Assembly (NCBI GenBank): GCA_025923995.1
Contig: JAICEW010000006.1
Location: 1 to 48,780, forward strand
Reading direction: 5' to 3'
DNA from: Vicinamibacteria bacterium
Lineage (GTDB): Bacteria > Acidobacteriota > Vicinamibacteria > Fen-336
Length of the DNA: 48,780 nt
Position numbers and translations under genes: made by a program. The first letter of the stretch is position 1. Every line of letters starts with the position of its first letter. Under the pieces are notes generated by a model. That model was not told where the DNA came from and ran no database searches. It saw only the letters and a list, made by a program, of their open reading frames with translations. Below are positions 1 to 48,780 of the stretch, in pieces.

Positions 1-240
1 AGATTCATCAAGGTAGTTTGCGCACGCGCCGAATCCCGCGGCGATGAGCCCAAAGCCGATCTCCGCAAAGCCGACAATCATGGCCCAGTGCTCCGAGGCC
101 GTGGGCGTCAGGTCGCCGCGCTTTCCCAGCACGGCAGCAGCCAGTAGCACGATGGCCCAGAACGGCACATGGATGCCCACCTGAAAGGCCTTCTTGATGC
201 GTGAATTGTGTGCGCGCGAGTCCGACTCATCTTTCGACAT
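1..240 (-). CDS. Small two-helix membrane protein, cut by window edge
   Basis: This frame starts at the ATG at 240 and runs off the left edge, so only its first 80 codons are visible. It has a charged N-terminus (MSKDESDSRAHNSR), a first hydrophobic stretch at about residues 23-42, a short polar turn with a GKRGDLTPT-like segment, and a second hydrophobic stretch at about 50-75. It begins 4 nt after the stop of the upstream Xre-type regulator, so the two are almost certainly co-transcribed. Small membrane proteins paired with short Xre repressors are a recurrent bacterial arrangement, but I do not recognise a named family and assign no function. Confidence 0.75.
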   Translation of the reverse strand, partial: MSKDESDSRAHNSRIKKAFQVGIHVPFWAIVLLAAAVLGKRGDLTPTASEHWAMIVGFAEIGFGLIAAGFGACANYLDES

Positions 241-244
241 AGCT

Positions 245-454
245 TCAATCCTCATCCGGAGTCCAGTCGTCGATGAATAGCTCGGGCACGGCCACGCCAA
301 ACAGCTTCGCCATGCGCAACGCGAGTGGCAGACTGGGGTCGTACTTGTCAGTTTCGACCGCGTTGATGGTCTGGCGGGAAACGCCTAGCCGCCGGGCCAG
401 TTCACCTTGGCTCCAACCTCGTCCCTCGCGAACTTCCTTCAAGCGGCTTCTCAA
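245..454 (-). CDS. Short Xre-family HTH transcriptional repressor
   Basis: This 69-residue protein is essentially one Cro/CI-type helix-turn-helix: RLKEVREGRGWSQGELARRL, then the recognition helix GVSRQTINAVETDKYDPS and a C-terminal helix containing AKLFG. It lacks any ligand or protease domain. The start is taken as TTG at 454, because family members begin a few residues before the R-LKE-RE segment and an AGGGAG ribosome site lies just upstream. A perfect 10-bp inverted repeat (466-489) overlaps its predicted promoter, which is the usual layout of an autorepressor. The membrane protein follows 4 nt downstream. The operator-regulator match is inferred, not shown. Confidence 0.9.
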   Translation of the reverse strand: MRSRLKEVREGRGWSQGELARRLGVSRQTINAVETDKYDPSLPLALRMAKLFGVAVPELFIDDWTPDED

Positions 455-465
455 GTGCGCTCCCT

Positions 466-508
466 GCCTGTAAAGAGTACTTTACAGGCGGATGGATCGC
501 CCTGTCAA
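466..508 (-). promoter_or_regulatory. Promoter and palindromic operator of the Xre gene
   Basis: On the minus strand a perfect TTGACA -35 box (508-503) is followed after 18 nt by TAAAGT (484-479) as -10. A perfect 10-bp inverted repeat, GCCTGTAAAG (466-475) / CTTTACAGGC (480-489) with spacer AGTA, covers the -10 box and the expected start point. Binding there would block transcription of the repressor and the downstream membrane protein. TGTAAAG/CTTTACA palindromes in front of short Xre repressors are a known type of arrangement. The assignment to this regulator rests on position. Confidence 0.75.
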
Positions 509-574
509 GAACTCTTGTCACCAGAACGCCGGAAGAGAGGAGCGATTAGAGCTTCGGATTCGGTGCTTGATGTC

Positions 575-643
575 GGCTAACTCTGCGTTGCAGCGACGAG
601 GCGTGGCTAGAATGAAGCCTCGCCGCTGAACTCAGTGTTGGGC
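575..643 (+). mobile_element. attC: Integron attC recombination site (59-base element)
   Basis: The 69-bp segment has the layout of an integron attC site. R'' is GGCTAAC (575-581), one base off the RYYYAAC consensus; R' is GTTGGGC (637-643), a full match to GTTRRRY. Between them are two long imperfectly complementary arms: the left arm begins TCTGCGTTGCAGCGACGAGG, and the right arm (618-636) reads back as its complement with one extra unpaired G in the left arm. That extrahelical base is characteristic of attC. The loop between arms is about 14 nt. In this orientation the array's attI/integrase would lie to the left, outside the window. No second attC was found to the right. Confidence 0.85.
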
Positions 644-657
644 GGCCAGGGGGGCGC

Positions 658-1071
658 ATGGATGAGTGGATGCGGTGGCGAGACGGACTGCGCCATCGCT
701 TCCGCCTCAAGAGTGCACGAAGCGTCCGGTACGAGTTCCGGAAGCAGACCTGCGGCCCGTCCTCATTCGCCACGGTCGACCTCGCCTATGAACCCAGCTC
801 CATCTTCAGTTTCGAACGAATCTGTGGGTGGCCGCCTCACCTACCCGCTTCGGATACGAAAGAGTTCGATGCGGCCATGGCGTGTGGTGTCCACGACGCT
901 CTTGGGCCGACAGGCGGCTCTCCCTACGACGCACTCGGGGTCGCGGTAAAGTGCATCGCGGTTGAACAAGATGATGTAGGCAGCAGCCAGGTCGCGTTCT
1001 ACATGGCCGCTTGGCATGCGACTCGAACGCTGAGGGAGACCGCAGAGTGGGAGCTCGTCGAGCGGGTATGA
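658..1071 (+). CDS. Stand-alone protein resembling EF-G domain IV
   Basis: This 137-residue protein starts 15 nt after the attC R' box, with a purine-rich ribosome site (AGGGGGG) before the ATG at 658. It has no GTPase motifs. Its order of features resembles elongation factor G domain IV: YEFRKQTCG near residues 24-32 (compare the 'Y.r.tGG..qyg' start of the domain), a short strand with an EP turn, then HDALGPTGGSPYDAL (compare 'G..eal..GPLAGyPv') and DDVGSSQVAFYMAAWHA (compare 'vdSSemAFkiAa..A'). That match is from memory of the family, not an alignment search. Function is unknown; a ribosome-binding mimic is a guess. Base composition is clearly lower in GC than the genes after 3318. Confidence 0.72.
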   Translation: MDEWMRWRDGLRHRFRLKSARSVRYEFRKQTCGPSSFATVDLAYEPSSIFSFERICGWPPHLPASDTKEFDAAMACGVHDALGPTGGSPYDALGVAVKCIAVEQDDVGSSQVAFYMAAWHATRTLRETAEWELVERV

Positions 1072-1106
1072 CTGGCGGGACCTCGCAGGACAGGAGACGA
1101 CAATCG

Positions 1107-1502
1107 ATGCTGAGCAGACGTGACTTGATGTGGGGCGCGGCGACAAGTATCGGCGCGATGACCGTCATTTCGTCGGAGACCGTGGAGGCGGCACCGGAGC
1201 CGACGATGAGCCTCAACGTGATCTATCCGAACCACGATGGTGCGCGGTTCGACACGAGCTACTATCGGTCCACCCACATCCCACTGGCAATGAAGGTCAT
1301 GAAAGCCGCTAGCGTGGTCCTGATCGAGGGCATGCCGATGGGTAGCTCTCCTGCGCCGTATGCGATGATTGCTCATTTCCAGTTTGCTTCGGCCGAGGCC
1401 GTCAACATTGCCCTGGCCAATCCAGCGATGGCCGAAGTCCGGACCGATGTCGCCCAGTTCACCGACATCAAGCCGACGGTCATGCTGGGCAAGTCGCTGT
1501 AG
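1107..1502 (+). CDS. Tat-exported EthD-like protein
   Basis: This 131-residue protein opens with LSRRDLMWGAATSIGAM, a twin-arginine (S-R-R-D-L-M) signal followed by a short hydrophobic stretch, so it is probably exported by the Tat pathway. The rest resembles the EthD/ferredoxin-like dimeric alpha-beta barrel: MSLNVIYPNHDGARFDTSYY at the start, then an 'HIPLAMKVM' helix and MIAHFQFASAEAVNIAL. EthD-like proteins bind small substrates or help oxygenases; the substrate here cannot be told. The ATG at 1107 is chosen because AGGAGA lies 9 nt upstream and the twin-arginine motif directly follows. The gene sits 35 nt after the EF-G domain IV-like gene and could be co-transcribed. Confidence 0.82.
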   Translation: MLSRRDLMWGAATSIGAMTVISSETVEAAPEPTMSLNVIYPNHDGARFDTSYYRSTHIPLAMKVMKAASVVLIEGMPMGSSPAPYAMIAHFQFASAEAVNIALANPAMAEVRTDVAQFTDIKPTVMLGKSL

Positions 1503-1612
1503 CGTCGCTCGTCCGTTGCGTGGCCGCAGCCTGCGGGATCGCCGGCTGGGGGACAGTCTGACAGGCCGGATCACACCAGCTGCAGCGAACGAAGCCGGCG
1601 CAAGGGATGGTG

Positions 1613-1671
1613 CCCCGCCGCTGATCTGGGCGTGAGACGGACCCTAGGCGGTGCAATGCCTAGCGGCGGGG
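1613..1671. repeat. Nested inverted repeats in the gap before the DUF1801 gene
   Basis: The 193-bp gap 1503-1695 holds a perfect 10-bp inverted repeat, CCCCGCCGCT (1613-1622) and AGCGGCGGGG (1662-1671). Inside it lies a smaller hairpin, CTAGGC (1644-1649) and GCCTAG (1658-1663). The two overlap at 1662-1663, so they cannot form fully together. No T-run follows, so it is not a canonical intrinsic terminator, and no RYYYAAC/GTTRRRY boxes flank it, so I do not call it attC. It may be an mRNA structure or a remnant of a mobile element. I see nothing else in the gap. Confidence 0.5.
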
Positions 1672-1695
1672 AACCGGCAATCACGGATCATCCAT

Positions 1696-2127
1696 ATGGC
1701 CAAGAACAAGACCAGGCCCACCGACGCCAGCGTCGCGGACTACATCACCTCGAGAGCCAGCGCGCAGCAACGCGCCGACTGCCGGGAGCTGATGGCTCTG
1801 TTCAAGAAGATCACCCGGCACTCACCAAGGATGTGGGGACCCAGCATCGTCGGTTACGGCTCCGAGAGGTACACCTACGAGAGTGGACGAACCGGGGAAG
1901 CCCCTTTGGCGGCCTTTGCCATCCGTGGCCGAGAGCTGGTGGTCTACCTGTCGGTTGAGGGAGAGAAGCAACGGTTCTTGCTGTCCAGGCTTGGAAAGCA
2001 CACGATGGGCAAGGTCTGCCTGTACTTCAAGCAGCTTGCCGATATCGACAAGTCAGTGCTCGAAAGACTTGTCGTCGGTTCGATCGCGGAGGTCAGGCAG
2101 CGCTATGGGCAGGACGACGGCGCCTGA
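1696..2127 (+). CDS. DUF1801 domain protein
   Basis: This 143-residue protein has the DUF1801/YdhG-like pattern: an N-terminal helix 'DASVADYITS', the helix 'RADCRELMALFKKITRHSP', the strand MWGPSIVGYGSERYTYESGR, then a compact alpha-beta core ending KVCLYFKQLADID and a C-terminal helix. The family is small, cytoplasmic and of unknown biochemical role; it is frequent in soil bacteria and on accessory DNA. The ATG at 1696 is the first good start; only a weak ribosome site precedes it. Its GC content is close to that of its neighbours in the 1-3318 block and below that of the rest of the window. Confidence 0.85.
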   Translation: MAKNKTRPTDASVADYITSRASAQQRADCRELMALFKKITRHSPRMWGPSIVGYGSERYTYESGRTGEAPLAAFAIRGRELVVYLSVEGEKQRFLLSRLGKHTMGKVCLYFKQLADIDKSVLERLVVGSIAEVRQRYGQDDGA

Positions 2128-2193
2128 CAGCTTCGCTCAAGCAGACGCTGTGAGCCGCGCTCCAAGGACGGGGGACTCCGCACGGGCCGAACG

Positions 2194-2715
2194 ATGGGTC
2201 AAAGAAGCGTGAACTGGTGGATCAACGCCCTGCTCCCGTCGATCATCTGGCTGGGTGGAGCATGGCTCTACGCGTACCTGAAGACGCCGGCCGGCGCCAG
2301 CGTCCTGCAAGTGCGTACCGATGCACCGGGATGGCTTGGCGCGGGGCTGCTCGGAGCGGGACTTGCGTTGCACTGCTGGAGCGTCGTGGTCCTGGCACGC
2401 CATCTCTCGGAGGGGGGCCAGACGGCGACACTCGCCGTGAGGGGGCCGTTCCGACTCATGCGGAACCCGATCTACCTGGCAGGCATCACCCTTCTTGCGG
2501 CCATCGGGCTACTGTACGGGCCGGTGCAGACCGTCGACCTCGCCGTGCCCATCGCGTTGTTCGTCTATTTCCACCTGGCTGTCGTTCGCGTCGAGGAGCC
2601 TGCACTTCGCAGCCAGTTTGGCCCAAGCTACGACGCCTACTGCCGGCGCGTGCCCCGGTGGTTGCCGCGATTGGCACCAGGCGCCGGGGCCCTCCCACAA
2701 GGCGATGCCAGTTGA
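2194..2715 (+). CDS. Isoprenylcysteine methyltransferase-like membrane protein
   Basis: The 173-residue protein has about four hydrophobic segments (near residues 9-28, 46-68, 85-105 and 112-130) and the signature of the ICMT/PEMT methyltransferase superfamily: VRGPFRLMRNPIYLAG near the middle and VRVEEPALRSQFGPSYDAYC toward the C-terminus, where the 'E.p.Lr..fG..Y..Y...V.r..P' motif lies. These enzymes methylate thiols or lipids at the membrane with S-adenosylmethionine; bacterial members rarely have a known substrate. The ATG at 2194 is used. A second member of the superfamily lies at 26216-26701. Confidence 0.88.
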   Translation: MGQRSVNWWINALLPSIIWLGGAWLYAYLKTPAGASVLQVRTDAPGWLGAGLLGAGLALHCWSVVVLARHLSEGGQTATLAVRGPFRLMRNPIYLAGITLLAAIGLLYGPVQTVDLAVPIALFVYFHLAVVRVEEPALRSQFGPSYDAYCRRVPRWLPRLAPGAGALPQGDAS

Positions 2716-2774
2716 CGACGCGGCCAGCGCGCTAGGCGCCAACAGATGACGCGTCGCGAGGCCTGGCACCGCGG

Positions 2775-2792
2775 TGTCGTAACACTGTCGTA
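2775..2792. repeat. Direct repeat TGTCGTA with an 11-bp period
   Basis: The 171-bp gap 2716-2886 has no gene. It contains TGTCGTA twice, at 2775-2781 and 2786-2792, one helical turn apart, about 95 bp upstream of the Xre/zinc-ribbon gene. A regulatory role is possible but nothing more supports it. Confidence 0.35.
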
Positions 2793-2886
2793 CCATCGCC
2801 GGGTCGCTTTCGCACTGCAGCCGTAGCACTTTCCTCCTGCGTGAGGACATTGGACCCGTGTCACCCACAACCGGTCGAGAGAGTCG

Positions 2887-3318
2887 ATGAAGGTCAACGC
2901 CGAACGGATCGCCAGGCTCCGCAAGGAGCGATCCTGGTCTCAAGACGAGCTGGCCACCGCCTCGGGATTGAACCTGCGGACGATCCAGCGCATCGAGAAG
3001 GACGGGGCCGCATCGCTCCAATCGAGAAAGGCCCTGGCCGCGGCGCTCGATGTCGACACTCGAGACCTCGACAAGGAGGAAGGGTCCATGAAGTGCTCCG
3101 TGTGCGGCTCGAACGAGATCTACGAGTACGAGAAGTACTTTCAGTGGCCTGGCGTCACCGGGGGCGAAACGTTGCTGCCGGGGTTGGGCAGCTTCTTCGC
3201 CCTGGCGAAGGTTTGCCCATCCGTATGTCTCGGTTGTGGCAACGTGCGAATCGTCGCGTCCGAGGAAGCCAGGGAGAAGCTCAAGGCTTCAAAGCACTGG
3301 CGGTTGGCGGCCTCCTAG
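2887..3318 (+). CDS. Xre HTH protein with C-terminal zinc ribbon
   Basis: Two domains are visible in 143 residues. Residues 1-62 are a Cro/CI-type helix-turn-helix (RIARLRKERSWSQDELATAS, then GLNLRTIQRIEKDG). Residues 68-130 carry two Cys pairs, CSVC and CLGC, which form a probable zinc ribbon. The family with an Xre domain and a short C-terminal extension is common, but this Cys-rich tail is not one I can name. Its TAG stop shares the tetranucleotide CTAG (3315-3318) with the opposite-strand stop of the following methyltransferase, and this marks the right edge of the lower-GC block. Confidence 0.85.
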   Translation: MKVNAERIARLRKERSWSQDELATASGLNLRTIQRIEKDGAASLQSRKALAAALDVDTRDLDKEEGSMKCSVCGSNEIYEYEKYFQWPGVTGGETLLPGLGSFFALAKVCPSVCLGCGNVRIVASEEAREKLKASKHWRLAAS

Positions 3319-4259
3319 CCGGCCGGCCGCGCCTCCATCATCACCGCCGCGCCGCGCGCGCAGGCGGACTCGAGCCACGCGAAGGGCGTCCCGGCCAGGA
3401 CCAGGCCGAGGTAGGCCAGGCTGCCCAGCCAGCCGTGCCGGCCGCGCGCGGCGCGGGCCGGCGGGTAGAGCGAGGGCGCGAGGCTGTTCGCGAGCGTCGT
3501 GGGGTTGTCGCGCAGGGAAGCGTGCGTCAGGCGCAGGACCTGGAAGCCGTGCTGCTCGAGCGTGTGGCGCAGCGTCGCGGTCGTGTAGTGGACGAGGTGG
3601 CGCGGCGGGTCGTAGCCGGCCCAGTGCGCGCGCAGCAGGGTGCGCTGCCAGCAGTCGGCGTTGGGCACCTGGACGACCAGCCGTCCATCGGGCGCGAGCA
3701 GGCGCCTCACGGCGACCAGGGACGGACGCGCGGGGCTGACGTGCTCCAGGTAGTGGAACATGGTGACCGCGGAGAAGGCGCCCGGCGCGAACGGAGCCGC
3801 CTCCAGCCCGCCGCGGACGGCCGCGAACCCGCGTGCGCGCACGGCGCGCACGGCCTCGAGCGACCAGTCGAGCCCGACCGCCGGCTGGGCGCCCAGCGCC
3901 GAGAGGAACGAGCCGTCCCCGCAGCCGACGTCGAGCAGCCCGCGCCACGTGCCTCGCTCCCGCTGCCCCTCGACCACGGCCCGCACGAAGCCGACGTGGT
4001 CGCGCAGGACGAAGCGCCGGTACGCCTCCGTGGCGCGGGCGAGACGCCCTTCGGACGCACCCGCATCGGGTGGGCCGACCCAGTAGCCCGAGGGATAGAA
4101 GGACGCGATCTCCTCGCGGGAGAGCGGCGGCGCCTGGAACTCGAGCGTGCATCCGGCGCAGCGGATCACCTCGAACCGCCGCGACGTGGTCGCGAACAGG
4201 CGGTCGCCCACCTCCCACAGCCGCCGCCCCTCGTCCTGGCCGCATCCCGGGCATCGCAT
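3315..4259 (-). CDS. SAM-dependent methyltransferase with N-terminal zinc finger
   Basis: The 314-residue protein begins MRCPGCG, and a second Cys pair (CAGC) about 30 residues on completes a four-Cys zinc site. A class I methyltransferase domain follows, with motif I LLDVGCGDGSFLSALG at about residue 105 and VTMFHYLEHV and VVQVPNADCW later, matching the Methyltransf_23/UbiG-like group. Such zinc-finger methyltransferases often sit with glycosyltransferases and act on sugars or lipids. The next gene, divergent across 64 bp, is a glycosyltransferase, which fits. The ATG at 4259 starts directly at the zinc finger; an upstream ATG at 4271 would add four residues. Confidence 0.88.
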   Translation of the reverse strand: MRCPGCGQDEGRRLWEVGDRLFATTSRRFEVIRCAGCTLEFQAPPLSREEIASFYPSGYWVGPPDAGASEGRLARATEAYRRFVLRDHVGFVRAVVEGQRERGTWRGLLDVGCGDGSFLSALGAQPAVGLDWSLEAVRAVRARGFAAVRGGLEAAPFAPGAFSAVTMFHYLEHVSPARPSLVAVRRLLAPDGRLVVQVPNADCWQRTLLRAHWAGYDPPRHLVHYTTATLRHTLEQHGFQVLRLTHASLRDNPTTLANSLAPSLYPPARAARGRHGWLGSLAYLGLVLAGTPFAWLESACARGAAVMMEARPAG

Positions 4260-4310
4260 CGGCCCGCACATTCTATTTGCCGCGAGACCTGCGGAGGCAG
4301 CCTCGATCGC

Positions 4311-4323
4311 TATCATCGGAACG
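4311..4323 (+). promoter_or_regulatory. Possible leaderless promoter of the glycosyltransferase gene
   Basis: TATCAT (4311-4316) matches the -10 consensus at five of six positions and ends exactly 7 nt before the TTG start at 4324, so transcription would begin at or next to the start codon. No good -35 box is seen. The same spacing recurs before 43980 and 47431. Confidence 0.45.
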
Positions 4324-5349
4324 TTGACCTGCCCGCTCGTCTCCGCCGTGATCGTGAACCGTGACGGTGGAGATCTCCTCGCCGAGGCACTCGATTCGCT
4401 CTTCGCGCAGAGCTGGACGTGCCTCGAGGTGATCCTGGTCGACAACGCCTCCCTCGACGGATCCGCCGAAGCGGCCGCGCGGCGCCACGGAGGGCGCCTG
4501 CGGGTCATCCGCAACCGGGACAACGAGGGCTTCGCGCGCGGGAACAACCAGGCCATGGAGGTGGCGTCGGGCGAGTGGATCGTCCTCCTCAACAACGACG
4601 CGGTGCTGGCTCCCGACGCGATCGAGGAGGCCATGCGCTCCGCGGCGGACCGGCCCGACGTCGGGATGCTCGCGTTCCGCGTGCTCGTCTACGACAAGCC
4701 GCACCTGTTCGACTCCACGGGCCTGCTGCTCTATCCGGACGGCGTCTGCCGTCCGCGCGGCTGGGAGGAGAAGGACCTCGGCCAGTACGACCGCGCCGAC
4801 GAGGTGCTGGCGCCCTCGGGCTCCGCCTGCGCCTGGAGGCGGTCGATGCTGGACGCGGTCGGCCGCTTCGACGAGAGCTACTTCGCGTACCTCGAGGACC
4901 TGGACCTGGGCATGCGCGGCCAGCTCGCGGGCTGGAAGTGCCTGTACGTGCCGACGGCCGTCGCCCGCCACGCGAAGTCGATGAACTCCGGCAACCACTC
5001 GAAGTTCAAGGCCTACCACGTCGAGCGCAACCGCATCTACAACGCCGTGAAGCTGCTGCCGGGCTTCATGCTGCTGGTGAGCCCGCTCTTCACGCTCAAC
5101 CGCTACCTGCTGCAGTTCTACGCCGCGCGCACCCGCCGCGGCCTGCCCTCCCGCTTCGTGAAGGACTACTCCTGGCTCGGCCTGCTGGGGGTGCTGGCCC
5201 GCGCCTACGCCACCGCGCTCGTGAACCTGCCGCGGATGCTCCGGCGACGGCGCGCCATCGCGCGCACGCGGACCATCAGCGTGGACGAGTGGTACCGGCT
5301 CATCAGCCGGTTCAAGCTCGACGCCATCGAGCTGGCGCTCAAGTACTGA
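4324..5349 (+). CDS. Family 2 glycosyltransferase
   Basis: The 341-residue protein is a GT-A glycosyltransferase of the rhamnosyltransferase-like GT2 group. Visible motifs are PLVSAVIVNRDGG at the start, VILVDNASLDGS for nucleotide binding, VLLNNDAVLAPDA as the DXD-equivalent, and a central acceptor region with FDESYFAYLEDLDLGMRGQL, the ED catalytic pair. The last third is hydrophobic and basic (LLPGFMLLVSPLFTLNRYLL), suggesting membrane association. It should transfer a sugar during surface glycan assembly. The TTG at 4324 is chosen because homologues start directly before the first beta strand; a GTG at 4348 would cut into it. It is convergent with the FadL-like gene, 3 bp apart. Confidence 0.9.
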   Translation: MTCPLVSAVIVNRDGGDLLAEALDSLFAQSWTCLEVILVDNASLDGSAEAAARRHGGRLRVIRNRDNEGFARGNNQAMEVASGEWIVLLNNDAVLAPDAIEEAMRSAADRPDVGMLAFRVLVYDKPHLFDSTGLLLYPDGVCRPRGWEEKDLGQYDRADEVLAPSGSACAWRRSMLDAVGRFDESYFAYLEDLDLGMRGQLAGWKCLYVPTAVARHAKSMNSGNHSKFKAYHVERNRIYNAVKLLPGFMLLVSPLFTLNRYLLQFYAARTRRGLPSRFVKDYSWLGLLGVLARAYATALVNLPRMLRRRRAIARTRTISVDEWYRLISRFKLDAIELALKY

Positions 5350-5352
5350 CCT

Positions 5353-6696
5353 CTACGGCAGGCGGTAGATGGCCGAGACCTTCACGCGCCACTCGCGCGA
5401 GTTGGCGCGCCCGGTCGCGTCCGGCGGGCGCGGCCCCGCGAGCATGCGCTCGACGCTGAGCGGCGCGGTCCCGTCGAACGCGGCCCAGCGCAGCTGCACG
5501 GCGGCGTCGAGCTTGAACGCGTTCGTGTTGTAGCCGGTGCCGATCGACGCCAGGTGGTAGTCGATCGGGTCGCGCACGATCGGGTCCATGCCGCCCTGCG
5601 GCTCCCAGCCGAAGCCCAGCCGCAGCGGGATCACGGACCCGTCGAGGACGAAGAGGTGCTCCGCGCCCAGGTTGAAGGAGACGGTGTCGCGCGTGGTCGT
5701 GATCTCGACCGGCTCGCCGTCGAGGAAGTTGAACGGGCCGTCGACTCCGGGGACGCGGTCGATGACCGCGTCGGTCCAGTCGTCGTAGGTGATGCTGGCC
5801 GCGATCGTCCAGCGGCTCGGCAACCGGCCCGCGGCGCCGACGCCGAACGAGCGCGGGAAGCGGAACCGCGCGTCGCGGATGTCGACGGTGCCCTCGGGCG
5901 CCTCCGACGAGCGCCGATAGCCCTTCGTCTGGTACGAGGCCCAGAACGGCCAGTGATGGACGAGCCCCGCGCTCCAGGAGGGGTACGTGACGAGCAGGCC
6001 CAGCGCGGCGTTGGTCCCGCGCACCTTGTCCTCGGAGTGCGCGCTGAAGAAGGCCGTCTCCCCGTCGGGGCCCGGCTGCTCGACCAGCGAGACCTGCTCG
6101 CTCCAATCGCCGCGCCAGAAGTTCACGCTGGTGCCCAGCGCGAGGTGGCCCGTCAGCTTGACGGCGCCCGCCAGCGACAGGACGTTGATGCCGCCGTCGA
6201 GCTGGTCGAGCCGGTCGATCGCGACGGGCGGGGCCGACTCGTCCAGGAGCGCGACGCGCCGCGTGGTGCCGCCGATCCGGCCCGAGAGCTGGTAGAGGCG
6301 CTGCCAGCCGCCCTGCACCGTGATCGGCTTGCCTGCGATCTCGAAGGGGAGCGCGGCGCTCGCGAAGTCGATCGAGCCGCTGGTGTCGCCCGCGCCGTGC
6401 GACGTGAACGCGAAGCGGTCGTCGGTCGAGCGCAGCGCGGAGAACTGGAGGTGCCGGTCGCTGACGCCGTAGACGAGCGAGAACTCGGTCTGGCGGAGCT
6501 GCGCCAGGCCCGCGGGGTTCCAGGAGGCGGCCGTCCCGTCGTCCGAGACGGCGATGAAGGCGTTGCCCATGCCGGCCGCGCGCGCGCCGGAGCCGGCGCG
6601 GTTGAGCGAGATGTCGCTCTGGGCGAACGCGACCGCGCTCCCGGCCAGCCAGGTGCCGAGCGCGGCCAGGGCCGCCGCCCGGGGCCTGAGGAACAT
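5353..6696 (-). CDS. FadL/OmpP1-family outer-membrane protein
   Basis: A 447-residue protein with a clear signal peptide (cleavage after AVAFAQ). The mature start SDISLNRAGSGARAAGMGNA and the AVSDDGTAASWNPAGLAQL segment are the typical N-terminal plug of the FadL/TodX outer-membrane transporter family. The remainder is alternating beta strands ending in a C-terminal aromatic strand (VKVSAIYRLP). The family moves hydrophobic compounds such as fatty acids across the outer membrane; some relatives in this size range have no proven substrate. A TATACT box at 6707-6702 ends 5 nt before the ATG, so the mRNA may start at the ATG. This gene supports a Gram-negative host. Confidence 0.88.
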   Translation of the reverse strand: MFLRPRAAALAALGTWLAGSAVAFAQSDISLNRAGSGARAAGMGNAFIAVSDDGTAASWNPAGLAQLRQTEFSLVYGVSDRHLQFSALRSTDDRFAFTSHGAGDTSGSIDFASAALPFEIAGKPITVQGGWQRLYQLSGRIGGTTRRVALLDESAPPVAIDRLDQLDGGINVLSLAGAVKLTGHLALGTSVNFWRGDWSEQVSLVEQPGPDGETAFFSAHSEDKVRGTNAALGLLVTYPSWSAGLVHHWPFWASYQTKGYRRSSEAPEGTVDIRDARFRFPRSFGVGAAGRLPSRWTIAASITYDDWTDAVIDRVPGVDGPFNFLDGEPVEITTTRDTVSFNLGAEHLFVLDGSVIPLRLGFGWEPQGGMDPIVRDPIDYHLASIGTGYNTNAFKLDAAVQLRWAAFDGTAPLSVERMLAGPRPPDATGRANSREWRVKVSAIYRLP

Positions 6697-6720
6697 GGCC
6701 CAGTATAGACGCGCGCGCCG

Positions 6721-8556
6721 TCAGGCCGCGTTCAGGTAGTCGCGCAGGGCGCGCACCAGGTCCTCGGCCGTGGCGAACCGCTCGGACGGCGCCTTCGCGA
6801 GCAGGCGCAGCACCAGGCGCTCCAGCTCCGGTGGCACGTCCGGGCGCAGCGTGGACGGACGCGGCGGCGGCTGGGTCAGGTGCATCCGGAGCACGGCGAA
6901 CGGCGTGTCGCCGGCGAAGGGCCGCCGGCCGGTGAGGGTCTCGTAGAACGTGACGCCCAGCGAGTAGAGGTCGCTGCGCGCGTCGGTCTCGCCGCCCTCG
7001 ATCGCCTCGGGCGCGATGTAGTCGGGGCTCCCCAGGAACGCGCCGGTGACGGTGAGGCCCTCGAACCGCCGCGCGCGCGCGATGCCGAAGTCCATCACCT
7101 TCACGTCGCCGTCCGAGAGGAGCATCACGTTGGAGGGCTTGAGGTCGCGGTGCACGACGCCCTTGGAGTGCGCGTAGTCGAGCGCCTCCGCGATCTGGAC
7201 GATCACCTGCGCGGCCTCCTCGGGCGGGAGCGGGCCGTGCCGCTCGAGGCGCGCCTGCAGGGTCTCCCCCGGCAGCAGCTCCATCGCGATGAACGGCACG
7301 CCCTCCACCTCGCCGTGGTCCAGGATGCGGATGACGTTCGGGTGGTGCAGCGTGTGGCCGATGTCGGCCTCGCGCACGAAGCGGTCCAGGAACTCGCGCT
7401 CCTCCAGGAACGCGTAGAGCGGCCGCTTGAGCGCGCACACCTCGCCGTCGCGCTCCGCCTTCCACACCGAGGCCATCCCGCCGCGGCCCAGCGGCTCGAG
7501 CAGCACGTAGTCGCCGAAGAGCTCGCGTCCGGCGTCGTCCCGCCGCACGCCCGGGCTGCCCATTCCTGCGGGCGTGCTGCGCGCGCCCGGCGTCACGTGA
7601 GGCGGACGCGGCGTCGGCGTGAGGCCCACGGGCACGGGCGGGCGCGCCGCGCCCAGACGGCGCCAGGCCCAGAGCGTCAGGAGCAGGAAGACGAGCGCGA
7701 CCGCGCCGTAGGCGATCGGCCGGCGATCGGCCGGTGCGACCGGAGCCAGCCGGCGCCGGAAAGCGCTGCGACCTTCCGGCGGGAGGTCCACCTCATCGAC
7801 CACTTCCTCGTGGCCCGCAAGAGCCAGGCGCACGCGGTGACGCCCGGGCGCCAGGCCGCTGCGCACCAGCCGCCCCCACTCCAGGTCCGTCGTGCCCGCC
7901 AGCTCGTCGTCGATGTAGACGCTGGCCCCGACGGGCTGCGACACGATCTCCAGGGTGGCGGTCACGGACGCCTCCGGGGTCGCGACGGGAGGAGGGGCGT
8001 GCGCGTCCATCGTGGTGGGCGGCGCCTGCCGGACGGGCGGCGCGGGCGCGAGCCCGGGGGGCGCGGTCGCCGCGGGGAGCGAGACGGACGGCGGGGCGGG
8101 AAGGGTGGTGACCGCCTGTGTCGTCGGCGGCGGCGCCACGGCGATCGACGACGCGGGAACGGACGGCGGCGCGGCCGTCGGCGCCGGCTTCGGGGTGAGG
8201 TCCTCGAGGCGGGCCCACAGACGCTGGCGCTGGTCCGCCGGCTCGCGGGCCCACTTCTCCGAGCGCTCGAGCGCGGAGCGCGCCCGCGACGCGTCGCGCA
8301 GCGCCAGGCTGGCCTCGGCCAGCCGCAGGTACGGCGAGTAGTCCCGCTCGACGTTGGTGCCGTACGTGACGACGTTGCGTCCCGGCTCCGGCCGCTGGGC
8401 GATCGCGCGCTCCAGCAGCGTGACCGCGGCCTCGGGCCGTCCCTGGGCGAGGGCGCGGACCCCGCGGCGGTAGGCCTCGTACCACTCCTCCGCGGCCGCG
8501 ACGCTCGCGAAGACGGCGAGCGACGCGATCGCGAGCGCCAGGCGCGATCTCGTCAC
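6721..8556 (-). CDS. Membrane Ser/Thr kinase with N-terminal PEGA sensor
   Basis: The 611-residue protein starts at GTG 8556 with a signal-like helix (LALAIASLAVFASVAAAEE). Residues 20-110 look like helical repeats; a Pro/Ala-rich linker follows; a PEGA domain lies at about 205-275 (TLEIVSQPVGASVYIDDELA). One transmembrane helix at about 281-299 leads to a complete Hanks-type kinase: GRGGMASVW loop, Lys377 in ALKRP, HRDLKPSN with Asp471, DFG at 489, and GSPDYIAPE. PEGA kinases usually have the kinase first; here the sensor precedes the membrane helix, so it should face the periplasm with the kinase inside. An ATG at 8592 would add 12 residues. Targets are unknown; the two FHA regulators at 15318 and 16599 are candidates. 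Confidence 0.9.
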   Translation of the reverse strand: MTRSRLALAIASLAVFASVAAAEEWYEAYRRGVRALAQGRPEAAVTLLERAIAQRPEPGRNVVTYGTNVERDYSPYLRLAEASLALRDASRARSALERSEKWAREPADQRQRLWARLEDLTPKPAPTAAPPSVPASSIAVAPPPTTQAVTTLPAPPSVSLPAATAPPGLAPAPPVRQAPPTTMDAHAPPPVATPEASVTATLEIVSQPVGASVYIDDELAGTTDLEWGRLVRSGLAPGRHRVRLALAGHEEVVDEVDLPPEGRSAFRRRLAPVAPADRRPIAYGAVALVFLLLTLWAWRRLGAARPPVPVGLTPTPRPPHVTPGARSTPAGMGSPGVRRDDAGRELFGDYVLLEPLGRGGMASVWKAERDGEVCALKRPLYAFLEEREFLDRFVREADIGHTLHHPNVIRILDHGEVEGVPFIAMELLPGETLQARLERHGPLPPEEAAQVIVQIAEALDYAHSKGVVHRDLKPSNVMLLSDGDVKVMDFGIARARRFEGLTVTGAFLGSPDYIAPEAIEGGETDARSDLYSLGVTFYETLTGRRPFAGDTPFAVLRMHLTQPPPRPSTLRPDVPPELERLVLRLLAKAPSERFATAEDLVRALRDYLNAA

Positions 8557-8606
8557 GGGGCGAACACTAGGTCCCCCCTGCGCCAAAGGCAAACGTGCCC
8601 CCCGGC

Positions 8607-8635
8607 TTGGACGGGCGCCTCCCTCCTGCTATCGT
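8607..8635 (+). promoter_or_regulatory. Promoter of the pyrophosphatase gene
   Basis: TTGGAC (8607-8612) and TATCGT (8630-8635) are separated by 17 nt and resemble sigma-70 boxes. The start point would fall about 4 nt before the ATG at 8646, so the 5' leader is nearly absent. Confidence 0.55.
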
Positions 8636-8645
8636 CCGACCACCC

Positions 8646-9260
8646 ATGCGGCCGCATCGCGCCCACCCGTGGCACGGCGTCTCGATCGGCCCGGACGCGC
8701 CGCACTCCTGCACCGTCTACGTCGAGATCGTGCCCACCGACACGGTGAAGTACGAGATCGACAAGGAGACCGGCCTGCTGCGGATGGACCGCCCGCAGCA
8801 GTACTCGAACGTGTGCCCCAGCCTGTACGGCTTCATCCCGCAGACGCTGTGCGCGGACCGCGTCGCGGCGATCTGCATGGAGCGGACCGGCCGCCGCGGC
8901 ATCGTGGGCGACGCGGACCCGATGGACATCTGCGTGCTGGCCGAGCGCTCGATCTCGCACGGCGACGTGCTGGTCGAAGCGGTTCCCATCGGCGGCCTGC
9001 GCATGCTCGACGGCAACGAGGCCGACGACAAGATCGTGGCCGTGCTCAGGGACGACGCGGGCTACGGCGCCTACCGCGACATCGCCGCGGTGCCGCGCGC
9101 GCTGCTCGACCGCCTGCGCCACTACTTCCTCACCTACAAGCAGGCGCCCGACCGGCTGACGACGGTGGTCGAGATCACGGACATCTACGGCCGCGACGAG
9201 GCGCACGAGCTGATCGTGCGCAGCCAGGAGGACTACCGGGCGGCGTTCCCGTCCGCCTGA
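8646..9260 (+). CDS. ppa: Family I inorganic pyrophosphatase
   Basis: The 204-residue protein hydrolyses pyrophosphate, which pulls biosynthetic reactions forward, including the ATP sulfurylase step encoded at 41291-43048. The family I signature GDADPMDICVL sits at residues 88-98 with the metal-binding aspartates. VKYEIDKETG and GLRMLDGNEADDKIVAV are the other conserved blocks, the latter supplying further metal and phosphate contacts. At 204 residues it is slightly longer than the ~175-residue E. coli type. The ATG at 8646 follows a good promoter. Its 3' end overlaps the convergent ATP-grasp gene by 28 bp. Confidence 0.95.
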   Translation: MRPHRAHPWHGVSIGPDAPHSCTVYVEIVPTDTVKYEIDKETGLLRMDRPQQYSNVCPSLYGFIPQTLCADRVAAICMERTGRRGIVGDADPMDICVLAERSISHGDVLVEAVPIGGLRMLDGNEADDKIVAVLRDDAGYGAYRDIAAVPRALLDRLRHYFLTYKQAPDRLTTVVEITDIYGRDEAHELIVRSQEDYRAAFPSA

Positions 9261-10123
9261 GTCGCGAGCACGGCGTCCGCCAGACGGGCCGCGGCTCCCG
9301 CCTCGAGGCCCAGGTACAGCACGGGCTCGATCAGCTCCAGCTCCATGAGCACGAACGCGCCGTCGCGCACGATGCCGTCCACGCGGGCATAGGTCGAGCG
9401 CCCCGGAGCGGCGGCCAGCACCGCCGCCGCGTCCGCCACCACGCGTGCGCCGGGATCGCCGACGGCCGCGCGCCCTCCGTACTCCTCCTGGACGCGGAAC
9501 TCGCCGGCCGCCCCGCGCTTCAGCACGGCGTGCGAGAGGGCGCCGGAGATGAAGACGAGCGACCACTCCCCCGCCTCGAGGATCTCGGGCGCCAGCGGCT
9601 GCACCAGCGCGTCGCCCTCCTCCACGATCCCGTCGAGGTCGCCCTGCCGCGACGTGGCGTCGCTCCCCGAGACCCGGAACGTGCGATGGGCCGAGGCCGA
9701 GACGGCCGGCTTCACGACCGCGTCCGTCCAGCCGCGCCGCTCCAGCAGCGCGGCCAGCGGCGTCGGCGCACGGCGCGGCACGCGCACGGTCTCGATGACG
9801 GAGCAGCCGGCCGCCGCCAGCTCGTCCAGGTACGACTTGTGGAGGTTCCAGCGCACGAGCCCCGCCGGGTTCACGAGCGCGCTGCCCTCGCGGGCCCTCG
9901 CGTCGAGCCATTCCGCGAACTCGGCCGGGCGCAGGTGGTAGTCCCACACGGAGCGCAGCACGGCGCGGTCGAGCGACTGCCAGTCGACGTCCGGCGCGTC
10001 CCAGATGACGGGCGACACGAGCGCACCCCGCGCGCGCAGCGCGTCGGCCAGCAGCCGGTCGTCGGGGGTGAGGTCGGGAATCCGCGCGCAGGTGACGAGG
10101 GCGACGTGGGGACGTGGGCTCAG
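9233..10123 (-). CDS. ATP-grasp ligase of RimK/glutathione-synthetase type
   Basis: The 296-residue protein has an N-terminal Rossmann-like half (HVALVTCARIPDLTPDDRLL, VSPVIWDAPDVDW, LRSVWDYHLRP) and a C-terminal ATP-grasp domain with VVKPAVSASAHRTF for ATP, ALVQPLAPEI, GEWSLVFISG, and ELELIEPVLYL for metal binding. Such enzymes join a carboxylate to an amine using ATP; the substrate is unknown. Start choice is awkward: no ATG, GTG or TTG fits, but GGAGGAG (10134-10128) lies 4 nt before CTG at 10123, right at the first beta strand. An ATG at 10219 would add 32 residues that do not look like coding sequence. CTG is my preferred start. Confidence 0.82.
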   Translation of the reverse strand: MSPRPHVALVTCARIPDLTPDDRLLADALRARGALVSPVIWDAPDVDWQSLDRAVLRSVWDYHLRPAEFAEWLDARAREGSALVNPAGLVRWNLHKSYLDELAAAGCSVIETVRVPRRAPTPLAALLERRGWTDAVVKPAVSASAHRTFRVSGSDATSRQGDLDGIVEEGDALVQPLAPEILEAGEWSLVFISGALSHAVLKRGAAGEFRVQEEYGGRAAVGDPGARVVADAAAVLAAAPGRSTYARVDGIVRDGAFVLMELELIEPVLYLGLEAGAAARLADAVLATQADGNAAR

Positions 10124-10229
10124 GGCACTCCTCCGGAGCGCGAAGCCTAACGCACGAAGGCCCGGACGACCGTCTCGCCGCGAGACGGTCGACGTCTCGG
10201 ACAGAGACGGGACGGGCACGAACGAGACG

Positions 10230-10259
10230 TTGACCGCGCACGCGCGGGGGCGCTAGCCT
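10230..10259 (+). promoter_or_regulatory. Promoter of the histidine-kinase operon
   Basis: TTGACC (10230-10235) is followed after 18 nt by TAGCCT (10254-10259). The -35 is strong and the -10 weak. The ATG is 9 nt further on, so the leader is very short. Confidence 0.5.
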
Positions 10260-10268
10260 GCCGGCTGG

Positions 10269-12158
10269 ATGCCCGAGTCACCGCCGAACCCTTCGGGGCC
10301 GCGCCTCCCCTGGCATGTGGTGTACTACCTGCTGGCCGCCTTCAACATCCTCACCGTCTCGGCGTCGCTCTACCTGAACCTGCGGATCACGGACATGTAC
10401 GTGAACGCGGTCGCGTCCAACCACGACTGGGCGCAGCTGCTGGCGGACGCCACCGCGCTCGAGGACCTGACGGGCACGATCAACTCCGCCGGCAACGACA
10501 TCTTCGAGTCGGGCGACCCCGACGGCGAGGCGCGACGCCTCGAGCGCGCGCTGGCGGGCTCGCGCGAGCGGTTGAAGGCGCTCAGCAACGACCTGCTGGC
10601 GACGCTCGGCGCGGAGCAGGCCCCCGGCGTGCTGGTCCACCTGCGTGAGGTGGAGCGCCGCACCGGCGTCATGACCGACCAGGCACGCGAAGTGCTCTCG
10701 CTCTACCGGCAGGGGCGCCGCGACGACGCGGCGCGCCGCATGGCGTCCATGGACCGCGAGTACGGCCGGCTGCTGACCGCGCTGCGCGACCTGCGGGTCC
10801 GCCTCGCGGAGGCGCGCTCGCCGCGGCCGGTGGCGGTGGTCGACCCCGCGACGCGCGAGCACATGCCGGCGACGGCGCGCTGGGAGCGCTTCCAGCGCCA
10901 GACGCAGACCGCGGCGGAGCTGCAGCGCTGGGAGATCCTGCTGGGCGTCCTGATCGTGCTGATGGTGGCGGCGGCGGTGGTGTACGGGCGGAAGACCGCG
11001 GCGTTCATGAAGCAGGACGCGGCCGACAAGGCCCGCTACATCGAGGAGCTGCGCGAGGCGCGCGAGGGGCTGGAGAAGCGCGTCTCGGACCGCACGCAGG
11101 AGCTGCGCGCGTCGGAGACGCTGCTGCGCCGCGCGGCGGAGGACTGGCGGCAGACGTTCGAGGCCATCGAGTCGCCGGTGCTGCTGACGGACCGCTCGGG
11201 CCGCGTGCTGCGCGCCAACCCCGCGGCTGCCGCCGAGGCGAGCGCGTTCCCCGCGGAGCTCGTCGGCCGTCCGGTGGACGACCGGCCGGGAGAGCCCTGG
11301 ACGGCGGCGGGCGCGCTGGTGCCAGGCCTGGAGACCGGAGCCGGCGCGTCCACCCAGGTGCGCGATGCGCGCAGCGGCCGTGTGTGGGACGTCTCCGCCA
11401 ACCCGATCGGCACGGCGGACGGCGCGGACGCGCGCGCGGTCGTGGTGGCCCGCGACATCACGCGCACGGTCGAGCTGCAGGAGGCGGTGCGGCGCGAGGA
11501 GAAGCTGGCCGCGATGGGCTCGCTGGTCGCGGGCGTGGCGCACGAGGTGCGCAACCCGCTCTTCGGCATCGCGGGGACGGTCGACGTGCTGGAGGCGCGC
11601 TTCGCCGACAACGAGGCGTTCCAGAAGTACCTCACCGTCATCCGCCGCGACGTCGGGCGGCTGCAGGGCCTCATGCGCGACCTGCTCGAGTTCGGCAAGC
11701 CGGGCGACCTGGAGCGGACCTCGGTGGGCCTCGAGACCATCCTCCAGGAGGCCGTCCGGGCCTGCGAGCCGGTGGCAGCCGATTTGCTTGTGCGGCAGGA
11801 CGTGCCGACCGGACTGCCCGCCATCTACGCCGACCGACAGCGCGTGGTCCAGGTGTTCCAGAACCTGGTCCAGAACGCCATCCAGCATTCGCCGCCGGGG
11901 GCGCGCGTCAGCATCGAGGCCGGGTCGGTGCCGGAGGGCCGCGCGGTCTGGTGCGCCGTGCGCGACGCCGGGCCGGGCTTCGCCCCCGAGGACCTGCGGC
12001 GGCTGTTCGAGCCGTTCTACACGCGCCGCCACGGCGGCACCGGGCTGGGCCTGTCGATCGCCCAGCGCATCGTGGAGCAGCACGGGGGGCGCATCGAGGC
12101 CGGGAATCACCCGGAGGGAGGCGCGGTGGTGACCGTCACGCTGCCCGCGGCGGCTTAA
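10269..12158 (+). CDS. Membrane PAS sensor histidine kinase
   Basis: A 629-residue sensor kinase. A transmembrane helix at about 16-38 and another at about 220-240 enclose an all-helical periplasmic domain of roughly 180 residues. A coiled coil with RYIEELREAREGLEKRV links to a PAS domain at about 290-400. The phosphoacceptor His425 lies in VAGVAHEVRNPL, and the ATPase domain has an N box (VFQNLVQNAIQHSPPG) and the G2 box GTGLGLSIAQ at about 591. It heads a same-strand cluster with an NtrC-type regulator 4 nt downstream, which it presumably phosphorylates. The signal is unknown; the downstream cytochrome c suggests a redox link. Confidence 0.95.
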   Translation: MPESPPNPSGPRLPWHVVYYLLAAFNILTVSASLYLNLRITDMYVNAVASNHDWAQLLADATALEDLTGTINSAGNDIFESGDPDGEARRLERALAGSRERLKALSNDLLATLGAEQAPGVLVHLREVERRTGVMTDQAREVLSLYRQGRRDDAARRMASMDREYGRLLTALRDLRVRLAEARSPRPVAVVDPATREHMPATARWERFQRQTQTAAELQRWEILLGVLIVLMVAAAVVYGRKTAAFMKQDAADKARYIEELREAREGLEKRVSDRTQELRASETLLRRAAEDWRQTFEAIESPVLLTDRSGRVLRANPAAAAEASAFPAELVGRPVDDRPGEPWTAAGALVPGLETGAGASTQVRDARSGRVWDVSANPIGTADGADARAVVVARDITRTVELQEAVRREEKLAAMGSLVAGVAHEVRNPLFGIAGTVDVLEARFADNEAFQKYLTVIRRDVGRLQGLMRDLLEFGKPGDLERTSVGLETILQEAVRACEPVAADLLVRQDVPTGLPAIYADRQRVVQVFQNLVQNAIQHSPPGARVSIEAGSVPEGRAVWCAVRDAGPGFAPEDLRRLFEPFYTRRHGGTGLGLSIAQRIVEQHGGRIEAGNHPEGGAVVTVTLPAAA

Positions 12159-12162
12159 CCGC

Positions 12163-13551
12163 ATGGCCCCGCGGCGGCTCCTGGTCGTGGACGACGATCC
12201 CTCCGGGCGCTTCGCGCTGCGCGAGTACTTCGCGCTGCGCGGGTACGAAGTGGACGACGTCGACAGCCTGCGCGCGGCGCTCGAGTCGTTCCAGTCGGCG
12301 CGGCCGGACGCGGCCGTGCTCGACTACGCGCTGCCCGACGGGACGGCGCTCGACCTGCTGCCGCGGCTGCGCTCCCTCGATCCCACGGTGCCGCTCGTCG
12401 TCCTCACGGGCCACGGCTCGATCGACCTGGCCGTGCAGGCCGTGAAGGAGGGGGCCGAGCACTTCTTCACCAAGCCGGTCGAGCTGGCGACGCTCGCGGT
12501 CGTGATCGAGCGCCTGCTCGACCAGCAGCGCCAGCGGCAGCGCGTGCTGGCCGGCAAGACGCGCGAGGCGCGGCGCGCGATCGACCCGTTCCTGGGCACG
12601 AGCCCGGCGGTGCGCCGGCTGGCCGAGGAGGCGACCCGCGTGCAGGCCTCGGACAGCCCGATGCTGATCCAGGGCGAGACGGGCACGGGCAAGGGCGTGC
12701 TGGCCGCGTGGCTGCACCGTCACGGCCCGCGCGCGGAAGAGGCGTTCGTGGACCTCAACTGCGCGACGCTCTCGAAGGAGCTGCTGGAGTCCGAGCTGTT
12801 CGGGCACGAGAAGGGCGCGTTCACCGGGGCGGTCGCGGCCAAGCCCGGCCTGCTGGAGGTGGCCCATCGCGGGACGCTGTTCCTGGACGAGCTGGGCGAC
12901 ATGGACCCCGCGGTGCAGCCGAAGCTGCTGAAGGTCCTCGAGGAGAAGCGCTACCGCCGGCTGGGCGAAGTGCGCGACCGGCAGGTCGACGTGAGGCTGA
13001 TCGCGGCCACGCACCAGGACCTGGCGGCGCTGGTCGGCAGCAGGACGTTCCGGCAGGACCTGTTCTACCGCATCGCCGCCATCCCGCTGGTGGTGCCGCC
13101 GGTGCGCGAGCGAGCCGAGGACATCCCGCTGCTGGCGCGCGACCTGCTCGACCGCATCGCCGCGGACCTGGGCCGCGGACGGCTCGACATCACGTCCGCC
13201 GCGCTGGCGGCCCTGGGCGCGTACTCGTGGCCGGGCAACATCCGCGAGCTGCGCAACGTGCTGGAGCGCGCCGTGCTGCTGTGCCGCGACCGCACGATCG
13301 ACGCGGGCGACCTGCGGTTCCTCCACGCGGGCGCGCCGGCGGTCCTTCCCCCGCCGCCGGCCCCGGCGGCGCCCGCGGCCGAGCTCCACGACACCTCGAT
13401 GACGCTCGAGGAGGTGGAGCGCCGTCACATCGTGGCCGTGCTCGAGGAGGAGGACGGGCGGGTGGAGGCGGCGGCGCGCCGCCTGGGCGTCCCCCGCAGC
13501 TCGCTCTACAAGCGGCTGCGCGTGCTGGGGCTGGTGGGCTCGCGGTCGTGA
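12163..13551 (+). CDS. NtrC-type sigma-54-dependent response regulator
   Basis: The 462-residue protein has all three NtrC-family domains. The receiver holds Asp54 (VLDYALPDG). The AAA+ domain has Walker A GETGTGKG (residues 171-178), the GAFTGA loop that contacts sigma-54 (about 218-223) and Walker B LFLDELGDM. The Fis-type helix-turn-helix is at the C-terminus (EAAARRLGVPRSSLYKRLRV). It should activate sigma-54 promoters once phosphorylated by the kinase encoded 4 nt upstream. I looked for a -24/-12 element in the neighbouring gaps and found none, so its targets probably lie elsewhere. Its stop overlaps the next start (GTGA). Confidence 0.96.
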   Translation: MAPRRLLVVDDDPSGRFALREYFALRGYEVDDVDSLRAALESFQSARPDAAVLDYALPDGTALDLLPRLRSLDPTVPLVVLTGHGSIDLAVQAVKEGAEHFFTKPVELATLAVVIERLLDQQRQRQRVLAGKTREARRAIDPFLGTSPAVRRLAEEATRVQASDSPMLIQGETGTGKGVLAAWLHRHGPRAEEAFVDLNCATLSKELLESELFGHEKGAFTGAVAAKPGLLEVAHRGTLFLDELGDMDPAVQPKLLKVLEEKRYRRLGEVRDRQVDVRLIAATHQDLAALVGSRTFRQDLFYRIAAIPLVVPPVRERAEDIPLLARDLLDRIAADLGRGRLDITSAALAALGAYSWPGNIRELRNVLERAVLLCRDRTIDAGDLRFLHAGAPAVLPPPPAPAAPAAELHDTSMTLEEVERRHIVAVLEEEDGRVEAAARRLGVPRSSLYKRLRVLGLVGSRS

Positions 13552-13931
13552 GCACGCGACGCATCCTCGTCGTCGACGACGAGGAATCGATCTGCCTGGC
13601 CATGAAGGACTACCTGGAGCACGGCGGGTTCGACGTGGACAGCGCGCACGAGCTGGAGGAGGCGGAGGCGCTGCTGGCCCCGGGCCGCTACGCGGTCGTG
13701 ATCGCGGACCTGCGGCTCTCGGCCCGCGACGCGGCCGGCGGGCTGCGCCTGCTGCGGCGCGTGCGCGAGACCTGCCCCGGCACGCGCACGGTCCTGCTCA
13801 CCGCGTACGGATCGCCGGAGGCGGAGGCGGAGGCGAAGCGCATGGGCGTCGACGCGCTGCTGGCCAAGGCCGCGGGGCTGCGGGAGGTGGCGGGGGTCGT
13901 GCGCGGGCTGCTGTCGCACGCACGGGCGTGA
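13548..13931 (+). CDS. Single-domain response regulator (REC only)
   Basis: The 127-residue protein is a lone receiver domain starting at GTG 13548, which overlaps the stop of the NtrC-type gene by 4 nt. It has the acidic pocket VVDDEE, phosphoacceptor Asp54 in VIADLRLS, the conserved Thr/Ser in VLLTAYGS and Lys in LLAKAAG. With no output domain it may act as a phosphate sink or modulate its partner kinase. It is the second receiver for the one kinase in this operon. The overlap on both sides indicates translational coupling. Confidence 0.92.
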   Translation: MSTRRILVVDDEESICLAMKDYLEHGGFDVDSAHELEEAEALLAPGRYAVVIADLRLSARDAAGGLRLLRRVRETCPGTRTVLLTAYGSPEAEAEAKRMGVDALLAKAAGLREVAGVVRGLLSHARA

Positions 13932-14686
13932 AGCGCATCCTGGCCGCCCTGCTGATCTCGGCCGCCGCGGCGCTGTTCGCCTTCCACCGCTGGCGGACCG
14001 GGAACATCGGCGCCGTGCAGCGCGGGTTCGACGTCGCATCCCGCCGCGGCTGCTTCACCTGCCACGGCCCGGGGGGCAACCACGGCGCTCCCAACCCCGG
14101 CCACGGCCTGGGCGACGTGCCCTCCTTCACCGGCGGCCTCGTCCGCATGTACGCGCGCGACGAGGCCGAGATCCGCGAGTGGATCCTGGACGGCCTCACC
14201 CGCCGGGTGCGCGACGACCCCGAGCAGATGGCGCTGCGGCGCGACGCCACCATCCGCATGCCGGCCTGGCGCGGGCTCATCAGCGACCGCGAGCTCGACG
14301 ACCTGGTCGCGTTCGTGAAGGCGGTGTCGGACTTCGAGTCTCCCGACGATCCCAAGGCCGAGGAGGGACGGAAGATCGCGCAGCGCATCGGGTGCTTCAA
14401 CTGCCACGGGCCCCAGGGACGCGGGTCCGCGCTCAACGTGCGCGCGTTCAAGGGCTACATCCCGTCGTGGGACGGCGCGGACTTCGCGGAGCTGGTGCGC
14501 GACGACCGCGAGATCCGCGCGTGGATCCTCGACGGCGGCACGCGCCGCGCCTACGCCAACCCCGCCGCCCGCTGGTTCCTCGAGCGCCAGCCCATCAAGA
14601 TGCCCGCCTACCGCGGGCGGCTGACCGAGGACGAGGTGGCGCGGATCATCGACTACATGCACTGGCTGCGCGCACACCCTTATTGA
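13928..14686 (+). CDS. Di-heme c-type cytochrome, membrane-anchored
   Basis: The 252-residue protein has an N-terminal signal or anchor helix (ILAALLISAAAALFAF) and two similar halves, each with one heme-binding site: CFTCH at residues 42-46 and CFNCH at 156-160. Each half ends with a possible distal Met ligand (RMPAWRG and KMPAYRG). This is a tandem cytochrome c repeat, periplasmic and probably tethered. It starts at GTG 13928, overlapping the REC gene by 4 nt, so it belongs to the two-component operon. It may be an electron carrier whose redox state the kinase monitors; that link is inference. Confidence 0.93.
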   Translation: MKRILAALLISAAAALFAFHRWRTGNIGAVQRGFDVASRRGCFTCHGPGGNHGAPNPGHGLGDVPSFTGGLVRMYARDEAEIREWILDGLTRRVRDDPEQMALRRDATIRMPAWRGLISDRELDDLVAFVKAVSDFESPDDPKAEEGRKIAQRIGCFNCHGPQGRGSALNVRAFKGYIPSWDGADFAELVRDDREIRAWILDGGTRRAYANPAARWFLERQPIKMPAYRGRLTEDEVARIIDYMHWLRAHPY

Positions 14687-14693
14687 CGCGTCC

Positions 14694-14745
14694 CCGGGTC
14701 TCATGGACCCGGACGCAGGCGGCCCGGTGGGAGCACCGGGCCGCC
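14694..14745. terminator. Hairpins between convergent genes
   Basis: Two hairpins follow the cytochrome gene: CCGGGTC/GACCCGG (14694-14700 and 14706-14712), and a stronger 11-bp stem GGCGGCCCGGT/ACCGGGCCGCC (14718-14728 and 14735-14745, 6-nt loop). No T-run follows, so termination efficiency is uncertain, but the placement between two convergent genes fits a bidirectional terminator. Confidence 0.6.
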
Positions 14746-14769
14746 TTCAGCCAGTGACGGCCATGGGCA

Positions 14770-15195
14770 CTACAGCAGCGGGACCGAGACGCGCGCGGTG
14801 TCCTGCGCGACCGCGCCGAGCGAGGGCTCGGCGTTGGCGGTCGCCGGCGACGGGGCGGGGAGCTTGCGCCCGTTGCGGCTGCCCGTCCAGACCTCGACCA
14901 GCGCGTAGGCGGAGCCGCTCTTCTCGAAGACGAGCGTCGGGCCCTGCCACACGGTCTCGACACCGTTCTCCTCGAGCCGGTTCGTCATCACGAACGCGCC
15001 GCCCTCGTAGCCCGTCACGCCCAGGACGCCCTGCGACGTCGAGACCTGGTAGGTGCCGGCCGGAAGCGTCTTCCCGCCCATCTGGAAGCTGAAGGGGATG
15101 TCGGCGCGCAGGTCCGCGGCCGAGGCCGGGGAGCCGGTGAGCGCGACGGCGGCGGCCAGTCCGGCCGCCAGGACGAATGAAAGCTGGGTCTTCAA
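14770..15195 (-). CDS. Small secreted protein, copy A (LP-GTY family)
   Basis: The 141-residue protein has a signal peptide (LSFVLAAGLAAAVALTGSPASAA) and a mature domain beginning ADLRADIPFSFQMGGKTLPAG, followed by TYQV and a central GGAFVMTNRLEE. Proteins with this 'IPF.F..g...LPaGtY.v' core are frequent in acidobacteria; their role is not established. TTG at 15195 is chosen because GGAGGAG lies close upstream and the signal peptide starts right there; the 26 residues before it look non-coding. It is divergent from a wHTH-FHA regulator across 122 bp. The second copy at 16071-16469 shows the same layout, so the two modules arose by duplication. Confidence 0.85.
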   Translation of the reverse strand: MKTQLSFVLAAGLAAAVALTGSPASAADLRADIPFSFQMGGKTLPAGTYQVSTSQGVLGVTGYEGGAFVMTNRLEENGVETVWQGPTLVFEKSGSAYALVEVWTGSRNGRKLPAPSPATANAEPSLGAVAQDTARVSVPLL

Positions 15196-15270
15196 TGTCT
15201 CCTCCTTGCCGCCCTCGTGGCGACGCAATCGAACCAACGATCCGCAGGCGGTTTTGTTCGGCCCCGAGGC

Positions 15271-15317
15271 CACGTCCTAGGAAAACCCTATGATCCGTGC
15301 GCGATAATCGGCGGGCC
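15271..15317 (+). promoter_or_regulatory. CCTAG direct-repeat operator and leaderless promoter, copy A
   Basis: CCTAG at 15277-15281 and CCTA at 15288-15291 repeat with an 11-bp period, as in binding sites of OmpR/PhoB-type winged-helix proteins. GATAAT (15303-15308) is a five-of-six -10 match, and GTG begins 9 nt later, so the mRNA would be nearly leaderless. The repeat lies over the -35 position. The arrangement is conserved in copy B at 16551-16598, together with TTTGTTCG upstream of the repeat. Confidence 0.7.
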
Positions 15318-15974
15318 GTGCGCTACCAGTTCGGGACGTGCGCTCTCGACACGACGTCGCGGCAGCTGCTGCGCGACGGGCGGCCGGCCCATCTCACTCC
15401 CAAGGCGTTCGACCTGCTGCTGGCGCTGGTCGCGCGCCGGCCCCGCGTGCTCACGAAGGGCGAGGCCCGCAAGCGGCTGTGGGGGGACACCCACGTCTCC
15501 GAGGCCAACCTGCCCAACCTGATGAAGGAGGTGCGGGAGGCACTCGGCGACGACGCGCGCAGCCCGCGGTACGTGCGCACCGTGCACGGCGTCGGATACG
15601 CCTTCTGCGGCGACGCCCGGAGCAGCGACGCGGAGAGCGAGCCCCTGGACGAGGCGGCGGTCGTCTACCGGCTGGAGTGGGACGGCGGCCTGATCGCGCT
15701 GGCGGAGGGCGAGTACCTGCTGGGACGCCACCCCGCCTCGGTGGTGCCCAACGCGAGCGAGACCGTCTCGCGCCGGCACGCGCTGCTGCGCATCGCCGGC
15801 GGGCAGGTGGTGCTGGAGGACCTCGGCAGCCGGCACGGGACGTTCGTGGGCGGCCAGCGGATCGAGGCGCCGCGCACGCTGGCGGACGGGGACAGCTTCG
15901 ACCTGGGGCCGCTGCACTTCACGCTGCGCGCCACCCGGCGCTCGTTCGAGGACACGCAGGACCTGACCCCCTGA
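15318..15974 (+). CDS. Winged-helix/FHA regulator, copy A
   Basis: The 218-residue protein joins an OmpR/PhoB-type DNA-binding domain (residues 1-97: LTPKAFDLLLALVARRPRVL, then the recognition region HVSEANLPNLMKEVREAL and the wing RTVHGVGYAF) to an FHA domain (about 118-205: LLGRHPAS, VSRRHALLRI, DLGSRHGTFVGG). FHA domains bind phosphothreonine peptides, so output may follow a Ser/Thr kinase such as the one at 6721-8556. There is no receiver domain. GTG 15318 is preferred over GTG 15297 because homology with copy B starts there and a -10 box sits just upstream. It is convergent with secreted protein copy B across a terminator. Confidence 0.9.
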   Translation: MRYQFGTCALDTTSRQLLRDGRPAHLTPKAFDLLLALVARRPRVLTKGEARKRLWGDTHVSEANLPNLMKEVREALGDDARSPRYVRTVHGVGYAFCGDARSSDAESEPLDEAAVVYRLEWDGGLIALAEGEYLLGRHPASVVPNASETVSRRHALLRIAGGQVVLEDLGSRHGTFVGGQRIEAPRTLADGDSFDLGPLHFTLRATRRSFEDTQDLTP

Positions 15975-16007
15975 CCGCCGCGACGTGTCCCGGCCCGGGA
16001 ACGACGA

Positions 16008-16040
16008 AGGCGGCAGCCCGACCGCTCCGGGCTGCCGCCT
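16008..16040. terminator. Bidirectional hairpin terminator
   Basis: A perfect 13-bp stem, AGGCGGCAGCCCG (16008-16020) and CGGGCTGCCGCCT (16028-16040), with a 7-nt loop. It lies between the convergent regulator copy A and secreted protein copy B. It has no long T-run. Confidence 0.65.
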
Positions 16041-16070
16041 CTCCGATACCGGGGCACGAGCGCTCCTCGC

Positions 16071-16469
16071 CTAGCTCAACGGCACCTCGACGCGCTCCGC
16101 GCGCGCGGCGACGCCGCCATGGCGCGCCGGCTCGCGGCGCGCGCCCGGCACCACGCGCCCGCTGCGGCCCGTCCAGGCCTCGCGCAGCACGTAGTCCTCG
16201 CCGACCCTGAGGAAGACCAGCCGGGGCCGCGAGTGCTCCGTGGACTCGGCCCTGTTGCACAGCACGAACGCGCCGCCCTGCATGTTGCGCACGGCGAGGA
16301 CGCCCTGCTCGATCGTCACGTCGTAGGTGCCGGGCGGCAGCGTGCGCTCGTTGACGGTGAACCGGAACGGGATCGCGGCCTTGAGGTCCGCGGCCTCCGT
16401 GGTCGTCGCGCCGAGAAGCGCCGCGGCCGCCAGCCCCGCCGCGCCCAGTCCCTTCAGAAGCTTCGTCAT
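16071..16469 (-). CDS. Small secreted protein, copy B (LP-GTY family)
   Basis: The 132-residue protein has a signal peptide (LLKGLGAAGLAAAALLGATTTEA) and a mature part ADLKAAIPFRFTVNERTLPP, then GTYDV and GGAFVLCNRAES. It shares with copy A (14770-15195) the same order of motifs and a similar ending (VPL). Only one cysteine is present in the mature part, so no internal disulfide can form. Start at ATG 16469 has GGGAGGATGAG just before it. It is divergent from regulator copy B across 129 bp that contain the conserved CCTAG repeat. Function unknown. Confidence 0.86.
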   Translation of the reverse strand: MTKLLKGLGAAGLAAAALLGATTTEAADLKAAIPFRFTVNERTLPPGTYDVTIEQGVLAVRNMQGGAFVLCNRAESTEHSRPRLVFLRVGEDYVLREAWTGRSGRVVPGARREPARHGGVAARAERVEVPLS

Positions 16470-16550
16470 CTCATCCTCCCGTCACCGCGCCGTGGCGGCG
16501 ACTCGACAGGAGAGACGCGACGCGCGGGCGTTTGTTCGCGCGCGGGGGGA

Positions 16551-16598
16551 CGTCCTAGGAACATCCTAGGTCGCGGCCGCGCGATAATCGCGGGCAAC
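16551..16598 (+). promoter_or_regulatory. CCTAG direct-repeat operator and leaderless promoter, copy B
   Basis: CCTAG occurs at 16554-16558 and 16565-16569, an 11-bp period, followed by GATAAT (16583-16588) and then GTG after 10 nt. The block 'GACGTCCTAGGAA...' and 'GCGCGATAATCG' are shared with copy A at 15271-15317. Because both flanking genes diverge from here, one bound regulator could control both. Confidence 0.72.
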
Positions 16599-17249
16599 GT
16601 GCGAGTGGCGTTCGGAGACTGCGTACTCGACGGCGACGCGCGCCTGCTCCTCCGCGCGGGCGGCGAGGTGCACCTCACCACCAAGGCATTCGACCTCCTG
16701 CGCGCGCTCGTGGAGCGGCGGCCGCGCGTGCTCACCAGGGCCGAGGCGACCGACCTGCTCTGGCCCGACGTGCACGTGTCCGAGGCCAACCTGCCCAACC
16801 TGGTGGCGGAGGTGCGCTCGGCCCTCGCCGACGACGCGCGCCACCCCCGCTTCCTGCGGACGATCCACGGCATCGGCTACGCGTTCTGCGGCGAGGCGTC
16901 GGCGGACGGCGCGGAGGGAGCGGGCGAGCCTCCCTTCGTCTACCGGCTGCTCTGGGCCGGCGGGCTGATCGCGCTGGCGGAGGGCGAGTACCTGCTGGGC
17001 CGCCATCCCGAGTCGGTGGTGCCCACCGCCGCCGCGGGCGTCTCCCGCCGGCACGCCCGCCTCCGCATCGCCGGAGGCGGCGCGGTGCTGGAGGACCTGG
17101 GCAGCCGCCACGGGACGTTCGTGGGAGAGCGCCGGCTGGAGGGGCCGGTGCCGCTCCGCGCGGGCGAAGGGTTCCGGCTGGGCCCGCTCGCGTTCACCTT
17201 CCTGGCCTCGCGCCCCGCGTTCTCCGAGACCCGGGACCCCGAGCCTTGA
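16599..17249 (+). CDS. Winged-helix/FHA regulator, copy B
   Basis: The 216-residue paralogue of 15318-15974 has the same two domains: winged helix (LTTKAFDLLRALVERRPRVL, HVSEANLPNLVAEVRSAL, GIGYAFCGEA) and FHA (LLGRHPES, VSRRHARLRI, DLGSRHGTFVGE). The recognition helix SEANLPNL is identical in the two copies, so they should read the same DNA site, which agrees with the shared CCTAG repeat. FHA ligand loops are almost identical too. Start is GTG 16599, 10 nt after a GATAAT box. The linker between domains differs most. The pair may cross-regulate. Confidence 0.9.
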   Translation: MRVAFGDCVLDGDARLLLRAGGEVHLTTKAFDLLRALVERRPRVLTRAEATDLLWPDVHVSEANLPNLVAEVRSALADDARHPRFLRTIHGIGYAFCGEASADGAEGAGEPPFVYRLLWAGGLIALAEGEYLLGRHPESVVPTAAAGVSRRHARLRIAGGGAVLEDLGSRHGTFVGERRLEGPVPLRAGEGFRLGPLAFTFLASRPAFSETRDPEP

Positions 17250-17290
17250 CCGGCGACCGCCCCGCCGGTTAAAGTGAACGAACATTCGCT
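17246..17290 (+). promoter_or_regulatory. Promoter and likely TetR operator
   Basis: TTGACC (17246-17251), a 17-nt spacer and TTAAAG (17269-17274) could form a promoter. Directly downstream, A-CGAA-CA-TTCG-T (17277-17290) is an imperfect palindrome of the GAACG/CGTTC type often bound by TetR repressors; the TetR gene is the second gene of this transcript. Bound repressor would sit on the start point. Confidence 0.5.
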
Positions 17291-17310
17291 TTTCATCAAG
17301 GGAGGGCACC

Positions 17311-18147
17311 GTGAGGACCGGCCAGGCCAGCCGCACTGCCCAGCACAACGCGCTGTTCCGCGCGCTGGAGCGACGCCTCCCCCAGCCCCTGTTCGACGAC
17401 CCCTGGGCGCACCGCTTCCTGCGCGGCCGCTACCGCCTGGCCGCCGCCTTGCCCGCGCGCGCCGTGGCCGGGCTCATCGACCGGCGCTGGCCGGGCCCGC
17501 GCGCGGCCGTGTGCGTGCGCACGCGCTACCTGGACGACGCCGTCCGCGACGCCTGCGCGGACGGCCTGCGGCAGCTGGTCATCCTCGGCGCCGGCTTCGA
17601 CGCGCGGGCCCGGCGCCTGGCGCCGCTCCGCGGCGTGCACGTGTTCGAGGTCGACCATCCCGACACGCAGGCCCGCAAGCGCGAGGCCATGCGGGGCGCC
17701 CCGGGCCAGGTGACGTACGTGGGGCTCGACCTCCTCCGCTCGAGCGTCGAAACGGCGCTCGCGGACGCCGGGCTCGCACGCGACGCGCGCACGCTGTTCC
17801 TGTGGGAGGGCGTCACCAACTACCTGGACGCGGGCTCCGTCGACGCGACGCTGCGCGCGGTCGCGCGGCTGGGGCAGGAGTTGCTCTTCACGTACGTGGA
17901 CCGGGCGCTGCTCGACGGCTCGATGGAGTTCGAGGGCGGCCGGCGGTCCCTCGCGCACGTGCGCGCGCTGGGCGAGCCGTTCACGTTCGGCCTTCCACCC
18001 GCCGGGTTGCCCGCCTACCTGCGCGAGCGCGGGCTGGACCTGCTCGAGGACCTCTCCCTGGCGGACGCGGCCGCGCGCTACTACGGCGCACGCCGGCCCC
18101 CGGTGTCGGCGTACTACCACGTGGTGCGGGCCCGATGCCGCGGGTGA
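17311..18147 (+). CDS. Class I SAM methyltransferase (LCMT/TIGR00027-like)
   Basis: The 278-residue protein has the features of the leucine-carboxyl-methyltransferase-like family: SRTAQHNALFRALE near the start, FDDPWAHRFL, VCVRTRYLDDAV, the SAM site LVILGAGFDARARRL, VFEVDHPDTQARK, and LFLWEGVTNYLD for the second motif. Family members methylate small acids or proteins; most bacterial substrates are unknown. GTG 17311 follows GGGAGGG. The TetR gene starts inside its last codons (13-bp overlap), so the enzyme and its likely repressor are translated together. Confidence 0.92.
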   Translation: MRTGQASRTAQHNALFRALERRLPQPLFDDPWAHRFLRGRYRLAAALPARAVAGLIDRRWPGPRAAVCVRTRYLDDAVRDACADGLRQLVILGAGFDARARRLAPLRGVHVFEVDHPDTQARKREAMRGAPGQVTYVGLDLLRSSVETALADAGLARDARTLFLWEGVTNYLDAGSVDATLRAVARLGQELLFTYVDRALLDGSMEFEGGRRSLAHVRALGEPFTFGLPPAGLPAYLRERGLDLLEDLSLADAAARYYGARRPPVSAYYHVVRARCRG

Positions 18148-18788
18148 GCGCGGCCTACCTGGCCGAGCGCCGCGCGCACATCCTGGAGGCGGCCGCGCGC
18201 TGCTTCGCGCGCGAGGGATTCCACCGCGCGACCCTGCAGCACATCGTGCGCGAGGCGGGCCTCTCCCCCGGCGCGATCTACCGCTACTTCTCGTCCAAGG
18301 AGGACATCGTCGCCGCCATCGCGTCCGAGCGGCACGCCGCCGAGCGCGTGCTCCTGCGCGGGACCGCCACCGAACGCGGGGCGCTGCCGGGCGTCGCGGA
18401 GCTGGCGCGGGCGTTCCTGGGCCGGCTGGGCCGGCCGGCCGAGCGCGAGTGGCGGCGCGTCACGGTGCAGCTGTGGAGCGAGGCGCTGCGCAGCCCGCGG
18501 GTCATGGAGGTCGTGCGCTCGGGCCTGGACGAGCCCCTGCGCCTGGTGGCGGCCCGGCTGCGGGCCGGGCAGCGCGACGGCACCATCGCGCGCGACGTGG
18601 ACGCCACGGCCACCGCGCGGGTGGCGGCCGCCGTGTTCGAGGGCCTGGTGCTCCAGCAGGCCTGGGAGCCGGGGCTCGACGTGGAGCGCTTCGTCCGCGC
18701 GGCGGTGCGGCTGCTCGAGGGGCTGGCGCCGGCCGGGAGGCGGCGCGCGTCAGCGCGGAAGCGACAGGCCCGGGGTGCGCAGGAGTGA
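18135..18788 (+). CDS. TetR-family transcriptional regulator
   Basis: The 217-residue protein has the N-terminal TetR DNA-binding domain: RRAHILEAAARCFAREGFHR, TLQHIVREAGLSPGAIYRYF and SSKEDIVAAI. The C-terminal ligand domain is helical without recognisable ligand residues. It overlaps the upstream methyltransferase by 13 bp and probably represses that operon through the palindrome at 17277-17290. Its 3' end overlaps the convergent GGDEF-EAL gene by 39 bp; the last 30 residues are Arg/Ala rich and poorly conserved in character. Confidence 0.93.
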   Translation: MPRVSAAYLAERRAHILEAAARCFAREGFHRATLQHIVREAGLSPGAIYRYFSSKEDIVAAIASERHAAERVLLRGTATERGALPGVAELARAFLGRLGRPAEREWRRVTVQLWSEALRSPRVMEVVRSGLDEPLRLVAARLRAGQRDGTIARDVDATATARVAAAVFEGLVLQQAWEPGLDVERFVRAAVRLLEGLAPAGRRRASARKRQARGAQE

Positions 18789-21700
18789 CTCGCAGGTGGT
18801 GGCGGGCACCGGGCGGCCGAAGAGGTAGCCCTGCATGTAGTCGCACCCGCTGGCGGCCAGGAAGTCGCGCTGCTCCTCGCTCTCCACGCCTTCCGCCACC
18901 ACGCGCAGCTTCAGCGTGTGCGCCATGACGATCACGGCGCGCGAGATGGCGGCCGCGACCGGGTCGTCGTGGATGTCCTGCACGAACGAGCGGTCGATCT
19001 TGAGCGTGTCGAGCGGGAAGCGCTTCAGGTAGGCCAGCGACGAGTAGCCGGTGCCGAAGTCGTCGATGGCGACGCGCACCCCGAGCGACTTCAGGCGGCC
19101 CAGGGTGGCGGCGGTGGCCTCCGCCCGCTGCATGGCCAGGCTCTCGGTGATCTCCAGCTCGAGCAGCGACGGGTCGAGGCCCGTCTCCTCGAGCGCCGAC
19201 GCCACCTGCGCCACCAGGTCGCCCTCCAGGAACTGGCGGGGCGACACGTTGACGGAGAGCAGCAGGCTCCCGTGGCCCTGTTCGTGCCACCGCCGGGCCT
19301 GGCCGCACGCGGTGCGCAGCGCCCAGGGCCCGATCTGGCTGATGAGGCCGGTCACCTCGGCCAGGTTTATGAACTCCCCTGGCGCCAGCAGGCCGCGCTC
19401 GGGGTGCCGCCAGCGCAGCAGCGCCTCGACGCCCACGGCGTGCAGGCGCGCCGCGTCCACCACCGGCTGGTAGTACAGCTCGAACTGGCCCAGCGGCAGC
19501 GCCCGGCGCAGGCTGCCCTCCAGGTTCAGGCGCTCGGCGGCCTGCGCGTTCATCGCCGGCGCGTAGAGCTGCACGCCGTCGCGCCCGCGCTCCTTGGCGC
19601 GGTAGAGCGCGCTGTCGCTGTTCTTGATCAGCGTCCCGACCGTCTCGCCGTCCTCGGGGTACACGCTGATGCCGATGCTGGTCGTCACGTAGAGGTCGTG
19701 CCCGTCCAGGTGGAAGGGCTGGCGGATCGCCTCCAGGATCTTGCGCGCGACCTTGGCCGCGTCCACCGCGTTCGCGATCCAGGGCAGCAGCAGGATGAAC
19801 TCGTCGCCGCCCTGGCGCGCGACCGTGTCGCCCTCGCGGACCGAGGCCAGCAGGCGCTCGGCCACCGCCTGCAGGAGGCGGTCGCCCAGGCCGTGGCCCA
19901 GCGAGTCGTTGATGACCTTGAACTGGTCGAGGTCGAGGAACAGCACGGCCAGCTGGCGGGCCTGGCGGTGCGCGTGCGCGATGGCGACGCCCAGGCGGTC
20001 CTCGAACAGCACGCGATTGGGCAGGCCGGTGAGCGCGTCGTGGTGCGCCTGGTGCGCCAGGCGGTCCGTGAGCCCGCGCTGCTCGATGGCCACCGCGGCC
20101 AGGCCGGACGCGACCTGCAGGAGCGTGATGTCGTCGGCGGTGGGACGGCGCGGATCCTTGTAGTACAGCGCGAAGGTGCCCAGCACCTCGCGACTGGCCG
20201 AGAAGATGGGAACCGACCAGCCCGCGCGCAGGCCGTTGGTCAGGGCCAGGTCCGCGTAGTCCTTCCAGATCGGGTCGTGCTCGATGTCCGGGCTGATGAC
20301 CATCTGCCCGCGGTAGGCCGCGGTGCCGCAGGACCCCGCGGCGGGGCCGATGGGTATCCCTTCCGCGATGGCCGCGGTCACGCCCTCCGGCATGTGCGGA
20401 GCCGCACCCTGGTAGAGGCGGTCGCCACGCAGCAGCAGCAGCGACGCGATCATCTCCGGCCGCTGGCTCTCCACCAGCGCGACCAGCTCGTGCAGGACCT
20501 CGGTCAGCGGCTGGTTGGTGGCGACCATCTCCACCACCCGGCTGCGGTCACGCTCGAGCATCTCGCCCTGGCGGCGGTCGGTGACGTCGAACGCGGTGCC
20601 CAGCACGGCCGGCTGCCCGCCGTACTCGATGATCTCGTCCGTCAGGTCCAGCCAGCGCAGCTGGCCGTCGCGGCGCACGATGCGGACCTCGTAGCGCTCG
20701 GGGACCGGCTGACCGGCCCGGCGCGCGGCGCTGCGGATGCGCACCGTCTCGTGCGAGTCGGGATGGATGACGTCCCAGAAGCCGCGGCGGTCGATCTCGT
20801 CGGGCGCGTAGCCGGTGATGGCGGTGAGGGCCGCGTTGGCGAACGGGAAGTGCCCGTCCTGGTAGATGTAGACGGCGCAGGGAAGCGTGTCGGCGATGGT
20901 GCGGAACTTCTGCTCGCTGGCGCGCAGCGCCTCCTCCGCGCGCCTGCGGTCGGTGATCTCCCGCACGAGGCCGACGACGCCCTGGATGCGGCCCTGGGCG
21001 TCGCGGTGCGGGCTGTAGCGCGCGGACACCCAGCCGCTGCGACCGGTCTGCGGGATGGTGTAGTGCACGTCCGGGGAGGACACGGTCTCTCCCGCCAGCG
21101 CCCGCCGCATCAGCACGTCGACGCCCTGCTCCCGCAGGTGGGGGAAGAGCTCGAGGGCCGGCTGCCCGATCACCTCGCCCGCGGGCAGCCCGGTGACCTT
21201 CTCGATGGCGCCGTTCCACGCGCGATAGCGCAGCTCGTGGTCCAGGACGACGATGCCCTCCCCCGCGTTGGAGACGATCTCGCGGTTGAACTGCAGCGCC
21301 TCGTCGCGCGTGCGCTCGGCCACCGCGCGCGCGGTCACGTCGGTGGCGACGCCGAACATGCCCACGATCTCTCCCTCGGCGCGCAGCGGCGCGTAGTGGG
21401 CCTCGAACACCACCGCGCCCACGTCGATCGTGGTCGAGAACTGCTCGCCCATCAGGGCGCGCTCCTGGCATTCGACGATGTACGGCGTGTCACGGTAGAC
21501 GTCGCGCACGAAGCGCCCGACCACCTCGCCCGGCCGCAATCCGAGCGAGGCCAGCCCCCGGCCCTCGGACAGGGTGAACCGCCCCTCGCGGTCGGTCGCC
21601 CACAACACGACCGGCGCCCCGTTCACGACCGCGCGCAGGTGGTCCTCGCTCTGCCACAGCGCGGCCTCGGCCAGCCGCTGCGCGGTCACGTCCACGATCA

Positions 21701-22082
21701 CGGAGAGGATCGCGCTGCGGCCGTCGTACACGACGCGGCTCCAGGCCACCTCCACGTCGACCCGCACGCCGTCCCGCCGGCGGTGCCGGCGTGGCCCGAC
21801 CGAGTGCAGGACGGGCGGTCCGTCGGACGCGAGCGCCACCTCGGACAGCACCTGGTCCATGTCCTCCGGCGCCACGATCTCGCGCAGGGACAGCTGCAGG
21901 AACTCCTCGCACGGGTAGTCGTAGAAGCGCGACGCCGCCGGGTTGACGGCCAGGAACCGGAGCGTGGAGACGTCGAAGATCCAGGCGGGCTGGGGGTTCG
22001 ACTCGAACAGCACGCCGGCCAGGTCCCTTCCCTCCAGGCGGGGGTCGGGAGCGCGATCGGTTCGATGGTGCGTCTGGCTCAT
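18750..22082 (-). CDS. Cytoplasmic PAS-GAF-GGDEF-EAL c-di-GMP protein
   Basis: The 1110-residue protein has no transmembrane helix. Four PAS domains fill residues 1-500 (for example FESNPQPAWIFDVSTLRF and IADTLPCAVYIYQDGHF), a GAF domain follows at about 510-660 (PLTEVLHELVALVESQRPEM, GSCGTAAYRGQMV), then GGDEF (about 680-840) and EAL (about 855-1105). The GGDEF motif is intact at about 758-762, with DLDQFKVINDSLGHGLGD before it. EAL motif VEALLRW starts near 885; FGTGYSSL, DTLKIDRSFV and AEGVESEEQ are kept, so both making and degrading c-di-GMP look possible. ATG 22082 starts the first PAS region. It is divergent from the Suv3-like helicase. Confidence 0.93.
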   Translation of the reverse strand: MSQTHHRTDRAPDPRLEGRDLAGVLFESNPQPAWIFDVSTLRFLAVNPAASRFYDYPCEEFLQLSLREIVAPEDMDQVLSEVALASDGPPVLHSVGPRRHRRRDGVRVDVEVAWSRVVYDGRSAILSVIVDVTAQRLAEAALWQSEDHLRAVVNGAPVVLWATDREGRFTLSEGRGLASLGLRPGEVVGRFVRDVYRDTPYIVECQERALMGEQFSTTIDVGAVVFEAHYAPLRAEGEIVGMFGVATDVTARAVAERTRDEALQFNREIVSNAGEGIVVLDHELRYRAWNGAIEKVTGLPAGEVIGQPALELFPHLREQGVDVLMRRALAGETVSSPDVHYTIPQTGRSGWVSARYSPHRDAQGRIQGVVGLVREITDRRRAEEALRASEQKFRTIADTLPCAVYIYQDGHFPFANAALTAITGYAPDEIDRRGFWDVIHPDSHETVRIRSAARRAGQPVPERYEVRIVRRDGQLRWLDLTDEIIEYGGQPAVLGTAFDVTDRRQGEMLERDRSRVVEMVATNQPLTEVLHELVALVESQRPEMIASLLLLRGDRLYQGAAPHMPEGVTAAIAEGIPIGPAAGSCGTAAYRGQMVISPDIEHDPIWKDYADLALTNGLRAGWSVPIFSASREVLGTFALYYKDPRRPTADDITLLQVASGLAAVAIEQRGLTDRLAHQAHHDALTGLPNRVLFEDRLGVAIAHAHRQARQLAVLFLDLDQFKVINDSLGHGLGDRLLQAVAERLLASVREGDTVARQGGDEFILLLPWIANAVDAAKVARKILEAIRQPFHLDGHDLYVTTSIGISVYPEDGETVGTLIKNSDSALYRAKERGRDGVQLYAPAMNAQAAERLNLEGSLRRALPLGQFELYYQPVVDAARLHAVGVEALLRWRHPERGLLAPGEFINLAEVTGLISQIGPWALRTACGQARRWHEQGHGSLLLSVNVSPRQFLEGDLVAQVASALEETGLDPSLLELEITESLAMQRAEATAATLGRLKSLGVRVAIDDFGTGYSSLAYLKRFPLDTLKIDRSFVQDIHDDPVAAAISRAVIVMAHTLKLRVVAEGVESEEQRDFLAASGCDYMQGYLFGRPVPATTCESLLRTPGLSLPR

Positions 22083-22127
22083 CGCAACCCTTCGCTCGCG
22101 GTTCCGGAGGGACCGGACCAGGGGCAG

Positions 22128-22156
22128 AGATTGCCGGCCCGCGGGCGAACTGTCAA
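22128..22156 (-). promoter_or_regulatory. Promoter of the GGDEF-EAL gene
   Basis: A perfect TTGACA (22156-22151) is followed after 17 nt by CAATCT (22133-22128), a poor -10. The leader would be about 40 nt. Confidence 0.4.
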
Positions 22157-22166
22157 ACGGAATCGC

Positions 22167-22197
22167 CCAAAAACGGCCCCCGAGGCCAGGAGCCGTT
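22167..22197 (-). terminator. Possible leftward intrinsic terminator
   Basis: Read leftward, AACGGC (22197-22192) and GCCGTT (22177-22172) form a hairpin that runs into TTTTTG. It lies upstream of the GGDEF-EAL promoter and would stop antisense transcripts leaving the helicase gene. Support is structural only. Confidence 0.35.
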
Positions 22198-22230
22198 GAT
22201 TCAGGGCCGCCGCTCGGGGATCCTGTCCCC

Positions 22231-24610
<2,380 letters not shown>

Positions 24611-24621
<11 letters not shown>

Positions 24622-25303
24622 CACGCCGCGCCCGGTCGCAGCCGCCTACCTTTGCGTGCTGGGCGTCGCGCTGGCCGCGCGGGCCGCTCTGTCGGGGACG
24701 CCTGTCCCCTACGTGAACGCGGGCCAGGCGCTGCTCTGGTCGTGGCCCCTGTTCGGAGCGCTTGCCCTGGCGGTCGCTGCCGGAGCCCACCTGGCCGAGC
24801 GTGTCGGCATTCCTGCACCCCTCGATCCGCGCGTTCCCGCGAGCCTTCGTTTCCTCGTTCCCACCCTCTGGGGAAGCGTGATCGCCGCACTGACCATCCT
24901 TTCGGACGTCGTCGCTCCCGCGGCCGCCGCGCGAGGACTGCCCACGATGCACGTGCCGTTTCCAGTGTCGATTCCCTTCTACGTCTACGGCGCGATCATG
25001 CTTTGCGTCCTGTTCCACTTCCTGCCCCTGGGCCTGGCGGCCTGGATGCTGACGCGACTCCGCCGTACCGCGCCGCGTGCGGCGATCGCATTGGCCGTGA
25101 CGGCACTCGGGTTGTCCGAGGACGGGGGCTACTTCCTCAGGAGCGGCCTGCCGTACTCCGTGGAGACGCTCCGCCACCTCCTCTCGTTCGCTGCCAACGT
25201 GACCGAGCTGCTGTTCATCTGGAACTACGGACTGCTGGCCGGCTTGTCCCAACGCATGGCCACGTACGCCTGGTGGCACATCACCTGGGGCGCACTCGAG
25301 TAG
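24611..25303 (+). CDS. Polytopic membrane protein of unknown function
   Basis: The 230-residue protein has about six hydrophobic segments (near 9-27, 41-60, 83-104, 118-146, 158-172 and 195-215). GTG 24611 overlaps the helicase stop by 11 bp. I see no motif that I can tie to a named family; residues such as HFLPLGLAAW and SEDGGYF could be functional but this is not established. GC is somewhat lower than in the helicase, and the codon pattern differs a little. Confidence 0.78.
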
Positions 25304-25375
25304 GGGGCGGCTCTCGCGCCCCCGGGCGGACGTCGATTCGTGGCGCGGCGGCCGTACAATGGCTGTCTCCCCCGC

Positions 25376-25705
25376 ATGGGCTACGACTACTCGCTGTTCA
25401 TCGCCCCGGGTCCGGGCCCGATGGCGTCCTGGCCGCCGGTACCGCCGGCGCCGCTGGGCACGCCGGACCAGCTGCGCCAGCGCGTGAGCGACCTGTTTCC
25501 CGACTCGTCCTGGCGCCATTTCGCGGACACGTGGTTCGGCCGCGCGACCGCCGACGGGATGGAGCTCCAGCTGGCCGGGGGGGACGACGGCATCTGCCGG
25601 TTCCTGATCGTGCGCCGCATCTCGCGGCCCGCGCTGGAGGCGCTGTGCCGCGCGCTGGGCGCCGTCGCCGTCGACAACCAGACGATCGAGCTCATCCGTC
25701 CCTGA
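25376..25705 (+). CDS. Small hypothetical protein (MGYDYSLF)
   Basis: The 109-residue protein begins MGYDYSLFIAPGPGP. It has a Pro-rich segment, then a compact alpha-beta part (LRQRVSDLFPDSSWRHFADT, DGMELQLAGGDDGICRFLIV) ending in a helix and strand. It has no signal peptide or membrane helix. The ATG at 25376 is used because the upstream extension to 25340 looks non-coding. Four bases separate it from the next gene, so it is probably in an operon with the membrane hydrolase. I cannot name the family. Confidence 0.72.
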   Translation: MGYDYSLFIAPGPGPMASWPPVPPAPLGTPDQLRQRVSDLFPDSSWRHFADTWFGRATADGMELQLAGGDDGICRFLIVRRISRPALEALCRALGAVAVDNQTIELIRP

Positions 25706-25709
25706 CCGG

Positions 25710-26219
25710 ATGCCGAGCGTCGGACATCTCGCGGTCGGCCTGGCGGCGGCGCGCGTCACGCGGCACCCGGACGGCGTGAGGCCATGGGCCTGGGCGACGC
25801 TGCTCGTGGCGCTCTCGTTCGCTCCCGACGCGGACGTGCTCGCGTTCCGGCTGGGCATCCCGTACGGCGCGCCCTACGGGCACCGCGGCGCGTTCCATTC
25901 GCTTGCCTTCGCGGCGCTCGCGGGCCTCGCGCTGGCGGCGACCGCGAAGGTGCTGCGGCTGCCGGCGCTCGTCGTCGGAGCCACCGGCGCGCTGGTGATG
26001 GCGACCCACGGGCTGCTCGACACGATGACCGACGGCGGCAAGGGGATCGCGCTGCTGTGGCCGCTCACGAACGAGCGGTTCTTCTGCCCCTGGCGGCCCA
26101 TACCGGTCGCGCCCATCGGCAAGCGGATTCTGTCGCCCGCGGGCCTCGGGCTGGTGGCGTGGGAGGCGCTGCTGTTCCTCCCGTTCTTCGTGCTCGGCTT
26201 CTGGCCGCGCCGGAAATGA
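25710..26219 (+). CDS. YdjM-like membrane-bound metal-dependent hydrolase
   Basis: The 169-residue protein has the pattern of the YdjM/DUF457 family of inner-membrane predicted hydrolases: MPSVGHLAVGLAAAR with an early His, SFAPDADVLAF supplying Asp residues, HRGAFHSLAFA, and MATHGLLDTMTDGG with His and Asp. These conserved His/Asp residues are thought to bind metal. Four membrane segments are visible. Its stop overlaps the start of the next gene (ATGA at 26216-26219). Confidence 0.88.
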   Translation: MPSVGHLAVGLAAARVTRHPDGVRPWAWATLLVALSFAPDADVLAFRLGIPYGAPYGHRGAFHSLAFAALAGLALAATAKVLRLPALVVGATGALVMATHGLLDTMTDGGKGIALLWPLTNERFFCPWRPIPVAPIGKRILSPAGLGLVAWEALLFLPFFVLGFWPRRK

Positions 26220-26701
26220 GCCTGCTCTTCGTCGCCGTCCGCGCCGTCACCTACGCCACCCTGTTCATCGGTCTCGTTCTCGTGTTCCTTCCGGCTCGCG
26301 TGCTGGCCTGGTCCGGGATGGCGGCCCCGCGGGCTTTCGGGTTGGCCCAGGGACTCGGGATGGCCATCGCGGCGCTCGGAGGAGCGCTGGCGCTGTGGTG
26401 CATCCTCGCCTTCGCGCTCATCGGCCGCGGAACACCCGCGCCGTTCGATCCTCCGCGACGGCTGGTGGTGCGTGGTCCCTACCGCCACGTCAGGAACCCG
26501 ATGTACCTGGGCGCGGCCGCCGCGCTGGCGGGAGCGGCGCTCTACTACGGCTCCGCGTGGCTCGCGGCGTACGCCGGCGGGTTCCTGCTGCTGATGCACG
26601 CGTTCGTGGTCGGCCACGAGGAGCCGACGCTGCGCGCGACCTTCGGGGAGGACTACGCCCGCTACTGCCGTGAGGTGCGCCGGTGGCGCCCGCGGCCCTG
26701 A
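26216..26701 (+). CDS. Isoprenylcysteine methyltransferase-like protein 2
   Basis: The 161-residue membrane protein has four hydrophobic segments and the ICMT/PEMT signature: VVRGPYRHVRNPMYLGAAA and VGHEEPTLRATFGEDYARYC, followed by VRRWRPRP. It is the second such protein in the window (other at 2194-2715), but this copy has the high GC of the core region, so the two are not a recent duplication. The last gene of a rightward operon, it is convergent with the glycoside-hydrolase-like gene, 7 bp apart. Confidence 0.88.
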   Translation: MSLLFVAVRAVTYATLFIGLVLVFLPARVLAWSGMAAPRAFGLAQGLGMAIAALGGALALWCILAFALIGRGTPAPFDPPRRLVVRGPYRHVRNPMYLGAAAALAGAALYYGSAWLAAYAGGFLLLMHAFVVGHEEPTLRATFGEDYARYCREVRRWRPRP

Positions 26702-26708
26702 GCTGCGC

Positions 26709-27626
26709 CTACGCGCGGCGCGTGAGGCCCAGCGGCTCCGCCGCCGAGGCGAAGTCGGACGCGCGGTCCTCCGCCAGCACCGACCAGGCGAGCGCCCCGG
26801 CATAGCCGGCCCGCTCCGCGGTCGCGAGGATCTCGGACGGCGAACGCCGTGAGCCGCGCGTCGGGAACTCGCCCAGCAGCACAGGCCGGTCGAGTCCCAG
26901 CGAGCCGACCCGGGTCTCGAGCGGGGCGCGGCGCTGCAGCGGGTCGTACCAGTGGACCTGGTACACGTCGAGCCCCGCGTGCCTCACCAGCCCGAGGCCG
27001 CGCAGGCTGGCCAGGCCCACCGTGACGGGCTGCGACGCGTGCTCGTGCGCGCACGCGGCCGCCTCGCGCAGGAACGCGGCCATGTCGCGCCGCCGCACGG
27101 TGGACGCCGGACGCGCGGTCATCCGGCGCACCGCCCACTCCGGCTCGTTGCACAGGTCCCAGCCCCAGACCGCCGGCTCCTGGCCGTAGCGCGCGAAGAT
27201 CGGCGCGAAGACGCGGTCCAGCAGGCGCGCGCGCCGCCCCGGGTCCGACACCGTCCGCCCGTGCCCGCCCAGCCGCACCCCGCTCAGCGTCCGCGCGCGC
27301 CGGAACCAGAGGAAGTCGATCAGCACGAAGAGGGCGCGGAGCCGATGGCGGCCCAGGGTGGCGATCGCGTGATCCGCGTCCGCGAAGAAGCGCTCGTCGA
27401 GGCCCAGCGCTTCGCCGTCCGCCGAGAAGCGCACGCCCGCACGGCCGTCGCCGATCAGGAACCAGCGGACGACAGGGCAGCCGCGCACGGACAGGTCACG
27501 GCACACCTCGTCCAGCCGCGCGCGGCGGCCGCGCGACGCGACGCCGCCGTGCGGCTGCCAGGCGTTCGCGCCGAAGTCGAGGCCGTAATCGAGCCAGGGC
27601 AGGTTGACGCCGAGCCAGAACGTCAC
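26709..27626 (-). CDS. Clan GH-A (GH5-like) glycoside hydrolase, cytoplasmic
   Basis: The 305-residue protein has the eight-stranded barrel pattern of clan A glycosidases: FWLGVNLPWLDYGLDFG at the start, VRWFLIGDGRAGV, LFVLIDFLWF, the acid/base Glu161 in WDLCNEPEW, YQVHWYDPLQR, and the likely nucleophile Glu253 in LLGEFPTRG. No signal peptide is seen, so it works in the cytoplasm or has another export route. The polysaccharide or glycoside target is unknown. GTG 27626 fits the first beta strand. It is the third gene of the sppA/CPBP operon, 8 bp after the protease gene. Confidence 0.85.
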   Translation of the reverse strand: MTFWLGVNLPWLDYGLDFGANAWQPHGGVASRGRRARLDEVCRDLSVRGCPVVRWFLIGDGRAGVRFSADGEALGLDERFFADADHAIATLGRHRLRALFVLIDFLWFRRARTLSGVRLGGHGRTVSDPGRRARLLDRVFAPIFARYGQEPAVWGWDLCNEPEWAVRRMTARPASTVRRRDMAAFLREAAACAHEHASQPVTVGLASLRGLGLVRHAGLDVYQVHWYDPLQRRAPLETRVGSLGLDRPVLLGEFPTRGSRRSPSEILATAERAGYAGALAWSVLAEDRASDFASAAEPLGLTRRA

Positions 27627-27634
27627 CGGTCGGC

Positions 27635-28426
27635 TCAGCCCGCCTTCTGCGCGATCGCCAGCGCGTCCATCGTGAGCGCCACCCCGATGTGGACCCCCGC
27701 GCCGCCCAGCACCGAGCCGGTGCGCAGCGACAGCGTCCCGAGCACGATCCCGGCCACGATCGCTCCCAGCGCCTCGGGCAGCGGCTTCTGGAAGTGGATC
27801 ATGCAATAGGGGACGACGGCGACGAAGACCGCGTGCGCGCCCAGGTCGCGCTTGAGCGCGTGCACGAGGAAGCCGCGGAAGAAGAACTCGAGCGTCACGA
27901 ACTGCAGCGCGTAGAAGGCCTCCCAGAGGACGAAGTCGAGGACGCTCCGGCCCGCGAGGCGGTAGAAGGGATACGTGACCTGGAAGGACGGGCGCGTGGA
28001 GGCGACCGCGATCAGCGGGAGCGTGGCCAGGAAGAGCAGCAGGTACGTGCGCCCGTGGCCGCGCAGGCCGCTCCAGTTGAGGCCGAACGACGAGAGCGGC
28101 TCGCCGGGACGCAGGGCGCGCAGGAGCAGCGCGGGCGCCACGAAGTACGCGAGAAGGCAGGCGAAGGACCAGTAGCCGTAGCTCGCCAGCTCGAACCACG
28201 GCCCGCGGTACAGCGCCGCCGCGGCCGATGCGAGGGCACCGTCGCCGCGCTCCAGCCAGGCCAGGATCGGGCCCAGGTCGGCCGCGTTGCCGTGGAAGTG
28301 CAGGAGCGTGAGCAGCGCCGCCGCGGCGGCCAGGACCACGAACGGCTCGAGCGAGAAGGCAGCGGCCGGCGGGCCGTGGACCGACTCCCACTCGGTCCGC
28401 AGCCAGTGCGCTACTCGACCTCGCAC
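27635..28426 (-). CDS. CPBP-family intramembrane protease
   Basis: The 263-residue protein has about seven hydrophobic segments and the CPBP (Rce1-like) motifs: a first motif LEFFFRGFL, a second motif CMIHF, and a third, GVHIGVA. The usual first motif is EExxxR; here the first Glu is Leu and only one Glu stays, a variant seen in other LEFFFRG proteins, so proteolytic activity is likely but not certain. Family members cleave prenylated proteins or bacteriocin-related peptides in the membrane. GTG 28426 overlaps the sppA stop by 16 bp. Confidence 0.88.
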   Translation of the reverse strand: MRGRVAHWLRTEWESVHGPPAAAFSLEPFVVLAAAAALLTLLHFHGNAADLGPILAWLERGDGALASAAAALYRGPWFELASYGYWSFACLLAYFVAPALLLRALRPGEPLSSFGLNWSGLRGHGRTYLLLFLATLPLIAVASTRPSFQVTYPFYRLAGRSVLDFVLWEAFYALQFVTLEFFFRGFLVHALKRDLGAHAVFVAVVPYCMIHFQKPLPEALGAIVAGIVLGTLSLRTGSVLGGAGVHIGVALTMDALAIAQKAG

Positions 28427-30264
28427 AGGCAGGCCGCGTACATCCCGCGCGGATCGTTGTAGAGGGCCAGCTCGTCGGCCCGCGCGCGCAGCGCGCGCAT
28501 CCAGGACGCGAGCAGGCCCCCCGGCGCCTCGTCCACCCGCACGCCGATCCAGTCGGCCGACCAGGTCAGCAGGCTCGCGGTCAGCCGCTCCTTGAGGCTC
28601 GGATCCTTCTCGACGTACCAGACGCGGTAGCCCTCGCCGAGCTTCGCCCGCTTCGCCGCCGCTGCCACCGCCTGGTCCAGGCTGCCCAGCTGGTCGACGA
28701 GCCGGAGCCCCTTCGCGTCCTCGCCGCTCCATACGCGGCCGCGCGCGATCCGGTCCACCGCGTCGCGCTCCATCCTGCGCGCCTCGGCGACGCGCTTGAG
28801 GAAGTCCTCGTAGCCGGCCTGGATGATCGTCGAGAACGCCTCCTTCAGCTCGGGCTTCATCTCGCGGTCGGGACGCAGCGCGCCCGACAGCCAGGTGGTG
28901 CCCACGCCGTCCACGTGGATGCCCAGGTGCTTCGCGAGCGGCTTCTGGAAGGTCGGGAACATGCCGAAGATCCCGATGGAGCCGGTGACGGTGCTGGGGC
29001 TGGCCCAGATCTCGTCCGACGAGGTCGCGATCCAGTAGCCGCCCGAAGCGGCGACGCTGCCCATCGAGACCACGACCGGCTTGCCGGCGGCGCGGGTCCG
29101 GGCCAGCTCCTCGCGGATGACCTCGGAGGCGAACGAGCTTCCCCCGCCGCTGTCCACGCGCAGGACGACCGCCTTGACCTTCTCGTCGAGGCGCGCCTTG
29201 CGTACGAGGGCCGCCGTCGAGTCGCCGCCGATGCGGCCGGGCGGTTGCGTGCCGTCCAGGATCGGGCCCTTGGCGACGACCACCGCCACCGCGTCGCCGC
29301 GTCCCTTGGCGCCCGAGCGGTCCCGGGGACCGGCCTTCAGGTAGTCGCGGAAGCCGATGCGGGGATAGGAGTGCGAGTCCTCCTCCTCGCGCGTCAGCGC
29401 CACCAGGCGCTTCTCCGCCGCCTCGCGGCCGCCCACCTGGTCGACCAGCCCCGCCTTCAGCGCGACCGCCGCCGCGTGGCCCGACGCCTCGCGCAGCAAC
29501 TCGACCATGTGGTCGATCGTGTGCTGCAGCTCCTCCGGCTTCTTCCGCCGCGCGGCGGAGACGTCGCGCAGCCAGGCGGCCCACAGGTCCTCCAGGTAGC
29601 CGCGATTGGCCGTCTTCGCCTCCTCGGACATGTCGTTGCGCAGGAAGGGCTCGACGGCGGACTTGTACTCGCCCACCCGGAAGACGTTCCAGTCGATCTC
29701 CAGCCTGTCGATGCCTTCCTTGTAGAAGGTGGCGAAGCGGCCGTAGCCCTCCAGCAGCAGCAGGCCCTCGGCGTGCATGTAGATCTCGTCGGCGCACGAG
29801 GCCAGGTAGTACTGGCCGTGGTCGAACCCGTCGCCGACCGCGACCACCTTCTTGCCGGCCTTCTTGAACTCGTCGATCGCGGCGCGCAGGTCCTGCAGCT
29901 TGGACAGCCCCGCGCCGCCCATGCCGTCGGCGTCGATCAGCAGCACCTTGATGCGCTTGTCGTCCTTGGCGCGGCGGATCGCGTCCACCAGGTCCTTGAG
30001 CAGCGTCTCGCGGGGCTCGCCACCCGCCAGGCGCGCGCGGGCCCGGTCGGCCGCGTCGCCGGTGAGCTGCTCGACCACGTCGCCCCGCGGGTTCAGGACC
30101 AGCACCGAGTCCTTGGGCACCTTGGTGCCGCCGCGGAAGAGGGCCGCGAGCACAAGCAGGACGAACAGGAGGAACACGCCGTTCCAGAAGACCCGGCGTG
30201 ACAGGTCGAGCGCACGGAAGGCGCCCCTCGCGATCCTTCGCAGCGTGCCAGGCTCAGCGTCCAT
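28411..30264 (-). CDS. sppA: Signal peptide peptidase SppA, long form
   Basis: The 617-residue protein is the double-domain (67K) type. A membrane anchor is at about residues 25-45; the catalytic Lys201 lies in the N-terminal half (VGEYKSAVEPF) and Ser407 in the C-terminal half (GSVAASGGYW), matching the E. coli Lys209/Ser409 dyad. It degrades signal peptides left in the membrane after cleavage. ATG 30264 follows a GGAGCC ribosome site. It heads the operon with a CPBP protease and a glycosidase, so two membrane proteases are encoded together. Confidence 0.95.
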   Translation of the reverse strand: MDAEPGTLRRIARGAFRALDLSRRVFWNGVFLLFVLLVLAALFRGGTKVPKDSVLVLNPRGDVVEQLTGDAADRARARLAGGEPRETLLKDLVDAIRRAKDDKRIKVLLIDADGMGGAGLSKLQDLRAAIDEFKKAGKKVVAVGDGFDHGQYYLASCADEIYMHAEGLLLLEGYGRFATFYKEGIDRLEIDWNVFRVGEYKSAVEPFLRNDMSEEAKTANRGYLEDLWAAWLRDVSAARRKKPEELQHTIDHMVELLREASGHAAAVALKAGLVDQVGGREAAEKRLVALTREEEDSHSYPRIGFRDYLKAGPRDRSGAKGRGDAVAVVVAKGPILDGTQPPGRIGGDSTAALVRKARLDEKVKAVVLRVDSGGGSSFASEVIREELARTRAAGKPVVVSMGSVAASGGYWIATSSDEIWASPSTVTGSIGIFGMFPTFQKPLAKHLGIHVDGVGTTWLSGALRPDREMKPELKEAFSTIIQAGYEDFLKRVAEARRMERDAVDRIARGRVWSGEDAKGLRLVDQLGSLDQAVAAAAKRAKLGEGYRVWYVEKDPSLKERLTASLLTWSADWIGVRVDEAPGGLLASWMRALRARADELALYNDPRGMYAACLCEVE

Positions 30265-30311
30265 GTCGGCTCCTCGTTTCCGTCTAAGTTACCCCTCGAC
30301 GTCGGTTTGCG

Positions 30312-30557
30312 TCAGCCGCCGGCCACCGGCGGGATGAAGACCAGCTCGTCGCCGTCCTCGAGGGCGGCCTCGAACGGGACGTAGCGCCGGTTGACGGCGG
30401 CGGACAGGCTGCGCCGGCGCTCCTGCAGGGCCGGGCAGGCCTCGCACAGGCGGCCCCACGCGGCCTCCGGCGTCGCGCCCGCGGGCAGGTCCAGCCACAC
30501 CTCGCCCTGCCCCATCGTCTCCCGCAGCGAGGCGAACAGCCGCACGCGCACGCGCAT
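30312..30557 (-). CDS. moaD: MoaD, small subunit of molybdopterin synthase
   Basis: The 81-residue ubiquitin-like protein begins MRVRVRLFASLRETMG and ends VAGG. The C-terminal Gly-Gly is thiocarboxylated and donates sulfur for molybdopterin. Conserved ALEDGDELVFIPPVAGG is visible. It is divergent from moaA, and sppA lies 47 bp downstream on the same strand. Confidence 0.94.
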   Translation of the reverse strand: MRVRVRLFASLRETMGQGEVWLDLPAGATPEAAWGRLCEACPALQERRRSLSAAVNRRYVPFEAALEDGDELVFIPPVAGG

Positions 30558-30620
30558 CCACGGTCACGCTGCCACGGGTGGGACGGACGGTCAAACGGGT
30601 CTAGACTGGGCTTTGGGCAC

Positions 30621-31610
30621 ATGCGCGACTCGTTCGGCCGCACCATCGACTACCTGCGCATCTCGGTCATCGACCACTGCAACCTGCGGTGCGTCTACTG
30701 CATGCCCCTGCGCGGCCTCAGCTTCATCCCCTCGCCCGAGCTGCTGACGGCGGAGGAGATCGAGCAGGTGGCGCGGGCGGCGGTGGCGGTCGGCTTCCGC
30801 AAGTTCCGGCTGACGGGCGGCGAGCCCACGCTGCGGCCCGACCTGGTCGAGATCGTGGGCCGGATCGCGTCCATCCCGGGGGCGGAGGACGTGGCCATGA
30901 CCACGAACGCGATCCTGCTGCCGCGGTTGGCGCGGCCGCTCAAGGAGGCGGGCCTGCGCCGGGTGAACGTCCACGTCGACACGCTGGACCCGGAGCGGCT
31001 CAAGCGGCTGATGCGCTTCGGGACCCTGGCCGAGATCGAGGCCGGCCTGGCGGCGGCCGAGAAGGCGGGGCTCACGCCGGTCAAGATCAACGTCGTGGTG
31101 ACGCGCGACTACAACGACGAGGACGTCGTGGAGATGGCGCGGCGGGCCAAGGAGCGCGGCTGGCACGTGCGGTTCATCGAGCTGATGCCGCTCGGAGGCG
31201 GCGAGGCCGCGCACGTCGCGCTCTCGCAGTTCGTGCCGTCGCAGGAGAGCCGCCGGCGCATCGAGGAGGCGCTGGGGCCGCTCACCTCGCTGCCCCGCAC
31301 GAACCTCGCGGACGAGGCGCGGAACTTCCGCTTTGCGGAAGGCGGCGACGGCGTGGTGGGCTTCATCAGCCCCGTCAGCGAGCCCTACTGCGGCTCCTGC
31401 AACCGGATGCGCCTGACGGCCGACGGCAAGTTCCACCTGTGCCTGCTCAACGACGACGAGCTCGACGTGAAGCGCGCCCTCCGCTCGGGCGGCGGCGAGA
31501 CCGAGGTGGCCGCCATCCTGACGCGCGCGGTCGGCCTCAAGCCGACCGGCCACCGGCTCGAGGAAGGCGTCTCCGCCGAGGAGCGCGCGATGTTCCAGAT
31601 CGGCGGCTAG
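30621..31610 (+). CDS. moaA: MoaA, GTP 3',8-cyclase of molybdopterin synthesis
   Basis: The 329-residue radical SAM enzyme converts GTP to the cyclic precursor of molybdenum cofactor. The N-terminal cluster motif is CNLRCVYC; the C-terminal cluster is YCGSCNRMRLTADGKFHLCL. The protein ends with Gly-Gly (FQIGG), needed for activity in the family. ATG 30621 lies 13 nt after a possible TAGACT -10 box. The moaD gene is divergent and moaE convergent, with the two stop codons of moaA and moaE sharing CTAG. Confidence 0.96.
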   Translation: MRDSFGRTIDYLRISVIDHCNLRCVYCMPLRGLSFIPSPELLTAEEIEQVARAAVAVGFRKFRLTGGEPTLRPDLVEIVGRIASIPGAEDVAMTTNAILLPRLARPLKEAGLRRVNVHVDTLDPERLKRLMRFGTLAEIEAGLAAAEKAGLTPVKINVVVTRDYNDEDVVEMARRAKERGWHVRFIELMPLGGGEAAHVALSQFVPSQESRRRIEEALGPLTSLPRTNLADEARNFRFAEGGDGVVGFISPVSEPYCGSCNRMRLTADGKFHLCLLNDDELDVKRALRSGGGETEVAAILTRAVGLKPTGHRLEEGVSAEERAMFQIGG

Positions 31611-32011
31611 GGCCTCTCGTCCTGCCACTCCTCGCCGTCCGAGTAGACCTCCTTCTTCCAGATGGGCACGGTGGCCTTGAGGGTGTCGATCGCGTAGCGG
31701 CACGCCGAAAACGCCTCGTCCCGGTGGGGTGACGCCACCGCCACCGCGACGCTGGGCTCGCCCACGTGCAGCGAGCCCAGGCGGTGCACGATCCGCACGT
31801 CCGTGACCGGCCAGCGGCGTCCCGTCTCCGCCGCGATCTCCTGCATGAGCGGCAGCGCCATCTCCTCGTACGCCTCGTACTCCAGGCGCACCACGGTGCG
31901 CCCGCGGTTGTGGTCGCGGACGAGGCCCACGAAGAGGCACAGCGCGCCGTCCCCCGAGGCCGCGCCCGTGAGCGCGGCCAGGTCGATCGGGTCGCGTGTC
32001 AGCCGTACCAC
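31607..32011 (-). CDS. moaE: MoaE, large subunit of molybdopterin synthase
   Basis: The 134-residue protein has the MoaE signature: GALCLFVGLVRDHNRGR, LEYEAYEEMA, IVHRLGSLHVGEPSV, SPHRDEAFSACRY and the catalytic Lys in PIWKKEVYSDGEEW. With MoaD it inserts dithiolene sulfur into cyclic pyranopterin. The gene overlaps moaA by 4 bp at the stops and lies 1 bp after terC on the same strand, so it is probably co-transcribed with terC rather than with moaA. Confidence 0.96.
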   Translation of the reverse strand: MVRLTRDPIDLAALTGAASGDGALCLFVGLVRDHNRGRTVVRLEYEAYEEMALPLMQEIAAETGRRWPVTDVRIVHRLGSLHVGEPSVAVAVASPHRDEAFSACRYAIDTLKATVPIWKKEVYSDGEEWQDERP

Positions 32012-32012
32012 C

Positions 32013-32771
32013 CTAGCGCCCGGCCGGCTCTTCCTCGAAGCGCTCGTGCAGGTGCACCGGCTCGGTCTTGCCGCGCATGCGGATGTTCAGCATCTCGACG
32101 AACACCGAGAAGGCCATCGCGAAGTAGACGTAGCCCTTCGGGATGTGCTGGTGGAAGCCCTCCGCGACGAGCATGAGCCCGATCATGAGCAGGAACGAGA
32201 GGGCGAGGATCTTGACCGTCGGGTGACGGTGCACGAAGTCGCTCACCGGCCGCGCGAAGACCATCATGAACCCGACGGCGACCACCACCGCGGAGATCAT
32301 CACGCCGACCTGGCTGACCATCCCCACCGCGGTGATCACGGAGTCGAGCGAGAACACGATGTCGAGCATGACGATCTGGATCAGCACGTTCGCGAACGAG
32401 GGGCCGCCCTTGCCCGCGGCCTCGCCGTGGGCGCCCTCGAGCTTGTCGTGGATCTCGTGCGTGCTCTTGGCGAGCAGGAACAGGCCGCCCAGCAGCAGCA
32501 CCAGGTCCCGCCCGGAGATCTCCTGGCCCAGCATCGGCACCACGAAGAGCGGCCGGGTCAGGCGGGTGACCCACGAGATGGAGAGGAGCAGGCCGATGCG
32601 CATCAGCATGGCCAGGGCCAGGCCGATGCGCCGCGCCTTGCCCTGCTGCTCCGCGGGCAGCTTTCCGCACAGGATGGAGATGAAGATGATGTTGTCGATC
32701 CCGAGCACGATCTCCAGGACGGTCAGGGTCAGGAAACCCATCCAGGCCTGGGGGTCGGTCACCCATTCCAT
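32013..32771 (-). CDS. TerC-family integral membrane protein
   Basis: The 252-residue protein has about seven membrane segments and the TerC signature with acidic residues in membrane helices: LTVLEIVLGIDNIIFISIL near the start and VMLDIVFSLDSVITAVGM in the middle. The family is linked to metal-ion export and tellurite resistance. GGAGGAG lies upstream of ATG 32771 and a good promoter at 32799-32827. Moving ions rather than tellurite is more likely for a core gene of this kind, but this is inference. Confidence 0.93.
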   Translation of the reverse strand: MEWVTDPQAWMGFLTLTVLEIVLGIDNIIFISILCGKLPAEQQGKARRIGLALAMLMRIGLLLSISWVTRLTRPLFVVPMLGQEISGRDLVLLLGGLFLLAKSTHEIHDKLEGAHGEAAGKGGPSFANVLIQIVMLDIVFSLDSVITAVGMVSQVGVMISAVVVAVGFMMVFARPVSDFVHRHPTVKILALSFLLMIGLMLVAEGFHQHIPKGYVYFAMAFSVFVEMLNIRMRGKTEPVHLHERFEEEPAGR

Positions 32772-32798
32772 GTCGCTCTCCTCCTCGGCGAATCGGTC

Positions 32799-32827
32799 AA
32801 GCTAGCATCCGCCCTCCCCCACGTCAA
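32799..32827 (-). promoter_or_regulatory. Promoter of terC
   Basis: TTGACG (32827-32822), a 17-nt spacer and TAGCTT (32804-32799) fit a sigma-70 promoter about 20 nt upstream of a GGAGGAG ribosome site. Confidence 0.6.
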
Positions 32828-32845
32828 CGAACGGCGGCGCTTTCG

Positions 32846-33697
32846 TCAACGGCCGGCCCGGGGGTCCATCGCGACCTCGCCCAGGTCGCGCAGGGCCTTC
32901 TGCCAGAGGGCCTCGAACCCGTCGGCCAGGCTCTGCGCGAGCGCCGCGTCGCGCACCAGCAGGGACGCGAACCGTCCTTCCGCCACGAACGGGTGGTCGA
33001 GCGACAGCACCACCAGGTCGTCGTCGATGACGTGGAAGGGGTGGCCCATCTCGCCCGAGTAGCGCACGCCCCGCAGGTGGGCCAGCGCCGGCGCGTGCGC
33101 GCGCAGGAACGCCATCAGCCGCGGCGCGGAGCGCTCCGAGAACCCGAACACCACGCGATGGTCGAGCCCCCGTCGCCCCACGCTGCGGGACACACGCTTC
33201 AGCACGTCGAATCCCTCGGCCGCCATGCGGTCGAGGGCGTGCAGGTCCCCGTCCTCCAGGTACGAGAGGATGCGCTGGCGCGCCCCCGCCAGGCGGACCA
33301 GGTGGCGCTTCACGTGGCTCTCCAGGCCGAGCGCGAGGTCCACGAACGTGCGGCCCCCGCGCAGCCGAAGCGGCAGCGCCGCGAGCGTCTCGCGCAGGCG
33401 CTCCGCGCGCGAGGCGAACTCCTCGGCCCTCTCCCGCGCGATCCCCACCAGCCGGTCCACCACCAGGTCGGGCGGAAGCGCGGAATACAGCCGCGGGCGC
33501 GTCCGCTGGATCTCCACCAGCCCCAGCATCCCCAGCTTCTCCATGGCCAGGTAGATCTTGGAGGTGGGGATGTCGCCCTCGCGGCAGAGGGTCGCTGCGT
33601 CGGCGACGCCGTGGACGGCCAGCGTGACCAGGGCGCGCTTCTCGTAGAGCGAGAAGCCCGCCTCGTCGAGCAGCGCCACCTCGGACCAGCGCATCAT
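32846..33697 (-). CDS. TrmB-family transcriptional regulator
   Basis: The 283-residue protein has the TrmB-type winged helix: EAGFSLYEKRALVTLAVHGV, the recognition region IPTSKIYLAMEKLGMLGLVE and a wing RTRPRLYSALPPD. A coiled coil with RERAEEFASRAERLRETL and a PLD-like C-terminal domain with sugar- or ligand-binding capacity follow. TrmB proteins are best known as sugar-responsive repressors in archaea. Two Met codons start the frame (33697 and 33694). It is divergent from the VOC gene across a palindrome at 33703-33720. Confidence 0.88.
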   Translation of the reverse strand: MMRWSEVALLDEAGFSLYEKRALVTLAVHGVADAATLCREGDIPTSKIYLAMEKLGMLGLVEIQRTRPRLYSALPPDLVVDRLVGIARERAEEFASRAERLRETLAALPLRLRGGRTFVDLALGLESHVKRHLVRLAGARQRILSYLEDGDLHALDRMAAEGFDVLKRVSRSVGRRGLDHRVVFGFSERSAPRLMAFLRAHAPALAHLRGVRYSGEMGHPFHVIDDDLVVLSLDHPFVAEGRFASLLVRDAALAQSLADGFEALWQKALRDLGEVAMDPRAGR

Positions 33698-33702
33698 GTG
33701 TT

Positions 33703-33720
33703 TCTACTCCAGGAAGTAGA
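33703..33720. promoter_or_regulatory. Palindrome between TrmB and VOC genes
   Basis: TCTACT (33703-33708) and AGTAGA (33715-33720) form an inverted repeat with a 6-bp spacer, lying 5 bp from the TrmB start and directly upstream of the -35 position for a TACATT (33743-33748) -10 box of the VOC gene. A TrmB site acting on both genes is plausible. Confidence 0.55.
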
Positions 33721-33771
33721 TGAAAGCGACGCGCGCGCGGCCTACATTCCGCGCGGGGCAGGAGGAGAGCG

Positions 33772-34221
33772 ATGGGCAAGCCGGACGGCGACCACCCGGG
33801 CCAGCTGGTTCCGAGCTTCTTCGTGGACTCGGTCGAGACGGAGCGCGCGTTCTACATCGAGAAGCTCGGCTTCTCCCACCGCATGGGGATGGTGGGGCGC
33901 GACGGGCGCCTGGACTTCTGCATCGTCACGCGCGGCGCCAGCATGATCATGTTCTCGCGCCCGCAGGAGCGGGTGGAGGGGACCGCGGAGGCCTATCCCA
34001 CGGCGCGGCCCCTCGAGCTGTACGTCCGCATCGACGACGTGGACGCGTACCACGCCGACGTCAGGAGCCGCGGCGTGACGGTCGAGAAGCCCCTGACGGA
34101 CCAGTGGTGGGGCGACCGCAACTTCGCCGTGCGCGACCCCTACGGCTACCGGATCTGGTTCAACCAGACGGTGCTCGCTTTCGAGGAGGTGCGGCCGCCC
34201 GAGGGCGTGACGATCGTCTGA
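33772..34221 (+). CDS. VOC-superfamily (glyoxalase-like) protein
   Basis: The 149-residue protein has two babbab halves of the vicinal-oxygen-chelate fold: LVPSFFVDSVETERAFYIEK then FCIVTRGASMIMFSRP, and LELYVRIDDVDAYHADV then VRDPYGYRIWFNQ. These include metal-ligand positions in glyoxalases, but which residues bind metal is unclear, so it could be a binding protein. GGAGGAG precedes ATG 33772. It is divergent from a TrmB regulator that probably controls it, and only 5 bp from the convergent sigma-factor gene. Confidence 0.9.
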   Translation: MGKPDGDHPGQLVPSFFVDSVETERAFYIEKLGFSHRMGMVGRDGRLDFCIVTRGASMIMFSRPQERVEGTAEAYPTARPLELYVRIDDVDAYHADVRSRGVTVEKPLTDQWWGDRNFAVRDPYGYRIWFNQTVLAFEEVRPPEGVTIV

Positions 34222-34226
34222 CCGCG

Positions 34227-34883
34227 TCAGCGGATCCGCCACGGCCGCCGCCGCTTCTCGTGCCGCGAGGCGGCGCCGAAGGCGCGCGACCGCGTGGGCG
34301 CTCGGAGCGGGGGCGCATGCGGCCGGAAGCCCACCGAGTGCGCCAGCTTCCGCATCGCGCGCGACTTGCGGGCGCGTACCACGTCGCACGACAGGCCCAG
34401 GCGGGCGGCGATCTTGGCCGGCTTCAGCCCTTCGAGCGTCATCAGGACGATCTGCCGCTCCAGGTGCCGCAACCCCTCGAGCCCCTCGCGCACGCGCTTC
34501 AGGCGCTCCTCCCGCTCGAGCCCTTCGCCCGGGTCGTGGACCGCGACCTCCGACCAGCCCAGCGGCTCGGCCCGCGGGCGCCCGGCCAGCATCCGCAGGT
34601 AGCTGTTGGCCAGGTTGCGCGCGGTCGCGTAGACGAACCCCGCCAGGCGCTCGGGATGCTTCAGGCGGTCCTCGCGGACGGCGCGGACCATCGCCATCAG
34701 CACGTCGTCGGCCAGCTCGCGCGCGGCTTCCCTGTCACGCAGCCGCCGCGTGAGGTGGGCCAGGAGCCCGGGGGCGAAGTGCTCGATGAGCTGCTCTTCG
34801 GCGAAGAGGTCGCCGTCGATCGCCCGGCGGACGATCGCCGACGCTACCGGCTCACGGGGTGGAGGGAGGTGGACCCCGATCAT
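34227..34883 (-). CDS. ECF-type RNA polymerase sigma factor
   Basis: The 218-residue protein has sigma region 2 (LFAEEQLIEHFAPGLLAHL, ELADDVLMAMVRAVREDR, LAGFVYATARNLANSYLR) and region 4 (LRHLERQIVLMTLEGLKPA, IAARLGLSCDVVRARKSRAM). A basic tail of about 40 residues (REKRR-type, Arg/Pro-rich) follows region 4. No anti-sigma gene is adjacent. It is divergent across 174 bp from the di-heme oxidoreductase, which may be a target. Confidence 0.9.
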   Translation of the reverse strand: MIGVHLPPPREPVASAIVRRAIDGDLFAEEQLIEHFAPGLLAHLTRRLRDREAARELADDVLMAMVRAVREDRLKHPERLAGFVYATARNLANSYLRMLAGRPRAEPLGWSEVAVHDPGEGLEREERLKRVREGLEGLRHLERQIVLMTLEGLKPAKIAARLGLSCDVVRARKSRAMRKLAHSVGFRPHAPPLRAPTRSRAFGAASRHEKRRRPWRIR

Positions 34884-34981
34884 CGGCGCCTTCGAGACGC
34901 TGACTCGTCGTCGTCAAACGTTAGACACAGACGAGATCTGGACGAAAAGTTAGGCTAGGGATCTCCGAAAGTCACGCCCGG

Positions 34982-35005
34982 GACGTCACATTCCTCCTTC
35001 GTTCC
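34982..35005 (-). promoter_or_regulatory. Possible ECF-type promoter
   Basis: On the minus strand GGAAC (35005-35001) and CGTC (34985-34982) are 15 nt apart, as in many ECF promoters. It would drive the sigma gene with a leader of about 95 nt. The gap 34884-35057 otherwise shows no gene. Confidence 0.3.
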
Positions 35006-35057
35006 CTACTTTTCCGGTTAAGACGTCCAACCTGCGTCCATTCGGAGAAAACGACCC

Positions 35058-36644
35058 ATGCGCTTGCATTTGTCGAGGGGAGTTTCTGCGTCGATCGGTG
35101 CCACGCTCCTGCTGGGAGCACCGGCCCTCGCGCAGCTGGTCGACCGTACCCTTGCCCCCAACGTGATCAACGAGGGCATCAACAAGTCGTACGCGGAGCA
35201 GATCGGCGCCGGCCGAGGCAACGTGATGACACCGGGCTCATCGCAGTTCATCATCAATCGCGACCCGGCGCGGGCCATCCGGCGGGGCCGGCAGCTCTTT
35301 CAAAGGAAGTTCAACAGAATCCAGGGTCAAGGCCCGCTGGAGTTCGACGGTGAAGGTGACATCAACAGGGACCTGATCATCGGAGCCGGCCTGTCGGACA
35401 GCTGCGCCTCCTGCCACGGACGCCCGCGCGGGTCCGCCGGTGCGGGCGGAGACGTCGCCACCCGGCCCGACAGCCGCGACGCCCCGCACCTCTTCGGCCT
35501 CGGGCTCAAGGAGATGCTGGCCGACGAGATCACGACCGAGCTGCGCACGATCCGCTCCCAGGCGATCGCGCAGGCGCAGCAGTGCCACTGCACCGTGCAG
35601 CGCAACCTGATCGGCAAGGGGATCTTCTACGGCCGCATCGTCGCCTTCTCGAACGGCTCCGTGAGCACCTCGCAGGTCCGCGGCGTCGACCCTGACCTGC
35701 GCGTGCGGCCCTTCTTCCATCACGGTGGAACCATCTCCATCCGCGAGTTCGCGGTCGGCGCGTTCAACGCCGAGATGGGCCTCGAGTCGCCGGACCCGGA
35801 TCTGCTGGCGGCCAGCGGCGGCGCGAAGATCACCACCCCCTCAGGCATGGTGCTGGACGGCTCCAAGGACACCATCGAATCCCCTCCGGTCAACAGCCCC
35901 ACCCACGACGGCGACGACGACGGCGTGGTCAACGAGATCCCCGAGAGCATCGTGGACTTCATGGAGTTCTACCTGCTCCACTACTTCAAGGCGGGTACCG
36001 GCCAGCAGTCGACGGACAGCCAGACGGGCCGGGCGCTGATGAGCCAGATGGGCTGCACCTCGTGCCACGTCCCGGACCTCACGATCAACAAGGACCGCCG
36101 CATCGCCGACGTGGAGACGCGCTTCGACTCCGCCCAGGGGAACCCTTTCAACCGGCTGTTCGCGACGGCCACCCTCCAGCTCACGGCCGTCGACGACGGC
36201 AGCGGCCACCCGACGCTCAAGAAGCCCAACCTGGGGTCCTTCGTGGTCCGCAACATCTTCACGGACTTCCGCCGTCACGACCTGGGACCCAACTTCCACG
36301 AGCGCGACTACGACGGGACGATCCGCCGCCAGTTCATGACCACGCCGCTGTGGGGCGTCGGCAACACCGGCCCCTACGGGCACGACGGGCGGAGCATGAA
36401 CCTGCGCGACGTGATCCTCCGCCACGGCGGCGAGGCGCAGACCGCCCGCGACCGCTTCGCGAACGCGGGGTCCACGGCGCAGCGGCAGGTCGTCGAGTTC
36501 CTCAACACGCTCGTCCTGTTCCCGCCCGACGACACGGCCTCCAACCTGCAGCCGAAGGCTCCGACCACGGCCGGCTATCCCCAGGCCGGCCACGGCAGCA
36601 TCCGGCTGACGGGGCTGTTCAACGACCCCACCGACCTCGAGTGA
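35058..36644 (+). CDS. Secreted di-heme c-type oxidoreductase (DHOR family)
   Basis: The 528-residue protein has a signal peptide ending at ALA and two c-heme motifs, CASCH at residues 116-120 and CTSCH at 333-337. Other conserved parts are DGEGDINRDLIIGAGLSDS before the first heme, RVRPFFHHGGTISIREFAVG, and TTPLWGVGNTGPYGHDGRSM, the usual pattern of the di-heme oxidoreductase (often called thiol oxidoreductase) family related to peroxidases. The acidic run THDGDDDGVVNE may bind calcium. It is periplasmic. CGGAGAAAA before ATG 35058 is the ribosome site. A strong terminator follows. Confidence 0.9.
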   Translation: MRLHLSRGVSASIGATLLLGAPALAQLVDRTLAPNVINEGINKSYAEQIGAGRGNVMTPGSSQFIINRDPARAIRRGRQLFQRKFNRIQGQGPLEFDGEGDINRDLIIGAGLSDSCASCHGRPRGSAGAGGDVATRPDSRDAPHLFGLGLKEMLADEITTELRTIRSQAIAQAQQCHCTVQRNLIGKGIFYGRIVAFSNGSVSTSQVRGVDPDLRVRPFFHHGGTISIREFAVGAFNAEMGLESPDPDLLAASGGAKITTPSGMVLDGSKDTIESPPVNSPTHDGDDDGVVNEIPESIVDFMEFYLLHYFKAGTGQQSTDSQTGRALMSQMGCTSCHVPDLTINKDRRIADVETRFDSAQGNPFNRLFATATLQLTAVDDGSGHPTLKKPNLGSFVVRNIFTDFRRHDLGPNFHERDYDGTIRRQFMTTPLWGVGNTGPYGHDGRSMNLRDVILRHGGEAQTARDRFANAGSTAQRQVVEFLNTLVLFPPDDTASNLQPKAPTTAGYPQAGHGSIRLTGLFNDPTDLE

Positions 36645-36671
36645 GGACGACGACGTAAGAGGATGGAAAGC

Positions 36672-36710
36672 GGGGGCGGCATGAGGAAGCCCACACCTCA
36701 TGCCGTCCCC
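36672..36710. terminator. Strong hairpin terminator
   Basis: A 15-bp stem with one G-U pair, 36672-36686 against 36696-36710 (core CGGCATGAGG/CCTCATGCCG), 9-nt loop. It lies between convergent DHOR and thiD. It has no T-run. Confidence 0.65.
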
Positions 36711-36720
36711 GCGACGTGTC

Positions 36721-37515
36721 CTAGCGCCGCGTGTCGCGGAGCGGGTGCAGGTGGTCGAGAGGGCCGTGGCCCTGGCCGACGGCGTACGAGCGGCGGATGG
36801 CCTCGGTGACGTAGTGCTTCGCGCCCCGCACCGCCTCCCGTAGCGAAGCGCCCAGCGCCAGCCGGGCCGCGATCGCGGCCGAGTAGGTGCAGCCGGTGCC
36901 GTGCGTGTTCTTCGTGTCGATGCGCGGCGCGCGGAGCTCCAGGATCCCTTCGTCGTCGCACAGGACGTCGACCGCGTTGCCCGGCAGGTGCCCGCCCTTG
37001 ACCAGCGCGGCCCGCGGGCCCATCGCCTTCAGCTCCTGCGCGGCGTCGCGCATCTGCGCGATGTCCCCGACCGTCCGCCCCAGCAGCGCGCCCGCCTCCA
37101 TGAGGTTCGGCGTCACCAGCAGCGCGCGCGGGAGCAGCACCTCCAGATAGGCGCGCTCGGCGGCCGGGTCGAGCAGCCGGTCGCCGCCCTTCGCGACCAT
37201 CACCGGATCCACGACCACGTTCGGGAGCCGGAGCCGGTCGATCGCCGCCGCGACGGCCTCCACGATCGCGCGGTTCGCCAGCATGCCGGTCTTGACCGCC
37301 GCGACCGGCATGTCCGACGCGACGGCCTCCACCTGCGCCGCCACCATGGCCGGGTCCAGCGCGACGTAGTCGACGACCGCGACCGAGTTCTGCGCGGTGA
37401 CGGCCGTGATCGCGGACGTGCCGTGCACGCCGTGCGCAGCGAACGTCTTGAGGTCCGCCTGGATCCCCGCGCCGCCGCCGGAGTCGGAGCCGGCGATGGT
37501 GAGCGCGACCTTCAC
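36721..37515 (-). CDS. thiD: Hydroxymethylpyrimidine (phosphate) kinase ThiD
   Basis: The 264-residue ribokinase-fold enzyme phosphorylates HMP and HMP-P in thiamine synthesis. It begins [20 protein letters not shown] and has [35 protein letters not shown] and the anion-hole region [20 protein letters not shown]. It overlaps the NUDIX gene by 4 bp, so it is read as the last gene of the sulfate-assimilation operon; no separate TPP riboswitch space exists. Whether it is really co-regulated with cysteine synthesis is not known. Confidence 0.95.
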
Positions 37516-38117
37516 GGGTTCGCCCGGTCCTCGGGGGCGGATGCGGCGCGCAGGCGCTCGGCCAGGCCGGTGAACATGCGGTAGGTCAGGCCCCAGATCA
37601 CGAGCCCGCCCACGTCGAGGCTCGGGAACGAGAGGGTCGTCGCCTCGTGCACGTATTGCATGGTGGACGCGGACGCGGGATCGAGCAAGGCGCGCAGCGG
37701 CAGCCAGTGGAGGCTCGTCACCTCCGGACTGAGCCGCGTGGGCGCCGCCTCGCGCAGCCGGTACACGAACGGCGTGATCGAGAGGTCCATCGGGCGCAGG
37801 CGGGCCATGGCGCGCACCTCGTCGAGGGGGCCGATCAGCTCGGCCGCGGCGTGGAGGTCCAGGCCGATCTCCTCGAGCGTCTCGCGCCGCGCGGTGGCCT
37901 CGAGGTCGGGATCGCGGGGCTCCGAGCGGCCGCCGGGGAACGCCACCTGCCCGGACCAGGGGTCACGCGGGTGCTCGGCGCGCCGGATGAACAGCGCCTC
38001 CAGCCCGTCGGTCCCGTCCCTCAGGATGACGGCGACCGCCGCGCGGGAACGGACGGCATCGGCCACCCGCTCCGCGGGCCTGAGGGCCAGCGCGGCGCGG
38101 ACCTGCGCGAAATCCAC
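37512..38117 (-). CDS. NUDIX hydrolase, CoA pyrophosphatase type
   Basis: The 201-residue protein has an intact NUDIX box beginning [20 protein letters not shown] and ending EEIGLDL. The lead-in [15 protein letters not shown] matches the NudL/CoA pyrophosphatase subgroup (UPF0035-like motif LL..R...hR.HaGQ.sfPGG type). It should cleave CoA-like or other nucleoside diphosphate compounds. It lies 18 bp after the sulfite reductase gene and overlaps thiD by 4 bp. Confidence 0.92.
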
Positions 38118-38135
38118 GCCTCGATTGTAGATCGC

Positions 38136-39968
38136 CTAGGCGCTGCACTCCCCCTCGAGGGCCGTGAGCTGGAACGCCGCCTGCTCTCCCAGGTCCACGA
38201 AGTCCTCGGGCACCGCCTGCCCCGCGTCGAGCGACTCGAGGTCGGCCAGCAGCGGCTTCACGCGCGCGAGGTCCACCCGCGCGAAGAAGGCGTCCGCCGG
38301 CTCGCCCGTCTCGCGCTCCGCGGCGTAGAAGGCCAGCAGCCGCTCCACCGCCTGCGGCACCCGGCGAGCGGGGATCTTGGCCGCCAGCCGCGCGAAGCGC
38401 GCTCCCGCGTCGCCGACGCCTCCACCCAGCATCACGAAGTACTGCGGGAGGACGGAGTCCCCCACCCGCCGCACGCTGCCCTGGAACCCCAGGCCCGCGA
38501 CGTGATGCTGGCCGCACCCGTTCGGGCAGCCGCTGATCTTCACGTCGAGCCCGGCCGCGACGTCCACCAGGTCCGGCCGCTCGCGCAGCCACTCGCCCAG
38601 CAGGCGACCGAGCCCGCGCGACTGCGTGACCGCGATGCGGCAGGTCTCGGCGCCCGGGCAGCTCGTGACGTCGGCCAGCGTGCGCGCGTCCGGCAGGCCG
38701 AGACCGGCGGCCACCAGGCGCTCATGGAGCGCGGGCAGGTCGGCGACGCGCACCCAGCGCAGGGCCAGGTCCTGCTCGAGCGTCGTGCGCACGAGGCCGT
38801 CGCCGTAGGCTTGGGCCAGGTCGGCCAGGACGCGCAGCTGCGCGCCGGTCACGTCGCCCAGCGGCAGCGTCGCGGTCGCGATCGCGAAGCCGGCCTGTTT
38901 CTGTGCGCGCACGTTCGTGCGCAGCCAGCGCTCGTACGAGCCGCCCGCCACCGGCAGGGTCGGGCCGACGGCGGGACGCAGTCCCGGTCCGCTGAGCCGC
39001 GCCGCGGACGCGCGTGCCGCGACGGACCGCGTGGTGGGAGCGGGCGCGCGTCCGCCGGGCGCGGCCTCGAGCGGCGGACGGTCCGGATCGAACGGCAGCG
39101 CGATGCCTCCCCTCGCGCGGAGGGCCGCGCGGGCGGTCTCGAACGCCGCACGCCACGCGGCGAAGCCCATGTCGCGCATCAGGAACTTGAGCCGGTTGCG
39201 CTGCTTGTGCTTGAAGTCGCCCCGGTCGTGGAAGACCTGCAGCACGGCCTCGGTCACCTCCAGGATCTCGCCCGCGGGCAGGAAGTCGTAGAGCAGCTCG
39301 CCCGAGCGGGGCAGGATCGAGGTGCCGCCGCCGACGGTCACGCGGAACCCGCGACGGCCCGCGGGGTCGATGCTCGCCCGCCAGCCCAGGTCGTTGATCG
39401 CCGTCAGCGCGTGGTCGGCGGGGCAGCCCTCGAACGCGATCTTGAACTTGCGTGGCAGCGCCGCGGCCAGGGGGTGGCGCAGGAAGTACCGCGTGAGCGC
39501 CTCCGCGTACGGCGTGACGTCGAACACCTCGTCGGCGGCGACGCCCGCGTCCGGGCAGGCGGTCACGTTGCGCACCGCGCTGCCGCAGGCCTCCCGCGTG
39601 GTGAGCCCCGCCTCCGCCAGGCGGTGCATCACCTTCTCGACGTCGTGCAGCTTCAGGAAGTGGAACTGCACGTTCTGGCGCGTCGTCACGTGCCCGAAGC
39701 CGCGCGAGTACGCGTCGGCCACGTCGGCCAGCGCTTCGAGCTGCGCCCCGTCGAGCACGCCCTGCGGGATCTTGACCCGCATCATCTGCGCGTCCTCCGC
39801 CTGGCGCTGGCTGTAGGTGCCTCGCACCAGGCGGAACGCGCGCCACTGGTCCGGCGTCAGCTCGCCGCGCTCGTAGCGCTCCAGCGTCGCCACGAACTCG
39901 TCGATCTCCGCGACGTCCGCGAAGCCCAGCCGGGCCCGGCCGAGCGTGGTCGTCTCACCGGACGGCAT
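38136..39968 (-). CDS. cysI: Assimilatory sulfite reductase hemoprotein (sulfite/nitrite reductase family)
   Basis: The 610-residue protein has two ferredoxin-like halves and two siroheme-binding halves. Cluster ligands are Cys437 and Cys443 (TSCPGAETCRIAVTQ) and Cys481 and Cys485 (GCPNGCGQHHVAG), almost the same positions as in E. coli CysI. RQNVQFHFLKLHD lies in the N-terminal half. It reduces sulfite to sulfide using siroheme and a 4Fe-4S cluster. The context (APS reductase, siroheme genes) favours sulfite over nitrite. No flavoprotein cysJ lies here, so a ferredoxin may be the donor. It overlaps the methyltransferase gene by 14 bp. Confidence 0.93.
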   Translation of the reverse strand: MPSGETTTLGRARLGFADVAEIDEFVATLERYERGELTPDQWRAFRLVRGTYSQRQAEDAQMMRVKIPQGVLDGAQLEALADVADAYSRGFGHVTTRQNVQFHFLKLHDVEKVMHRLAEAGLTTREACGSAVRNVTACPDAGVAADEVFDVTPYAEALTRYFLRHPLAAALPRKFKIAFEGCPADHALTAINDLGWRASIDPAGRRGFRVTVGGGTSILPRSGELLYDFLPAGEILEVTEAVLQVFHDRGDFKHKQRNRLKFLMRDMGFAAWRAAFETARAALRARGGIALPFDPDRPPLEAAPGGRAPAPTTRSVAARASAARLSGPGLRPAVGPTLPVAGGSYERWLRTNVRAQKQAGFAIATATLPLGDVTGAQLRVLADLAQAYGDGLVRTTLEQDLALRWVRVADLPALHERLVAAGLGLPDARTLADVTSCPGAETCRIAVTQSRGLGRLLGEWLRERPDLVDVAAGLDVKISGCPNGCGQHHVAGLGFQGSVRRVGDSVLPQYFVMLGGGVGDAGARFARLAAKIPARRVPQAVERLLAFYAAERETGEPADAFFARVDLARVKPLLADLESLDAGQAVPEDFVDLGEQAAFQLTALEGECSA

Positions 39969-40719
39969 AGGCGTCTCCTTCCTGCACGGCGGGCACGGCC
40001 GCGCCCAGCGTCGCCGCCAGCGAGACGACCGCGCCGATCACGAGCGTTCCGGCGGCGTCGGTCTCCGGCAGCGGGGCCTCGCCCAGCGCGTCCAGCGTTC
40101 CCGTCCACGCCTGCTGCTCCTCCGTGAAGGCGCCGTGCACGATCGCGGCCGGCGTCGCCGCCGGCCAGCCGCCGCGCAGGAGCAGCGCTGCGATCGTGGC
40201 GCGCGCGCCGAGGCCCATCAGCACCACGACCGTGGCGCTCCCGGCCGCCAGCCCCTCCAGCACCGGGCGATAGCCGCTCTCGGCGTGGCCCGCGACCACG
40301 ACGAACGCGGACGCGAGCCCGCGGTGGGTCACCGGGATGCCGGCCGCCGCGGGCGCCGCCACCGCGCTGCTGATCCCGGGCACGACCTCGAAGGGAACGC
40401 CCGCGGCCGCGAGCGCCAGCGCCTCCTCGCCTCCACGGCCGCAAACGAACGGGTCGCCGCCCTTGAGCCGCACGACACGCCGGCCACGGCGGGCCGTGGT
40501 GATCATCAGCCGGTGGATCGTCTCCTGGTCGACGCTGGGCCGGCCCGCGCGCTTTCCGACCGGGAAGCGCTGTGCGCGCGGCGCCAGGTCGAGCGTGGCC
40601 GGCGAGACGAGCGCGTCGTAGAGCACGAGGTCCGCCTCGGACAGGACGCGCGCGGCCCGCCGGGTCAGCAGGTCGGGGTCGCCGGGGCCGGCGCCCACGA
40701 GCCACACGAAGCCGCTCAC
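39955..40719 (-). CDS. cobA: Uroporphyrinogen-III C-methyltransferase (SUMT)
   Basis: The 254-residue enzyme makes precorrin-2 from uroporphyrinogen III for siroheme. It has the family motifs VWLVGAGPGDPDLLTRRA, VGKRAGRPSVDQETIHRLM, VRLKGGDPFVCGRGGEE, VVPGISSAVAAPAAAGIPVT and VVLMGLGA. GTG 40719 overlaps the precorrin-2 dehydrogenase stop by 4 bp. Together with that gene it supplies siroheme for sulfite reductase; in E. coli both activities are fused in CysG. Confidence 0.95.
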   Translation of the reverse strand: MSGFVWLVGAGPGDPDLLTRRAARVLSEADLVLYDALVSPATLDLAPRAQRFPVGKRAGRPSVDQETIHRLMITTARRGRRVVRLKGGDPFVCGRGGEEALALAAAGVPFEVVPGISSAVAAPAAAGIPVTHRGLASAFVVVAGHAESGYRPVLEGLAAGSATVVVLMGLGARATIAALLLRGGWPAATPAAIVHGAFTEEQQAWTGTLDALGEAPLPETDAAGTLVIGAVVSLAATLGAAVPAVQEGDAYAVR

Positions 40720-41294
40720 GGCGTCGCCCCCACGCGCTCCGCATAGAGCCGGTTGAGGGCTTCGAGCAGCAGCGGCCGCCGCTGCTGGAAGGGGACGCCG
40801 GCCAGGCGCTGCCGCTCGCGGAGGTCTCGCGCCTCGGCGACCCAGGACTCGATCTCGTCCGGCAGCACGGCCTCGAGCCCTTCGCGCACCAGCCCGGCCA
40901 GCGCGGGCGCGCGTCCCTCCGTCGCCACCGCGATGGTGAAGCCGCCGCGGCGGAGCACACCGCCGGTGTACGCGGTCGCGGTGGCCACGTCGTCGACGGC
41001 GTTCACGAAGACCCGGTGCGCGGACGCGGCCGCGACCACCGCGCGGTTCACCTCCGGCGGCGCCGCCGCCACCACCAGCCAGGCGCCGTCCAGGTCCCAC
41101 GGCTCGAACGGCCGGCGCCAGATCTCCACCTCGGCCGCCTCGAACTCCGGCCGCACCTCGGGCGCCACCACCGCCACCTGCGCACCCGAGGCCAGCAGCG
41201 CCGGCAGCTTGCCCGCCGCCACGCGCCCCGCGCCGACCACCAGCACCCGGCGGCCGGCCAGCTTGAGGAACAACGGGAAGAGGGGCTCGCTCAC
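40716..41294 (-). CDS. Precorrin-2 dehydrogenase/ferrochelatase (CysG N-terminal part)
   Basis: The 192-residue protein is the MET8/CysG-N type. [20 protein letters not shown] is the NAD-binding loop (GAGRVA), [14 protein letters not shown] and FVNAVDD contain the conserved Asn and catalytic Asp, and [18 protein letters not shown] matches the dimer and C-terminal part. It oxidises precorrin-2 and inserts iron. GTG 41294 overlaps the ATP sulfurylase stop by 4 bp. It is a bit shorter than Met8p, which is usual for the bacterial stand-alone form. Confidence 0.93.
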
Positions 41295-43048
41295 GAGGCG
41301 CGCTCCTCCGCTATCGCCGCCACGAGGCCGCGCGACTCGAGCGCGGCCCAGATGAGGTCCAGGCTCTCCTCCACCGTCTCGCGGTCGCTGCGCACGACGA
41401 CGTCGGGGGCTTCGGGCGCCTCGTAGGGGTCGGACACGCCGGTGAAGTGCGCGATCTCTCCCGCCAGCGCCTTCTGGTAAAGCCCCTTCACGTCGCGCGC
41501 GGCGAGCGCCTCCAGGCTCGCGTCGGCAAAGACCTCCACGAACGGGATGCCGTCGGCCTGCGCGCGCCGGCGGACCTCGTCCCGCGCGGCCGCGTAGGGC
41601 GCGATGGCGGCCGTGACGACGGCGACGCCGTTGCGCGCGAGCAGCCGCGCGACGTACCCGATGCGGTCGATGTTGGTGTCGCGGTCCTCGCGCGAGAAGC
41701 CGAGCCCCTTCGACAGGTGCGTCCGGACCTCGTCCCCGTCCAGCACCTCGACCGGCCGCACGGGTCCGAGCTCGCGGCGCAGTGCCTCGGCCAGCGTCGT
41801 CTTGCCGGCGCCCGAGAGGCCGGTGAACCAGACGATGAAGCCGCCGGTGGCGCGGACCCGCGGCGTCGGCGCGGCCGACGGCCCGCCGTAGTGGGCCCGC
41901 AGCACGCGCGCCACCTCGGGCCGCGTGAACTGCGACGGCAGGCGGCCGCCCGCGCGCAGGATCTCGCGCACGCGCGTGCCCGACAGCTCGACGCGCGACT
42001 CGCGGCCGTGTGCGCACGTGCGCGTGGAGGCCAGCGCGTCGCAGGCGCGGCAGAAGAACGTGGGCTCGAGCCGCAGCGGCTCGACGCCCAGCTCCGCGCG
42101 CGTGAAGCGGTCGAAGATCCGCTGCGCGTCCAGCGGTCCGTAGAAGCGGCCCACCCCGGCGTGGTCGCGGCCCACGATCAGCCGGTCGATGCCGTAGTTC
42201 TTGCGGACGATCGCGTGGAACAGCGCCTCCCGCGGGCCCGCGTAGCGCATGGCGGCGGGGAACGCGGCCAGCAGGGTGCGCTCGGGCGGGTAGTACTTCT
42301 CGAGCAGCACCTCGTAGGCCTGGAAGCGCACGGACGCGGGCACGTCGTCGTCCTTGGTCTCTCCGACCAGCGGGTGGATGACGAGCCCGTCCGCCATCTC
42401 CAGCGCCAGCTTGGTCAGGTGCTCGTGCGCGCGGTGGATGGGGTTGCGCGTCTGGAAGCCGGCCACGCTGCGCCAGCCCCGCTCGGCGATGCGCGCCCGC
42501 AGCGCGCGCGGCGTCAGGCGGTGCGCCGCGAACGGCAGGTCGTCCGGGAGCGGCAGCACGGTCACGGGGCCGGCCACCAGCGTCCGCGGGCGGTCGAGCA
42601 GATAGGCGACGCCGGGGTGGGACGGGTCCTCGGTCCCGTAGACGGCGCGCGACTCCTCGAGCGGGTCGCGCTGGAAGATCTCCTCGACCTCCAGGACCCC
42701 CCACAGGCGGCCCGCATGCACCAGCGCCGCCTCGCTTCCGACACGCAGGCGCGCGCGCGTCTCGTCGTCGACGGCGAGCGTGAGCGGCAGCGGCCAGACC
42801 GTGCCGTCGCGCAGGCGCAGCTCCGCCAGCACGTGGCGGTAGTCGGCCGAGCCCAGGAAGCCCGTGAGCGGGCTGGCGGCCCCGGTCGCGATCAGCTCCA
42901 GGTCCGCCCGCTCGCGCGCGTCGAGCGCGATGCGGGTCAGCGTCTCCGCGCGGGCGCGCAGCCGCTCCTGCTCGGCCTCCGCCGCGAAGCGATCCACCAG
43001 CGTGCCGCCGTGTGGCGCCAGCCGTCCGTCGTCCGCCGTTCCGCTCAT
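41291..43048 (-). CDS. Bifunctional ATP sulfurylase/APS kinase
   Basis: The 585-residue protein is a fusion. Residues 1-395 are ATP sulfurylase of the single-subunit type ([24 protein letters not shown], a CRAC...C zinc-like cluster, [11 protein letters not shown]). Residues 405-585 are APS kinase ([20 protein letters not shown] as P-loop, [38 protein letters not shown]). It makes APS from sulfate and can phosphorylate it to PAPS. Its partner CysH has the iron-sulfur-type Cys pairs of APS reductases, so PAPS may serve sulfation or the kinase may be a side branch. ATG 43048 overlaps cysH by 4 bp. Confidence 0.95.
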
Positions 43049-43779
43049 CTCGCCGCTCCTCTCACTTGGTCCTCGACGACGGCGTCCGGCCGTGGTCTCG
43101 AATGGATGCCGCACTCGCTCTTGCCCTGCCCGCGCCAGCGGCCGGCGCGCTCGTCCTCGCCCGGCGCCACGCGGCTGGTGCAGGGAACGCACCCCACGCT
43201 GGGATAGCCGTGCGCGTGCAGCGTATTGACCGGCACGCCGTGCGTGGTGAGGTGGTCCCACACGCGGGCGCGCGGCCAGTGCGCCAGCGGGTTGATCTTC
43301 ACGAGCCCGTGGACGGGATCGCTCTCCAGCACGCGCGTCTGCGCGCGCGAGGGGGTCTGCTCGCGGCGGATCGCGCTGATCCAGGCCGCGTGCCCGTCGA
43401 GCGCGCGGGCCAGCGGCTCCACCTTGCGCAGGTGGCAGCAGCGGTCGGGGGCGCGCTCCCACAGGAGCTCCCCGTGCGCGGCCGCCTGCTCCTCGACGGT
43501 CTGACGGGGGCGGACCGCGCGGATCGTCCGTCCGTAGCGCAGCTCCAGGCGCCGCCAGAGCGTGCGCGTCTCGGGGAAGAGGAGCCCCGTGTCGAGCGTG
43601 AAGACGTCCACGTCCAGCTCGAGCCGCGCGATCAGGTCGAACAGGACGCAGCCCTCGGGGCCGAAGCCGAACGCGAACGCGAGGCGGGGCGCGAAGCGCT
43701 CCGCCGCCCAGGCCAGGACGTCGGCGGCGTCCGCCGACTCCAGCCGACCGTACTCGGATTGCCTCTCCGCCACGTCCAC
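43045..43779 (-). CDS. cysH: APS/PAPS reductase CysH, iron-sulfur type
   Basis: The 244-residue enzyme reduces activated sulfate to sulfite. The PP-loop-like start is [17 protein letters not shown]. Cluster Cys pairs are present: CC in [11 protein letters not shown] and CxxC in [10 protein letters not shown]. The catalytic Cys sits in ECGIHS near the C-terminus. The four-Cys set indicates APS reductase (PAPS reductases lack it). Start is uncertain between GTG 43779, GTG 43773 and an ATG at 43827; the first fits an upstream GGAGG. It is the first structural gene after a terminator-containing leader. Confidence 0.92.
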
Positions 43780-43825
43780 GTCTCCGACGCCTCCCCTCCT
43801 GGCGGGCCGCGCTCGCGGCGGCCCC

Positions 43826-43865
43826 AAAAAGCGAAAGGCCCGGGGCTTGAAGCCACCGGGCCTTT
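43826..43865 (-). terminator. Intrinsic terminator in the cysH leader (attenuator)
   Basis: Read leftward, AAAGGCCCGG (43865-43856) pairs with CCGGGCCTTT (43843-43834), a 10-bp stem extended inside by GGCT/AGCC. It runs into CGC and five T's (43830-43826). It lies between a poly-Cys upstream frame and cysH, so it would stop transcription before the operon unless it is prevented. GGCCCGG also occurs in the upstream frame at 43942-43936, a duplicate of the left arm. Confidence 0.78.
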
Positions 43866-43887
43866 GATCCGCTCGTCAGCGCGTGTT

Positions 43888-43980
43888 CTAGGGCGAGAGC
43901 ATGCGGGGCGCAGCGGGGCGGGCGCCGGGGCCTCTCCGGGCCATCCGACAACAACACATGCTCATGCGCCGCGCGTCCAT
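43888..43980 (-). CDS. Poly-cysteine leader peptide of the sulfate-assimilation operon
   Basis: A 30-codon frame ATG-GAC-GCG... at 43980 contains three successive Cys codons TGT-TGT-TGT (43956-43948) and ends at TAG 43888, 22 nt before the terminator at 43865. The peptide reads [16 protein letters not shown] and then a Pro/Arg-rich tail. The ATG at 43980 lies 7 nt after a TAAATC -10 box, so the mRNA could start on it (leaderless); ATGs at 43965 and 43959 are in the same frame. Cys is rare, so three in a row in a short frame before a cysteine operon suggests a sensor of charged Cys-tRNA. Leaderless poly-Cys frames with this task are known from mycobacteria. Translation here is inferred. Confidence 0.72.
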
Positions 43981-43987
43981 ACCGTCA

Positions 43988-44016
43988 GATTTACGCCGCG
44001 ACCGCCGATCCGTCAA
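43988..44016 (-). promoter_or_regulatory. Promoter of the cysteine leader and sulfate operon
   Basis: TTGACG (44016-44011), spacer 17 nt, TAAATC (43993-43988). Seven nucleotides separate the -10 from ATG 43980. It lies directly after the response-regulator stop at 44030. Confidence 0.62.
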
Positions 44017-44029
44017 CCCCGAACATGCG

Positions 44030-44722
44030 TCATAGGGTGAGGCGATAGCCCGCGCCGCGCACGGTCTCGAGGTGCCTCGGGAACCGCGGGTTCACTTCGA
44101 TGTACCGGCGCAGGCGCACGATGAAGTTGTCGACCGCGCGCGTCTCGGTGTCCGGCGAGAGGTTCCAGACCTTCTCCAGGATCTCGCCCTTGCCCACCAC
44201 GCGGCCCTGGTTCTGGACCAGCAGCTTGAGCAGCGTCGCTTCCAGGACCGTCAGCCGGAACGTCTCGCCGCGCGCCCGCACCTCGAAGCTCGCGAAGTCC
44301 ACCTCGGCGTCCCCGATCCGCACCGTCTGCGGGTCGCCCTCGCCCCGCGTCCAGTCGCGCCGGCGCAGCAGGCCCTTGACGCGCGCCAGCAGCACGGGCA
44401 GGTCGAATGGCTTCGCCAGATAGTCGTCCGCTCCCACCGTGAGCCCCTGCACCACGTCCTCGGGCAGGCTCTTGGCGGTCAGCATGAGCAGCGGGGTGTA
44501 GTTGCCCGCCTCGCGCATGCGCTGGGCCAGGGAGATGCCGTCGAGGCCGGGCAGCATCACGTCCAGCACGACCAGCTCGTGCGCGGGCGGGGCGATCAGG
44601 ATGTCGAGGGCGCGCAGGCCGTCGTCCACCACCTGCACCTCGTAGCCCTCCAGGCCGAGGTTGAACTCGATGCCCTTCGCCAGGTTGGCCTCGTCCTCCA
44701 CCAGCAGCACGCGCGCGCCCAT
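44030..44722 (-). CDS. OmpR-family response regulator
   Basis: The 230-residue protein has a receiver (VLLVEDEANLAKGIEFNLGL, VVLDVMLPGLDG with phosphoacceptor Asp, LTAKSLPEDVV, DDYLAKPFD) and a winged-helix domain (LTVLEATLLKLLVQNQGRVV, RAVDNFIVRLRRYIEVNPR, VRGAGYRLTL). Its ATG overlaps the stop of the kinase gene by 1 bp. The last gene of the ALDH/kinase/regulator operon, it ends only 14 bp before the cysteine promoter. Targets unknown. Confidence 0.95.
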   Translation of the reverse strand: MGARVLLVEDEANLAKGIEFNLGLEGYEVQVVDDGLRALDILIAPPAHELVVLDVMLPGLDGISLAQRMREAGNYTPLLMLTAKSLPEDVVQGLTVGADDYLAKPFDLPVLLARVKGLLRRRDWTRGEGDPQTVRIGDAEVDFASFEVRARGETFRLTVLEATLLKLLVQNQGRVVGKGEILEKVWNLSPDTETRAVDNFIVRLRRYIEVNPRFPRHLETVRGAGYRLTL

Positions 44723-45708
44723 CAGGCGAGCACCTCGCGCGCCTCCGTCTCGCCCGCTTCGCTCGGCGCGTCGGGCAGCACGCCCGGGAGCGTGACCGTG
44801 AACACCGAGCCCCGGTCGAGCCCGGGGCTGTCCGCGGCCACCGTGCCCTTGTGCGCCTTCACCACCGACCGCACGATGAACAGGCCCAGGCCGGTGCCGG
44901 TGCGGCTGCGGCGCACCTCGGACCCGATGCGGTAGAAGCGGTTGAAGATGAGGCGCAGGTGCGCGCGGCTCATGCCGATGCCGTGGTCGCGCACGCGCAG
45001 GTGCGCCTGGCCGTCCTGGTCGGGCCTCAGCTCGACCTCGACGCGCACCTCGTGGTCGCGCGAGTACTTGACGGCGTTGTCCAGCAGGTTCAGGACGGCC
45101 GTCTCCAGCGCCGGCGCGTCGCCCATCACCCGCAGCGACTCCGACCCCTCGTAGACGATGCTCTCAGGGGGGAGCTGGTGGCGCGTGCGGGTGAGGTCCA
45201 CCGCCCGGCGCACCACGCGGGCCAGGTCCAGCGGGCGCGGGTCCGCCACCCGCTTGTCCGTGTACATGGCGGCGTTCAGCACGTTGTTGATGGTGGCGTT
45301 GAGCCGGTCCAGGTCCTGGCTCATGGTGCCGTAGAAGTCCCGGCGCTTCTCCTCCGACAGCTCGCGCATGCGCAGCGTGTCGATGTAGAGCTTGAGCGAG
45401 GCGACAGGGGTCTTCAGCTCGTGCGTCACGGCGCTCACGAAGTTGGACTGCCGCTCGTTGAGGCGCACCTCCCGCACCAGCAGGACGACCATCAGGCTCA
45501 GCCCGCCGATCAGCAGCAGGAAGAGCACGGTGCCGAGGAAGTAGACGACCAGGCGCAGCGTGTTGGCCCTGGGGATCCCGCCCTCCGCGCCCAGGATGTG
45601 CCAGCCGACCGTGAGCGCCATCGCGACGGCGATCAGCGACACGCCCATCGTGATGTGCAGCCACTTGGGACGCTTCGCGGGAGCGAGCTGTTGCGGCCCG
45701 GGAGTCAC
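44722..45708 (-). CDS. Sensor histidine kinase, two-TM type
   Basis: The 328-residue protein has two membrane helices (about 18-38 and 50-75) with only a short outer loop, then HisKA with His96 in VTHELKTPVAS, an N box LLDNAVKYSRDH and GTGLGLFIVRSVVKAHKG. The small outer loop suggests sensing in the membrane or via a partner. GTG 45708 overlaps the aldehyde dehydrogenase stop by 4 bp. It pairs with the OmpR-type regulator downstream. Confidence 0.94.
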   Translation of the reverse strand: MTPGPQQLAPAKRPKWLHITMGVSLIAVAMALTVGWHILGAEGGIPRANTLRLVVYFLGTVLFLLLIGGLSLMVVLLVREVRLNERQSNFVSAVTHELKTPVASLKLYIDTLRMRELSEEKRRDFYGTMSQDLDRLNATINNVLNAAMYTDKRVADPRPLDLARVVRRAVDLTRTRHQLPPESIVYEGSESLRVMGDAPALETAVLNLLDNAVKYSRDHEVRVEVELRPDQDGQAHLRVRDHGIGMSRAHLRLIFNRFYRIGSEVRRSRTGTGLGLFIVRSVVKAHKGTVAADSPGLDRGSVFTVTLPGVLPDAPSEAGETEAREVLA

Positions 45709-47369
45709 AGCAGCTTGTCGGCGTTCTGCACCACGCGCGCGACGCCCGCGCGGCGGCGGAAGCGGGACGAGCCGGCGAGCGCCAGCTGCGCCTTGAGCCG
45801 CGCCCAGGCCGACTTCGCGTGCAGGGCGCGCACCGCGGAGGCCATCAGCCGGCGCAGATCCTCGCCGTAGGGATACCACCACAGCTTGGGGGCGCGAGCG
45901 GGGTCGCGTGTCACGTACTTCCACTGGACCATCTCGCGCAGCCCCGCCAGGCCGTGCGTGCGGCCGATCCCGCTCTGCTTGAAGCCGCCCCAGGGCGCGG
46001 CCGGCTCGCCGAACGTGGAGATGCAGTCGTTGATGCTGACGGCGCCCGCCTGCAGCTCCTGCTGGAGCCGGCGCGCCGTGTCCCCGTCCCGCGTCCAGCC
46101 GCTCGCGGTGAGGCCGTAGTCCGACTCGTTCGCGAGACGGATGGCCTCGTCCAGGCCGCTCACCGCCATGATCGGCAGCACGGGCCCGAACGTCTCCTCG
46201 CGCATGATCCGCATGTCGTGGGTGACGTTCGTGAGCACCGTCGGCGGGTAGAAGAAGCCCGGCCCGGCCGGCGTCTCCCCGCCCGTCTCGACCTTGGCCC
46301 CGCGCGCGACTGCGTCCGCGACGTGCTCCTCGACGATGCGGCGCTGCCGCTCGAGCGTGAGCGGCCCCATGTCCGTGTCGCCGCGGCCGGGATCGCCCGT
46401 GCGCAGGGCGCGGGTACGCTCCACCACCTTGCGCACGAACTCGTCCGCCACGGGCGCCTCGACGTAGACGCGCTCGACGGACGCGCAGGTCTGCCCGGCG
46501 TTCAGGAACGCGCCCCACACGATGCCCTGCGCCGCCAGGTCCAGGTCCGCGTCGCGGCAGACGACCGCGGCGTCCTTGCCCCCCAGCTCCAGCACGACCG
46601 GGGTCAGGTTCTTCGCGGCCGCCGCCATCACGCGCTTCCCGGTCGCCACGCTCCCGGTGAAGACGATCTTGCCGACGCGCGGGTCCTCGACCAGGCCCGC
46701 GGCCACCGCGTCGTCCGTCGCCACCACGTTGACCACCCCCGGCGGGAGCCCGGCACGGCGGAAGATCTCGCCCACCTCGAGGCCGGCCAGCGTGGTCGCG
46801 GGCGCGGGCTTCAGGACGACGGTGTTGCCCGCGATCAGCGCGGTCGCCACGCAGATGAGGGGCAGGCTCAGCGGGTAGTTCCAGGGCGAGATCACGAGCA
46901 CCACGCCGTAGGGCACCTGCAGCAGGCGGCCTTCCTTGTGGGCCAGGACCAGCACGGCGGACTCGACGTCCTCCTCGCGCAGCGCCTCCTCGGAGGAGGA
47001 CGCCAGGTGCTTGAGCGCGTCCAGCGCGGGGAGCACCTCGGCGGCGTGCCCTTCGGCCTCGGGCTTGCCCTGCTCCCTGGCGATCAGGCGGGTCATCTCG
47101 TCCGCGCGCTCGACCAGCACGTCGCGCGCGCGCAGCAGGTAGCGGGCCCGTTCGCGGAAGGGCAACGCGCTCCAGGCCGGGAACGCGGCCCGGGCCGCCT
47201 CGACGGCGGCTCCGGCCTGGGCACCGGAGAGGAGGCTGACCTGGGCGAAGGGACGGCCGTCCGCGGGGCTGATCGTGTCGCGCACGCCCGCCGCCCCGGT
47301 CTCGTCCCGGCCGTTCACGATCGAGTGGCGCGTCGCGAGCGCGGCCGGGGTCTCCGTGAGTGTGGCCAT
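45705..47369 (-). CDS. Aldehyde dehydrogenase family protein
   Basis: The 554-residue protein has the NAD(P)-dependent ALDH core: VISPWNYPL, NTVVLKPAPATTLAG, FTGSVATGKRV, the catalytic Glu in LELGGKDAAVV and the catalytic Cys in NAGQTCASVERVYV. WGGFKQSGIGRTHG is the C-terminal substrate and oligomer motif. An extra C-terminal part of about 60 residues (WWYPYGEDLRRLM...) follows the usual end. ATG 47369 is used; 47384 would add five residues. It is co-transcribed with a two-component system, possibly reporting on its substrate. Confidence 0.93.
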   Translation of the reverse strand: MATLTETPAALATRHSIVNGRDETGAAGVRDTISPADGRPFAQVSLLSGAQAGAAVEAARAAFPAWSALPFRERARYLLRARDVLVERADEMTRLIAREQGKPEAEGHAAEVLPALDALKHLASSSEEALREEDVESAVLVLAHKEGRLLQVPYGVVLVISPWNYPLSLPLICVATALIAGNTVVLKPAPATTLAGLEVGEIFRRAGLPPGVVNVVATDDAVAAGLVEDPRVGKIVFTGSVATGKRVMAAAAKNLTPVVLELGGKDAAVVCRDADLDLAAQGIVWGAFLNAGQTCASVERVYVEAPVADEFVRKVVERTRALRTGDPGRGDTDMGPLTLERQRRIVEEHVADAVARGAKVETGGETPAGPGFFYPPTVLTNVTHDMRIMREETFGPVLPIMAVSGLDEAIRLANESDYGLTASGWTRDGDTARRLQQELQAGAVSINDCISTFGEPAAPWGGFKQSGIGRTHGLAGLREMVQWKYVTRDPARAPKLWWYPYGEDLRRLMASAVRALHAKSAWARLKAQLALAGSSRFRRRAGVARVVQNADKLL

Positions 47370-47414
47370 GCCGGCATTCTCCACCCGCGTCCGGCCGCAA
47401 GTCCAGGAAGCGGT

Positions 47415-47430
47415 TGGTACAATGATCCTC
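47415..47430 (+). promoter_or_regulatory. Extended -10 promoter of the SnoaL-like gene
   Basis: TGGTACAAT (47415-47423) is an extended -10 element (TGn plus TACAAT), ending 7 nt before GTG 47431. No -35 box is seen. A leaderless mRNA starting at or close to the GTG is expected. Confidence 0.5.
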
Positions 47431-47877
47431 GTGAAGGCACTGATGGCGGGACGAGACCACGCGACGAGCGACGAGCTGCGCGACGCGAACGAGCGGTTCT
47501 ACCGCGCGCTCGAGACGTTGGACCTGGCGGCGATGGAGCGCCTGTGGCTGCACGAGCCCTGGATACGCTGCATCCATCCGGGGCGGGACGTCCTGGTGGG
47601 CTGGGAGAGCGTGCGCGACTCCTGGCGGCGCATCTTCCAGGACACGCCCTGGCTCCGCGTGACGGCCACGCAGGTGCAGGTCCAGGTGTTCGGCGACGTG
47701 GCCCTCGTCGGGTGCGCGGAGAACATCACCACCGGGAGCAACGGCGACGTCGGCGTCGCCGTGGCCCAGGCCACCAACCTGTTCCAGCGCACCGCCGAGG
47801 GCTGGAAGCTCCTCCACCACCACGCGTCGAGCGCGCCCGTGCACGTCACCCAGCCGTTCAGCGGTATCGTCCAGTAG
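47431..47877 (+). CDS. SnoaL-like/NTF2-fold protein
   Basis: The 148-residue protein has an NTF2-like cone fold pattern: ELRDANERFYRALETLDLAA at the start, LHEPWIRCIHPGRDVLVGWE, VRDSWRRIFQDTPWL, then strands with VQVFGDVALVGCAENI and TNLFQRTAEGWKLLHHHASS. Similar SnoaL_3-type proteins have unknown ligands. GTG 47431 is preferred because a -10 box ends 7 nt upstream; ATG 47422 would overlap that box. It is divergent from the aldehyde dehydrogenase gene. Confidence 0.87.
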   Translation: MKALMAGRDHATSDELRDANERFYRALETLDLAAMERLWLHEPWIRCIHPGRDVLVGWESVRDSWRRIFQDTPWLRVTATQVQVQVFGDVALVGCAENITTGSNGDVGVAVAQATNLFQRTAEGWKLLHHHASSAPVHVTQPFSGIVQ

Positions 47878-47917
47878 CACTTCGCCGTCGTACCGTGCGC
47901 CTCTTGGAGGGATCCGG

Positions 47918-48780
47918 ATGTCCGCGCGGCGACGCCTCGCCCGGTCACTGGCCATCGTGGCGCTGTGCGCCCCGGCCGCCCGCGCTCTCGCGTCGGGGGT
48001 CGAGGTGGTGGACGTCGTGTCGGGTCGGGCCGCCCAGGCCGCGGGCCTGAGAGCGGGCGACCGCCTGGTGGGATGGAGCCAGGCGGGCGAAAGCGGGACG
48101 CTCGCGTCCTCCTTCGACCTGCTGGAGCTCGAGGCGGAGCGCGCGCCGCGCGGGCCGGTGAGCCTCGACGTCCGCCGCGGAGACGAGCGGCTCCGCCTGG
48201 CGCTCTCCCCCGACGACTGGGGGCTCGACGCGCGCCCCGAGCTTCCCGCGGACCTCGGCGCCATGCACGACGAGGCCCGGCGCGCGGCCGGGGTCGACGC
48301 GTCGATCGAGCGGCTGCGCGAGCTGGAAGCCCGCCTGGGCGGGTTTCCGACCGAGGTCCGCTGCTGGGCGCGGCTGGAGATCGCGAAGCGGGAGGCCTCG
48401 CGCCGGAACCCCGACGCCCGGACGCAGGCGATCCGTGACGCGATCGCCCTCGCCCGCACCGACGGCCCCGCGTGGCTTCGGTCCCGGCTCCTGGAGCTGC
48501 TGGGCCAGTCGCTCATCGAGCTCGAGCGCTTCGAGGAGGCCGCTTCCGTCCTGGGCGAGGCGCTGGCGCTCCGGCCCGCCGCCGATCCACCCAGCCTGGC
48601 GCGCGCGGCGATCCACGAGAAGCTCATGACGGCAGCGTACCTGCGCGGCAAGGGCATGGAGGAGGCGCGCCCCGGCCTGCGGGACGCGCTGGCCCAGCAG
48701 GAGCGCCTGGCCCCGCGCAGCTTCGCGATCGTCCGCACGATGCTCGCGCTGGGGCCGGTCCTCGACTCGGAGCCCGAGGC
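47918..48780 (+). CDS. Exported PDZ and helical-repeat protein, truncated by window end
   Basis: This frame begins at ATG 47918 after GGAGGGATC and runs beyond the window with no stop seen (287 codons). It has an N-terminal hydrophobic signal (SLAIVALCAPAARALA), a PDZ-like part at about 29-100 (VEVVDVVSGRAAQAAGLRAG, then DRLVGW), then helical repeats that look TPR-like (LLELLGQSLIELERFEEAAS, VLGEALALRP). Such PDZ-repeat proteins may continue into another domain such as CHAT, which cannot be seen. It starts 40 bp after the SnoaL-like gene. Confidence 0.8.
   Translation, partial: MSARRRLARSLAIVALCAPAARALASGVEVVDVVSGRAAQAAGLRAGDRLVGWSQAGESGTLASSFDLLELEAERAPRGPVSLDVRRGDERLRLALSPDDWGLDARPELPADLGAMHDEARRAAGVDASIERLRELEARLGGFPTEVRCWARLEIAKREASRRNPDARTQAIRDAIALARTDGPAWLRSRLLELLGQSLIELERFEEAASVLGEALALRPAADPPSLARAAIHEKLMTAAYLRGKGMEEARPGLRDALAQQERLAPRSFAIVRTMLALGPVLDSEPE

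Follow-up and report, generated by a model that had tools for sequence, protein, structure and literature searches.

Cysteine leaders and attenuators described to date

In the attenuators of the trp, his, leu and ilv operons, a leader frame with regulatory codons is combined with four RNA segments (1 to 4), of which 2 and 3 form the antiterminator (2:3) and 3 and 4 form the terminator (3:4). Polycysteine-encoding leaderless short ORFs were reportedly described in mycobacteria by Canestrari et al. in 2020. That work is cited, for the mycobacterial polycysteine short ORFs, in PMC13236596 and PMC9094748. The Cys leader peptides of mycobacteria were first predicted without a conserved terminator hairpin (PMC1262725), and the control exerted by the poly-Cys leaders is described as translational in M. 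smegmatis (PMC13236596). In the Rhodobacterales, uORFC-8-2 is a predicted transcription attenuator that contains tandem Cys codons and a terminator with a U run (PMC8632094). As for the Acidobacteria, almost none of the attenuators predicted in them has an assigned function (PMC2965389).

This work deals with a leader located upstream of a sulfate assimilation operon in a stretch of 48,780 nucleotides from a Vicinamibacteria bacterium (Acidobacteriota; contig JAICEW010000006.1), hereafter called the window, and with its counterparts in the class Vicinamibacteria. The leader shares with those of mycobacteria a run of Cys codons, a very short and, as predicted, leaderless frame, its association with sulfur or cysteine operons and the presence of several independent leaders per genome. 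However, the mycobacterial Cys codons are near the stop codon, whereas here 30-66 nt of frame follow them, and three mutually exclusive pairings and a conserved intrinsic terminator are present, unlike in the mycobacterial leaders. Predicted ribosome-mediated attenuation, tandem Cys codons and a terminator with a U run are also features of uORFC-8-2. That element concerns only cysS, has two Cys codons inside the first stem and no leaderless start described, and belongs to Alphaproteobacteria (PMC8632094); in the leaders reported here the Cys codons precede the stem, and the downstream genes are cysH, cysD, siroheme or TauE genes, among others. With the trp, his, leu and ilv attenuators there are in common a short leader frame in which codons for the pathway's end product follow one another, a segment 1 beside these codons, and exclusive 1:2, 2:3 and 3:4 pairings as computed. 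The differences are that cysteine is the amino acid predicted to be sensed, that translation is probably leaderless, that the genes concerned are those of sulfate assimilation, siroheme synthesis and transporters, and that the hosts are Acidobacteriota.

The comparison of sequences supports the attenuation leader with Cys codons that had been proposed from the letters of the window alone. We regard it, with a probability of roughly 0.87, as a classical trp-type ribosome-mediated transcription attenuator that senses charged tRNA-Cys and is part of a class-wide cysteine regulon. Neither the window nor 16 related loci gave any Rfam match (T-box, SAM or other cis-regulators) at the gathering thresholds, and seven leader peptides had no NCBIfam match up to an E value of 10, which is a weak test for peptides so short. 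Among the papers matched in a literature search, none describes a leaderless Cys-leader attenuator of an Acidobacteriota class.

Promoter, leader frame and cysteine codons

The elements of the promoter and leader are given below in 5' to 3' order.

44016-44011, minus strand: -35 box TTGACG, read from the sequence; TTGAC is kept in most relatives
43993-43988, minus strand: -10 box TAAATC, after a 17-nt spacer, read from the sequence
43980-43888, minus strand: leader frame, ATG at 43980, 30 codons and TAG (43890-43888), from the sequence
43956-43948, minus strand: predicted sensor, three consecutive Cys codons (TGT-TGT-TGT), from the sequence, kept in relatives
43942-43939, minus strand: segment 1, GGCC (extended to GGCCCGG, 43942-43936), directly 3' of the Cys codons, from the sequence; 1:2 covaries in relatives
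43932-43921, minus strand: segment 2, GGCCCCGGCGCC, whose partner is segment 1 (via 43932-43929) or segment 3 (antiterminator), from RNAfold and the 2:3 z-score
43916-43908, minus strand: segment 2', CCGCT-GCGC, inner part of the antiterminator, from the fold and complementarity
43882-43869, minus strand: segment 3', GCGC...AGCGG, inner part of the antiterminator, from the fold and complementarity
43865-43851, minus strand: segment 3, AAAGGCCCGGTGGCT, the 5' arm of the terminator, from RNAfold; 3:4 covariation
43847-43826, minus strand: segment 4, TTTCGCTTTTT, the 3' arm of the terminator and an interrupted U-tract, from RNAfold and the sequence

The promoter (TTGACG-N17-TAAATC, with the ATG 7 nt past the -10 box) and the 30-codon frame with its three TGT codons and TAG are present as the sequence-only reading had described them and can be read directly. 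The -10 box is weak and absent from the list of a consensus promoter scanner; the relatives have better ones at the equivalent place, for example TACAAC, TATCTT or TATAAA. A response-regulator gene located upstream ends at 44030, 13 bases ahead of the -35 box. All three Cys codons of the leader are TGT, versus TGC for the 20 Cys residues encoded in eight genes of the window. Across the 105 leaders analysed, TGT is used 300 times and TGC 84 times, the window genes using TGC only.

Among the 79 leaders with a convincing promoter, an ATG or GTG located 6-10 nt past the -10 box shares the frame of the Cys codons 66 times and lies in another frame in no case. This bias places the start codon no more than a few bases away from the expected transcription start, and the leader is probably translated in a leaderless way, as predicted from promoter spacing.

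Terminator and pairing segments of the window leader

A hairpin followed by five T had been noticed downstream of the frame and is indeed present, although its stem, taken to be of 10 bp, is stronger than that: in the RNAfold prediction it has 14 bp and a single bulged U (43865-43851, loop UCA, 43847-43834). The stem is followed by CGC and then by TTTTT (43830-43826), so that the U-tract is interrupted. Between 36500 and 44700 neither strand has another terminator-like site; as 1.4 such sites would be expected by chance, the evidence for the terminator comes from its conservation. A second GC-rich hairpin (43824-43804) lies just 5' of the cysH Shine-Dalgarno, and one is also found past the U-tract in the leaders L002 and L005.

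When segment 4 is left out, RNAfold folds the window leader as the 2:3 antiterminator, in which GGCCCCGG.GCC (43932-43921) faces GGCCCGG.GGCT (43862-43851) around an inner stem CCGCT/AGCGG. The CCGCT of segment 2' pairs with 43873-43869 according to RNAfold, and its GCGC with 43882-43879 by complementarity; segment 3' is the positional counterpart of a conserved CGCGAAnGACC of the relatives. The z-score of 2:3 in this leader is -2.43, and its 1:2 hairpin has only 4 bp.

The GGCCCGG at 43942-43936, reported earlier as a duplicate of the terminator 5' arm, is real, and it resembles this arm because segments 1 and 3 share a partner. From the comparison of sequences it is segment 1 of a predicted 1:2/2:3/3:4 attenuator, of which segment 2 had gone unnoticed. 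A ribosome halted at the last Cys codon would cover it, as had been pointed out. That coverage was then seen as a difficulty for the switching path, and on this point the earlier interpretation is amended, since covering segment 1 is what would free segment 2.

The downstream operon

Seven co-directional genes follow the leader:

43779-43045, minus strand: cysH, (phospho)adenylylsulfate reductase (PF01507, E 2e-43)
43048-41291, minus strand: sat-cysC fusion, ATP sulfurylase and APS kinase (PF01747, PF01583)
41300-40716, minus strand: siroheme synthase, dehydrogenase part, CysG N-terminal type (PF13241, PF14824)
40725-39955, minus strand: uroporphyrinogen methyltransferase, CobA/SUMT (PF00590)
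39968-38136, minus strand: sulfite/nitrite reductase (PF01077, PF03460)
38117-37512, minus strand: NUDIX hydrolase (PF00293)
37515-36721, minus strand: thiD, with a 4-base overlap with the NUDIX gene (PF08543)

The start codon of cysH is a GTG at 43779, preceded by AGGAGGGGAG, and its stop overlaps the ATG of sat-cysC (43048) in the sequence ATGA. Most neighbouring genes of the operon overlap slightly. These overlaps, together with the lack of any further terminator-like site, bear out the proposal that the seven genes form one operon.

Distribution of the leader in the family and the class

The comparison of close relatives, which had been suggested as a check and for which relatives were located with cysH as bait, favours the leader: it is kept in all four genomes of the family that have a cysH 59-67% identical (MAQRLMCCCCTVAREVPGADSG, MRGACCCRARVAPGHG, MCCCCQAPGAPG and MCCCCTVAREAPG), with 3-4 consecutive Cys codons, the short frame and the terminator. 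In G011, a genome of the same family with a cysH 49% identical, no leader was found. Outside this family, leaders containing 3-6 Cys codons occur ahead of cysH or of other genes nearby.

A covariance model (R1), built from 29 leaders with the Cys codons included, matches strongly across most families of the class. When 80 of its matches were read individually, two proved false. To test the Cys codons without the circularity that their inclusion in R1 entails, a second model (R2) was derived solely from the sequence 3' of the Cys run. At least two adjacent in-frame Cys codons lie right upstream of 23 of the 26 non-seed R2 matches read in the class, a set that includes L179, L203 and L210, whereas by our estimate TGYTGY would occur by chance in about 2% of 30-nt stretches of such composition. 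Several matches were rejected: L231 and L244 in the class as false positives, the R2 class matches L319, L326 and L330 as ends of ordinary genes, and R1 matches elsewhere in the genome of the window (C3 and C425, for example), which has one leader, for having no Cys codons.

By our own count of R1 and R2 matches, about 95 of the 193 genomes of the class Vicinamibacteria contain at least one leader, the kinship among genomes inflating this and every other comparative count. In the analysed set of 105 leaders the order of the parts is constant ahead of differing genes. The number of Cys codons per leader ranges from 2 to 6 among the relatives, and in L183, L190, L193 and L201 the run is interrupted (C-x-C) while the remaining element is kept. 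On these comparative grounds, the arrangement is not due to chance.

Most matches in the rest of the phylum were rejected as the ends of ordinary genes with terminators; the only plausible leaders among the matches there are L262 (G321) and L264 (G503). The locus had been put forward as an independent case outside Actinobacteria. Its position outside that group stands, as it belongs to Acidobacteriota; it is not an isolated case, being one of more than 100 class-wide leaders, and Cys-attenuator candidates exist elsewhere. Related to this, a plain codon scan of cysH loci, independent of R1 and R2, gave two further loci. In Roseithermus sacchariphilus (Rhodothermota; L059, CP030158.1, about 2055-2310) sulfite reductase is preceded by a terminator and by a frame rich in Cys codons, QVCCMCLCDGMCMCCCDAYASAC, and the locus could be an independent Cys attenuator. 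In a Chloroflexi MAG (L063, 4730-4950) a CCCMCC frame precedes cysH and is flanked on both sides by near-identical terminator hairpins. Both may be independent of the class element.

Support for the competing pairings

In a model-fitted alignment (A2), helix 1:2 shows changes on both sides at all five pairs and helix 3:4 at 8 of 11. The covariation score is 0.335 versus 0.168 in shuffled alignments, none of 500 shuffles being as high, and it is roughly halved or lower when the partner is shifted by one column. A plain MAFFT alignment (A3) agrees with A2 on the covariation of 1:2 and 3:4, again with none of 500 shuffles reaching the score. Depending on the family, segments 1 and 2 read GGCCC/GGGCC, GGACC/GGTCC or GGCTC/GAGCC. 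Over all leaders the stability of 1:2 is barely above that of shuffled sequence (mean z -0.29), and the support for this helix is therefore its covariation.

The 2:3 duplex, compared with dinucleotide-shuffled versions of segment 2, has a mean z of -3.21, and 96% of the leaders are below -1. Segment 2 pairs better with its own arm 3 (-35.9 kcal/mol) than with those of other leaders (-29.7 kcal/mol; Wilcoxon p 6e-15), and in L010, 12 bases of segment 2 have their exact reverse complement in segment 3. The 3:4 terminator has a median predicted energy of -25.9 kcal/mol in the 105 leaders. The consensus obtained with RNAalifold on alignment A1 was of no help and was set aside: it pairs segment 1 with segment 4, because segment 1 resembles 3 and segment 2 resembles 4.

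Ribosome positions were simulated by masking in equilibrium partition-function folding. For the window leader the antiterminator probability is 0.71 in all three states (stalled ribosome, no ribosome, ribosome at the stop codon). That of the terminator in the full leader rises from 0.28 without a ribosome to 0.66 when one is stalled, contrary to what is expected of an attenuator. Over all leaders the antiterminator reaches 0.80 with a stalled ribosome versus 0.63 with the ribosome at the stop, a small difference in the expected direction.

Proposed mechanism and alternative explanations

The mRNA would start at or next to the start codon of the leader, and the ribosome would load on its very 5' end. 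With ample Cys-tRNA, it would pass the Cys codons and run to the stop; segment 2 would be paired with segment 1 or covered, the 3:4 terminator would form and transcription would end before cysH. When Cys-tRNA is scarce, the ribosome would stall on the three Cys codons and cover segment 1, so that segment 2 could pair with segment 3 once this is made. The terminator would thereby be blocked, and RNA polymerase would enter cysH, sat-cysC, the siroheme genes and those of sulfite reductase, NUDIX hydrolase and ThiD. Given that about half of the sampled genomes of the class have the same switch ahead of sulfur genes, ribosome stalling is probably used by these bacteria to turn on sulfur assimilation at cysteine shortage.

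A different use of the stalled ribosome is suggested by the closest known leaderless poly-Cys leaders, which act on translation (PMC13236596, M. smegmatis): it would open a structure hiding the cysH ribosome-binding site, and the hairpin would be no working terminator. The GC-rich hairpin at 43824-43804 adjoins the cysH Shine-Dalgarno, and similar ones follow the U-tract in some family members, in agreement with such translational attenuation. However, this extra hairpin is not conserved with the rest of the element across the class, and both the distance from leader to gene and the start region of the gene vary widely. Furthermore, the relatives have a GC stem followed directly by a U-tract, often of 7-9 U, which would be useless for hiding a ribosome-binding site. 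Control of translation thus seems improbable.

The transcription attenuator is likewise preferred over the view that the Cys-rich peptide is itself the product or the sensor, binding metal or responding to redox state like the copper-responsive leader peptides. Consecutive Cys residues can bind metal, and redox genes (peroxiredoxin, TlpA-like) follow a few of the leaders, but most downstream genes belong to sulfur assimilation, leaders have anywhere between 2 and 6 Cys with some runs interrupted, and the peptide past the Cys run is not conserved whereas the RNA is conserved across differing frames. In 72 leaders, for instance, a GGTC stretch located past segment 2 occurs in the three phases relative to the Cys codons (37, 29 and 6), and it is thus conserved as RNA and not as peptide. 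A role of the peptide is hence very improbable. Lower still is the likelihood of a chance frame lying over the terminator of the response-regulator gene: read-through from that gene, which ends at 44030, would meet the terminator, but 105 leaders show the same order of parts before different genes, their helices covary, and the leader uses TGT where the window genes use TGC.

Genes preceded by the leaders

Downstream ORFs were clustered using codon-position GC. The genes found right after the leaders encode the siroheme synthase dehydrogenase or CobA (about 33), CysD (about 20; these have a PAPS-reductase domain and are CysD-like by sequence), CysH (17), TauE/SafE (about 15), YeiH (PF03601; 4) and cysteine synthase (4), and more rarely TlpA-like proteins (3), a peroxiredoxin, a porin and an ATP-grasp protein (1 each). 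Nearly all of them are involved in sulfur assimilation or sulfur transport. The predicted cysteine regulon is composed of independent leaders, of which up to three were verified per genome: L192, L225 and L234 in G140, L182, L233 and L243 in G123, and L205, L228 and L242 in G049.

The leaders L224, L238, L242, L223, L206 and L226 are located upstream of genes for TlpA-like thioredoxin-domain proteins, a 1-Cys peroxiredoxin, a porin and a RimK-like ATP-grasp protein, which are candidate new members of the cysteine regulon. TauE/SafE or YeiH (PF03601) genes follow L197, L213, L217, L199, L212, L225, L243, L013, L015 and L033, among others. If TauE/SafE and YeiH are indeed induced by cysteine shortage, this would suggest a role in uptake or sulfite handling and not in mere export.

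Biological implications

It is about an even bet that dispersed leaderless Cys-codon attenuators, several per genome in many members, putatively run the cysteine and sulfate assimilation of the class, with no need of a dedicated sulfur regulator protein. A function is now proposed for attenuators of Acidobacteriota, along with covariance models and more than 100 examples. The proposed element unites the terminator/antiterminator switch of classical attenuators with a leaderless poly-Cys leader like that of mycobacteria, two features hitherto reported separately. If the mechanism holds, leaderless initiation would be coupled to RNA polymerase closely enough for transcription attenuation, and siroheme synthesis, sulfite reductase and TauE/YeiH-type transporters would be under one cysteine signal in abundant, poorly cultured bacteria.
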